Source: Bacillota bacterium (GTDB taxonomy: Bacteria; Bacillota; Sulfobacillia; JAJZYS01; JAJYTV01). Taken from it: a stretch of 41,223 nt of DNA. The stretch lies in NCBI GenBank assembly GCA_021847575.1, contig JAJZQO010000019.1, forward strand, positions 1 to 41,223, read 5' to 3'. Shown here in pieces: positions 1-41,223 of this stretch. The translations under genes and the position numbers were made by a program. The notes below the pieces were generated by a model that saw nothing but the letters and a program-made list of their open reading frames with translations, ran no database searches and was not told where the DNA came from. The number at the start of each line of letters is the position of its first letter. Position 1 is the first letter of the stretch.

Positions 1-87
1 TATGCTCTTCTTGATCCGTCAGGCAGGGGATCTGCCCTCCTAAGACCGTCCGCTACCTCGTCTGTCTGACTGTCCACGTATCATTCA

Positions 88-110
88 ATCTGAGTCTGTC
101 TGTCTCAGAT
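88..110. promoter_or_regulatory. Perfect palindromic element upstream of the first hydrolase gene
   Basis: Two 7-bp arms, ATCTGAG (88-94) and CTCAGAT (104-110), form a perfect inverted repeat around a 9-nt centre. It follows a -10-like TATCAT at 79-84, for which I see no good -35. Size and position, about 95 bp before the hydrolase start, suit an operator for a dimeric regulator, but a short RNA hairpin is equally possible. The rest of 1-203 shows nothing else I can name. Confidence 0.35.
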
Positions 111-203
111 AACCCGAACGCCAACAGTCAAGGGGACGGCAGGGGAGCAGCTGGCATTGACGAAACCTGACTACGACGTCAGGAGCGGCAAGGAGGGATC
201 CGC

Positions 204-1259
204 GTGAAGGTCCGTGGGCTGAGGCGCAGCACTGCGCGACTGGAAACCTATGCGCGCGTAGCGGGGGATGAAGGCTCAGATCTTCTGGTGCTCGTGCACG
301 GCAACGCGTCATCGTCCGTCTTTTTCGACGAGTTGATGGAGTCCCTCGCCGACAGGTACTTCGTGGTGGCGCCCGATCTGCGCGGCTATGGCGAAAGCCA
401 GGCGCTGCCGATCGACGGCAGCCGGGGCATGCGGGACTTTTCGGACGACCTGCGTGCGCTGCTGGAGGCCCTCGGGTCGGGCCTGCGGCCGCACCTCCTC
501 GGCTGGTCGATGGGCGCGGGCGTCGTCATGCAATACGCGATCGATCACCCGAGCGAAGTGCGCTCGCTCACCCTCGAAAGCCCCTTGCCGCCGTACGGCT
601 TCGGCGGCACCAAGGATGTCGACGGCACGCTGTGCTGGCCCGATCGGGCCGGCAGTGGCGGCGGCGCTGCGAATCCGGAATACGTGCGGCGGCTCGCTGA
701 GCGGGATCGCACGGAGGACAGCCCGTTCTCGCCGCGCAACGTGATGAATTCCTTCTACTTCAAACCTCCGTTCCGTGTGTCGCGGCCACGGGAGGAAGAG
801 CTCGTCTCAGCCGTTCTGGCCATGCGGGTCGGCGAGGGATTCTATCCCGGTGGCGCCCGGCCTTCCGAGAACTGGCCCGGCGTCGCCCCCGCCGCGGACG
901 GCATCAACAACGCCATGGCACCAGGCTACTGCGATCTCTCGGGAATTGCCGCCATCTCGCCGCACCCGCCGATCCTCTGGCTGCGCGGGCGCGATGACCA
1001 GATCGTCTCGGACGCGTCCCTGCTCGACTTTGGCACGCTCGGACAGCTTGGCGCGGTTCCGGGCTGGCCTGGCCCCGACGTCTTTCCGCCGCAGCCGATG
1101 GTGGGCCAGATGCGTCACGTGCTCGACCGCTACGCCCTGGCGGGCGGCCGCTACCGGGAGGTCGTCATCGATGGCAGCGGGCACTCGCCGCACCTGGAGC
1201 AGCCAGCGGCCTTCCTTGCGGCCCTGCTCGCTTTCCTCGCGCCGGACGAAGGCGCGTGA
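204..1259 (+). CDS. Alpha/beta-hydrolase fold protein
   Basis: A 351-residue cytoplasmic hydrolase of the alpha/beta fold; the substrate cannot be told from sequence. Family marks in order are an oxyanion-loop HGN (residues 32-34), the DLRGYGES turn near 58-65, the nucleophile elbow GWSMGAG with Ser102, an acid candidate in the GRDDQ segment, and the catalytic His327 in a GHSPHLEQP motif near the C-terminus. A longer than usual region between the elbow and the acid (about 120-250) forms the lid and probably decides specificity. The GTG start is set by an AGGAGG at 191-196 with 7-nt spacing. It stands alone, preceded by a palindrome at 88-110 and closed by a 16-bp inverted repeat. It may be an esterase, epoxide hydrolase or haloperoxidase-like enzyme. 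Confident in the fold, not in the function. Confidence 0.85.
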   Translation: MKVRGLRRSTARLETYARVAGDEGSDLLVLVHGNASSSVFFDELMESLADRYFVVAPDLRGYGESQALPIDGSRGMRDFSDDLRALLEALGSGLRPHLLGWSMGAGVVMQYAIDHPSEVRSLTLESPLPPYGFGGTKDVDGTLCWPDRAGSGGGAANPEYVRRLAERDRTEDSPFSPRNVMNSFYFKPPFRVSRPREEELVSAVLAMRVGEGFYPGGARPSENWPGVAPAADGINNAMAPGYCDLSGIAAISPHPPILWLRGRDDQIVSDASLLDFGTLGQLGAVPGWPGPDVFPPQPMVGQMRHVLDRYALAGGRYREVVIDGSGHSPHLEQPAAFLAALLAFLAPDEGA

Positions 1260-1266
1260 GCGAGAT

Positions 1267-1303
1267 GCCAAGGCACCCGGCCCAAGCGGCCGGGTGCCTT
1301 GGC
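1267..1303. terminator. 16-bp perfect inverted repeat between convergent genes
   Basis: Arms 1267-1282 and 1288-1303 are perfectly complementary over 16 bp with a 5-nt loop. It lies between the end of the hydrolase (1259) and the end of the minus-strand anti-sigma gene (1315), so it can serve both as a bidirectional terminator. Neither side has a clear T-run, so it would be a non-canonical intrinsic terminator or a 3'-end-protecting hairpin. Confidence 0.6.
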
Positions 1304-1314
1304 GAGGTCGAAAT

Positions 1315-1890
1315 TTAGGGGGTCACCTGCTGCACGGCGACGGCGGAGATCACGCCGTGACCTGCGGGGATGCCGCGCACCGTGACCGCAGAACCGACCG
1401 AATAGTCGCTCGCCTGGGTTCCGCTCGGCAGCAGAACGCGGACAACCTCGCCGCCGACGCGCAGGTCGAGAGACTGCCTCGTTCGGCCGATAACGAAACC
1501 GGACCAGGTCGAAAGCTGCGACCAGGTTGGTCCGTCGCCCTGGACGCGCACACCCAGAACGAATTGCATCACGCTGCTCTGGCCGGTCGTGCGCGGTGGC
1601 TGCAGATCGCGGCCGAAGGCCGGATAGGCGAGGCACGCGACCAGGACGGCCGCGGCGGCGGCGGGCGCCGCGAAGGGCCGGGAGGTGCGTGGTGGCAGTG
1701 CATGAACGCCAGCGGGCAGCGGCATGGCGAAATGGGATTTGAGGTCCAGCGCGAGGCGTTGCTCGCCTTCAAGCCGGCCAAGGCAGTATGTGCATGCGGA
1801 CAGATGGCGGTCGATCAGCCGGGCTTCCTCGCGCCCCACTTCGCCGTCGACATAGCGTCCGATGTCCCTGCTTGAGATGTGTACTACCAC
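1315..1890 (-). CDS. Zinc-finger anti-sigma factor (membrane-anchored)
   Basis: A 191-residue putative anti-sigma factor. Residues 1-45 hold a zf-HC2-type zinc-binding anti-sigma domain with the H-x3-C-x2-C signature (HLSACTYC around 28-35). One membrane segment of Ala/Val/Leu residues follows near 73-95, and a roughly 95-residue extracytoplasmic domain ends the protein. The topology suits a sensor that holds its ECF sigma factor at the membrane and is released by a signal outside. The GTG start at 1890-1888 lies inside the last codons of the sigma gene (7-nt overlap), so the pair is translationally coupled, as is usual for ECF sigma/anti-sigma operons. The outer domain is not one I recognise, so the signal is unknown. 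Confidence 0.85.
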   Translation of the reverse strand: MVVHISSRDIGRYVDGEVGREEARLIDRHLSACTYCLGRLEGEQRLALDLKSHFAMPLPAGVHALPPRTSRPFAAPAAAAAVLVACLAYPAFGRDLQPPRTTGQSSVMQFVLGVRVQGDGPTWSQLSTWSGFVIGRTRQSLDLRVGGEVVRVLLPSGTQASDYSVGSAVTVRGIPAGHGVISAVAVQQVTP

Positions 1891-2438
1891 TGCCGGTGCC
1901 TGCCCTTCGGTTGGTCCATGGCTTTGCGGAGTCTTTCTTTTGCCCGGTAGAGCCAGGTTGCCACCGTTCCCTCGGTGGTGTGCAGCAAGGCCGCGATCTC
2001 GTGGTACGAGAGGTCCTGCTCGTAGCGAAGAGCCAGGATCCTGCGATCGTGCAGGCTCAGCGTTCCGAGCGCCTGAGCGATCTCCAGCTGGCGCTCCGCG
2101 CGCAGCAGCTGCTCGTCGGGTTGATCACCGGGGTCCGGACGATCGTGCAGCGCGTCGTCGAACGGCAACTGCGGCAGCTTGTGCCGACGCCACCCGTCGC
2201 GCAGGTGGTTCACGGCAATCTGTCGGAGCCAGCCGAAGAACCGTTCGCCGTCCCGCAGGTTGCGGACCGCCTCGAACGCCTTGACCCAGGTAATCTGGGC
2301 TAGTTCCTCGGCGGCGTCAGGGTCGGCGGTGAGAGCGGCACAGAGCCGGCGCACCTTGACCTCATACCGTGCGACGAGTACGGCGAACGCGCGTGCGTCC
2401 TGCTCCTGGGCGCGGCGCACGAGCTCGCGGTCGTCCAA
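1884..2438 (-). CDS. ECF-family RNA polymerase sigma factor
   Basis: An ECF (group 4) sigma-70 factor that directs RNA polymerase to extracytoplasmic-stress promoters. Region 2 spans roughly the first 70 residues (DDRELVRRAQ, then AEELAQITWVKAFEAV and FFGWLRQIAVN). A polar linker follows, then region 4 with an HTH (LSYHEIAALLHTTEGTVATWLYRAKERL). Longer reading frames upstream are possible, but a TTG at 2519 would lie between the -35 and -10 of the gene's own promoter and cannot be the start. I place the start at TTG 2438-2436, preceded by an AGAGAGGA-like ribosome site and giving the usual ECF beginning. GTG 2495, almost at the predicted transcription start (leaderless), is the alternative. 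The downstream overlapping gene is its anti-sigma factor. Confidence 0.88.
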   Translation of the reverse strand: MDDRELVRRAQEQDARAFAVLVARYEVKVRRLCAALTADPDAAEELAQITWVKAFEAVRNLRDGERFFGWLRQIAVNHLRDGWRRHKLPQLPFDDALHDRPDPGDQPDEQLLRAERQLEIAQALGTLSLHDRRILALRYEQDLSYHEIAALLHTTEGTVATWLYRAKERLRKAMDQPKGRHRQW

Positions 2439-2500
2439 GCCGGCGAGGTCCTCTCTGACCGACAGCCGCCTGTCCCTCCAGTGAGCCCGCTGCACATACT

Positions 2501-2528
2501 TAGACGAGAATTGCCTCAAGTTGTTTCA
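2501..2528 (-). promoter_or_regulatory. ECF-type promoter of the sigma/anti-sigma operon
   Basis: Read on the minus strand, TGAAAC (2528-2523) is followed after exactly 16 nt by CGTCTA (2506-2501). This matches the TGAAAC-N16-CGT(A/C) type recognised by SigW-like ECF sigma factors. It lies just before the sigma gene, so positive autoregulation is the straightforward reading. Confidence 0.75.
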
Positions 2529-2742
2529 CGGGCAATGCAATTTTGCGGTGATGACCGCAGGTGGGCGACATTCCATTCCTCCTTGCGCGGGACAATCCCT
2601 GCCCAATCCAGTCCGCGTCCCGGTGGCGGAATTTGCCGCCCTGGGAGCATCCGCAGCCGCAGCAAACCGCGGGGCGGCGCCTTGCGCACCGGGTCCTCGG
2701 ACCCAGGCCGCCAAGCCGCTGCCTCGGGCATTGTTCTGCGCG

Positions 2743-2958
2743 TTATTCCTCTTCGTTCTCGTCTTCGGCAAATGCCTCTTCGCCGCGCTGCACGAGGCGC
2801 CGAACCATCTGGCCGCCCACTTTGCCCAACTGGCGTGCGGTCAGGTCGCCGTTGTCGCCATTCTCCTCGAGCGGCACGTCGACGTCGTCCGCCACGTCCA
2901 TCTTCAGGTCGTCAAGCGCTTCCTCCGGCGTCTTCTTCTGGTCGCGCTCCGGCATCAT
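2743..2958 (-). CDS. Small acid-soluble spore protein, alpha/beta type (divergent, acidic)
   Basis: A 71-residue protein of the alpha/beta SASP family, which coats forespore DNA, protects it from UV and is degraded by the Gpr protease at germination. The family signature near the C-terminus is clear: TARQLGKVGGQMVRRLVQRGEE aligns with the TARxxGxVGGxxxKRLVxxxEQ core. The upstream helix EEALDDLKMDVA aligns with EALDQMKYEIA. Unusual points are a short acidic insertion between the helices (PLEENGDN), D-V-A at the usual (E/T)-(I/F)-A Gpr site, and an acidic tail. The start is the first of two adjacent ATGs, 5 nt after an AGGAGGT. Expression would be expected from sigma-G in the forespore, but I could not find a clean sigma-G promoter. 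No gene lies between 2520 and 2742; only a weak GGGTCC/GGACCC hairpin (2691-2704) is visible there. Confidence 0.85.
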   Translation of the reverse strand: MMPERDQKKTPEEALDDLKMDVADDVDVPLEENGDNGDLTARQLGKVGGQMVRRLVQRGEEAFAEDENEEE

Positions 2959-3047
2959 GCGCCACCTCCTCGCGGGAAGTTTCCCCGCGGGCAGGCGATG
3001 CGATGAGACGGACATCTGGCACGTCCGCCAAGGTGTCAGGCCATCGC

Positions 3048-3076
3048 TCGCCAGGGCGGCGTCGACAGCGTATAAT
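3048..3076 (+). promoter_or_regulatory. Sigma-A type promoter of tRNA-Glu
   Basis: A perfect TATAAT (3071-3076) lies 9 nt before the tRNA 5' end. With 17-bp spacing a weak -35, TCGCCA (3048-3053, 4 of 6 matches), is present. This arrangement is normal for a single tRNA gene. Confidence 0.6.
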
Positions 3077-3085
3077 GCCGTTGTC

Positions 3086-3161
3086 GGCCCCATGGTCTAG
3101 AGGCCCAGGACACCACTCTTTCAAGGTGGGAACACGGGTTCGAATCCCGTTGGGGCCACCA
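3086..3161 (+). tRNA. tRNA-Glu (anticodon TTC)
   Basis: A 76-nt tRNA with the CCA end encoded. Acceptor arms GGCCCCA (3086-3092) and TGGGGCC (3151-3157) pair fully, and the discriminator A and CCA end at 3161. The anticodon stem is CCACT/GGTGG with one T-G wobble. The loop CTTTCAA (3118-3124) places anticodon TTC at 3120-3122, reading Glu codons. The T arm carries the standard GGTTCGAATCC. It stands alone between the SASP gene and the MarR gene. Confidence 0.95.
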
Positions 3162-3212
3162 GACTTCCGGCGCGAAGCGGCATACCACGCTGCCCGCGCC
3201 CTTTTTCATATC

Positions 3213-3258
3213 TTGACAGGCAAATGGCGTCAGGGGATAGTTAAGCGTCTAAACTTAA
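3213..3258 (+). promoter_or_regulatory. Promoter and likely autoregulatory operator of the marR-macAB cluster
   Basis: TTGACA (3213-3218) and GATAGT (3236-3241) are spaced 17 bp, a good sigma-A promoter. An inverted repeat TTAAG (3241-3245) / CTTAA (3254-3258) with an 8-nt centre begins at the -10 and covers the transcription start. An operator in this place would let the adjacent MarR protein repress itself and the exporter genes. Confidence 0.6.
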
Positions 3259-3278
3259 TCGAGAAGGGTGGTTTCACT

Positions 3279-3755
3279 GTGGCCGAGCCGGACGTGGACG
3301 AGCTGATCACGCTGCTGTTCCAGACCCTTGCGTCGTTGCGCCGCCAGCGGCGCAGGGATGCCGGAACAGGGCTCGGGCCAAGTCACCACATGCTGCTCTG
3401 GCGACTCAAGTCGCCTGAGCACCCGGATGCGGACTGGCCCCATGGGCCCTCGCGCGTATCGGACCTCGCCAGGGCGCTTCAGTTGACACCCGCCGCCATC
3501 ACGCAGCTCGTGGCGGAACTTGAGGGCCGCGGCTACGTCCGGCGCGAACGGAACCAGAGGGATGGGCGGGTCGTCTTCGTCAGTCTGACCGAGGCAGGTG
3601 AGGAGATTCTCATGGCTGATCGCGTCCGCCGTCGCGCCGAGATCCGCCGGCTCGTCTCAGCCCTCGATCCGGAGGACCGTGGGGCGCTCGTGCGTATCCT
3701 GCATCGGCTGCTCGAGGTCGGGCCCGAAGATGCCGAAGGCGGACGGTCGTCTTAG
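3279..3755 (+). CDS. MarR-family transcriptional regulator
   Basis: A 158-residue winged-helix repressor of the MarR family. Helices at the N-terminus (ELITLLFQTLASL) form the dimer arm. The recognition helix lies in LTPAAITQLVAELEGRGYV, followed by the wing with the family-typical R-x-R-N-x-x-D-G-R pattern (RERNQRDGRVVFVSLTEAG). The C-terminal helices complete the dimer. GTG at 3279 is chosen because an AGAAGGG precedes it and the promoter at 3213-3241 rules out longer reading frames. It directly precedes the adaptor/ABC exporter genes on the same strand, so it most likely controls that exporter in response to a drug-like ligand. The inverted repeat over its promoter is the probable operator. 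Confidence 0.88.
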   Translation: MAEPDVDELITLLFQTLASLRRQRRRDAGTGLGPSHHMLLWRLKSPEHPDADWPHGPSRVSDLARALQLTPAAITQLVAELEGRGYVRRERNQRDGRVVFVSLTEAGEEILMADRVRRRAEIRRLVSALDPEDRGALVRILHRLLEVGPEDAEGGRSS

Positions 3756-3844
3756 GAAATCTTGGCCGCAAGCTTATCTCCGCAAAAGGAAAGGCGCCCA
3801 AAATCAAGGACGCCGTGCAATTGGCAGACAGAGGGGGAACCCGA

Positions 3845-5947
3845 ATGCGACGCGTCGTAACCACCGTCGCGGTGGTCGTAGTGGTGCTGGTCGTGGCCTT
3901 TTTCGGTGTTCGCGCGTTGCGTGCAGGGCAAAGGTCGAAGACGCCCAACGTTGCGGTGGCGACCGCCTACAACGGACCTTTGACTGTCAACGTGACGGGC
4001 AGTGGCACCGTGCAGGCCGCCACGTCCGTCAACGTGAACGCCCAGGAGCCGGGAACCGTGACCTCGGTTCCGGTCGAGGTGGGAAGCCGGGTGCAGGCGG
4101 GCCAGATCTTGGCCACCGTGGCGGACACCCAGGGGACGCTCTCGTCCAACCTGCTGTCGGCTGAGGCGCAGCTGGCCGCCGACGAAGCCAGCCTGACCCA
4201 GCTCGTGGCGCCCACGCCTCCGTCCGCGGATCAGGTCCAGGCCGACACTCAGCGCATCGCGGTCGACCGGCAGAACATCGCGAACGAGCAGCAGAAGATC
4301 GTCGCGGACCGGCAGAACATCCCGAACCAGAAGCAGAAGATCGCCAACGACAAGCTCAGGATCGCGAACGACCAACAGGCCATAGCGAACCAGCAGCAGA
4401 CCATCGCGAACCAGCAGCAGAAGATCGCCAGCGACGAGCAGAACCTCCAGTATCTCGCAGTCAGCTCACCGGTCTCGGGCCTGATCTCCAGCGTCGGCGT
4501 GGGCGTCGGCCAGAACGTGGGCCAGGGAACGACCGTCTTCCAGGTCGTGCAGCCCACAGAGATTGACGTGCAGACCAGCGTTCCGGAGATCGACCTGCCC
4601 AACATCTACGTCGGCCAGGGCGTACAGGTCTGGACGCAGGATCAGGGAACCATGCAGGCCGTGGTGCAGACCATCGGCGTGACGTCGAGCGGATCCAACC
4701 GGCAGGGAGCCCTGTTCCCGGTCACGCTCAGCGTCGAAAATCCGCCGACGGGGCTCAGGGCAGGCATGAACGCCACTGCGGACTTCACGCAGGCCTATCT
4801 GACGGAAACGGGCACCATCGCCTTCGCCGGCACGCAAGCCGTGACGGCGCAGGTGTCAGGCACCGTGCTGACCGTCGCGCTGCAGGCTGGCCAGACGGTG
4901 CAAGCGGGTGAGACGGTTCTGACCCTTTCGAACCCTTCTCTGGACACGCAGCTCTCGTCCGACCAGGCGCAGCTCTCGTCCGACCAGGCACAGCTGTCGA
5001 CCGAACAGACGCAGCTTGCGAGCGACCAGCTGCAGGTGAGTTCGGACGAGACCACACTGATTTCGGACGAGGCGGTGCCGAACTCGGACAAGGCGCAGCT
5101 CGGCTCGGATCAGGCTCAGCTCAGTTCTGACCAGGCGGCGCTGCAGCAACTGCTGCACCCGACCCCTCCCGCCGCGGAACAGGTAGCCTCGCAGAGGGCC
5201 AAGATCGCCGTGGACCAGCAGAGTGTCCAGCGTGCGAGGAACGCGCTGGCCGATCTCAACATCGCGAGCCCGATCGCCGGCATCGTCACGGCCGTCAATG
5301 TGCAACCCGGCGACACGGTCGCCCAGGGCAGCGGTGTCACCAGCGCCAACAGCGCATCGACCACGATGTCCGCTTCGACGGCTCCGTTCGCTGTCGAGGC
5401 GCCGAACTCGCTCCAGATCCTCGTGCCGATCAGCGAGGTGTCGATTGCGCAGGTGAGGGTCGGCCAGCGGGTCGTCGTCACATCCGACGCGCTGCCTGGC
5501 CGGACGTTCTTCGGCACGGTTGCCCTGATCTCGCCCGCCGGCACCAACTCGTCCGGTGTTGCGAACTTCAACGTCATCGTGACCGTAGCCAGGCCCGGCA
5601 GTCTGCTCGCCGGCATGTCCGCCAGCGTCACGATCGACGTCGCGTTCGTCCCAAGCGCACTGCTCGTGCCGGTGGAGGCGGTCAGCGGTACAGGCCGGGC
5701 GGCGACGGTGAAAGTCGTCAAGAACGGCCGGATCAGGGTGCAGAGGGTCGCGACGGGCCTGTCGAACGACGTTGCCGTTCAGATCCTGGCCGGACTTGCG
5801 GCGGGCGACAAGGTGGTCACCGCCACGGTGTCAACTTCGACCTCCACGCCAGGCTTCGGCGGCGGCCCTTTCCGCAGTCGCTCCGGTAGCCAGGGCGGGG
5901 GCTTCGGCGGTAACCAGGGCTCCAGCACTGGCAGCGGAGGCCAGTGA
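3845..5947 (+). CDS. Tandem-duplicated HlyD/MacA-type efflux adaptor with two long heptad-repeat arms
   Basis: A 700-residue adaptor (membrane-fusion) subunit of a MacAB/YknXYZ-like exporter. One membrane anchor lies at about 4-25. Two complete adaptor modules follow: half lipoyl (about 53-92), coiled coil (97-204), second half lipoyl (207-235) and beta-barrel (240-317); then half lipoyl (322-362), coiled coil (366-470), half lipoyl (472-498) and barrel (523-600). A membrane-proximal domain (602-662) and a Gly/Ser-rich tail end the chain. Both hairpin tips share a PTPPxAxQV motif (about 123-131 and 439-447). Nine tandem heptads sit after the tip in module 1 (138-200) and nine before the tip in module 2 (370-432). 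Normal adaptors of this class are about 350-450 residues with one module. ATG 3845 follows a GAGGGGGAA site. The ABC ATPase and permease genes follow at once, so the three form one operon with marR. Confidence 0.88.
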   Translation: MRRVVTTVAVVVVVLVVAFFGVRALRAGQRSKTPNVAVATAYNGPLTVNVTGSGTVQAATSVNVNAQEPGTVTSVPVEVGSRVQAGQILATVADTQGTLSSNLLSAEAQLAADEASLTQLVAPTPPSADQVQADTQRIAVDRQNIANEQQKIVADRQNIPNQKQKIANDKLRIANDQQAIANQQQTIANQQQKIASDEQNLQYLAVSSPVSGLISSVGVGVGQNVGQGTTVFQVVQPTEIDVQTSVPEIDLPNIYVGQGVQVWTQDQGTMQAVVQTIGVTSSGSNRQGALFPVTLSVENPPTGLRAGMNATADFTQAYLTETGTIAFAGTQAVTAQVSGTVLTVALQAGQTVQAGETVLTLSNPSLDTQLSSDQAQLSSDQAQLSTEQTQLASDQLQVSSDETTLISDEAVPNSDKAQLGSDQAQLSSDQAALQQLLHPTPPAAEQVASQRAKIAVDQQSVQRARNALADLNIASPIAGIVTAVNVQPGDTVAQGSGVTSANSASTTMSASTAPFAVEAPNSLQILVPISEVSIAQVRVGQRVVVTSDALPGRTFFGTVALISPAGTNSSGVANFNVIVTVARPGSLLAGMSASVTIDVAFVPSALLVPVEAVSGTGRAATVKVVKNGRIRVQRVATGLSNDVAVQILAGLAAGDKVVTATVSTSTSTPGFGGGPFRSRSGSQGGGFGGNQGSSTGSGGQ

Positions 5948-5948
5948 G

Positions 5949-6674
5949 ATGGCGGACGTCATCCGCGTGGAGTCTCTCAAGCGGATCTATCGCATGGGGG
6001 ACGTCGAAGTGGCAGCCCTCCAGGGCCTGGACTTCGCGATACCAGAGGGACAGATGGTAGCGATCATGGGTCCTTCGGGATCGGGAAAGTCGACGCTGCT
6101 CAATCTCCTTGGCTGCCTGGACCGACCCAGCGCGGGTCGTTACTTCCTGGGCGGCGAGGAGGTGGGGCGCAAATCCGACGACGCGCTCGCGGATGTGCGC
6201 AACAGGCGGATCGGCTTCGTCTTCCAGAACTACAATCTGCTGCCCCAGCTGACCGCGCTCGAGAATGTCGAACTGCCGCTCGTCTATCGCGGCCTCGGCC
6301 GCACCCAGCGCCGCAAGCGGGCGGAGGATGCCCTTGCGGCGGTCGGCCTCGCCGAGCGCCGCCACCATCGTCCACTCGAGCTCTCAGGCGGGCAGCAGCA
6401 GCGTGTGAGTGTGGCCCGCGCGCTGGCGGGCGAGCCCGATGTGATCCTGGCGGACGAGCCGACGGGCAACCTCGACTCGACATCGGGCGAAGAGGTGCTG
6501 CGCTTGTTTCTCGCGTTGCACAAGAGCGGACGCACCATCGTGATCGTCACCCACGACGAGGATGTGGCGCTGCATACCGAGCGGATCGTCCGCCTCCGCG
6601 ACGGCCGCGTCGTTGCCGACGACCCTGTGCCGGCCTCGAGCAGGCATACCCTTGGGGAGGTGCAGGAGCTGTGA
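5949..6674 (+). CDS. MacB/LolD-type ABC transporter ATP-binding protein
   Basis: A 241-residue ATPase that powers the exporter formed with the adjacent permease and adaptor. Walker A GPSGSGKS is at 41-48, the Q-loop in VFQNYNLLPQ (91-100), signature LSGGQQQR at 145-152, Walker B VILADE at 165-170, D-loop in NLD, and the switch His202 in VTHDED. These features, with the LPQLTALENVELPL segment, place it in the lipoprotein/macrolide exporter subfamily (MacB NBD, LolD, YknY). The ATG is one base past the adaptor stop codon, and the stop codon shares a base with the permease start, so all three are coupled. It is a stand-alone NBD, unlike proteobacterial MacB where NBD and permease are fused. Confidence 0.93.
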   Translation: MADVIRVESLKRIYRMGDVEVAALQGLDFAIPEGQMVAIMGPSGSGKSTLLNLLGCLDRPSAGRYFLGGEEVGRKSDDALADVRNRRIGFVFQNYNLLPQLTALENVELPLVYRGLGRTQRRKRAEDALAAVGLAERRHHRPLELSGGQQQRVSVARALAGEPDVILADEPTGNLDSTSGEEVLRLFLALHKSGRTIVIVTHDEDVALHTERIVRLRDGRVVADDPVPASSRHTLGEVQEL

Positions 6675-7843
6675 TGATCCTCGAGAGCATGCGCATGGCC
6701 TGGCGCAGCCTGATGATGGGCAAGCTGCGCGCGTTCCTGACCATGCTGGGCATCATCATCGGCGTCGGCGCCGTGATCGCCCTGATCTCGATCGGCCAGG
6801 CAGCGACGGGCTCGGTCACGTCGCAGATCCAGGCCCTCGGCTCCAACCTGATCACGGTGACTCCCATGCGCTCCGCCGGCGCGGTCCTCTACTACCCGCA
6901 AGACGTGGCGTGGCTGAAGCAGGTGGTTCCGCAGATCAGCGCCGACGCGCCGCTGATGACCGGCCAGGTCACGTCGGACTACGGATCCCAAAGCTACGCG
7001 ACGACCCTCATGGGCACATCGCCCGCGTCCTTGCAGATCCAGGGCCGCAAGCTCGCCGCGGGGCGGTACATCATCGCCTCCGACGTGACGTACCGGCGGG
7101 CAGTCGCCGTGATCGGACCGACCGTGGAGCAGCAGCTCTTCGGCGTGACGTCCGGACTGGGCAAGACCATCTACGTGAACGGTACCCCGCTTGCCGTGAT
7201 CGGCGTCCTGCAAAGCGCGGGCGGCAGTTTCGGGGCGAACGCGGACGACGTGATCCTCACCCCTGTCACCACGGCCGAAGAGATCCTCGGTACCAATCAG
7301 GTCAGCTCGATCATCGCTGAGGCACGATCCTCGGACATTGCTCCACTTGCGGTGGCACAGATCGAGGCGGTCATGGATGCGCGTTTCGCCAGCCAGAACG
7401 CCGCAGTGGTCGTCTCGCAGGATCAGATCCTCTCGGCCCTCTCCACCATCACCAACACCCTGACCCTGATGCTGGGCGGCATCGCCGGCATTTCGCTGCT
7501 CGTCGGCGGCATCGGCATCATGAACATCATGCTGGTGACGGTGGCCGAACGTACGCGGGAGATCGGCCTGCGCAAGGCTATCGGCGCGCGTCGGGGCGCT
7601 ATCCTGACGCAGTTCCTGGTCGAATCCGGCATTCTCAGTCTGGTCGGCGGGGCGATCGGTGCTCTGCTCGGCGGCCTCGGTGCCACGATCATGGCCAGGG
7701 CACTCGGCTGGAGCGGAGGCGTGGCGACCAACTCCATTGTCCTTGCCCTCGGCTTCTCGCTCGTCGTAGGCATCGTCTTCGGCATGTGGCCCGCCATGCG
7801 CGCCAGTCGCCTGGATCCGATCGAGGCCTTGCGCCAGGGCTAG
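6674..7843 (+). CDS. MacB-like ABC transporter permease (FtsX domain)
   Basis: A 389-residue permease with the four-segment MacB/FtsX topology. TM1 is at about 20-40, a large extracytoplasmic MacB_PCD domain runs from about 41 to 255, and three TM segments end the protein. The coupling helix sequence ERTREIGLRKAIGARR between TM2 and TM3 is the conserved FtsX contact to the ATPase. ATG 6674 is preferred over GTG 6671 because it lies 5 nt after AGGAG. With the ATPase and adaptor it should form a tripartite exporter of drugs, peptides or lipids; the substrate is not visible. In a single-membrane cell there is no TolC partner, so the adaptor's role is less obvious than in Gram-negative MacAB. Confidence 0.92.
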   Translation: MILESMRMAWRSLMMGKLRAFLTMLGIIIGVGAVIALISIGQAATGSVTSQIQALGSNLITVTPMRSAGAVLYYPQDVAWLKQVVPQISADAPLMTGQVTSDYGSQSYATTLMGTSPASLQIQGRKLAAGRYIIASDVTYRRAVAVIGPTVEQQLFGVTSGLGKTIYVNGTPLAVIGVLQSAGGSFGANADDVILTPVTTAEEILGTNQVSSIIAEARSSDIAPLAVAQIEAVMDARFASQNAAVVVSQDQILSALSTITNTLTLMLGGIAGISLLVGGIGIMNIMLVTVAERTREIGLRKAIGARRGAILTQFLVESGILSLVGGAIGALLGGLGATIMARALGWSGGVATNSIVLALGFSLVVGIVFGMWPAMRASRLDPIEALRQG

Positions 7844-7864
7844 CCTCCAGGTCGCCTGCAAGGA

Positions 7865-7873
7865 TGCTATACT
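7865..7873 (+). promoter_or_regulatory. Extended -10 promoter of the ybjN-like gene
   Basis: TGCTATACT fits the extended -10 pattern TGnTATAAT with one mismatch. It lies just after the permease stop and about 33 nt before the ATG of the next gene. No good -35 is seen, as expected for extended -10 promoters. Confidence 0.45.
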
Positions 7874-7905
7874 GCGTGGCGCAGGCAGGCCTTGGAGGTG
7901 CGCGG

Positions 7906-8355
7906 ATGGGTCTTCGGACGTTGGTCGAGACAATGCTGCAGGAGGACGGCTGGCAGTATGCGCCCGTCGAAGGGCAGCCCACGCTGGCGATGGGCTTCCG
8001 CGGGCAGAATGGCAGCTGGATGTGCTACGCACACATCGACGAGGAGCGCAACGCGCTCATCATCTATTCGGTCGTGGCGCAGCAGGTTCCGGAACACGCC
8101 AGACAGCGCATGGCGGACTTCCTCACACGCGCGAACTTCGGTCTCGTCACCGGCAATTTCGAGATGGACCTGACTGATGGTGAAACCCGGTTCAAGACGA
8201 GCGTCGAACTCGGCCAGACCGTGGCGGACATCCCACTCGTGCGCCGGCTCCTGCATGTGAACGTGGCCAGCCTGGACAGGTACCTGCCTGGAATCGAAGC
8301 GGTTGCGGACGGACGCCTCGACCCACGAGAGGCGATCGCCCTCTGCGAGGTCTGA
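7906..8355 (+). CDS. YbjN-domain protein
   Basis: A 149-residue soluble protein resembling the YbjN family (a type III secretion chaperone-like fold, function unknown in most bacteria). Supporting features are the alternating beta-strand pattern WMCYAHIDEERNALIIYSVV, then PEHARQRMADFLTRANFGLVTGNFEMDLTDGETRFKTS, and the final helical part. The NFGLVTGNFEMD segment is the most typical. ATG 7906 follows a GGAGG (7894-7898) by 7 nt. It has its own extended -10 promoter and is not coupled to the exporter upstream or spoIIE downstream. The family name is given at moderate confidence and no specific role is claimed. Confidence 0.7.
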   Translation: MGLRTLVETMLQEDGWQYAPVEGQPTLAMGFRGQNGSWMCYAHIDEERNALIIYSVVAQQVPEHARQRMADFLTRANFGLVTGNFEMDLTDGETRFKTSVELGQTVADIPLVRRLLHVNVASLDRYLPGIEAVADGRLDPREAIALCEV

Positions 8356-8468
8356 GCATCCGACACGGTCCCCCTGATCCCTATATAAGGTAGCGAGTCA
8401 TCGTCGCCGCGGCACGCCCCGCAGATGCGGGCGGCCGCGGCGCCCAGCTTCGGCACAGCTACGGATCG

Positions 8469-8525
8469 TGTCGCACGGTGCTCGCCCACGTTCGTCACGA
8501 GCCGAGGCGGCGTGGCGCCTATACT
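8469..8525 (+). promoter_or_regulatory. Probable spoIIE promoter with a possible Spo0A box
   Basis: TATACT at 8520-8525 lies 27 nt before the spoIIE ATG and is the best -10 candidate. TGTCGCA at 8469-8475 matches the TGTCGAA-type 0A box at 6 of 7 positions, but a single box 45 bp upstream is weak support. In Bacillus spoIIE is transcribed by sigma-A with Spo0A~P. The rest of 8356-8552 shows no gene. Confidence 0.35.
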
Positions 8526-8552
8526 TGCCGAGACAAACGACCTCAGCAGCGC

Positions 8553-10694
8553 ATGGCGTTGCAGCCTGGGGGCGGTTTCTTGGCTGGTCGGCCGGGACGC
8601 GGTGATGCGCCTCTGGACCGCAGGCAGTGGCTGCACCTCGCCCTCGTGGGCGTACTCGGAATCGTCCTGGGACAAGCGTCGGTGGGCAACCCCGCCTGGC
8701 CGCTCGGCCTTGCCGCGGCCGGAGGTCTTGCGGAACTGCCTTTCGGGGCGCTTGGCGTCATCCTGGCCGCCTTGGGCACGCTGCTGCGGGGCGCGGATGG
8801 CGCCGTCCTGTCGGCCTTGCTGAGTTGCGTCCTGCTGCCGGTTGCGATCTCCGAGGGCCTGTGGCCCAAGCTTCGCCGCGGGATCGGGGGCCCGCTCGCG
8901 GCGGGTGGCCTGGCGCTGCCGCTCGCGCTAGCTCTGCCAGGGGATCTTTCCCGCATCCTTGTCGTGCCCGTCTCCGTCATCGGAGGCTGGACGATCTTCT
9001 TCGCGTGGCGTGCTCTGCAGGGGGAGCGACCGCACCAGCGGCGTCTGGCCGCGGGCCTCCTGGCGATGGCGGCGGTCTGGTCGCTGCAGTCGGCGCCGTT
9101 CCCGTTGCTTGATCCGGGCCTCCTGCTCGCCATCGGCCTGGTCTATCTCGCCCTGCGCTGCCGGCTTCAGGCGTCCGTGCTCGCCTTGGCCTTCGGCGCT
9201 TTGCTCACGCTGGGCGGCTTCGTAACTGCGGCGGCGGGGCTCTGGCTTGCGGTCGGCGGGGCCGCCGGCACCGCCTTGCGCCGGTTTGGGCCGTTTTGGA
9301 GCTGGTTCGGCCTGGCGGTCGCCCTCGCGCTCATGGTGCCGCTACTGCCGGCCAACGCAGGCGAGGCGGTTGTCGGGTTCGCCCTGCTCCTCCTGGTGCT
9401 CGGGCAGGCGATTCCGGAATCCCTGTTCAGTGCCGTGAAACGCGTTTTTGAGCCGCCGCCGCCACCGCCGCCGGCCGGACCCGAGGAACGGGTGCGGGGG
9501 GCGCTCGACCAGCTCGACAGCCTGATACGCGCGCTGGCGCCGGAGGCGGCGGCGACGGAGGCCGAGGAAGCCGACGTCGCACGCTTTCTCGGCAGCGTGC
9601 GGGAGCATGTCTGCAGCGGCTGCGCGCACGAACGCACCTGCTGGGACCAGGGCTTCTACCGCACCTACACCGGAGTGCGCCAGCTGATGCTGCACCAGGA
9701 CGGCAATCCGGCAAGCGGCAAGGATCTGCCGGCGGAGCTGCGCCAGCGCTGCCCGAGACCTGACCAGGTGGCGACGGCCGTCTCGGTGGCCGGCGATCGC
9801 CTGCGCGCCGAGGCGAACGTGAGAAGGCTCCTTCAGGCGGAGCGCACCCTGACACACGACGTCCTCCTGGGCGTGCGCCAGATGCTCGGCTGGGCCTTCG
9901 CGCAATCGGTGGACCCGGTCCCGCCGAGACTCCACTACACCTGCGGCATCGCGCAGTTGGCCAAGGGCAAGAGCAGACTGAGCGGCGACAGCTATCTCGT
10001 GCGCGAACTCGACGAAGGGAGGCTCCTCATCGCCATCTCGGACGGCATGGGGACCGGCTATGCCGCGGCGGAACAGAGCGCCGGGGCACTCGACGCCCTC
10101 GAGGGTCTGGTCGCGGCGGGCATGGACCCGGTCCTCGCGGTGCGCAGCACGAACGCCGTGCGGCGCGCCATGGGAGGCGACAGCTACGCCACATTGGACG
10201 TCGCGCTTGTGGATCTTGCCGCGGGTGAACTGGCGTCCCTCAAGATCGGTGCCCCTGAGACATACCTTTGGCGCGGTGACGACGTGCAGGTGCTGCGCGG
10301 CGAAGCCTTGCCCCTGGGCGTTCTGCCCGAGGCCGAGGCGACAGTGCAGCACCTCGCTCTGCACGCTGGCGACAGGCTCGTCCTGGTCTCGGACGGGGTC
10401 CTCGAGACAATGCCAGGCCAGCGGGGCGCGTGGCTGGAGGCCGTGCTCAAGGCCCTGGGCGGCCGGGACCCGCAGTTCCTGGCGGAAGCCATCCTGGACG
10501 CCGCGCTGGGACAAAGGAACACGCCGCGGGACGATGCCACGGTTCTGGTGGCCGGGTTCTACCCCAGCCCAGGGGCAGACATCCAGCCGTGGCTCAGGCG
10601 CCCAGCCGTGGCCGGGATAGCCTTGGCCGCGCAGGGAAAGAATGCTGGTGGAAGGAGGCGTGTCCCATGGGCGAGGCGGTCGATAGACCGGTGA
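8553..10694 (+). CDS. spoIIE: Stage II sporulation protein E (SpoIIE) phosphatase
   Basis: A roughly 713-residue SpoIIE, the polytopic PP2C-type phosphatase that dephosphorylates SpoIIAA at the asymmetric septum and so activates sigma-F in the forespore. The first about 300 residues form a bundle of some ten hydrophobic segments. A run of seven prolines near 310-320 leads into the regulatory region, which contains a cysteine cluster (HVCSGCAHERTC). The last about 230 residues are the PP2C domain, with metal-binding ISDGMGTG, VSDGVLE and the late RDDATVLV motif. ATG 8553 is used because the likely -10 at 8520 excludes a GTG at 8478; TTG 8580, after GGGGGCGG, is also possible. The 3' end overlaps the next gene by 28 nt. 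The gene order matches spoIIE-yabT-tilS of Bacillus. Confidence 0.92.
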   Translation: MALQPGGGFLAGRPGRGDAPLDRRQWLHLALVGVLGIVLGQASVGNPAWPLGLAAAGGLAELPFGALGVILAALGTLLRGADGAVLSALLSCVLLPVAISEGLWPKLRRGIGGPLAAGGLALPLALALPGDLSRILVVPVSVIGGWTIFFAWRALQGERPHQRRLAAGLLAMAAVWSLQSAPFPLLDPGLLLAIGLVYLALRCRLQASVLALAFGALLTLGGFVTAAAGLWLAVGGAAGTALRRFGPFWSWFGLAVALALMVPLLPANAGEAVVGFALLLLVLGQAIPESLFSAVKRVFEPPPPPPPAGPEERVRGALDQLDSLIRALAPEAAATEAEEADVARFLGSVREHVCSGCAHERTCWDQGFYRTYTGVRQLMLHQDGNPASGKDLPAELRQRCPRPDQVATAVSVAGDRLRAEANVRRLLQAERTLTHDVLLGVRQMLGWAFAQSVDPVPPRLHYTCGIAQLAKGKSRLSGDSYLVRELDEGRLLIAISDGMGTGYAAAEQSAGALDALEGLVAAGMDPVLAVRSTNAVRRAMGGDSYATLDVALVDLAAGELASLKIGAPETYLWRGDDVQVLRGEALPLGVLPEAEATVQHLALHAGDRLVLVSDGVLETMPGQRGAWLEAVLKALGGRDPQFLAEAILDAALGQRNTPRDDATVLVAGFYPSPGADIQPWLRRPAVAGIALAAQGKNAGGRRRVPWARRSIDR

Positions 10695-11347
10695 TCTGGG
10701 GTGACGCGCACCGCTACCAGATCGGAGTCGCGCTGGGGGAGCGCACCTTCTGGGCCCTGGATGAGGCAGGCCGTGCCTGGGTGGTGGAGATCGGCCGCTC
10801 GGAGATCGTGCAGGCGCGCGCAGCGCTGGTGCGACGGCTACCGGCAGGGTTGTTGCCTCGCATGCGCGAGTGGGGGGAGATGCCCGGAGGACGGCTGTCC
10901 TATCTCGTCAGCGAATTTGTTGCGGGGTACACGCTGACGACCTTTCTCGAGGAGGGGCGACGCCTGGCGCCTGGCGAGCTGCGCGGTCTGGGCTTCGACG
11001 TCGGGCTGGCGCTGGACGTGCTCGCGAGGCATGCCGTGGAGCTTACGGCGATCGCGTCGGACGAGATCATTTGGAGCGCGCACGAGCGGCGTTGGCGCCT
11101 CCTTGCGCCTGGTCGCTGGCAGAACTGCGAGGGCGGCCCGCTCGATCTGGCCTGGCTGGCGACGGCCATGCTGGCCGCAGGCGGCAGTGTGCCCGGAGAG
11201 GAGCCGACGTGGGCGAGGGAGGATCGCCGGCTCTGGCGGCTGCTGCAGGAGGCGCAGGACGGGCGGTTCACGCCGCGGGGCTGGCTGCGGCGGGTCCGGC
11301 GGCTGCGCGATGTGGTGCGCGCGCTTGGCGCCGCAGCGCAGCCTTAG
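10667..11347 (+). CDS. Catalytically degenerate protein kinase-like protein (YabT position)
   Basis: A 226-residue protein in the place where Bacillus carries yabT, a sporulation Ser/Thr kinase, between spoIIE and tilS. The middle part resembles a kinase hinge and C-lobe entrance (LSYLVSEFVAGYTLTTFLEEGRRL, like a hinge followed by helix D), with helix-E-like sequence after it. No glycine loop, VAIK lysine, HRD-K-x-x-N loop or DFG can be found. The chain contains no lysine at all, so it cannot have the ATP-binding lysine. No membrane segment or DNA-binding tail typical of YabT is evident. ATG 10667 has a GGAGG 6-10 nt upstream and lies inside the spoIIE end, so expression is coupled to spoIIE. 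I read it as a pseudokinase; the homology is inferred from short motifs and position. Confidence 0.65.
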   Translation: MGEAVDRPVIWGDAHRYQIGVALGERTFWALDEAGRAWVVEIGRSEIVQARAALVRRLPAGLLPRMREWGEMPGGRLSYLVSEFVAGYTLTTFLEEGRRLAPGELRGLGFDVGLALDVLARHAVELTAIASDEIIWSAHERRWRLLAPGRWQNCEGGPLDLAWLATAMLAAGGSVPGEEPTWAREDRRLWRLLQEAQDGRFTPRGWLRRVRRLRDVVRALGAAAQP

Positions 11348-11367
11348 CGGCAGGATGGCGCAGCGGG

Positions 11368-12663
11368 ATGTCGAAGCCGGGCGCCATGCAGGATTTGCAG
11401 GCGCTCGTGCGGATCGGGCTGGAAGAGACTGACCTCGTCGGCAGCCGCATTGTCGTCGCCGTGTCCGGCGGGCCGGATTCGGTGGCGCTGTTTCACATCC
11501 TTACGCGGGTGGCTGCGGAGGCGCGGATAGGGTTGCACCTGTGCCACATCGACCACGGCTGGCGGCCGGAGGCGGCCGAGGCGGAGGCCGCCATCTGCCG
11601 CGGGCTTGCCGAGCGGTCGAACGTGGGCTGGAGCGTCGTGCACCTGCCGCCGCCGCCGGTGCGAAGCGAGGAGAGCGCGCGGGACGTCAGGCGGTCCGTC
11701 CTGCTGAGAGTCATGCGGGCAGTCGGTGCGCAGGCGATCGCCCTCGGCCATCAGGCAGACGACCAGGCGGAGACCGTCATCATGCAGCTTGTCCGAGGCA
11801 CCGGCGCCGCCGCGGGCATGCGGCGTTGGCGTCCTCCCTTCTGGCGGCCCCTGCTGCAGGTCGAGCGTTCGTCGCTGCAGGACTACTGCCGGGAGCACGG
11901 ACTCGCGTTTGCCATCGATGCGACGAACCTGTCGGGCAAATACGGGCGCAATCGGGTCCGCATCGACCTGATGCCCCTTCTGCGCCGCGAGAATCCGCGC
12001 GCAGCGGAGGCCTTGGGTCGCTTCGCCGCGCTGCGGGGTGAGGAGGAGGATTGGCTCGAGCAGGAGGCCGCGACCATTGTCGCCGCCCTGCCGAGATGGC
12101 CAAGCGGTATCGATCTCAGGCCCCTGGCCAGGCAGCCGCTCCCTATGCAGCGTCGGGCCCTCAGGCGCGTTCTCGCCGAGCGTGGGGTGGCGCTTGGGGC
12201 CGCGCGGCTAGGCGAGGTGCACCAGGCGCTCGTGTCCGGCGGCCGCATTTCGCCGAGGGCGGACCTGCGCCTGGAGCACGGGCTCCTCTCTTGGCCTGAG
12301 GTGCCTTTGCCCTGGTCAGGCATCGTGCCGGGCGGACGTCTCCTTTGGGGAGATTTGCGCTTCGGGGTCGGCATGGCCCCCTCCGACGCGCTGTCGGCCG
12401 AGGTTGGCGAGGGTACCCTCTCGGTGCGGCCACGCCGACCCGGCGACCGGCTGAGGCTAGCGGGCGGCACACGCAAACTCCAGGACATCCTGGTCGATGC
12501 CCGCGTGCCCAGAGCCGTGCGCGACCGCCTGCCCGTCGTCTGCCGGGACGGGCGACCCGTGTGGCTGCCAGGGCATCCGTGCGGACTGGACGCGGGGTTC
12601 GGACGCACGGTCTGGGTCGGGTCAGCGGAAGTTGTTGCACAACTTTGGCGTGTGCTAGAATGA
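11368..12663 (+). CDS. tilS: tRNA(Ile)-lysidine synthetase TilS
   Basis: A 431-residue TilS, which uses ATP and lysine to convert C34 of the CAU-anticodon tRNA-Ile to lysidine so that it reads AUA. The PP-loop SGGPDS is at 33-38, followed by the CHIDHGWRPEAAEAE and LGHQADDQAETVIMQLVRGTG segments and the NRVRIDLMPLL motif. The C-terminal substrate-binding domain has the typical RRPGDRLRLAGGTRKLQDILVDARVPR. ATG 11368 is chosen, with a second in-frame ATG at 11386; neither has a strong ribosome site. It follows the pseudokinase gene by 20 nt, in one operon with spoIIE. The hpt gene usually next to tilS is absent here. Confidence 0.95.
   Translation: MSKPGAMQDLQALVRIGLEETDLVGSRIVVAVSGGPDSVALFHILTRVAAEARIGLHLCHIDHGWRPEAAEAEAAICRGLAERSNVGWSVVHLPPPPVRSEESARDVRRSVLLRVMRAVGAQAIALGHQADDQAETVIMQLVRGTGAAAGMRRWRPPFWRPLLQVERSSLQDYCREHGLAFAIDATNLSGKYGRNRVRIDLMPLLRRENPRAAEALGRFAALRGEEEDWLEQEAATIVAALPRWPSGIDLRPLARQPLPMQRRALRRVLAERGVALGAARLGEVHQALVSGGRISPRADLRLEHGLLSWPEVPLPWSGIVPGGRLLWGDLRFGVGMAPSDALSAEVGEGTLSVRPRRPGDRLRLAGGTRKLQDILVDARVPRAVRDRLPVVCRDGRPVWLPGHPCGLDAGFGRTVWVGSAEVVAQLWRVLE
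12632..12661 (+). promoter_or_regulatory. Promoter of ftsH
   Basis: An extended -10, TGCTAGAAT (12653-12661), overlaps the tilS stop. TTGTTG at 12632-12637 is a weak -35 with an 18-bp spacer. This would give ftsH transcription independent of the spoIIE-tilS genes. Confidence 0.5.
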
Positions 12664-12715
12664 AGCGATTCGCGTGGCCCAGCCGCATGAGCCCGCGAAA
12701 GGAGGCCCGGCGTCG

Positions 12716-14527
12716 GTGAACAACAACATCTTCCGCCGCATCACGTTTCCACTCGTGATGCTCGTTCTGCTTCTCATGGTGCTCGAGTACGTGCACACCG
12801 CGCAGCCGGCCAACATCACCCAGCTGACCTACACCCAGATGGTCAGCGTGGTGCAAAAGCACGAGGTCAGGAGCGCGACGATCAGCGGCAACGTGCTGAC
12901 AGGCAAGCTGACGACCGGCAAGCAGTTCGAGACGGTCATCTCCTCGTACTCGACCAGCAACCTGCAGGACCTGCTGTACAAAAACGGGGTCAACTTCAAG
13001 TACGCGAATGCGCAGGCCCCCTGGTACGACAGTCCGATCTTCAACACGCTTCTCTGGGTTGCACTGCTTGCAGCGGTCATGTTCTTCCTCATGCAGCAGA
13101 CGCAAGGCGGCGGCAACCGCGTCATGCAGTTCGGCAAGAGCCGCGCGCGCCTGCATACCGACGACCGCAAGCGCGTCACCTTCGATGACGTCGCCGGCGT
13201 CGAGGAGGTCAAGGAGGAACTTGCCGAGGTCGTCGACTTCCTGAAACACCCCAAACGCTATGTCGAGCTGGGGGCGCGAATCCCGAAGGGCGTCCTGCTC
13301 TTCGGCGAACCCGGAACCGGCAAGACGCTCCTGGCGCGCGCCGTCGCCGGCGAGGCGGGGGTTCCGTTCTTCAGCATTTCCGGTTCCGACTTCGTCGAGA
13401 TGTTCGTGGGCGTCGGTGCCTCCCGCGTGCGCGACCTCTTCGAGCAGGCGAAGAAAAACTCGCCCTGCATCGTGTTCATCGACGAAATCGACGCCGTCGG
13501 CCGCATGCGTGGTGCCGGCTACGGCGGCGGCCACGACGAGCGCGAGCAGACCCTCAACCAGCTGCTCGTCGAGATGGACGGCTTTGGCATCAATGAGGGC
13601 ATCATCGTGATCGCCGCGACCAACCGGCCGGATGTCCTCGACCCGGCGCTCCTGCGTCCTGGCCGCTTCGACCGTCAGGTCGTGATCCATCGTCCGGATC
13701 TGCAGGGTCGCAAGGAGATCCTTGCAGTGCATGCGGCGAACAAGCCGCTCGAGACGGGGACGGATCTCGAGCAGGTGGCGAAGCGCACACCGGGCTTCAC
13801 CGGAGCGGACCTTGCCAACACACTCAACGAGGCGGCGCTTCTTGCGGCGCGCCGCCGCAAGAAGCGCATCGGCATGTCGGAACTCGATGAGGCGATCGAG
13901 CGCACGATCGCCGGGCCTCAGAAGAAGAGCCGCGTGATGAACGAGAAGGAGAAGCGTCAGGTCGCCTTCCATGAGGTCGGCCACGCGCTTGTGGGACACC
14001 TTCTGCCGCACGCCGACCCGATCGTCAAGGTGACGATCATCCCGCGCGGCATGGGCCTCGGCTACACCCTGCAGATGCCCAACGAGGACCGCTACCTCAT
14101 CTCGAAGGACGAGATCCTCGACCGCATCACGGGGGCCCTGGGCGGACGCGCCGCGGAAGAGATCATCTTCGGCGAGATCACCTCCGGTGCCGCCGACGAC
14201 CTCGACAAGGTCACCAAGCTGGCGCGACGCATGATCACGGAGTTCGGCATGTCGGAAGCGCTCGGGCCCATGACCTACGGCACCAAGCAGGATCAGGTGT
14301 TCCTTGGCCGCGACCTGATGCGCGACCGCAACTACTCCGAGGAGATCGCGGCGATGATCGACCGCGAAACGCGCCGCGTGGTGCAGGAGTGCTACCGGCG
14401 CGCCAAGCAGATCCTCCAGGACAACCGCCAGACGCTGCACCGCATCGCGGAGAAGCTGCTGGAGGTTGAAACGATCGAGGGTTCCGAGCTTGAGGCGATG
14501 ATCGAAGGCAAGGAACTGGCCATCTAA
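12716..14527 (+). CDS. ftsH: ATP-dependent zinc metalloprotease FtsH
   Basis: A 603-residue membrane AAA+ protease that degrades misfolded membrane proteins and short-lived regulators. TM1 is at about 9-26 and TM2 at about 110-126, around an extracytoplasmic domain. Walker A GEPGTGKT is at 197-204, Walker B IVFIDE at 252-257, and the second region of homology includes [20 protein letters not shown]. The protease site is HEVGH at 419-423 (most FtsH proteins have HEAGH), with the third zinc ligand in the [11 protein letters not shown] segment. GTG 12716 lies 10 nt after a GGAGG. The C-terminal tail is short and ends EGKELAI. Its own promoter precedes it and an intrinsic terminator follows. Confidence 0.96.
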
Positions 14528-14540
14528 GATCGGAGTTGTA

Positions 14541-14575
14541 CGGCGGGCGCCCCCAGTGGGTCGCCCGCCGTTTTT
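14541..14575 (+). terminator. Intrinsic terminator after ftsH
   Basis: A 9-bp GC stem (CGGCGGGCG at 14541-14549, CGCCCGCCG at 14562-14570) is followed directly by TTTTT. It is a textbook rho-independent terminator and the only one in the window with a clear T-run. Confidence 0.9.
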
Positions 14576-14595
14576 GTACCTGGGCACAATATGGC

Positions 14596-14625
14596 TTGAA
14601 AAGTTGCCCCGATGTGACGCAAAAT
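14596..14625 (+). promoter_or_regulatory. Promoter of the DUF2089-DUF4097 operon
   Basis: TTGAAA (14596-14601) and CAAAAT (14620-14625) are 18 bp apart, a plausible sigma-A promoter. It is placed after the ftsH terminator and just before the AGGGGG ribosome site of the next gene. Confidence 0.5.
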
Positions 14626-14647
14626 GATGCTGCAAGGGGGCTAAAAA

Positions 14648-15028
14648 GTGGAGATCCAGGGCCTGCCGCTCTGCCCTGGCTGCGGCACCGCGCTGCACGT
14701 GGCGGAACTGCGCTGCCCGCGCTGCGCCACGCGCGTGCAGGGGGATTTCCGGCCGGCGCTGTTCGGCCTGACGCCAGCTCAGCAGTTGTTCGCGGAGCGT
14801 TTTCTCGTCGCGCGCGGCAATCTCAAGGAGCTTGAGCGGGAGTTGTCGGTATCCTACCAGGCCCTGCGCGGCCAACTGGACGAGATTGTCGCCGCCCTGT
14901 CGCCGCCGGGCCCGCGCGGCGGGCGCGACGGAGTGCTGCAGCGGCTCCGTCGGGGCGAATTGCGGGCGGATGAGGCGTTGCGGCTGCTCGAGGCCGAGGA
15001 GCCGCCAGCAGAAACGGAAGATCGCTGA
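14648..15028 (+). CDS. DUF2089-like zinc-ribbon/HTH protein
   Basis: A 126-residue putative regulator. Residues 7-27 carry two CxxC pairs (CPGCG and CPRCA), a zinc ribbon. An HTH-like segment follows, with the family-typical run QLFAERFLVARGNLKELERELSVSYQALRGQLDEIV near 44-80. The tail (GVLQRLRRGELRADEALRLLE) is a short SHOCT-like helix pair. This arrangement is that of DUF2089 proteins, often found beside DUF4097 genes and thought to be regulators. GTG 14648 follows AGGGGG. Its stop codon overlaps the ribosome site of the next gene, so the two are co-translated. The target is unknown. Confidence 0.8.
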   Translation: MEIQGLPLCPGCGTALHVAELRCPRCATRVQGDFRPALFGLTPAQQLFAERFLVARGNLKELERELSVSYQALRGQLDEIVAALSPPGPRGGRDGVLQRLRRGELRADEALRLLEAEEPPAETEDR

Positions 15029-15041
15029 GGAGGGCATTGCG

Positions 15042-16037
15042 ATGGGAGACTTCGAGCGACGCGTGTTGCGTCTGGTGTCGGAGGGCAAGATCACCGCGGA
15101 GGAGGGCGAGGAGCTGCTTCGCTCGCACGAGCATGGCGCTCTGCATGACCTTCGCACGGTCGTGGAGGAGAGTCTGTCCGGCGTGGGCCGCGTCGTGCGC
15201 GAGCACACGGAGCCCGACACCCAGGAGTTGTTGCGGGCGGAGCTCACCCCGTCCGATGATCCGCTCGAGCTTCGCGTCGCGGGCGACTTTGCCCTGACAC
15301 TGCAACCCGGCGAGGAAGGCATCTGCCGGGCGGTGTGGAGCGCGGGCCGGCCATTTTTCGGCGAAGTGCCACCGCCACCACAGGTGCGCCTCGAGGGCCG
15401 GACGCTGCGCGTCGAGGGGCGTGCGCGCTATGGCTTCGGCATCGGCCTGCCGTTCGGCGGCTATGTCCTCGACGTGTACCTGCCGCCTGACACCCTTGTC
15501 GGCGGCACGATCGCGCAGCGACTCGGGCGCGTCCGCATCGACGATCTGCCGCTCGGCGCGTTGCGGCTGGACACGCAGAACGGGCGTGTGCAGGTGGACG
15601 TGCCGGCGCTCGAGGATCTGCAGGTGCTCTCGCGCAACGGTTCGATCGAGGTCGCGGCACGCGAGGGCGGCAAGGTGCGCGTGGACGCCTACAACGGGCG
15701 CGTCGCGCTGCGCGGCGGGCTGCGCGATGTCGAGGCGACGACCCGCAACGGGCGCATCGAGGCGGACCTAAGCCCCGTCACTGGCGGCCGCTGCCGGCTC
15801 GAGACGCTGAACGGCGCGGTCGAGCTCGAGCTTGCGCCGGACATCGCCTGCGAACTCAGGGCGGAGACGGTGCACGGCCCCATCTCGGTCGACATGCCGG
15901 GTCTCTCGATCGAGGAAGATGTCCGCGACTTCAGCCGGCGCCGGCTGCACGGCCGCACTGTGGGCAGCGAGGGGGATCTCGTGGCGGATCTCGGCACGAC
16001 GAACGGCGCGGTGCGGGTGGCTCAGCACTCGCGTTGA
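15042..16037 (+). CDS. DUF4097-family beta-helix protein with N-terminal SHOCT-like segment
   Basis: A 331-residue protein. Residues 4-28 (RRVLRLVSEGKITAEEGEELLRS) are the SHOCT-like helical pair that often precedes this family. From about 140 onward, repeats of roughly 20 residues with Asn-Gly turns (TQNGRVQVDV, SRNGSIEVAA, YNGRVALRGG, TRNGRIEADL, LNGAVELEL, TTNGAVRV) build a right-handed beta-helix of the DUF4097 adhesin-like type. There is no signal peptide or membrane segment, so it should be cytoplasmic or membrane-peripheral. It forms an operon with the DUF2089 gene, 13 nt downstream, and is started by ATG 15042 after GAGGAGGG. Relatives are linked to envelope-stress modules, but no precise function is known. 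Confidence 0.82.
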   Translation: MGDFERRVLRLVSEGKITAEEGEELLRSHEHGALHDLRTVVEESLSGVGRVVREHTEPDTQELLRAELTPSDDPLELRVAGDFALTLQPGEEGICRAVWSAGRPFFGEVPPPPQVRLEGRTLRVEGRARYGFGIGLPFGGYVLDVYLPPDTLVGGTIAQRLGRVRIDDLPLGALRLDTQNGRVQVDVPALEDLQVLSRNGSIEVAAREGGKVRVDAYNGRVALRGGLRDVEATTRNGRIEADLSPVTGGRCRLETLNGAVELELAPDIACELRAETVHGPISVDMPGLSIEEDVRDFSRRRLHGRTVGSEGDLVADLGTTNGAVRVAQHSR

Positions 16038-16064
16038 CAGGAGATCGCGTGGACCGGTAAGAAT
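16034..16064 (+). promoter_or_regulatory. Possible promoter of the M16 peptidase pair
   Basis: A perfect TTGACA (16034-16039) overlaps the stop codon of the DUF4097 gene. The -10 is weaker; AAGAAT at 16059-16064 needs a 19-bp spacer. Transcription from here would begin about 20 nt before the ribosome site at 16091. Confidence 0.4.
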
Positions 16065-16090
16065 AGGGGCGTCATCGTTGTCGCAGGCGG

Positions 16091-16127
16091 AAGGAGGGAG
16101 GCCGGGCTCTGCCCGGCCGAACTATTG
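16091..16127 (+). promoter_or_regulatory. Shine-Dalgarno separated from its TTG start by a hairpin
   Basis: AAGGAGGG (16091-16098) is a strong ribosome site but lies 26 nt from the only usable start, TTG 16125. Between them an 8-bp stem (16100-16107 with 16111-16118, 3-nt loop) would fold out and leave an effective spacing of about 7 nt. No ATG, GTG or TTG lies in the normal window after the ribosome site in this frame. Confidence 0.55.
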
Positions 16128-17408
16128 TCGTTCATCGAGAAACCCCTTGACCCTGGTGCGACCCTGTTCCTCTGGTCCACACCCAAGTTCAAGACGACGA
16201 CCGTCCGGGTGCTGCTGCGCATGCCGCTCGATCGCGACACTGCGAGCGCGGGGGCCCTGTTGCCCATGATCTTGCAGCGGGGCACGAATGCGCTGCCGCA
16301 GACGATCCTGCTGGCCCGCAAGCTCGACATGCTCTACGGCGCCGAACTGCGTGCGGACGTCCTGAAGTATGGCGAGGAGCAGGTCTCGATCTTTCACCTG
16401 GAAGTGGCCAACGCCGCCTACCTCTCCGGCGAGGACCCCCTGCCGGAGGCATTGGCGCTGCTCGCCGACGTTTTGACGCAGCCGCCCCTCGAGGGCGGTG
16501 GCCTGCACGCGGACTGGGTGGCGCAGGAGCGTGAGAACCTGCGGCGGCGCATTCAGGGCATCTACAGCGACAAGGCGCATTACGCGCAGCTCCGCCTCGT
16601 CGAGGAGATGTGTGCCGGAGAGCCGTACGCCGTGCCGCGTCTCGGCAGGATGGAGGATCTCGACCGGCATACGGGAGCGGACCTTTGGGCGCACTGGCGC
16701 GAGGTCCTGGCCTGTGCGCCCCTAGCGGTCTACATGGTCGGAGACCTTGAGCCCGGTGCGGCCGAGGAACACGCCAGGCGCCTCATTTCGCGCATCGGTC
16801 GCCGCAAGGTGGATACGCCAGCCAAGGTGACGCCGCACGCCCCTCCGGCCACCCAGCGCGAGGTGCACGAGCGCCAGCCCATCGCCCAGGGCAAGCTGGC
16901 CATGGGCTTCACCACAGGCATCAAGGCATCGGATCCCGGGTACCCGGCGCTGGCCATGATGAACGGCATCTACGGGGCGTTCAGCCACTCGCGCCTGTTC
17001 CAGGAGGTGCGCGAGCGGCATTCGCTCGCCTACTACGCCCAGTCGCAACTGGATGGCGTCAAGGGCCTGCTCTTCGTGCACCTGGGCATTGCCTCCGAAA
17101 CCAGGGGGGCTGCGCAGGACCTCGTGCTCAAGCAGCTCGAGGAACTGCGGCGAGGGGCCTTCCGGCCGCAGGAGGTGCAGGACACGCTCAAGGGCATCGC
17201 CGCACAGATCGAACAGTCCGCGGATGCGCCAAGCGAGGCCATCATGACCGACTTCGAACTGCGCGCGTCCGGCCGGGCGACGGAACCGCACCGGCGCATC
17301 GCGGCGCTGCGGGCCGTTGACCACGACGCGATCGTGGCTGCGGCAGTCGGATTGACGCTCGACACGGTCTATTTTCTGGAGGGGGATGGCGATGGCGACG
17401 CGCATTGA
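16125..17408 (+). CDS. M16-family peptidase-like protein, inactive subunit (YmfF type)
   Basis: A 427-residue protein with the M16 (insulinase/mitochondrial processing peptidase) two-domain fold but without the HxxEH zinc site; the equivalent place reads ALLPMILQRGTNALP. It is the probable non-catalytic partner of the next gene product, as in the YmfF-YmfH pairs of Bacillus and the two-subunit M16B peptidases. The C-terminal M16 domain is recognisable (FSHSRLFQEVRERHSLAYYAQSQL), holding the conserved Arg/Tyr residues that help bind peptide in the partner's site. The TTG start is joined to its ribosome site by a hairpin. The 3' end overlaps the active subunit gene by 17 nt. The substrate is unknown; it probably handles short peptides. 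Confidence 0.85.
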   Translation: MSFIEKPLDPGATLFLWSTPKFKTTTVRVLLRMPLDRDTASAGALLPMILQRGTNALPQTILLARKLDMLYGAELRADVLKYGEEQVSIFHLEVANAAYLSGEDPLPEALALLADVLTQPPLEGGGLHADWVAQERENLRRRIQGIYSDKAHYAQLRLVEEMCAGEPYAVPRLGRMEDLDRHTGADLWAHWREVLACAPLAVYMVGDLEPGAAEEHARRLISRIGRRKVDTPAKVTPHAPPATQREVHERQPIAQGKLAMGFTTGIKASDPGYPALAMMNGIYGAFSHSRLFQEVRERHSLAYYAQSQLDGVKGLLFVHLGIASETRGAAQDLVLKQLEELRRGAFRPQEVQDTLKGIAAQIEQSADAPSEAIMTDFELRASGRATEPHRRIAALRAVDHDAIVAAAVGLTLDTVYFLEGDGDGDAH

Positions 17409-18666
17409 GTCCCCGGCGCTGCGCGAAGAGGTCTGGCGCGACGTGCTGCCGTCGGGTCTGCGTTGCTATGTCCTGCTCAAGCCCGGATTCGCGGCGCGGT
17501 ACGCGAGCTTCGCCACACGCTACGGCTCCTGCGATCAGTCCTTTGTCACGGGCGACGGCAGGCTCAGGGAGACTCCGGCCGGAATCGCCCACTTTCTCGA
17601 GCACAAGCTGTTCGAGGAGGAGGGCGGCAACGTGGCGGAGCGTTTCTCCGCACTCGGCGCGATGTCCAACGCCTACACCAACTACGGGGCCACGAGCTAC
17701 CTGTTCTCGACGACCGAGAACTTCCCGGCCGCCCTGGACCTGCTGCTCCAGTTCGTGCAACAGCCATACTTCACCGAGGAGAACGTGCGCAAGGAACAGG
17801 GGATCATCGCCGAGGAACTGCGCATGTACCTCGACGATCCGCGGTCGGTTGTGTTCCAGAACCTTCTTGCGGCCCTCTACCAGCGCCATCCGGTGCGCGT
17901 GGAGATCGGCGGCACGCTCGAGTCGATCCGCCAGATCGGTCCCGCTGAACTCTTCCTGTGCCACAAGGCCTTCTACCAGCCCGCCAACATGGTGCTGATG
18001 GTCGCAGGCGACGTCGATCCAGCCGCGGTGTTCGCCGCCGCGCGCCGTGCCGTGCCTGCCGCCGCGGCGGGCGCCGAGGTACGGCGGGTCTTCCCGGACG
18101 AACCGCGGCAGGTCGGCGAGGAAATGCGCCGCCGGCGCATGGCCGTCGGCGTGCCGCTGATCGCGATCGGCTTCAAGGACGATCCCGCCACCGCAGAACA
18201 GTCGCTCAGACGCGAAGTGGTGATGGAGGTCCTGCTCGACGTGCTCTTTGGGCCGGCTTCTGAGATCCACCGCAGATTGTACGAGGAGGGTCTGATCGGC
18301 CAGCAGTTCGCCGCAAGCTACTTCTCGGGCGAGGGCTACGCTTCGACCGTGCTCGGCGGGCCGACGCCGGATCCCGACCGCCTGCTCGCCCGGGTTGAGG
18401 CGCTGCTCGCGGAAACGCTCCGGCACGGACTCGATCCGACAGACGTGGAGAGGAGCCGCAGGCGTTCCCTTGGCGAGTTCGTCGCCCTTTTCAACGCGCC
18501 GGAGGCGGTGGCGCACGCCTTCAGCGAGTACGCCCTGCGCGACCTGGATCTTATGGCTGCCTACGATGTGCTCCTGGCCGTCACGGCGGACGAGGTCGCG
18601 CAGCGGCTGCAGGAGACGTTCGGGTCGCCCCGCCGCTCCGTCTCGATCGTCGAGGGGGAAGGCTGA
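17392..18666 (+). CDS. M16-family zinc peptidase, active subunit (YmfH type)
   Basis: A 424-residue M16 peptidase with the inverted zinc motif intact: HFLEHKLFEEE gives the two His ligands and the catalytic Glu, and the downstream Glu ligand fits the EEL of GIIAEELRMYLDDP. The C-terminal M16 half has the FGPASEIHRRLYEEGLI segment. ATG 17392 is used because GGAGG (17378-17382) lies 9 nt upstream; ATG 17386 is only 3 nt from it. Overlap with the inactive subunit gene argues for a 1:1 heterodimer. YmfF/YmfH-like pairs are common in Bacillota. Confidence 0.92.
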   Translation: MATRIESPALREEVWRDVLPSGLRCYVLLKPGFAARYASFATRYGSCDQSFVTGDGRLRETPAGIAHFLEHKLFEEEGGNVAERFSALGAMSNAYTNYGATSYLFSTTENFPAALDLLLQFVQQPYFTEENVRKEQGIIAEELRMYLDDPRSVVFQNLLAALYQRHPVRVEIGGTLESIRQIGPAELFLCHKAFYQPANMVLMVAGDVDPAAVFAAARRAVPAAAAGAEVRRVFPDEPRQVGEEMRRRRMAVGVPLIAIGFKDDPATAEQSLRREVVMEVLLDVLFGPASEIHRRLYEEGLIGQQFAASYFSGEGYASTVLGGPTPDPDRLLARVEALLAETLRHGLDPTDVERSRRRSLGEFVALFNAPEAVAHAFSEYALRDLDLMAAYDVLLAVTADEVAQRLQETFGSPRRSVSIVEGEG

Positions 18667-18756
18667 TCGCCTGTGGCCTCAAGCCTTGTTCGCCAGGCCG
18701 TAGCGCTTTCGTCCGCCTGCCCATACTAGGACCATCCTGGCCCGGGAGGCAGGCCG

Positions 18757-19479
18757 TTGCACAGACTCGCCCGAGGTCTCGCCGCATTTCTTGCCCTCGC
18801 GCTCGTCGCAGCCTTGCTCCGGCGTGCGGCGCGGGGGCCTACTCGCGTCCGGCCACTCGAGTCTCCCAGGGCCGCGGCGGCGTTGGCGCAGGGCAGCGTG
18901 GCCATGGCCGTGCAGCGATCGGCGCCGGCGGTGGTTGGCGTCACGGCAGTCACGGCGGCAGCCGTGCCGGGAGGCGGTCTGCTCCTGACGGCGGAGGGTA
19001 GCGGCTTTGTCGTTGATCCGCGGGGCGGGATCCTGACAAGCGCCAGCTTGGTTCGCGGCGCGCAGCGCATCGTCGTGCGCCTGCATCGGGGCCTCGCCCT
19101 CGCCGCGGTCGGCGTGCGGCTCGACCGGCGGCGGGATGTGGCCCTGCTGCAGGTCCGGCCGGGCGGTCGACTGCCGACGCTCCCCCTCGGGTCCCCAGCC
19201 GCGCCGGCGGCCGGGACGTATGTGGTCTCGCTCGGCGACGCCGGGGCTACGCTTGGGGTGGTGTCGTCCGGCGCGCGCGGGGTCGCCGTGGCGGGCGGGC
19301 GACCGCTCGCCCTGCTGCAGACCGATGCGCCGCTCCTGCGGGGCAATGTCGGCGGTCCACTGCTCGACGTCGCGGGGCGGGTGGTCGGCATGGCGACATT
19401 CAGCATCTCGGGCGGGCAGGGCATCGGGTTCGCCGTACCCGCAGGGGAGATTCGGGCGGCGCTCAAGGAACTGACGTGA
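18757..19479 (+). CDS. HtrA/DegP-like pseudoprotease, membrane-anchored, lacking catalytic His and Ser
   Basis: A 240-residue protein with one N-terminal hydrophobic segment (about 5-22) and a chymotrypsin-fold domain of the HtrA kind. Landmarks are GSGFVVDPRGGILTS (81-95), RRDVALLQV (126-133, the Asp127 position) and GNVGGPLLD (196-204) followed by VVGMATFSISGGQGIGFAVP. In active HtrA proteins the first reads ILTNxHVV and the third GNSGGPL. Here the His position is Ser97 and the nucleophile Ser is Val198, so hydrolysis is not expected. There is no PDZ domain. TTG 18757 is preceded by GGGAGG at 9-nt spacing. It may bind and hold exported peptides or act as a regulator. The gene stands between the M16 pair and fhs. 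Confidence 0.8.
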   Translation: MHRLARGLAAFLALALVAALLRRAARGPTRVRPLESPRAAAALAQGSVAMAVQRSAPAVVGVTAVTAAAVPGGGLLLTAEGSGFVVDPRGGILTSASLVRGAQRIVVRLHRGLALAAVGVRLDRRRDVALLQVRPGGRLPTLPLGSPAAPAAGTYVVSLGDAGATLGVVSSGARGVAVAGGRPLALLQTDAPLLRGNVGGPLLDVAGRVVGMATFSISGGQGIGFAVPAGEIRAALKELT

Positions 19480-19662
19480 CGTCGTCGCCCATCTGGCGCC
19501 GCAGCGGTCGATCTGACGGACAGCTCGAGCCTTTACCGACCCATCCGAAATGGTCCGTTCGGTCCCGCGCCATGTAGTCGCGCGAAGAGATATACTGTTC
19601 GCGTGTGTCGCAACGCGGACGGGTTTGCCCGGATGGAGCCCGTCGATGGAGGGACCAACAGG

Positions 19663-21330
19663 GTGCTGAGTGACATTGAGATCGCCGAAAAGGCGAAGAT
19701 GCTGCCGATCACCGAAGTCGCCAGGAAGCTTGATCTCGGTCCTGACGACATCGAGCTGTACGGCAAGTACAAGGCCAAGATCCCCCTGGAAGTGTACGAG
19801 CGCCTCAAGGATCGGCCGGATGGACGCCTCATCCTCTGCACTTCGATCAACCCGACGCCCGCCGGCGAGGGCAAGACGACAACAACCGTAGGCCTCGGAC
19901 AGGCTCTGGCAAAGATCGGCAAGAACGCCATCATCGCCTTGCGCGAGCCCTCGCTCGGTCCCTGCTTCGGCATCAAAGGCGGCGCCGCCGGTGGCGGCTA
20001 CGCGCAGGTGGTGCCGATGGAAGACATCAACCTGCACTTCACCGGCGACTTCCACGCCATCACTTCCGCGCACAACCTCCTCTCAGCGATGCTCGACAAC
20101 CACCTCCAGCAGGGCAACCAGCTCGGCATCGACCCGCGCGCGATCACCTGGCCGCGCGTTCTCGACATGAACGACCGGGCACTGCGCAACATCATCATCG
20201 GTCTCGGCGGCAAGGCGAATGGCGTGCCGCGCGAGTCCGGCTTCATGATCACGGTCGCGTCCGAGATCATGGCGATCCTCTGCCTCGCGACAAGCATCAA
20301 GGACCTCAAGGAACGCCTGGGCCGCATCGTGGTCGGCAGCCGCTACGACGGCAGCTTCGTCACGGCGAAGGACCTCAAGGCGGACGGCGCGATGGCGGCG
20401 CTGCTCAAGGATGCCATCAAGCCGAACCTCGTCCAGACGCTCGAGAACACCCCGGCGCTGATCCACGGCGGACCGTTCGCCAACATCGCGCACGGCAACA
20501 ACTCGATCCAGGCCACGCGGCTCGCGCTCAAGCTTGCCGACTACGTTGTGACAGAGGGCGGCTTCGGCTCGGACCTCGGCGCCGAGAAGTTCATGGACAT
20601 CGTCGCGCCGAAGGCGGGTCTGCGGCCGTCCGCCGTGGTGCTCGTCGCGACCATCCGTGCGCTCAAGCTGCACGGCGGCGCGGACCTCAAGTCCTTGACG
20701 CAGGAGGACCTCGGCGCCCTGGAGCGCGGTCTGCCCAACCTCGAGCAGCATGTGGCGATCGTGCGCACCTTCGGGCTCAACCCGGTGGTGGCCATCAACC
20801 GCTTCCCGAGCGACACCAAGGCGGAGATCGCCCTGCTCGAGAGTCGTGCGCACCAGCTGGGGGTCGAGATGGTGCTCTCGGACGTGTTCGCGCAGGGCGG
20901 CGCGGGCGGCGAGGCCCTGGCCGAGGCAGTGGTGCGGGCGGCCAACCAACCCGGCGACTACAAGCCGCTCTACGAGAGTTCGCTGCCACTCAAGGAGAAG
21001 ATCGCGCGCGTGGCGATCGACATCTACGGAGCGGACGGCGTCGACTTCCTGCCGTCCGCGCAGAAGATCCTCGATCGCTACACCGAACTCGGCTACGGAG
21101 ACCTGCCCGTCTGCATGGCGAAGTCCCAGTACTCGCTCTCCGACAACCCGAAGATGCTGGGCCGACCCACAGGGTTCCGCGTCACCGTGCGCGATGTCAG
21201 GCTCTCGGCTGGGGCGGGGTTCGTCGTGGCGCTGCTCGGCGACATCATGACGATGCCCGGCCTGCCCAAGACGCCAGCCGCCGAGAAGATCGACCTGACA
21301 GACGACGGGCTGATCAAGGGGCTCTTCTAA
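19663..21330 (+). CDS. fhs: Formate--tetrahydrofolate ligase
   Basis: A 555-residue enzyme that makes 10-formyl-THF from formate, THF and ATP, feeding purine, formyl-Met and one-carbon metabolism. The P-loop-like [18 protein letters not shown] lies at 65-82. It is followed by [23 protein letters not shown], the [15 protein letters not shown] segment and the C-terminal [16 protein letters not shown], all family hallmarks. Length is standard. GTG 19663 has GGAGGG 9 nt upstream; ATG 19633 would add ten untypical residues. A TATACT at 19591-19596 is the likely -10 of its promoter, but I see no good -35. It leads the folate block (folP, folB, folK). Confidence 0.96.
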
Positions 21331-21331
21331 C

Positions 21332-22426
21332 ATGTCTGACGCCTGGGTTCTCGGCGTGCCGCAGCCGCCCGCTCGGGCGGATGTCCTCGAGGAGGTCGGG
21401 CTTGGCTCGGCGCGGCAGGTCCACCTCTTCCTCGAGGGATACGACGGCCCGGACCTGCCGCAGCTGACCAGGGGGACCGGGGGGGCGCTCTTGAGCGCCC
21501 CCCCGTCCGCAATGGCGGCCCTGCTGGCGGAGCTGGGGGAACCTTGGCGCAGCATCGGCGAGCGGGCGATGCGGCCCGCACCGCGCGGGCTCAGACTGCC
21601 GAGGGGTGTTCTGCCGCTCGGCACGCGTACGTACGTGATGGGCATCGTCAACGTTACCCCGGACTCCTTTTCCGACGGGGGCCACTACGACGCGGTGGAG
21701 CAGGCTTGCCGGCATGCCCTCGAACTGCAGGCGGCCGGCGCGGACATCATCGACATCGGCGGTGAGTCCACGCGCTGGTACCAGCAGGCGCACCGGCAGG
21801 AGGGGGGCACCGGTGCGAGGGTGCCGCTCGACGAGGAACTTCGGCGCGTCAGGCCCGTGCTTGAGGAGTTGAGGGGCCTGCTCGAGGTGCCGGTCTCGAT
21901 CGACACCTACAAGTGGCCGGTCGCCGAGGCGGCCTTGCGGCTGGGCGCGGAGATCGTCAACGACGTGACCGCCGGGCTTGCGGATCCCGGCATGCTGGCG
22001 GGCACCGCGCGGCACGGCGCCGCCATCGTGCTGATGCACGCCCAGGACGAGCCGCACTACGCCAAAGTGGGGGAGGAGGTCCGGCGGCAACTGCGCGAGC
22101 GGGCCCAGGCTGCGCTGGCGCAAGGCATTCCGGCCGACGCCGTCGTACTTGATCCAGGGATCGGTTTCGGCAAGGACCCTGAGCACAGCTTTGCCGTGCT
22201 GCGCATGCTGCCCAGCCTGCGGGCACTCGGTTACGCGGTGCTCTCGGCCCCCTCCCGCAAGAGTTTCCTGGGCGCCGCCACCGGGCGCCCGATCGGCGAG
22301 CGACTGGCGGCGACGATGGCGGCCGTGGCGCTTTCCGTCGCCTTTGGAGCGGATATTGTGCGGGTGCACGACGTCGTCGAGGCGGTGGACGCCGTGCGCG
22401 TCGCGGATCGGACGGTGCGAGGATGA
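21332..22426 (+). CDS. folP: Dihydropteroate synthase with N-terminal extension
   Basis: A 364-residue protein; residues from about 88 onward are a standard dihydropteroate synthase, which joins para-aminobenzoate to the pterin pyrophosphate and is the sulfonamide target. Motifs are NVTPDSFSDGG (107-117), GADIIDIGGESTR, SIDTYKWPVAEAAL, NDVTAG, DPGIGFGKDPEHSF and SRKSFLG. The first about 87 residues, absent from short FolP proteins, are of no family I recognise. They contain a stretch (codons 48-59) whose mRNA forms a very strong hairpin. The ATG is 2 nt after the fhs stop. folB overlaps the end by 4 nt, so fhs-folP-folB-folK-birA look like one transcript. Confidence 0.93.
   Translation: MSDAWVLGVPQPPARADVLEEVGLGSARQVHLFLEGYDGPDLPQLTRGTGGALLSAPPSAMAALLAELGEPWRSIGERAMRPAPRGLRLPRGVLPLGTRTYVMGIVNVTPDSFSDGGHYDAVEQACRHALELQAAGADIIDIGGESTRWYQQAHRQEGGTGARVPLDEELRRVRPVLEELRGLLEVPVSIDTYKWPVAEAALRLGAEIVNDVTAGLADPGMLAGTARHGAAIVLMHAQDEPHYAKVGEEVRRQLRERAQAALAQGIPADAVVLDPGIGFGKDPEHSFAVLRMLPSLRALGYAVLSAPSRKSFLGAATGRPIGERLAATMAAVALSVAFGADIVRVHDVVEAVDAVRVADRTVRG
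21474..21508 (+). other. Strong hairpin inside the folP coding region
   Basis: Arms 21479-21490 and 21493-21504 are perfectly complementary over 12 bp with seven consecutive G-C pairs. Four more pairs (21474-21477 with 21505-21508) form if C21478 is bulged. It lies 142 nt into folP and has no T-run after it. It could slow ribosomes or polymerase, act as an attenuator between fhs and folP, or simply be a by-product of GC-rich coding. Confidence 0.6.
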
Positions 22427-22791
22427 AGAGGAAAGTCGCCCTGCGCGGGCTCGTGTTCTACGGCAGGCATGGCAACTACCGGCACGAGCGGGGACTCGGC
22501 CAACCTTTCCTGGTCGATGTCGAGATCAGCTACGACTTCCGCGACGTGGCCCAGAGCGATGCCGTGGAGCAGGCCGTGGACTATCGCTATGTCTACCGCA
22601 CGGCACGCTCCATCTTCGAAGGGCCGAGCCTGAGGCTCCTCGAGACTCTGGTGGAGCGGACGGCGCAGGCCCTTCTGGAGCAGTTCCCGCAGGCCGAGCG
22701 CGTCCGGGTCCACGTGCGCAAGCCCCATGCGCCGGTCGGCGGCCCAGCCGACGGCGTGGAGGCGGAGGTGGAGATCGGCCGGGATGATTGA
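22423..22791 (+). CDS. folB: Dihydroneopterin aldolase
   Basis: A 122-residue enzyme that cleaves dihydroneopterin to 6-hydroxymethyl-dihydropterin and glycolaldehyde in folate synthesis. Typical features are the start (VALRGLVFYGRHG, with the conserved GxxFYGRHG), the Glu near RGLGQPFLVDVEISYD, the AVDYRYVY segment and LLETLVERTAQ. The C-terminal VRKPHAPVGGPADGVEAEV matches the conserved KPxAPI region. It overlaps folP (ATGA) and folK, so translation is coupled. Length and motif order are normal. Confidence 0.95.
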   Translation: MKRKVALRGLVFYGRHGNYRHERGLGQPFLVDVEISYDFRDVAQSDAVEQAVDYRYVYRTARSIFEGPSLRLLETLVERTAQALLEQFPQAERVRVHVRKPHAPVGGPADGVEAEVEIGRDD

Positions 22792-23290
22792 GGCCGCGAT
22801 CGGGCTCGGCTCCAACCTGGGCGATCGCGAGGCCGTGCTGCGGCGCGGGCTCTGGTCGCTTGGGCTGACGCTTGCCGCTGCCTCCTCGCTCTATGAGAGC
22901 AGTCCGGTCGAGACGGCGTTGGCGCAGCCGGACTACCTGAACGCCGTCGCCATCCTGCTTGTGCCCGACTCGATGGCACCGAGGGAGCTCCTGCAGCGCA
23001 TGCTCGGGGTCGAGGCATCGCTGGGACGTGTGCGGGGACCTGGCAAGCCGCCGCGCACGCTCGACCTCGATCTGCTCCTCTTCGGGGAGCGGGAACTGGA
23101 CGAGCCCAATCTTCGCTTGCCGCATCCGGGTTTGGCGCGGCGCCGCTTCGTCCTCGAACCTCTGCTCGAGGTGCGGCCCGATGCGGTGCTGCCGGATGGG
23201 CGCGTTTTGGCGCGGCTCATGCGGGCGAGCCTCAGCCAGGACGTGCGGCGTGTGGCCGGGAGGTATTGGCCGTGGCGGATCGCGGGTTGA
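22784..23290 (+). CDS. folK: 6-hydroxymethyl-7,8-dihydropterin pyrophosphokinase
   Basis: A 168-residue HPPK, which transfers pyrophosphate from ATP to hydroxymethyl-dihydropterin just before the FolP step. The start AAIGLGSNLGDRE, the SSLYESSPVE strand, QPDYLNAVA, and the ATP/metal region GPGKPPRTLDLDLLLFG are all conserved, as is LPHPGLARRRFVLEPLLEV. ATG 22784 overlaps the end of folB by 8 nt, and its own end overlaps birA by 19 nt. Confidence 0.96.
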   Translation: MIEAAIGLGSNLGDREAVLRRGLWSLGLTLAAASSLYESSPVETALAQPDYLNAVAILLVPDSMAPRELLQRMLGVEASLGRVRGPGKPPRTLDLDLLLFGERELDEPNLRLPHPGLARRRFVLEPLLEVRPDAVLPDGRVLARLMRASLSQDVRRVAGRYWPWRIAG

Positions 23291-24285
23291 TCCTGGCCCG
23301 GCTGCGGGGCGGCGGCCTCGTCTCCGGGTCCGAGCTGGGGCGTGCGCTCGGCGTGTCGCGCGCCATGGTGCGCAAGGAAATCGAGGCGCTGATCGCCTCG
23401 GGCTGCCGCATCGAGGCGGTGGTGGGGCAGGGTTACCGGCTTGTGGCCCTGCCCGACACACCGCTGCCCGAGGTGATGGCGGCCTTGTGGCACGGCCGTG
23501 CGGATTATCCCGTCCACTTTCTGCGCGAAGTGACGTCCACCATGCACGTGGCGGGGGACTTGGCGCGTGTGGGCGCGCCGGCCGGAGCCACCGTGGTGAC
23601 GGATCACCAGACCGCGGGGCGCGGCCGCCGCGGTCGGGGCTGGCAGGACCCCCCGGGCGAGGCGCTCCTGGCCTCGATCGTCCTTCGCCCCGCCCTGCCC
23701 GCCGGTGCGTCAGGATGGCTGCCGCTTGCGGTCGCGGTGGGGGCGGCGAGGGCAATCGCCGAGGCTACCGGCGGCACGCTGGGCATCAAATGGCCGAACG
23801 ACCTTCTGCACGAAGGGCGCAAGGTCGCCGGCATTCTCGTCGAGCTCGCCCTCGAGGAGCAGGAAGTGCGCCACGCGGTGGCGGGTCTCGGCGTCAATGT
23901 GCATCAGCGACGCTTTCCCGAAGAGATTGCTGCGCGGGCGGCATCACTGCGGCAGGCCTTCGCCTATCGGGGCACGCGAGCGGAACTGCTGGCTTGCATT
24001 GTTCCGGAGGTCTTGGCCGCCGTGCGCCAGCTTGAAAACGACCCCCGCGGCCTGCGACGGGCGTGGCGGGAATTGAGCGTAACCCTCGGACGCCAGGTGG
24101 CAGTCCTGGGTCTTGCCGAGGACGCGCAGGGCCTGGCCGTCGACGTCGACGACCTCGGGCGGCTCGTGATCGAGTCTCAAGACGGCCGGCGGAGGGCGTT
24201 CGCCGCCGGCGAGATCAGCCTGGGTCAGGCGGGGGGCGGTGGGGCGAACGGCTCCACCTCCGCGCCGTCGTCCAAGAGGACGTAG
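23272..24285 (+). CDS. birA: Bifunctional biotin--protein ligase / biotin repressor BirA
   Basis: A 337-residue BirA of the two-function kind. Residues 1-58 are a winged HTH (LVSGSELGRALGVSRAMVRKEIEAL, then GQGYRLV), and the catalytic domain has GRGRRGRGW (116-124), the LGIKWPNDLL loop, KVAGILVEL and GLGVNVHQ. It activates biotin to biotinyl-AMP, attaches it to carboxylase carrier proteins and, with biotinyl-AMP bound, represses biotin genes. The operator at 24473-24504 before bioY is its probable target. GTG 23272 follows GGGAGG by 8 nt. The last about 19 residues (from QAGGGG on) are unlike other BirA ends and are encoded opposite a minus-strand small gene. Confidence 0.95.
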   Translation: MADRGLILARLRGGGLVSGSELGRALGVSRAMVRKEIEALIASGCRIEAVVGQGYRLVALPDTPLPEVMAALWHGRADYPVHFLREVTSTMHVAGDLARVGAPAGATVVTDHQTAGRGRRGRGWQDPPGEALLASIVLRPALPAGASGWLPLAVAVGAARAIAEATGGTLGIKWPNDLLHEGRKVAGILVELALEEQEVRHAVAGLGVNVHQRRFPEEIAARAASLRQAFAYRGTRAELLACIVPEVLAAVRQLENDPRGLRRAWRELSVTLGRQVAVLGLAEDAQGLAVDVDDLGRLVIESQDGRRRAFAAGEISLGQAGGGGANGSTSAPSSKRT

Positions 24286-24422
24286 CGGCCGCCCGCGGTT
24301 CGGGCGTTGGAACAGTGCAGCATGCCGTCCCTGAGCTCGCGTTCGACTTTCCGGCAGACCTCGCCGTCCAAAACAAAGCGGGCACCCATGGCCAGAGCGG
24401 AGAACCGCACGCGTCGCGTCAT
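24225..24422 (-). CDS. Small conserved-looking hypothetical protein, antisense to the birA end
   Basis: A 65-residue protein of unknown function. The central part (MGARFVLDGEVCRKVERE, then YVLLDDGAEVEPF) has the strand pattern of small SH3-like proteins often seen in Bacillota and phages, with a G-x-R-F-x-x-D-G-x-x-x-x-K opening. The gene is credible because GGAGGTGG lies 4-5 nt before its ATG and the protein shows a normal strand and charge pattern. It overlaps the last 61 nt of birA on the opposite strand and is divergent from bioY, with the BirA operator about 50 nt upstream. It ends in a proline run. Confidence 0.6.
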   Translation of the reverse strand: MTRRVRFSALAMGARFVLDGEVCRKVERELRDGMLHCSNARTAGGRYVLLDDGAEVEPFAPPPPA

Positions 24423-24447
24423 GGGTCCACCTCCAACTGTGATCGGC

Positions 24448-24504
24448 TTGACAGGCCCTGCTTCTGGCCCGATTGTAAACCAGGAACGCCATAATGGTTT
24501 ACGA
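24448..24504 (+). promoter_or_regulatory. bioY promoter with BirA operator
   Basis: TTGACA (24448-24453) is the -35, and a weak -10 (GATTGT, 24471-24476) follows at 17 bp. TTGTAAACC (24473-24481) and GGTTTACGA (24496-24504), 14 nt apart, match the bacterial BirA box TTGTAAACC-N14/15-GGTTTACAA with one mismatch. The box covers the -10 and transcription start of bioY, so bound BirA would block it when biotin is plentiful. Confidence 0.85.
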
Positions 24505-24516
24505 AAGGGGATCCCG

Positions 24517-25071
24517 ATGTCCGAGGAACTGCGCCGTGCCCGACGCGTGGCCTACGCCGCAGCGTTCGCCGCCTTGCTGGCCGTCGCCTCCTACGTCAGC
24601 TTCGCACTGCCGCTGACCGACGTGCCGTTCACCCTGCAGGTGTTCGTGGTCACCCTCGCGGGCCTCGTGCTGGGACCGGGTCTGGGCGCCCTGTCCATTC
24701 TCGTCTATCTTCTGCTCGGCGCCATCGGCGTGCCCGTGTTCGCGGGCGGCACCGCTGGGCTCGCCGTCATCCTGGGACCACTTGGCGGCTACCTGCTGAG
24801 CTGGCCGCTGGCCGCGGCCATCGCAGGACTCGGCAAGGGGCGCGGCGGCTTCTGGCGTCTCGTGCCGGCGCTCGCCGGCCTTGCCGTCATCTACCTTGGC
24901 GGCATCACGGGACTGCACAGCGAACAGGGCATGGGCTGGGCCGCCGCTTTCATCGCGGGTGCGGCGCCCTTTTTGCCCTTCGACGCGCTGAAGGTTCTGG
25001 TGGCCTGGGCAATTGCGCCTGGACTCGCGCGACTGGCGGAAGGCGGCGACCTCGTCGCCGAGAATGGCTGA
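24517..25071 (+). CDS. bioY: Biotin transporter BioY
   Basis: A 184-residue integral membrane protein, the biotin-binding S component of an ECF-type vitamin transporter. Hydrophobic segments fill the chain. Family signatures are the early LPLTDVPFTLQVFVVTLAGLVLGP and the LLLGAIGVPVFAGGTAGLAVILGPLGGYLLSW region that carries the ligand-binding residues. The C-terminal LPFDALKVLVAWAIAPGL is also typical. ATG 24517 follows AAAGGGGA. It is preceded by a BirA operator and directly by birA itself. No ecfA/ecfT genes are in the window, so it works alone or with a shared energising module. Confidence 0.95.
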   Translation: MSEELRRARRVAYAAAFAALLAVASYVSFALPLTDVPFTLQVFVVTLAGLVLGPGLGALSILVYLLLGAIGVPVFAGGTAGLAVILGPLGGYLLSWPLAAAIAGLGKGRGGFWRLVPALAGLAVIYLGGITGLHSEQGMGWAAAFIAGAAPFLPFDALKVLVAWAIAPGLARLAEGGDLVAENG

Positions 25072-25230
25072 AAGGCCGCTTCCCCGGCGGCAAGTCTTGC
25101 AAAATTGCGCCGGCTAGGGCAGTTTGGAGCGTGGACAGGCGTGGCTTCCCGGGCGGGTTGGCCGCGCTCTCTAGCCTTCGGAGCGCTTGCGACGGAGGAG
25201 CCCGCACCAACGCAGGATGGGGGTAGCGCG

Positions 25231-26436
25231 GTGAATTCGGAGTCGGAGAGACTGCGCTCGGAGTTGCCCGCTCGCGCTGCCCGGTACGGTGAGGCGCTTG
25301 CCGCCGCCGGTATCGGAGTCGCACTCGTGCAGCAGTCGGTGGACAAGTACTACCTTTCCGGGACGCTTCAGCAAGGTTTCCTCGCCATCTCCGCCGGCCT
25401 GCCTCCGGTGCTTTTCTGCCGCAAGGGCGTTGAGCGCGCCCGGCAGGAGACGCCTTGGCAGGTGGTGCCCCTTGACCGTCCCCGAGACCTGCCGGACCTC
25501 ATGCGTGACGCCGGCTTTCCGCTTGACGGCCTGATCGGCTGCGAGGCGGATGTTCTGCCGGCACAGATGTGGCAGCAGATGGAGCGCCTCTTTCCCGAGC
25601 GGGGCGTTGTCGACGCGAGTCTGCCGCTGCGGCTGCAGCGCCAGGTGAAGTCTCCGTTCGAGCTTGACGAGATGCGTGCGGCGGGCAGGGTCTGGCGCGG
25701 GATGATGGAGGAGACGGCGCGTCAGATCCGGCAGGGACTCGACGACCACCTGCTCTCAATCGCGGTGGACGCGTATGGCCGCAACCTGGGGGCGCAGGGG
25801 ATCATGCGCACGCGCGGCTTCAACTTCGAATACTTCGCGCCGCACACTCTGGCCGGTCCGCAAGGCGCGGCGCCGGCGCATTTCGACGGTCCCACCGGCG
25901 GTCAGGGTCCTCACGCGGCGATCGGGCAGGGCTCGGCCCATGTCGCGATCCAGCCGGGCATGCCGGTGCTGGCCGATTTCGGCGTCGGGGTGCGCGGCTA
26001 CGTCGCCGACGGCACCCGCACCTTCTGCCTTGGCGAACTGCCGCCGCAGCTTGCCCGCGCGGCCGCCGTCGCGGTCGAGATTGTGACGCAGGCCGAGGAG
26101 ACGCTACGCGAGGGCAACTCGATCAACACGCTCTACCGGCAGGCTGTCACGCATGCCGAAGCCGAGGGTCTGGCCGAGCACTTCATGGGCTTCGGCAGGG
26201 ATCGCGTGCGCTTCCTCGGCCATGGCATCGGGCTGGAACTGGACGAACTGCCTGTCCTGACGCCGAACGCGGAGGGCGTGCTGCAGGCTGGCATGGTCGT
26301 CGCGATCGAGCCCAAGTTCGTCTTCCCGGGACTGGGCGCCGTCGGGGTGGAGGACTCTTTCATCATCCGCCAGGGACCGCCAGAGCTTCTGACGGACTAT
26401 CCGCGTGGCCCGGTCCTGCTCGGCAGCGGCCGTTAG
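25231..26436 (+). CDS. M24-family metallopeptidase (Xaa-Pro aminopeptidase-like)
   Basis: A 401-residue peptidase with an N-terminal creatinase-like domain (about 1-155) and a pita-bread M24 domain. The five metal ligands can be placed: two Asp in VLADFGVGVRGYVADGTRTF, His in FLGHGIGLELDE, Glu in AIEPKFVFPG and Glu in VGVEDSFII. It would remove N-terminal residues before proline or hydrolyse a related imide/amide bond. GTG 25231 is chosen; the ribosome site (GGGGG) is weak, and upstream reading frame to 25105 lacks similarity. A 159-nt gap separates it from bioY with no clear promoter, and recD2 begins 1 nt after its stop. Confidence 0.88.
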   Translation: MNSESERLRSELPARAARYGEALAAAGIGVALVQQSVDKYYLSGTLQQGFLAISAGLPPVLFCRKGVERARQETPWQVVPLDRPRDLPDLMRDAGFPLDGLIGCEADVLPAQMWQQMERLFPERGVVDASLPLRLQRQVKSPFELDEMRAAGRVWRGMMEETARQIRQGLDDHLLSIAVDAYGRNLGAQGIMRTRGFNFEYFAPHTLAGPQGAAPAHFDGPTGGQGPHAAIGQGSAHVAIQPGMPVLADFGVGVRGYVADGTRTFCLGELPPQLARAAAVAVEIVTQAEETLREGNSINTLYRQAVTHAEAEGLAEHFMGFGRDRVRFLGHGIGLELDELPVLTPNAEGVLQAGMVVAIEPKFVFPGLGAVGVEDSFIIRQGPPELLTDYPRGPVLLGSGR

Positions 26437-26437
26437 C

Positions 26438-28612
26438 ATGCCAGGCCCACGCAGGGGTAGCCCACGCCGCGCCCCTGTCCGCCCGCGGGCGGGGGAGGAA
26501 CTCTTCGCTCTCGGACCAGAGGTGCAGGGGGAGGTCCTGCGCACCACCTACCGCGACGAGGAAAGCGGTTTCAGCGTCGTCAAGGTGCGCGCGGCGGCTG
26601 GCGAGGTGACGCTTGTCGGAGCCCTGCCCGCCTTGGCGACAGGGGAGCGCGTCGTGGCCAGAGGCAAGCCGAAGCAGCACCCGAGCTACGGCCCGCAGCT
26701 CGAAGTGGAGCAGATCGAGCGGCTTCTGCCGGTGACACCCCAGGGCATCGTCGCCTACCTCGGCTCGGGGCTGATCCCTGGCATCGGGCCGAAGCTGGCG
26801 CAGCGCATCTACGACCGCTTCGGCGAAGCCAGCCTTGAGGTTGTGCGCCGCGAGCCGTGGCGCCTTGGCGAGGTGCCCGGCATCGGCAGGAACCGCATTG
26901 TCGAGGCGAACCGGACGGCCAAGGCCCAGGTGCGTCTCGAACGGCTTGTCGTCGCGTTGCGCCCGTATCAGGTGCCGCTGCACGTCGCCCGCAAGATCGA
27001 GGCGCGGTATGGCGACGCAGCGGAGCAGGTCGTCGCGCGGGAGCCGTATCGGCTCTGGCGCGACGTGGGCGGCGTCGGTTTTCTTACGGCGGACCGCGTG
27101 GCACGCGCGATGGGCATAGCCGAAGACGCGCCGGAGCGCATGGAAGCTCTGGTGCTCTACCTGCTGCAGACGGCCATGGACGAGGGGCATGTGGCCTTGC
27201 CGCGGGAGGAACTCGAGCGGAGAAGCATCGGCCTGGGCGGTACGGCCGAGCGCACGGCCCAGGCGCTCGCAGGTTTGGCCGAGGGCGGCCTCGTGGTTCT
27301 CGATGGGGAACTCGCGTACCTCACGCGCAACCATCAGATGGAGAAGCGGGTTGCGCGCGCTGTGGCTGGCCACCTGCGGGCGCGCCTGCCCGAGGTGGCG
27401 CTGGGCAGCCGCGGCAGCCTGTCGCAGGCGCAGGCCGCGGCAGCCCAGGCGGCGCTGGGCCAGGGCGTATTCGTGCTGACGGGCGGCCCTGGCACAGGCA
27501 AGACGACGACGGTGCAGGCCATCGCGAGATCCGCGACCGGGCACGGCCTGCGCATGGAACTCGCGGCGCCGACGGGCCGCGCGGCCAAGCGGCTGCAGGA
27601 AGCCACCGGGCTGCAGGCGCAGACGCTCCACCGCCTGCTCGGCTTGCGCGGGCCGCTGAGTGAGGTGCGCGAACTGACAGCCGACATCGTGATCGTGGAC
27701 GAGGCGTCAATGATCGACCTTTGGCTCTTCGACCGTCTCCTCGTGGCCTTGCCGCGCACCTCGAGGCTAATCCTCGTGGGCGACCCGGACCAGCTGCCGC
27801 CAGTCGGGGCGGGACAGCCGTTCGCGGATCTCCTGGCGCGCAGCGAAGTGCCGCGCGTCCAGTTGCGCGAGATCTTCCGCCAGGCGGCGCAAAGCGGCAT
27901 CGTGCAGGCCGCGCACCGCATCAGGCAGGGCTATCTGCCGCAGCAGGCGCAGGACTTCGTCTGGCTGCAGGCCGAGGCCCCGGCCGAACTGCAGCGCCTG
28001 GCGCTCCAGGCGGCGACGGAGACCCTGCCAAAGGCCGGGATCGACCCGGACGAGATTCAGGTCCTCTCCGCGGGGCACAAGCACGAGAGCGGCGTCCAGG
28101 CGCTGAACCAAGCCCTGCAGCAGAGGCTCAACCCCCCCAGGGGGCAGCCTGAGATCCGTCTTGGCGACCGCATCTTCCGACTCGGCGACCGCGTCGTGCA
28201 GCTCAGGAACGACTACCAGCGCGGTGCCCTGAACGGCGAAGTCGGCCGGATCAGCCGGCTCTCCGCCCAGGGCAGGGGATTATCGGTGGTCTTCCCCGAT
28301 GCCACGGGCGAGCGCGAGGTGGACTACGAGACCGACGAGCTGCGCCAGTTGCAGCTCGGCTACGCCACGACGGTGCACAAGGCGCAGGGCAGCGAGTACC
28401 GCGGCGTGGTGCTAGTGCTCTCGCCGCAGCATTGGATGCTCCTGCAGCGCAACCTGCTCTACACGGCCGTGACGCGGGCACGCGAGCGCATTGTCGTCGT
28501 CGCGCCCGGGCGGGCCGTGCGCCAGGCCTTGCGAGCCGAAGGGCGCGACGTCCGCTACGGCCGGCTTGGGGCGCGCATCGAAACCGCCCTGTCAGGTGGC
28601 GCCGGCGCTTAG
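26438..28612 (+). CDS. recD2: RecD2-type ATP-dependent DNA helicase
   Basis: A 724-residue SF1B 5'-3' helicase of the RecD2/YrrC kind found in bacteria without RecBC. The N-terminal extension (about 30-310) has an OB-like beta segment and helix-hairpin-helix pairs (GLIPGIGPKLAQRIYDRFG, GEVPGIGRNRIVE, DVGGVGFLTADRVA) for DNA binding. The helicase core has Walker A GGPGTGKTTT (349-358), the motif Ia region APTGRAAKRL, Walker B IVDEASM near 407-413, GDPDQLPPVG (motif III), and the C-terminal TVHKAQGSEY and LLYTAVTRARER motifs. It takes part in replication-fork maintenance and mismatch or recombination repair. ATG 26438 overlaps nothing but follows the M24 gene directly. Confidence 0.95.
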   Translation: MPGPRRGSPRRAPVRPRAGEELFALGPEVQGEVLRTTYRDEESGFSVVKVRAAAGEVTLVGALPALATGERVVARGKPKQHPSYGPQLEVEQIERLLPVTPQGIVAYLGSGLIPGIGPKLAQRIYDRFGEASLEVVRREPWRLGEVPGIGRNRIVEANRTAKAQVRLERLVVALRPYQVPLHVARKIEARYGDAAEQVVAREPYRLWRDVGGVGFLTADRVARAMGIAEDAPERMEALVLYLLQTAMDEGHVALPREELERRSIGLGGTAERTAQALAGLAEGGLVVLDGELAYLTRNHQMEKRVARAVAGHLRARLPEVALGSRGSLSQAQAAAAQAALGQGVFVLTGGPGTGKTTTVQAIARSATGHGLRMELAAPTGRAAKRLQEATGLQAQTLHRLLGLRGPLSEVRELTADIVIVDEASMIDLWLFDRLLVALPRTSRLILVGDPDQLPPVGAGQPFADLLARSEVPRVQLREIFRQAAQSGIVQAAHRIRQGYLPQQAQDFVWLQAEAPAELQRLALQAATETLPKAGIDPDEIQVLSAGHKHESGVQALNQALQQRLNPPRGQPEIRLGDRIFRLGDRVVQLRNDYQRGALNGEVGRISRLSAQGRGLSVVFPDATGEREVDYETDELRQLQLGYATTVHKAQGSEYRGVVLVLSPQHWMLLQRNLLYTAVTRARERIVVVAPGRAVRQALRAEGRDVRYGRLGARIETALSGGAGA

Positions 28613-28623
28613 CTGGCGCCACC
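28595..28623. terminator. Inverted repeat over the recD2 stop codon
   Basis: Nine-bp arms GGTGGCGCC (28595-28603) and GGCGCCACC (28615-28623) flank the recD2 stop. It lies between the convergent recD2 and PBP genes and may help stop transcription, but has no T-run. The stretch 28624-28782 shows no gene I can support. Confidence 0.4.
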
Positions 28624-28782
28624 AGCACCTGGCTGCGACGCCTTGCGGGCCCTGTCGAGGACCGGCGCGTTCGAGCCGCCGAATGAAGCGTACTGGGTTG
28701 TCCATGCCGTCTCCGCGCGGACGATGCAGGCCGAAGAAACTCTTTGCGGGTGGCCGGCCTACGCTGGCTTGGGCCACGGCGA

Positions 28783-30852
28783 TCAGGGCGGAGCGGTGAA
28801 CACCACCGTTACCGAGCCGCCGGTCTTGAGCTTCGCCCCTGGCCCTGGCCTCTCTTGCGCCGCGACGCCAGAGCCCTGCGGCACCATGCGGTAGCCTTGC
28901 GCGGCAAGCGCCGCGTATGCCTGCTGAACTGTCATGCCGAGTACGTCCGGCACCCCGCCCGCCCGCTTTGCGCCGCCCATCTGCACGGTGACGGTGCTGC
29001 CCGGCGACACCTTGGTGCCAGGTGCGGGCCGTTGTCCGGCCACCAGCGTGCCGGCGCCCTGGCTCCGCATCAGCAGCCCGAGGCCCTCGACGCGCAGCGC
29101 AGCCTCTGCGTACGTCAGCCCCGCAAGGCGAGGTACGGTGACATGCTGGGCCGGCAGCACCGCCGTCGTTGCCGGGACGCCGAGGTAATCCATGATCTGG
29201 CCGAAGAGTTGCGAGAACAGCGGCGCGGAGACGTCACCGCCGTAGAAGAGCCCTTTCGGGTCGTCCAGCTGGACGAGAATCAGCACCTTTGGGTTGGGCA
29301 GTGGTCCATAGCCGACAAACGACGCCAGGAAGTCGCCGGTCTTGAATTTCCCCGCCTTGCCCACGACGTTGGCCGTACCGGTCTTGCCTGCGATCTCGTA
29401 TCCCTTGACCTGCGCCAGGTTGCCTGTTCCTTTCGTCACCACCTTGATCATGGCCGCCTGCACCTCGCGGGCGACCACGGTGGAGACGACGCGCTGAGAT
29501 GCGAAGCGAAGCTTCTGGTGGCTACCGTCTGGAAGGAGCAGGGCGCGTCCGATGTGCGGCGTGTGCCATACGCCGCCGTCTGCCACCGCCGCCACCGCTG
29601 CGGCGAGCTGGATCGGTGAGACGGCTATCGTCTGGCCGAAGCCCATCTCCCCAAGATCGAGCTTCGTGGCCTGGTTCTCGGGTGGGACAAGGCCGCCCGT
29701 CTCGCCGGGAAGGTCGATGCCGGTAGGCCTGTCCAGGTGGAAGATGTCGTAGAAGTGGTAAAGCGCTGGCGCTCCGATGGCGATGGCGAGCGTGGCGAAG
29801 CCGACATCCGAGGACTGCTCCATGATGCCGTCGAAGGTGAGGCGCCCGAACCCCGTGGGAATCCAGTCGAAGATGCGCACACCGTCGATGACCATCGAGC
29901 CCTTGTCCACGATCGACCAGCTCGGGGTGGCGACGCCAGTGGTCAGCGCCGCCGCGGCGGTGACGGGCTTGATCGTCGAACCGGGCTCGAAGGCGAACTG
30001 GATCGGTTCGTCGGCCCAGTCGATCTGGGCATAGGACTGCCAGTTGGCCGGGTCCGGTTCGGGGTTCTGCGCGAGGGCGAGAATGGCGCCTGTGCTGGGA
30101 TTGAGGACGACGATGCGTCCGCCGGAGGCGTGGCGCAGCTTGATGGCGGCCGCCAGGTCCCGCTGCGCGAACGCCTGGATCGAAAGGTCGAGCGTAGTCT
30201 GCAGCCCGTCGCCCGCCACGGCGGTTGTCTTGTGGACGCCGTATTGCGGCAGGGGGTTGCCGAGGGCGTCCACCTTGACGATCTCCTCGCCGGGATGACC
30301 CGAGAGCTGGCGGTTGTAACTCTCTTCCACGCCCGCGAGACCGGTCTGGTCCACACCGACGAAACCGACCGCCGCACCGGCGAGGTTGCCCTGCGGATAG
30401 AGGCGCCACGACACAGGCTGCAGGCCGAGCCCGTCGTAGGGGCCGAGCGCCTGGATCCTGGCCGCCTGCCCGACGCTGACATGGTAGGAGAGCCAGGCGA
30501 ACGTGGCGTGCGAGGAGAGTACCTTGGCGAGATTGGCTGTGCTTTCGCCGAGGATGGGAGACAGGGCTCTCGCCATGGCCAGGGGATGCGCGATCGATCG
30601 GGGCATGGCCCAGAGGGCTTCGCCGGGCGTCTCCAAGGCCAGGACGCGTCCGTTGCGGTCGGTGATGGTGCCTCGCTCGGGCGGCAAGGGCAGACGTGCG
30701 TACTGCTCGAGCAGCGCGCCGCGGCCGTAGACAGGTGCAGCTATCACCTGCAGATAGAGAAGGCGGACGAAAAGCCCGAGCGAAAGGATGCCCAGGATGA
30801 TGATGACGGACAGGGTGCGGCGCGCTATGAGCCGGCGGTAACTTGCGTGCAC
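28783..30852 (-). CDS. Class B penicillin-binding protein with two PASTA domains (FtsI/SpoVD-like)
   Basis: A 689-residue D,D-transpeptidase. One TM anchor lies at about 14-36, followed by the dimerisation domain (PPERGTITDRNGRVLA at 57-72). The transpeptidase has STIK at 292-295 (nucleophile Ser292), SSD at 347-349 where most have SSN, and KTGTA near 480. Two PASTA domains end the chain (about 565-625 and 627-689). This layout is that of FtsI/PBP2x for septal wall and SpoVD for the spore cortex. With no dcw genes nearby it could be either; a SpoVD role is attractive in a sporulating host but unproved. GTG 30852 follows a G-rich site at 4-5 nt. An HxlR regulator gene lies 45 nt upstream on the same strand. 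Confidence 0.92.
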   Translation of the reverse strand: MHASYRRLIARRTLSVIIILGILSLGLFVRLLYLQVIAAPVYGRGALLEQYARLPLPPERGTITDRNGRVLALETPGEALWAMPRSIAHPLAMARALSPILGESTANLAKVLSSHATFAWLSYHVSVGQAARIQALGPYDGLGLQPVSWRLYPQGNLAGAAVGFVGVDQTGLAGVEESYNRQLSGHPGEEIVKVDALGNPLPQYGVHKTTAVAGDGLQTTLDLSIQAFAQRDLAAAIKLRHASGGRIVVLNPSTGAILALAQNPEPDPANWQSYAQIDWADEPIQFAFEPGSTIKPVTAAAALTTGVATPSWSIVDKGSMVIDGVRIFDWIPTGFGRLTFDGIMEQSSDVGFATLAIAIGAPALYHFYDIFHLDRPTGIDLPGETGGLVPPENQATKLDLGEMGFGQTIAVSPIQLAAAVAAVADGGVWHTPHIGRALLLPDGSHQKLRFASQRVVSTVVAREVQAAMIKVVTKGTGNLAQVKGYEIAGKTGTANVVGKAGKFKTGDFLASFVGYGPLPNPKVLILVQLDDPKGLFYGGDVSAPLFSQLFGQIMDYLGVPATTAVLPAQHVTVPRLAGLTYAEAALRVEGLGLLMRSQGAGTLVAGQRPAPGTKVSPGSTVTVQMGGAKRAGGVPDVLGMTVQQAYAALAAQGYRMVPQGSGVAAQERPGPGAKLKTGGSVTVVFTAPP

Positions 30853-30897
30853 GGAACCCCCCCACTCTGAGCGCGACGCGTTGCACCGCCAGGACAG

Positions 30898-31209
30898 CTA
30901 GAGGTAGGTCTCTCCGAAAGCGCGCAGGCTCTGCAGCACAGGGAGCAGTCCCTGGCCCTTTGCAGTGAGCTCGTAGGTGACGCGTACCGGCGCGCCGCGG
31001 TGTTCACTTCGACGAACCATACCCTGGCGCTCCAGGGTCTTCAGGCGGTCGGAAAGCGTCTTCGGCGAGATGCCGGCAAGCGATGCCTGCAACTCTCCGA
31101 ATCGTCGGCTGCCTCCGCTCAGATCACGCATGATCAACAGCGTCCAGCGGTTGCCGACGATGGCGGCGGCACGGGCGATGGGGCAGGAGGCCTGGTCCGG
31201 CAAGACCAT
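30898..31209 (-). CDS. HxlR-family transcriptional regulator
   Basis: A 103-residue winged-helix regulator. The HxlR signature is plain: CPIARAAAIVGNRWTLLIMRDL near the start, then RFGELQASLAGISPKTLSDRLKTLERQGMVRR and a wing (PVRVTYELTAKGQGLLPVL). A Cys precedes the first helix in the place used for thiol sensing by YodB/HypR-type members, so a redox or electrophile signal is possible. ATG 31209 puts that Cys at residue 9, as usual; GTG 31236 would add nine residues, and neither start has an ideal ribosome site. It may be co-transcribed with the PBP gene downstream and is divergent from the amidohydrolase. Confidence 0.88.
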   Translation of the reverse strand: MVLPDQASCPIARAAAIVGNRWTLLIMRDLSGGSRRFGELQASLAGISPKTLSDRLKTLERQGMVRRSEHRGAPVRVTYELTAKGQGLLPVLQSLRAFGETYL

Positions 31210-31288
31210 CCCACCTTTCTGCTGGGACGCTAGCACATGGCTCGCAAGGGTGTAAAGAGCGAAGTTGCGCCGCTTTTGCGGCCAGCGA

Positions 31289-31297
31289 TGCTATGCT
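31289..31297 (+). promoter_or_regulatory. Extended -10 promoter before the amidohydrolase
   Basis: TGCTATGCT fits TGnTATAAT with two mismatches. It lies about 97 nt before the amidohydrolase ATG, and no -35 at normal spacing is evident. The leader after it holds a TAGCT/AGCTA pair (about 31318-31342) that could form a short stem. Confidence 0.35.
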
Positions 31298-31393
31298 CGG
31301 ACATGGGGAGCGGCTTGTAGCTGGCAAGGTTCCGCTGAGCTACCCTCGGGAGCGATGCGGCGGCAGCGCGACATTTTGGGGAGGTATGCCTCG

Positions 31394-32866
31394 ATGGGGG
31401 ACACCGTGATCTATCACGGCGCGGAAGTGGCCGGGCACCGAGCGATCGCCCTGGGCGGCGGACGCGTCCTGGGGCTTGGTAGCCGCGAACAGCTGCAGGG
31501 CGCATTTGCCGGTGCTCTGCTGCGGGAGGTTCGGGGGCAGTTCCGCTCCGCCCTTCTCGATGGGCATCTTCATCTTCTTGCTTATGGCAGGGCGCTGGGC
31601 GAGATCGATCTCGCAGGATTTGAAACGGCCGCCGCCAAGGCAACCTTGCGCGCGGCGCGATGTGCCGCGCCGGGCTGGCTGCGGGGCAGAGGCGCCAGCG
31701 CGGGGCTCCTGGCCGAACTCGCCGCCGACGCCGACCTCGTGCGGGAACTGGCCCCCCTGCGCATCTGGGCGCACGATCTGCACACGCTCCTGAGCGACCC
31801 GGGTAGCGTGCGCCAAATGGGTCTTGACCGTGAGGTGCCGGCCGGCGGAGCGGTCGAGCGCGGACCGGACGGACTGCCGACAGGCCTATTGCGGGAGACG
31901 GCGGCGTCGCCGCTTGCCAAGGCGTCGGAGGAAGACGGGGGAGGAGCGGAGGGGGCGGTGGCCCGAGCGATCAGGGAGCTCTGGCGCCACGGCATCGTCG
32001 GCGCCGTGACGTTCGAAACGCCGGAAGGCGTGCGGGCAGTCGCGGCGGCCACCAGGCGACTGCCGTTCCGGGCGTACGTTTACCAGACAGGGGACAGCAT
32101 CGGGCGCGGTACCGGACCGCACCACCTCAGCGGGCGGGCTGCCCTCGTCGGCGCGAAGTTCTTTCTCGACGGCACACTCGGATCGCGCACGGCCTGGCTC
32201 AAGGAGCCATGGGCCGACGCCCCGGGGATCGGGTTGCCAAGGCACCTCCCGGCGGAGATCCGCCCCCGCATGCGCAGCCTCGCGCGGCGCGGCTTCTCGC
32301 TGGCGGTGCATGCGATCGGCGATGCGGCGGCGGAGACGGCGCTCGCGCTTCTGGGGCCCTTGTCGCCCACCGACGTGCCGCATCGCATCGAGCACCTGCA
32401 GCTCGTGCCCGAGGGATTCGCGGAAAGGTTGAGGCAGGCGGACATCACCGCGTCAGTCCAGCCTTGCCACCTTGCCCAGGACCTTGACGACGCCCGGCGG
32501 GGCTGGGCCGACCGGCTCGGCCGGGCCTACCCCTACCACGCCTTCGCGACCGCCGGCGTCCGCATGGCGCTCGGTTCGGACGCACCGGTGGAGAGCCCGT
32601 CGCCGGCGCTGGGGCTGCGCTGGGCGACCCAGGCGGATGACGTCGGGGGCGGCCGCCGCCATCGCCTCGACCTCCACGAGGCCCTGTCAGGCTATCGCGA
32701 AGGGGTGTATGCGAGCGTGGGACGGCTTGCCCCCGGCATCGCCGCGGGTGCGCCCGCCGACCTCGCCTTGTATGCGCGGGGGCCGGAATATGGCGAGGAA
32801 CCCCTGCTCGTGTTGAGCGAGGGCCAGGAGGTATTCAGGGCCGACGAGGCGTACGTGGAACAATAA
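31394..32866 (+). CDS. Metal-dependent amidohydrolase (YtcJ-like, amidohydrolase family 3)
   Basis: A 490-residue TIM-barrel hydrolase. The N-terminal strand domain is followed by the metal-binding DGHLHLLAYG. The barrel has FFLDGTLGSRTAWL (the conserved D-G-(S/T)-x-G-x-(R/G) region), LAVHAIGDAAAE, HRIEHLQLV and the final metal Asp in MALGSDAPVESPSP. This order is that of YtcJ-like enzymes, whose substrates are mostly unknown and include N-acyl amines and amides. ATG 31394 is fixed by GGGGAGG at 31378-31384. It begins a same-strand run to etfA. Confidence 0.9.
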   Translation: MGDTVIYHGAEVAGHRAIALGGGRVLGLGSREQLQGAFAGALLREVRGQFRSALLDGHLHLLAYGRALGEIDLAGFETAAAKATLRAARCAAPGWLRGRGASAGLLAELAADADLVRELAPLRIWAHDLHTLLSDPGSVRQMGLDREVPAGGAVERGPDGLPTGLLRETAASPLAKASEEDGGGAEGAVARAIRELWRHGIVGAVTFETPEGVRAVAAATRRLPFRAYVYQTGDSIGRGTGPHHLSGRAALVGAKFFLDGTLGSRTAWLKEPWADAPGIGLPRHLPAEIRPRMRSLARRGFSLAVHAIGDAAAETALALLGPLSPTDVPHRIEHLQLVPEGFAERLRQADITASVQPCHLAQDLDDARRGWADRLGRAYPYHAFATAGVRMALGSDAPVESPSPALGLRWATQADDVGGGRRHRLDLHEALSGYREGVYASVGRLAPGIAAGAPADLALYARGPEYGEEPLLVLSEGQEVFRADEAYVEQ

Positions 32867-32908
32867 CCGGCGCAGTTCCGGTCTGGCCCCTGAAGTGAGG
32901 CGGATTCT

Positions 32909-33625
32909 TTGGCGAGTCTCCTGCAGGAGCGCATGGGAAACGTCGTGCTTCTGACCTTCAACCGTCCTGATGTACGCAACGCGGTCGACGAGGAGCTCTC
33001 GCGCAGTTTCGCGCGGGCGGTGCGCCAGGCCGTGAACGAGGCGTCGGCCGTCTGCCTTCGCGGCTCGGGTCCCGTGTTCTGCTCGGGTGGCGACCTTGCC
33101 GCCCTGGCGGACGACGACGACCGCGCCTTGGCCGTCATGTCGGAGATGCGGGCGACCTTGACCATGCTGAGGAATGCGCCCGTCCCGGTGATCGCCTATG
33201 TCGAAGGCCTTGCGGTGGGAGGCGGGGCCGAGATCGCCGCTTCCGCGCATCTTGTGTGCGCCACGCCTGGGGCTGCGTTTCAGTTCGTGCAGGCCAAGCT
33301 CGGCCTGAGTCCCGGCTGGGGCGGCGGTGCGGCGCTGGCGGAGCGCGTCGGACAGGGGTGCGCCCTCGATCTCCTGCTCACGGCGCGCCGCGTCGGAGTA
33401 GCGGAGGCGAGGAACCTCGGCCTCGTGGATCGCGTGCTCATCCCGGCGGAACTGCCGGCGTACCTGCATCAGCAGGCTTTCCAGGACCGCAGGCTGGCCA
33501 GCGCCGTGACGGCGTCGCTGCGCAGGGACGAGGACGGTCTCGACAAGGCGCGGCGCGAGTTCGAGCGGCTCTGGCGGGGCCCCGGCCATCGCGAGTCTGT
33601 GCGGCGTTTCCTGCGTGGCAAATGA
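32909..33625 (+). CDS. Enoyl-CoA hydratase/isomerase (crotonase) family protein
   Basis: A 238-residue crotonase-fold protein that should bind an acyl-CoA. The oxyanion-hole pieces are present: FCSGGDLAAL and the VEGLAVGGGAEIAAS loop, whose Glu matches the first catalytic Glu of enoyl-CoA hydratase. The second catalytic Glu (in F-G-Q-P-E-I-x-L-G) is Gln here (AFQFVQAKLGLSPG), so simple hydration may be altered. It is somewhat shorter than the usual 255-260 residues. TTG 32909 follows GAAGTGAGG by 8 nt. Nearby etfBA suggests a role in fatty- or amino-acid-derived acyl-CoA oxidation, though no acyl-CoA dehydrogenase lies in the window. Confidence 0.88.
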   Translation: MASLLQERMGNVVLLTFNRPDVRNAVDEELSRSFARAVRQAVNEASAVCLRGSGPVFCSGGDLAALADDDDRALAVMSEMRATLTMLRNAPVPVIAYVEGLAVGGGAEIAASAHLVCATPGAAFQFVQAKLGLSPGWGGGAALAERVGQGCALDLLLTARRVGVAEARNLGLVDRVLIPAELPAYLHQQAFQDRRLASAVTASLRRDEDGLDKARREFERLWRGPGHRESVRRFLRGK

Positions 33626-33649
33626 CAGCGGAGAGGAGGCGCACCGAAC

Positions 33650-34384
33650 ATGGTTGAAACGCGGATCGAGACGATGGCGGGCGCCTTGGCCGCGTACGGG
33701 CCTGTGGGCGGGCGTTGCCTGCTCGTGCACGGAGCGGGCGAGGACGCCTCCATCTTCAAGTCGCAGATCGACGCTGTGGACGGGGTCTGGGCGGTCGACC
33801 TGCCAGGGCACGGGCACTCCGCGGGGCCGGGCAGCAGCGCTGTGGCAGACTATGCCCGTCTGGTGCTGGACATCGTCCGGCGCCACGCTCCGGGCGGACT
33901 CGTTCTGGGCGGGCACTCGATGGGCGGCGCCATCACCTTGCAGGCGGCATTGACCGCAGAGGGCCTCGTGCGGGGCTTGGTGCTGATCTCGACCGGCGGG
34001 CGGCTGCGCGTGCACCCGGATCTTCTCTTGGCCTTGCGCACGCGAGACATGCCGCAGGAGTTCGTTGACATGATGTTCGCGCCCGAGGCCGCACCGGAGG
34101 TCAAGGCGGCCCTGCCCGCGAGCGATCGCGCGGTGCAGCTCGGGGATTTCCTGGCCTGTGACGCCTTTGACGTGCTTGCGCGCCTGGGGGAGATCCGGTC
34201 GCGGTCGCTCGTGCTGGTCGGTGACCGCGACCGGATGACTCCCGAGAAGTATGCAGCGCGGCTGGCCGAGGCCTTGGGCGGCCAGCTCGAGGTGATTCCA
34301 GGCGCGGGCCACATGTTGACGGTCGAGGCGCCGGATCAGGTGAGCCGCAGTATTGAAGCATTCCTGGCGGGGGGTGGCCGCTGA
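33650..34384 (+). CDS. Alpha/beta-hydrolase fold protein
   Basis: A 244-residue alpha/beta hydrolase. LLVHGAGED holds the oxyanion HGAG, VDLPGHGHS follows, the nucleophile elbow is GGHSMGGAI, and the acid and His are in LVLVGDRDRMTPEKY and GAGHMLTVEAPDQV. There is a short cap. It resembles 2-hydroxymuconic-semialdehyde hydrolase or thioesterase-like members but has no motif that fixes the substrate. ATG 33650 has GGAGAGGAGG 10 nt upstream. It lies 24 nt after the crotonase gene and 2 nt before the HAD gene, so the three look co-transcribed and may act on a common acyl-CoA or ester intermediate. Confidence 0.9.
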   Translation: MVETRIETMAGALAAYGPVGGRCLLVHGAGEDASIFKSQIDAVDGVWAVDLPGHGHSAGPGSSAVADYARLVLDIVRRHAPGGLVLGGHSMGGAITLQAALTAEGLVRGLVLISTGGRLRVHPDLLLALRTRDMPQEFVDMMFAPEAAPEVKAALPASDRAVQLGDFLACDAFDVLARLGEIRSRSLVLVGDRDRMTPEKYAARLAEALGGQLEVIPGAGHMLTVEAPDQVSRSIEAFLAGGGR

Positions 34385-34386
34385 AC

Positions 34387-35241
34387 GTGGCATACCGTGG
34401 TGTGCTGGCCATCGACCTCGACGGCACGCTGGTGCACCGGGGGCTGATCATACTGAAGAGCGATCAGCTGGCTCTGCGCGCTGCGCGCGACGCGGGCCTT
34501 CTGCCGGTCGTGGCGACCGGGCGGCGCGTGGCGACCAGTCGCCGCTTCGCGCGGGACCTGGGCCTGGGCGACTGCCCGCTGATCGCCTGCGATGGCGCGC
34601 TGGTGCTCGCTCCCGACGGGGGCGAGCCGTGGCGGGCGATGGAGCTGTCCCGGCGGTCTGTCGCCAGGGTCGCGGAACTCTGCCGCAGCCATGGCGTCAG
34701 CGTAGGGTTCTCGACGCAGCTCGGACTTTATGTGCAGGCCGGCGCCGTGGCCCTCCACCCTTGGCGGCACCTTTGGCGGCGTGGCGCCTTGCGCTCGCCT
34801 GGCCGCCTGCGCCGTGCGCTTTGGGACCTCAGCGAGCGGAGACAGGTCATCGGGCGGTTCGATCCGAAGGCGTCTCCCCCCGTGTACAAGATCGATCTCT
34901 TCGGCCCGGGTTCCGCGGAGGCGCGCGATTGGCTGGCAGACGAGATCGAGGGGCTGCAGGCGACGGCCCCCGTCGGGCCGCTCGAACTGGTGGCCGCCGG
35001 CGTGGACAAGGCGAGTGGCCTCGACGTAGTGCTTGAGCGCATCGGGCTCACGTGGCGGCAGGTCATCGCGATCGGCAACGACTGGAACGACAGGCAGATG
35101 ATCGAGCGGGCCGGTTTCGGCGTGGCGATGGCCGACGCCCCCCGTCCGGTGCGCGAGGCGGCGCGCTACGTCACCGGCCCGGTACGGGAGGGCGGCGCCG
35201 GTGCGGCCATCGAGGCATACCTCGGTCTTCTCGGCCCCTGA
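34387..35241 (+). CDS. HAD-superfamily hydrolase, Cof type
   Basis: A 284-residue phosphatase of HAD class IIB. Motif I is AIDLDGTLV (nucleophile Asp about 10, acid Asp about 12), motif II VVATGRR, then a large C2 cap between about 85 and 195. The Lys of motif III lies in VDKASGLDVVLERIG, and motif IV is IGNDWNDRQMIERAGFGVAMADAP. Such enzymes dephosphorylate sugar phosphates, pyridoxal phosphate or FMN precursors; the target is not visible. The GTG is only 2 nt from the preceding stop, so it depends on translational coupling. Confidence 0.9.
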   Translation: MAYRGVLAIDLDGTLVHRGLIILKSDQLALRAARDAGLLPVVATGRRVATSRRFARDLGLGDCPLIACDGALVLAPDGGEPWRAMELSRRSVARVAELCRSHGVSVGFSTQLGLYVQAGAVALHPWRHLWRRGALRSPGRLRRALWDLSERRQVIGRFDPKASPPVYKIDLFGPGSAEARDWLADEIEGLQATAPVGPLELVAAGVDKASGLDVVLERIGLTWRQVIAIGNDWNDRQMIERAGFGVAMADAPRPVREAARYVTGPVREGGAGAAIEAYLGLLGP

Positions 35242-35257
35242 AGCGGCGGCCTTGACG

Positions 35258-35263
35258 TATAAT
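35258..35263 (+). promoter_or_regulatory. -10 element before etfB
   Basis: A perfect TATAAT lies 36 nt before the etfB start in the 58-nt gap after the HAD gene. There is no good -35 at 16-18 bp; TTGACG sits directly against it (35252-35257). It may give etfBA a transcript of their own. Confidence 0.45.
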
Positions 35264-35299
35264 CGCGGTGGCGTGTAGAGGCCGGAGGAGGGTAAGTAC

Positions 35300-36058
35300 T
35301 TGCAGGTCGTCGTGTTGGTGAAGCAGGTCGCAGACACCGCTGCCCGCATCAAGCTTGCGGATGGAAAGCAGGATATCGATCGCCAGAGCGCCAGCCTCAT
35401 TGTCAACCCTTACGACGAGATGGCCATAGAGGAAGCGCTGCGCATCAAGGAAAAGCACGGCGCCACCGTTTGGGCGGTCACACTTGGCGAAGCCAAGGCG
35501 GAGGAGGCCTTGCGCACGGCGCTTGCCATGGGCGTGGATGAGGCCGCCAGGGTGAGCGCCCCCGCCAGCGATGCGCTGACGGTGGCAAGGGCGCTGGCGC
35601 AGGCTGTGCGCGAGATCTCGGCCGACATCGTGATCGCGGGGCGGTCGGCGGCGGACGACGAGCAGGGGCAGGTCGGCACGCTTGTCGCGACGCTGCTCGA
35701 CTGGCCGCACGTCACCGAGGTGACGAAGCTCGAGATCTCTGGCAGCGAGGGCGTCGCAGAGCGCGAGGTGGAGGGCGGCGTCGAGATTCTCGACTTCAGC
35801 CTGCCCGTTGTCGTCACCACGCAGGAAGGACTAAACACGCCCCGTTACGCGTCGCTGCCAGGCATCATGAAGGCCAAGCGCAAGGAGATCAGGCAGATCG
35901 CGCTGGGGGAGGATGTCGTGGGTCAGCCCGTGCTGGCCGTACGGTCCCTCGAACTGCCCCCGCCGCGCGGCCAGGGCAGGATCCTTACCGATCTCGACCC
36001 GGCGCAGGCGGCCAAGGAGATCGTCCGCATCCTGCACGAGGAAGCCAAGCTGATCTAG
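35300..36058 (+). CDS. etfB: Electron transfer flavoprotein, beta subunit
   Basis: A 252-residue EtfB, which with EtfA carries electrons from acyl-CoA dehydrogenases to the quinone pool or another acceptor. Typical segments are the start QVVVLVKQVADTAARIKL, NPYDEMAIEEALRIKEK, IVIAGRSAADDEQGQVG (AMP/FAD contact), and the signature VVTTQEGLNTPRYASLPGIMKAKRKEI. A TTG start follows GGAGGAGGG by 7 nt. etfA begins 13 nt downstream. Nothing in the sequence shows whether the pair is of the bifurcating kind. Confidence 0.95.
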   Translation: MQVVVLVKQVADTAARIKLADGKQDIDRQSASLIVNPYDEMAIEEALRIKEKHGATVWAVTLGEAKAEEALRTALAMGVDEAARVSAPASDALTVARALAQAVREISADIVIAGRSAADDEQGQVGTLVATLLDWPHVTEVTKLEISGSEGVAEREVEGGVEILDFSLPVVVTTQEGLNTPRYASLPGIMKAKRKEIRQIALGEDVVGQPVLAVRSLELPPPRGQGRILTDLDPAQAAKEIVRILHEEAKLI

Positions 36059-36071
36059 GGAGGCGCCACCC

Positions 36072-37040
36072 GTGATTCTCGCCGTCTTGGAAGCCAGTGA
36101 GGGATCGCTCAAGAAGATTTCGGCCGAGCTCGCCGCTGCGGCCCGCAAGGCGCAGGCACTCATGCATCAGGATGGCGTGGCGCTCCTGCTTATCGGCCAG
36201 GAGGCGGCAGCGGCCGAGGCGGCAGCGAAGCTCGATGCGGATCTCTGTCTGATCGTCAAGGGTGCTGCCTTCGGCGCCTATGCCGCCGAAGCTTGGGCGC
36301 AAGCGGTCGTGGCGGCGGTGGGGGAGGTTTCCGCACCGCTGGTCCTGCTGGGATCCACCTCTTTCGGGCGCGACCTCGCACCGCGCGTTTCGGGGCTCTT
36401 GGCTGCCGGGATGCTGGCCGACGTGGGTGACATCTCCCTGGTGGATGGCCAGCCATCGGCTGAGCGCAGCATCTATTCAAGCAAAGTGAAGGCGAGCGTC
36501 GCGAGCCTCAGTCCCGTGACCGTGGTCACGGTGCGCCCGAACGCCTTCTCCCCGGCTGGCAGCGGCGTCGCCGAAGCGGCGATGCGCGACCTCGACGTGC
36601 AGGTGGATGCGGCGTCGGTGCGCTGCCGCGTGCGGGAAGTGCGCCGCCAGGTCGCGTCGCGCCCCGAACTGACGGAGGCCAGCGTCGTCGTGGCCGGAGG
36701 CCGAGGCATGAAGGACCCAGAGAACTTCCATCTGATCGAGCAGCTCGCCGACCTGCTCGGGGGCGCTGTCGGTACGACGAGGGCGACCGTGGACGCAGGC
36801 TGGCGGCCGCACAGCGAGCAGATTGGCCAGACGGGCAAGACGATCGCGCCGGCGCTCTACATCAACGTGGGCATCTCGGGCGCGGTTCAGCACATCTCAG
36901 GTGTGCTCGCAAGCCGCACCATCGTCTCGATCAATCGCGATGTCGAGGCGCCGATCTTCAAGATCTCCGACTATGGCGTGGTCGGGGACGCGCTCGAGAT
37001 CCTGCCGCACCTGATCGAAGAGGTGCGAAGCCTGAACTGA
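36072..37040 (+). CDS. etfA: Electron transfer flavoprotein, alpha subunit
   Basis: A 322-residue EtfA. The C-terminal FAD domain carries the family motif: GGRGMKDPENFHLIEQLADLLGG, then GQTGKTIAPALYINVGISGAVQHISGV and the ending NRDVEAPIFKISDYGVVGDALEILPHLIEEV. These residues bind FAD and mark the domain that swings to reach the dehydrogenase. The GTG start follows GGGAGG. It is the last gene of the plus-strand run and is followed by a 19-bp inverted repeat shared with the convergent glycerate kinase gene. Confidence 0.96.
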   Translation: MILAVLEASEGSLKKISAELAAAARKAQALMHQDGVALLLIGQEAAAAEAAAKLDADLCLIVKGAAFGAYAAEAWAQAVVAAVGEVSAPLVLLGSTSFGRDLAPRVSGLLAAGMLADVGDISLVDGQPSAERSIYSSKVKASVASLSPVTVVTVRPNAFSPAGSGVAEAAMRDLDVQVDAASVRCRVREVRRQVASRPELTEASVVVAGGRGMKDPENFHLIEQLADLLGGAVGTTRATVDAGWRPHSEQIGQTGKTIAPALYINVGISGAVQHISGVLASRTIVSINRDVEAPIFKISDYGVVGDALEILPHLIEEVRSLN

Positions 37041-37078
37041 GAGACGGTTGCGGCTGGCCCATCCGGGGCCGCCCCGGG

Positions 37079-37124
37079 GCAGAGCGCGCGGTCAGGCGAG
37101 AAGCTGCCTGACCGCGCGCTCTGC
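37079..37124. terminator. 19-bp perfect inverted repeat between etfA and glycerate kinase
   Basis: Arms 37079-37097 and 37106-37124 are complementary at all 19 positions, with an 8-nt loop. It follows the etfA stop by 38 nt and takes in the stop codon and last codons of the glycerate kinase gene on the minus strand. No T-run follows on either side. It is most likely a bidirectional terminator or 3'-stabilising hairpin. Confidence 0.65.
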
Positions 37125-38168
37125 GGCGCGTGCGAGGTCTGCGGGCGCGGCGGCGCGGTCCTGGCCCGCCACCTCGCACAGGATGCCGCCCGGCGCTTCG
37201 CCCGAGGACTGGCCGCAGACGATGGCCGCGGGCTTGCCGAGCGCCGCAGCCATGGTTGTCACTTGCCCCGGGGCCTTGCCCCGCCAGCTGGTTGGGTCGA
37301 CACGCCCTTCCGAGGTGATGACGGCATCGGCGCGTGCCAGGGCCGCCTCGAGATCGACGAGATCGAAGATGCATGCGGCTCCTGCCTGCAGCCGACCGCC
37401 GATGGCCCGGGCAGCGGCCGCCGCGCCGCCGGCCGCGCCTGCGCCAGGCACGTCGGGTGAGAGACCGCTTGCCAGCCGCAGGAGTTCGCCGAGCGCCGCG
37501 AGGCCCTGGTCCAGGTGCCCCAGGTCCGACGGTGGGAATCCCTTTTGCAGAGCGAAGGAATACGCGCTGCCGCCCGGCCCCGACAGTACGTGTTCGACAT
37601 CGTGCACGACGTCGAACACGAAGCCGGTCATGAGCTGGCGTGCCGGCAGGAGGTCAATGGCCTGCAGCGGATCGAGGTCCCTGGCGGCAGCAAACCGGCC
37701 CCGGGGCGCAGGCTTGAGCCTGGCGCCCAGGGCCTGCAGCATACCGAGGCCACCGTCCTGGGTCGCGGAACCGCCCAGAAGCAGCAGAATGCGCCGGGGC
37801 TCGAGCGCGCGGGCGGCCAGCAGGAGCTCGCCGACGCCATAGCTTGAGCAGGTCCAGGGATCGTAGCCGGCCCCCTGGACGCGCCATAGGCCCGCCGCCT
37901 CGGCGAATTCGACCGCCGCCACCCGGTCGCGGGTGCGAAAGGCGATGCGACCCTGAACCGGTCTGCCCAAGGCGTCGTGCGTCTCTGCCTGCCGTGGCCG
38001 GAAACCGGCGGCTTGCAGCGCGAGCAGCGAACCGTCGCCGCCGTCCGCGATGGGGAGAGCGATCGGCATATGGCCGGCACGACGAACACCCTGCGCGAGA
38101 GCACGGGTGGCGGCACGGCAGTCGATCGTGCCTTTCAGCGCTGCGCCAGCTACGAGGACGACGGCCAA
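37092..38168 (-). CDS. Glycerate kinase (GlxK/GarK family)
   Basis: A 358-residue glycerate 2-kinase type I family enzyme, which phosphorylates D-glycerate with ATP. Key parts are the start VVLVAGAALKGTIDCRAATRAL (standard VIAPDSFKGS-like strand), PIADGGDGSLLAL, GLWRVQGAGYDPWTCSSYGVGELL, ILLLLGGSATQDGGLGMLQALG, and the DAVITSEGRVDPTSWRGKAPGQV motif. The usual CDVxNPLxGPxGA segment is altered to FDVVHDVEHVLSGPGGSAYSFALQKG. The start is placed at TTG 38168, which gives the family's normal N-terminus and follows GGAG by 8 nt. The longer frame upstream is a shadow of a small cysteine-rich gene. Its end lies in the shared inverted repeat. Confidence 0.88.
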   Translation of the reverse strand: MAVVLVAGAALKGTIDCRAATRALAQGVRRAGHMPIALPIADGGDGSLLALQAAGFRPRQAETHDALGRPVQGRIAFRTRDRVAAVEFAEAAGLWRVQGAGYDPWTCSSYGVGELLLAARALEPRRILLLLGGSATQDGGLGMLQALGARLKPAPRGRFAAARDLDPLQAIDLLPARQLMTGFVFDVVHDVEHVLSGPGGSAYSFALQKGFPPSDLGHLDQGLAALGELLRLASGLSPDVPGAGAAGGAAAAARAIGGRLQAGAACIFDLVDLEAALARADAVITSEGRVDPTSWRGKAPGQVTTMAAALGKPAAIVCGQSSGEAPGGILCEVAGQDRAAAPADLARAAERAVRQLLA

Positions 38169-38218
38169 GACATCAGCTCCGCCGATGCCTTTCGCCTTGC
38201 GCTCGCGGCCTCCTGCCC

Positions 38219-38344
38219 TCAGGAATACCCGTAGCGGTGAAAGCAGTCTCGGCAGAGCAGCATGTCGCAGTACAGGCGCAGTTTGCGCCTCAGCGTCAGC
38301 CGCTGACAGATGTCGCATGCGCGCAGTTCGACGAGCTTGCCCAA
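38219..38344 (-). CDS. Small cysteine-rich zinc-finger-like protein (41 residues)
   Basis: A 41-residue protein with five cysteines: CDIC at 10-13, C26, and CRDC at 31-34, in the frame ACDICQRL...LYCDMLLCRDCFHRYG. Two CxxC pairs about 17 residues apart are a compact zinc knuckle. The TTG start at 38344 follows GGAGG by 8 nt, and an in-frame stop lies just upstream, so the reading frame is well bounded. It lies 50 nt before the glycerate kinase start on the same strand. Basic residues between the pairs (RRKLR) suggest nucleic-acid or protein contact. The general plan recalls the sigma-G inhibitor Gin and other small sporulation zinc proteins, but similarity is too short to assign. Function unknown. 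Confidence 0.65.
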   Translation of the reverse strand: MGKLVELRACDICQRLTLRRKLRLYCDMLLCRDCFHRYGYS

Positions 38345-38386
38345 TGCGGTCGCCTCCAAGTGCTGCTAGCCTGCGCGTGGCCGCCT

Positions 38387-38406
38387 TGGCCTATGCGGCA
38401 TAGCCA
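38387..38406. promoter_or_regulatory. Palindrome in the divergent region between two small genes
   Basis: CTATGC (38391-38396) and GCATAG (38398-38403) are perfect arms around one base, and TGG/CCA outside them pair if one C is bulged. It lies in the 83-bp gap between the cysteine-rich gene (minus) and the small membrane protein gene (plus). It could be an operator for both. Confidence 0.4.
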
Positions 38407-38427
38407 GCCGCGCCGGAGGCATGCTTT

Positions 38428-38562
38428 GTGTATGTGATCGACAGGGGGGACGGCGGCGTGTTCGTGCTGCTGATGATCCTGCTTTTCGGCGTGCTGATCC
38501 TGGCCGTGGCAGGCGCGGGGCCGCTGTTGCTGGCGCTGCTCCACGGCAGGAGGAAGAACTGA
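38428..38562 (+). CDS. Small single-span membrane protein (44 residues)
   Basis: A 44-residue protein with a short N-terminal part (MYVIDRGDGG), one long hydrophobic segment (about 11-38, FVLLMILLFGVLILAVAG and on) and a basic end GRRKN, so the C-terminus probably faces the cytoplasm. GTG 38428 follows GGAGG (38415-38419) by 8 nt; an internal GTG at 38458 after a G-run would give 34 residues. It is divergent from the cysteine-rich gene and 51 nt before the MBL hydrolase gene. Too short for family assignment. It resembles the small stress or spore membrane peptides common in Bacillota only in size and topology. Confidence 0.55.
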   Translation: MYVIDRGDGGVFVLLMILLFGVLILAVAGAGPLLLALLHGRRKN

Positions 38563-38613
38563 CAAGGTAAGCCGTGGGCCTGCCGCGAATCGCTGGTGGG
38601 GAGGGATCGCCGC

Positions 38614-39546
38614 TTGCGGCCGATACGCGTTGAACTGCCCACCCCGTTTGCGGTCGGACCGGTCAATGCCTACGTCTACCCCGAGGATCCCGTCACGATC
38701 GTCGATCCGGGCCCTCTCTATCCGCCGGCGCAGGATGCCTTCGCGGAGGGGCTGCGGCAGGCAGGCGTCAGGCTTGGCGACATCAAACACATCGTGGTCA
38801 CCCACCATCATCCGGACCACGCCGGTTACGCACCTCTCCTGGCGCAGACGAGCGGAGCGGACCTGCTGATGCATCCCGAGGCGGCCGAGCGGGCCGCCTT
38901 CCCTTATCGCGACGAGAACGCGAGCGAGACCCTGTTGCGCCGGCACGGCGTGCCCGAGGCGATCCTCGACGCAATGCGGCGCGAACTCGTGCGCATCGTC
39001 GGCTTCATGGCCCCCCTCCGGACCTTCCGGCCGTTGCAGGAGGGGGAAGTGGTAACGGCGGGGAGCAACTCCCTCAAGGCGCTTGTGTTGCCGGGGCACG
39101 CGCCGGGCCATCTCTGCCTGCAGGGGCAGGACCACGTGGCGGGCGGGGACCTGCTCATCTGGGGCATAACGCCGAATCCCATCTTCGAGGTCGGATCCGA
39201 CGGGCGCAGGCCTTCGCTGCGGGAATATCGCGAGAGCCTGCGCCGTGTGAGAGGCCTGCCTGTCGTGACCTGGCTGCCTGGGCACAGAAACGACGTGGCA
39301 GACCCGATCGCCCTGATCAACAGGTACGAAGGACAGATGGCGCAGCGCCAGGACAAACTGTGGAGCCTGCTCGCCACTGGTCCGAAAACCGCATTCGCTC
39401 TAAGCCAGGAGCTCTTTCCGGTGGATTCCGGCGCGGATCCCTTCCTTGCCGTCTCGGAGACGTTGGCGCAACTGGACGGACTGCTGCAGGCTGGGCGGGT
39501 GCGCACACGGACAGGTGACGCACTGATTTCGTTCGAGGCTATGTGA
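38614..39546 (+). CDS. MBL-fold metallohydrolase
   Basis: A 310-residue metallo-beta-lactamase-fold hydrolase. The zinc motif THHHPDH is at 63-69, the second-site His lies in PGHAPGHLCL, the bridging Asp in VAGGDLLIWG, and the last His in WLPGHRNDV. The open N-terminus VGPVNAYVYPEDPVTIVDPGP and the C-terminal winged-helix-like part place it near glyoxalase II/LACTB2-type hydrolases. TTG 38614 is chosen because GGGAGGG lies 8 nt upstream. The substrate could be a thioester or an RNA end; the sequence does not decide. A likely terminator hairpin follows at 39576. Confidence 0.9.
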   Translation: MRPIRVELPTPFAVGPVNAYVYPEDPVTIVDPGPLYPPAQDAFAEGLRQAGVRLGDIKHIVVTHHHPDHAGYAPLLAQTSGADLLMHPEAAERAAFPYRDENASETLLRRHGVPEAILDAMRRELVRIVGFMAPLRTFRPLQEGEVVTAGSNSLKALVLPGHAPGHLCLQGQDHVAGGDLLIWGITPNPIFEVGSDGRRPSLREYRESLRRVRGLPVVTWLPGHRNDVADPIALINRYEGQMAQRQDKLWSLLATGPKTAFALSQELFPVDSGADPFLAVSETLAQLDGLLQAGRVRTRTGDALISFEAM

Positions 39547-39575
39547 CCTGCGACCATGGCTGCTTCGGCGATCCA

Positions 39576-39607
39576 GCCCTTTCGCGCCTCTCGCGACGCG
39601 CAAGGGC
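39576..39607 (+). terminator. Hairpin after the MBL hydrolase gene
   Basis: GCCCTT (39576-39581) pairs with AAGGGC (39602-39607), extended inward by CGCG/CGCG across one mismatch. It lies 30 nt after the stop. There is no T-run. Confidence 0.4.
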
Positions 39608-39687
39608 GGAAAGCAGGTGAAACAATACGCAATCGCCTGGCGGCCGCGCGATCGGCGCTCACCCTCCCGGACAGCACAGCAAAGCGA

Positions 39688-39740
39688 CCGGGGCTGTCCC
39701 GCGCAGGCTGCTCTTGCAAGCCCTCGCGGGACAGCCCCGG
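39688..39740. terminator. 16-bp perfect inverted repeat between convergent hydrolase genes
   Basis: Arms 39688-39703 and 39725-39740 are complementary over 16 bp. The 21-nt loop can form a small inner GGCT/AGCC stem. It lies 10 nt beyond the stop of the minus-strand UPF0173 gene, between it and the MBL gene, and serves best as the terminator of the former. No T-run. Confidence 0.6.
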
Positions 39741-39750
39741 CCTTGCCGCC

Positions 39751-40422
39751 TCAGAACGTTCGGGACGTACCCGGGGGCATGACCACCACTTCCGTCGCAG
39801 GGCTCTCCTGCGCCACCCTGGCCTTGAAGCGGTCGAGGTCCGCCTGGATCAGCGGGAAGGTGTTGTAATGCATCGGCACCACCGTGCGCGGTGCGATGAA
39901 GCGGCACGCCACAGCGGCGTCGTCCGCATCCATCGTGAAGTATGAACCTATCGGCAGCAGAGCCACGTCGATCGGTCCCCAGACGTCGCGCAGGAGTTGC
40001 ATGTCGAGGTTGAGGGATGTGTCCCCGGCGAAATACAGCTTCTTGCCTTCAGACTCGATCAGGAAACCGCATGCGTGGCCACCTGCGATGCCGGAACCGT
40101 GAAAGGCCGTGACCAGCTTGACGCTGCCGAACGGGAAGGCACGCTTGCCGCCGAGGTGCATCGGATGAACCTGCAGGCCCTTGCCTTGCAGGCTCGTCCC
40201 GATTTCGTTGGTTGTGATCGCGACGGCGCCGGTGCGCTGCATGATCGACTCGGCGTCGGCCATGTGATCGCTGTGCGCATGCGAGATGAGCACGAAGTCG
40301 CACGCGACTTCGTCCGGCCGCATGGTCGCGGCCGGATTGCCGGCAAGGAACGGATCGAGGATCAGGGTCTGGCCGCCCGTGCGGACAAGCCATGAAGCAT
40401 GGCCCAGGAAAGTGAGCTCCAC
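39751..40422 (-). CDS. UPF0173-type metal-dependent hydrolase (YtkL-like)
   Basis: A 223-residue MBL-fold protein of the UPF0173 family. It opens MELTFLGHASWLV, has the zinc motif HAHSDH at 48-53, AFHGSGIAGGHACGFLIES, the Asp ligand in YFAGDTSLNLDM, LPIGSYFTMDADDA and the last His in VVPMHYNTFPLI. This order and length are those of YtkL and relatives, whose substrate is unknown. GTG 40422 follows AAGGAGG by 8 nt. The gene is divergent from an HTH protein gene 68 bp away, which may regulate it. Confidence 0.93.
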   Translation of the reverse strand: MELTFLGHASWLVRTGGQTLILDPFLAGNPAATMRPDEVACDFVLISHAHSDHMADAESIMQRTGAVAITTNEIGTSLQGKGLQVHPMHLGGKRAFPFGSVKLVTAFHGSGIAGGHACGFLIESEGKKLYFAGDTSLNLDMQLLRDVWGPIDVALLPIGSYFTMDADDAAVACRFIAPRTVVPMHYNTFPLIQADLDRFKARVAQESPATEVVVMPPGTSRTF

Positions 40423-40466
40423 CGTTGCGCCTCCTTGCAGCTTGCGGCTGATTCTGGCAAAACGAG

Positions 40467-40487
40467 TATAGCACGGGCGCCGCCCGT
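40467..40487 (+). promoter_or_regulatory. -10 element and short hairpin before the HTH gene
   Basis: TATAGC (40467-40472) is a plausible -10. It is followed by ACGGGC/GCCCGT (40473-40478 and 40482-40487), a 6-bp stem just before the TTG. The leader would be only about 10-15 nt and has no clear ribosome site. Confidence 0.35.
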
Positions 40488-40490
40488 ACT

Positions 40491-41105
40491 TTGGCGGACG
40501 CGGGCGACGGGACGACCGACCCCGTCTGGACGGAGGCGACGAGGCAACTGGACGACCTCATTCACGTCGGCGAGAAGACCCTGAGCCGCAGGCGCTTGCA
40601 GGCAACGATCGACGAGATGCTTCAGCTGCGCAGTGCGGGCCTGTCCCAGCTGGCGACGGCGGAGCGCTTCTCGGTGGACCGCAGTTTCGTCTCGCGCCTT
40701 GAGGCGCTGGCGGAGGTCCACAAGGGCGGATCGATCGGTGTGGTCGGCTTCCCGATCGCAAACCGGTCCGAGATCCGAACCTTGTGCGAGGAGCGCGGCG
40801 TGGACTTCATCCTGCTGTTCTCGGAGGAGGAGCGCCAGGCATACCTGCGGGAGCGTTCCGGAATGGCGCTACTGCACGAGGTGCTGGGTACCGTCGCACG
40901 GTTGCGCACGTTGGATCACGTCGTGCTTGTCACGTCCGACCATTGGTTCACGCTTGCGGCCGCGCTGCTCGGTCGGGAAGTCACCGGCCTGCGCCTCGGG
41001 CCCTCGCCCATGAGCGAGGATCGGACGGTGGACGTCGGGGAACTGGCAGGTCTGCTCGGCTCGCTGCAGCAGATGCGCCCGGCCGCGGACGGCCTTCAGC
41101 CCTGA
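40491..41105 (+). CDS. HTH-containing protein of unknown family
   Basis: A 204-residue protein I cannot assign. Residues about 30-75 look like a DNA-binding HTH (RLQATIDEMLQLRSAGLSQLATAERFSVDRSFVSRLEALAEV; the helix pair LSQLATAERFSVDRSFVSRL fits well). The rest is an alpha/beta domain with regular strands (SIGVVGFP, DFILLFS, HVVLVTSD) like a Rossmann-type or receiver fold without known motifs. TTG 40491 is the longest start, but no ribosome site precedes it; a start near residue 20 after GGAGG would need CTG. It is divergent from the UPF0173 gene and may control it. I infer a transcription regulator with a built-in sensor domain. Confidence 0.6.
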   Translation: MADAGDGTTDPVWTEATRQLDDLIHVGEKTLSRRRLQATIDEMLQLRSAGLSQLATAERFSVDRSFVSRLEALAEVHKGGSIGVVGFPIANRSEIRTLCEERGVDFILLFSEEERQAYLRERSGMALLHEVLGTVARLRTLDHVVLVTSDHWFTLAAALLGREVTGLRLGPSPMSEDRTVDVGELAGLLGSLQQMRPAADGLQP

Positions 41106-41223
41106 CGCATGAGTAAGCAGGGCCGCGTGCGGAGCAGGTTTGGGGGTACAGGCGGCAAAAGTTCACGAAATTTGGTCCTGGACAAGTCGGCGGCCATGTT
41201 GGAAGATCAGGGTGGCTGCAAGT
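41106..41223. other. Gene-free end of the window
   Basis: This 118-nt stretch follows the HTH gene. An ATG at 41196 opens a reading frame that runs off the window after nine codons, but no ribosome site precedes it, so I do not call a gene. No terminator is seen. Confidence 0.4.

Follow-up and report, generated by a model that had tools for sequence, protein, structure and literature searches.

A probable double-ended adaptor with a shared coiled-coil stalk in a MacB-type ABC exporter of a Bacillota bacterium

Described adaptors and the present locus

In ordinary adaptors, the tip of a helical hairpin meets TolC. MacA (E. coli, A. actinomycetemcomitans), the periplasmic adaptor of MacAB-TolC, combines lipoyl, barrel, and membrane-proximal domains, with one lipoyl domain and barrel per chain and a free tip that binds TolC. 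Adaptors of MacB-like pumps also occur in single-membrane bacteria, where Spr0693 of Streptococcus pneumoniae (PDB 5xu0; PMC5768738) and Bacillus YknX each consist of a single module. Spr0693 assembles as a hexameric nanotube with a helical barrel 56 Å high and an apex ~154 Å from the membrane (PMC5768738). EmrA of Aquifex aeolicus (PDB 4tko; PMC4158417) has a very long coiled coil of 127 Å, formed by an ordinary hairpin, with no second head or membrane-proximal domain, and its partner is an MFS pump. A hairpin is missing altogether from BesA of Borrelia burgdorferi (PMC3807786).

Here we describe an adaptor encoded in a 41,223-nucleotide stretch of a Bacillota genome (GCA_021847575.1, contig JAJZQO010000019.1; hereafter the window). 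It shares with MacA the lipoyl, barrel, and membrane-proximal domains and the linkage to a MacB-type transporter; MacA is the best sequence and structure match of its base, and the base domains of BesA also align. Unlike these proteins, it appears to have a second lipoyl-plus-barrel head. We consider it probable that the protein is a single long rod with two ends that serves as adaptor to a MacB-type ABC exporter, with swapped lipoyl halves, a shared stalk, and a distal head, which by analogy would act in transport as a hexamer. Solved structures matched by sequence were MacA and other adaptors, none of them recognised as two-headed, and a search of reviews and open-licence literature returned no account of an adaptor carrying two lipoyl domains. 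Adaptors with four lipoyl halves are common across the sampled phylum, and the layout is apparently a widespread, undescribed variant.

Gene cluster and domain layout

The adaptor is a clear member of the HlyD/RND_mfp (membrane fusion protein) superfamily, with scores above the curated cut-offs for HlyD_3 (98.9 against 22.2 bits), HlyD_D23 (91.4 against 30 bits), and Biotin_lipoyl_2 (57.8 against 29.8 bits), and with the Pfam groups HlyD_3, HlyD_D23, and Biotin_lipoyl each matching over several stretches. The NCBIfam MacA equivalog (NF008606, cut-off 342) scored 71.6 bits. An HMM built from lipoyl halves found exactly four in the 700-aa chain (Table 1), and four halves and two barrels depart from the one lipoyl domain, one barrel, and free-tip hairpin of a canonical single-module adaptor. 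A preliminary description of this DNA had proposed two complete lipoyl–helix–barrel modules in one chain; the twofold repeat is borne out, but the modules are probably not complete in themselves, since the halves are predicted to be exchanged (1a with 2b, 1b with 2a).

Table 1. Features of the adaptor gene and its neighbours (window coordinates; aa numbering of the adaptor)
Feature	Coordinates	Strand	Basis
MarR-family regulator (start approximate)	3156..3755	+	Pfam MarR E 4.8e-12; upstream of adaptor in L001-L004 too
Whole adaptor gene, 700 aa	3845..5947	+	NCBIfam RND_mfp 212 bits, cut-off 94.9
N-terminal membrane anchor, residues 1-26	3845..3922	+	Hydrophobic run; AF2 helix 2-26
Lipoyl half 1a (base), residues 58-94	4016..4126	+	Half HMM; MacA, Spr0693, BesA fits from 43-49 to 600-605
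Helix A, residues 95-122	4127..4210	+	AF2 helix 98-121; length constant among relatives
PTPP break 1 (probable), residues 123-126	4211..4222	+	Antiparallel pairing puts PTPP 1 level with PTPP 2
Arm B, nine heptads, residues 138-200 (Ile-A-N-D-Q-Q-x)	4256..4444	+	Single AF2 helix 128-200
Lipoyl half 1b (distal), residues 203-236	4451..4552	+	Predicted to pair with 2a: biotin carrier fit 203..362
Barrel 1 (distal head), residues 237-322	4553..4810	+	HlyD_3; 92% identity L006 vs L001, base parts 15-32%
Lipoyl half 2a (distal), residues 323-363	4811..4933	+	Biotin carrier fit with 1b
Arm C, nine heptads, residues 370-432 (Leu-S-S-D-Q-A-Q)	4952..5140	+	Single AF2 helix 364-437
PTPP break 2 (probable), residues 439-442	5159..5170	+	Sequence motif
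Helix D, residues 443-470	5171..5254	+	AF2 helix 444-469; length constant among relatives
Lipoyl half 2b (base) + loop, residues 471-514	5255..5386	+	Half HMM
Barrel 2 (base), residues 515-608	5387..5668	+	HlyD_D23/RND_mfp match; MacA fit
Membrane-proximal domain, residues 609-660	5669..5824	+	RND_mfp match up to 663; AF2 confidence low
Gly/Ser-rich tail, residues 661-700	5825..5944	+	Sequence; AF2 pLDDT < 50
ABC ATPase	5949..6674	+	Pfam ABC_tran E 7e-34; 85-88% identical downstream in L001, L003, L004
MacB-type permease	6671..7843	+	Pfam MacB_PCD E 1.6e-39 + FtsX; 87-88% identical in L001, L003, L004

The adjacent ABC ATPase and MacB-type permease mark the locus as a MacAB-type exporter, and the order MarR regulator, adaptor, ATPase, permease is kept in L001, L003, and L004; the L002 locus ends just past the adaptor, and L006 and L007 carry diverged partners. 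Further along the window (8478-12663), open frames read like SpoIIE, with a phosphatase-type C-terminus, and then TilS, a common order in Bacillota. A search of the genome, which is 99.4% complete, returned no member of the TolC family (OEP, PF02321), the same search being positive in 7 of 14 control genomes, and the Omp85 family was likewise not found there, its controls also being positive. No outer membrane was thus detected in this bacterium, nor the TolC-family channel of a MacAB-TolC tripartite system, as the preliminary description had supposed, and a TolC-type channel is an unlikely docking partner.

Mechanical action is known for MacB-family proteins. We weighed whether the protein is a stalk for mechanical signalling or wall sensing, not a duct, whose head is moved by a MacB/FtsX-type pump, for example to regulate a wall enzyme. 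Two relatives with a peptidoglycan-binding domain at the base would suit such a role, as would the precedent of FtsEX (discussed in PMC5768738). We nevertheless think it unlikely, because lipoyl, barrel, and membrane-proximal domains typify export adaptors. The upstream MarR regulator points the same way: such regulators are common in efflux cassettes.

Matched arms and pairing of the lipoyl halves

Arms B (after the first PTPP motif) and C (before the second) each contain nine heptads. Position a is Ile in 9/9 heptads of arm B, and Leu in 7/9 heptads of arm C, with Val once and Pro once. The preliminary description had counted nine heptads on each arm and held that the arms expanded separately, and both points hold, the Ile motif of B differing from the Leu motif of C. 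Its proposal of recent expansion from near-identical 21-mers holds in part. Period-21 DNA arrays lie at 4270-4428 and 4947-5016, and the best two units, neighbours within 4950-4991, are 20/21 identical; since the remaining units have diverged, only part of the heptad expansion looks recent.

Most d positions in both arms (4256-4444, 4952-5140) are Asp or Glu, adjoining one Ile or Leu; these could be uncharged if the cell surface is acidic. Each long arm also has one proline (residues 160 and 412; 4322-4324 and 5078-5080), and the two would be no more than roughly a heptad apart when paired antiparallel, a possible matched kink; matched arm prolines were not seen in L001-L004.

Relatives were gathered from genome collections, and arm lengths were measured between fixed anchors. 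In relatives of the same layout, the regions of helix A (~33 residues) and helix D (~41 residues) are nearly invariant, and B/C lengths occur in four states: 41/32 in the sister genus, 48/39 in L004, 62/53 in L001-L003 and L006-L007, and 90/81 in the window, which correspond to 2/2, 3/3, 5/5, and 9/9 heptads with B minus C constant at 9 residues. A separate 3/3 state, both arms being 80 residues, occurs in L056 (identical to L018), which comes from a different family of the same order. The nine-heptad form is the longest case among the four-half adaptors sampled. The matched counts exceed chance, every examined relative of the same layout having equal heptad numbers on the same two arms; unmatched numbers among relatives, which the preliminary description had named as fatal to its claim, were not what the comparison returned. 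Over 74 four-half proteins, the correlation between the two arm lengths is r=0.91, and independent contrasts on an arm-free tree give r=0.94 and a slope of 0.98. Because the B (Ile-A-N-D) and C (Leu-S-S-D) motifs differ, their equal gain would be a sign of selection to keep the arms matched, not of a single duplication event.

There were three apparent mismatches: L103 (30/56), L141 (30/47), and L145 (30/55). The first two look like wrongly measured half ends, since half 2b of L103 is interrupted by a Gly/Ser insertion and the match in L141 is split; the L145 value rests on a partial match. A 40/30 group has extra residues before half 1b, apparently a non-helical loop.

The helices on either side of an ordinary adaptor's tip must match in length to join its lipoyl halves. 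In the window protein, A (~28 residues) and B (~76 residues) are unequal, and the pairs of equal length are A with D and B with C. In antiparallel register the residue numbers sum to a constant (123+442 = 126+439 = 203+362 = 565), which sets the two PTPP motifs level. Earlier read as hairpin tips, these motifs are probably breaks within a long stalk. In many relatives, the halves are only ~30 residues apart on each arm, enough for one helix but not for its return, and such a chain could connect 1a only to 2b and 1b only to 2a. Several lines thus favour swapped lipoyl halves, with 1a+2b and 1b+2a probably forming the two domains in place of self-contained modules.

AlphaFold2 (AF2) models were built with 8-sequence alignments for the window protein (pLDDT 65.7, pTM 0.31) and for the short-arm L005 (pLDDT 64.2, pTM 0.30). 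Confidence is moderate, and how base, stalk, and head lie relative to one another is accordingly uncertain. The monomer prediction, which the preliminary description had proposed as a check, gave each long arm as one helix, again at modest confidence. The second head sits on the outer end of the helices in the models. Biotin/lipoyl carrier domains fit the window model over 203..362 (70 aa, rmsd 1.1-1.4 Å) and the L005 model over 154..313 (both models together, 69-71 aa, 1.0-1.4 Å), a fit that, within these models, requires 1b and 2a to make up a single lipoyl domain into which barrel 1 is inserted. Spr0693 aligns with 227/231 residues over 49..601 of the window model, BesA with 236/266 residues over 34..550 of L005, and one MacA, in Foldseek, over ~640 columns. 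These adaptor fits run from before 1a to past 2b and support the order and connectivity, not the exact placement, as their rmsd is 6-20 Å and more. Enterococcal PrgA (PDB 6z9l) also has an antiparallel coiled-coil stalk, although it is an unrelated protein that resembles the adaptor in shape alone. It aligns with 215 residues over 94..470 of the model, near the sum of the four helices, and this length suggests that the stalk is extended rather than folded back.

Across 65 proteins (effective number 46), mutual information between the four lipoyl halves gave no clear signal. Correlations between their distance matrices were highest for 1a-2b (0.63), but 2a was tied to 1a (0.58) and 2b (0.57) no less than to 1b (0.55), and the matrices lend the exchange at best weak support.

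The preliminary description had suggested mutual pairing of the long arms, or pairing between subunits. The lockstep lengths in relatives and the AF2 models support a pairing of B with C. An exchanged topology in which arm B pairs with arm C of the neighbouring chain, an inter-subunit swap in the ring, would give an identical lockstep, and the MacA and Spr0693 rings are tightly packed (PMC5768738). It appears improbable, however, given that the AF2 monomers close the pairs within a single chain and that no sequence evidence demands exchange between chains.

Two relatives from the same genus as the window (L006:5833-7905 and L007:5782-7854) are chimeras. Their stalk and distal head resemble the window protein, and their base belongs to another HlyD type and includes a PG_binding_1 domain. 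Identity between L006 and L001 is high in the head (1b 65%, barrel 1 92%, 2a 71%) and low in the base (1a 30%, 2b 15%, barrel 2 32%, membrane-proximal domain 32%), which indicates that the base was swapped as a block. Read from these identities, the exchange boundary splits base from head, as the swapped topology predicts, and cuts both supposed modules. Adaptors with a PG-binding base and no stalk were not found in 149 genomes of the phylum, a search that had no positive control and is therefore uninformative.

Least probable of all are two ordinary tandem modules, each complete in lipoyl domain and hairpin and with the extra heptads as unpaired or inter-subunit coils, possibly three chains per ring: the half–helix–PTPP–helix–half–barrel order does occur twice, 1a/2a and 1b/2b are most alike, as expected of tandem duplication, and the ~58 residues between halves on both sides of short-arm forms would by length alone suit two hairpins, but the B/C lockstep with A and D fixed, the relatives with ~30-residue arms, the AF2 pairing of 1b with 2a, and the chimera boundaries are left unexplained. 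Pairing of each long arm within its own hairpin was set aside in view of the lengths, the models, and the chimera boundaries.

Proposed assembly and its implications

In the double-ended architecture that we favour, the chain would be a tandem of lipoyl half, helix, lipoyl half, and barrel, its two copies running antiparallel with exchanged halves. Halves 1a and 2b, barrel 2, and the membrane-proximal domain would form the base and dock on the MacB-type permease, as expected from the MacA/Spr0693 family (PMC5768738). Helices A-B are predicted to run outward and C-D back as one antiparallel coiled-coil stalk, and at the far end, in place of a hairpin tip, halves 1b and 2a with barrel 1 would make up another head. 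Since B would pair with C, heptads could be added only in matched numbers, the stalk growing by 7 residues per arm per step. As with MacA and Spr0693, six copies may form a tube, here with a ring at each end, through which substrate would be carried from the membrane and released within or beyond the wall. A half-size ring of three chains, raised in the preliminary description, was discarded, as each chain provides only one base set of lipoyl domain, barrel, and membrane-proximal domain.

At 1.5 Å per residue, the ~103-residue stalk alone is estimated at ~155 Å, to which the distal head is added, compared with the 56 Å helical barrel of Spr0693; with stalk and head added, the assembly would reach an estimated ~300 Å from the membrane, and it is possible that the adaptor spans the wall. 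Some relatives have more halves, rare ones as many as eight. L100 (L136) has four plus four lipoyl halves in mirror order around barrel 1, with spacings of 55, 38, 38 on one side and 27, 27, 59 on the other, and L126 resembles it; these proteins are ~870 aa long. Judged by their sequences, eight-half adaptors may have gained extra storeys on both strands, making multi-storey stalks possible. L129 (776 aa) has three half–helix–half–barrel repeats, the middle one with a long helix-loop-helix.

More tentatively, and leaning somewhat against it ourselves, we suggest that the assembly might be a built-in exit duct that single-membrane bacteria have in place of TolC: two adaptor rings set tip to tip on a shared, length-tunable stalk, with eight-half proteins as multi-storey versions and matched heptad gain setting a length that could track wall thickness.

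Adaptors are usually described as hairpin-tipped proteins that dock on TolC, and a class common in this phylum seems instead to end in a lipoyl-plus-barrel head. If so, the architecture would give a concrete picture of a MacA-type adaptor where the outer membrane is absent, and would provide a natural system in which two arms of one protein are forced to gain equal numbers of heptads. Stalk length could then be related to envelope thickness.
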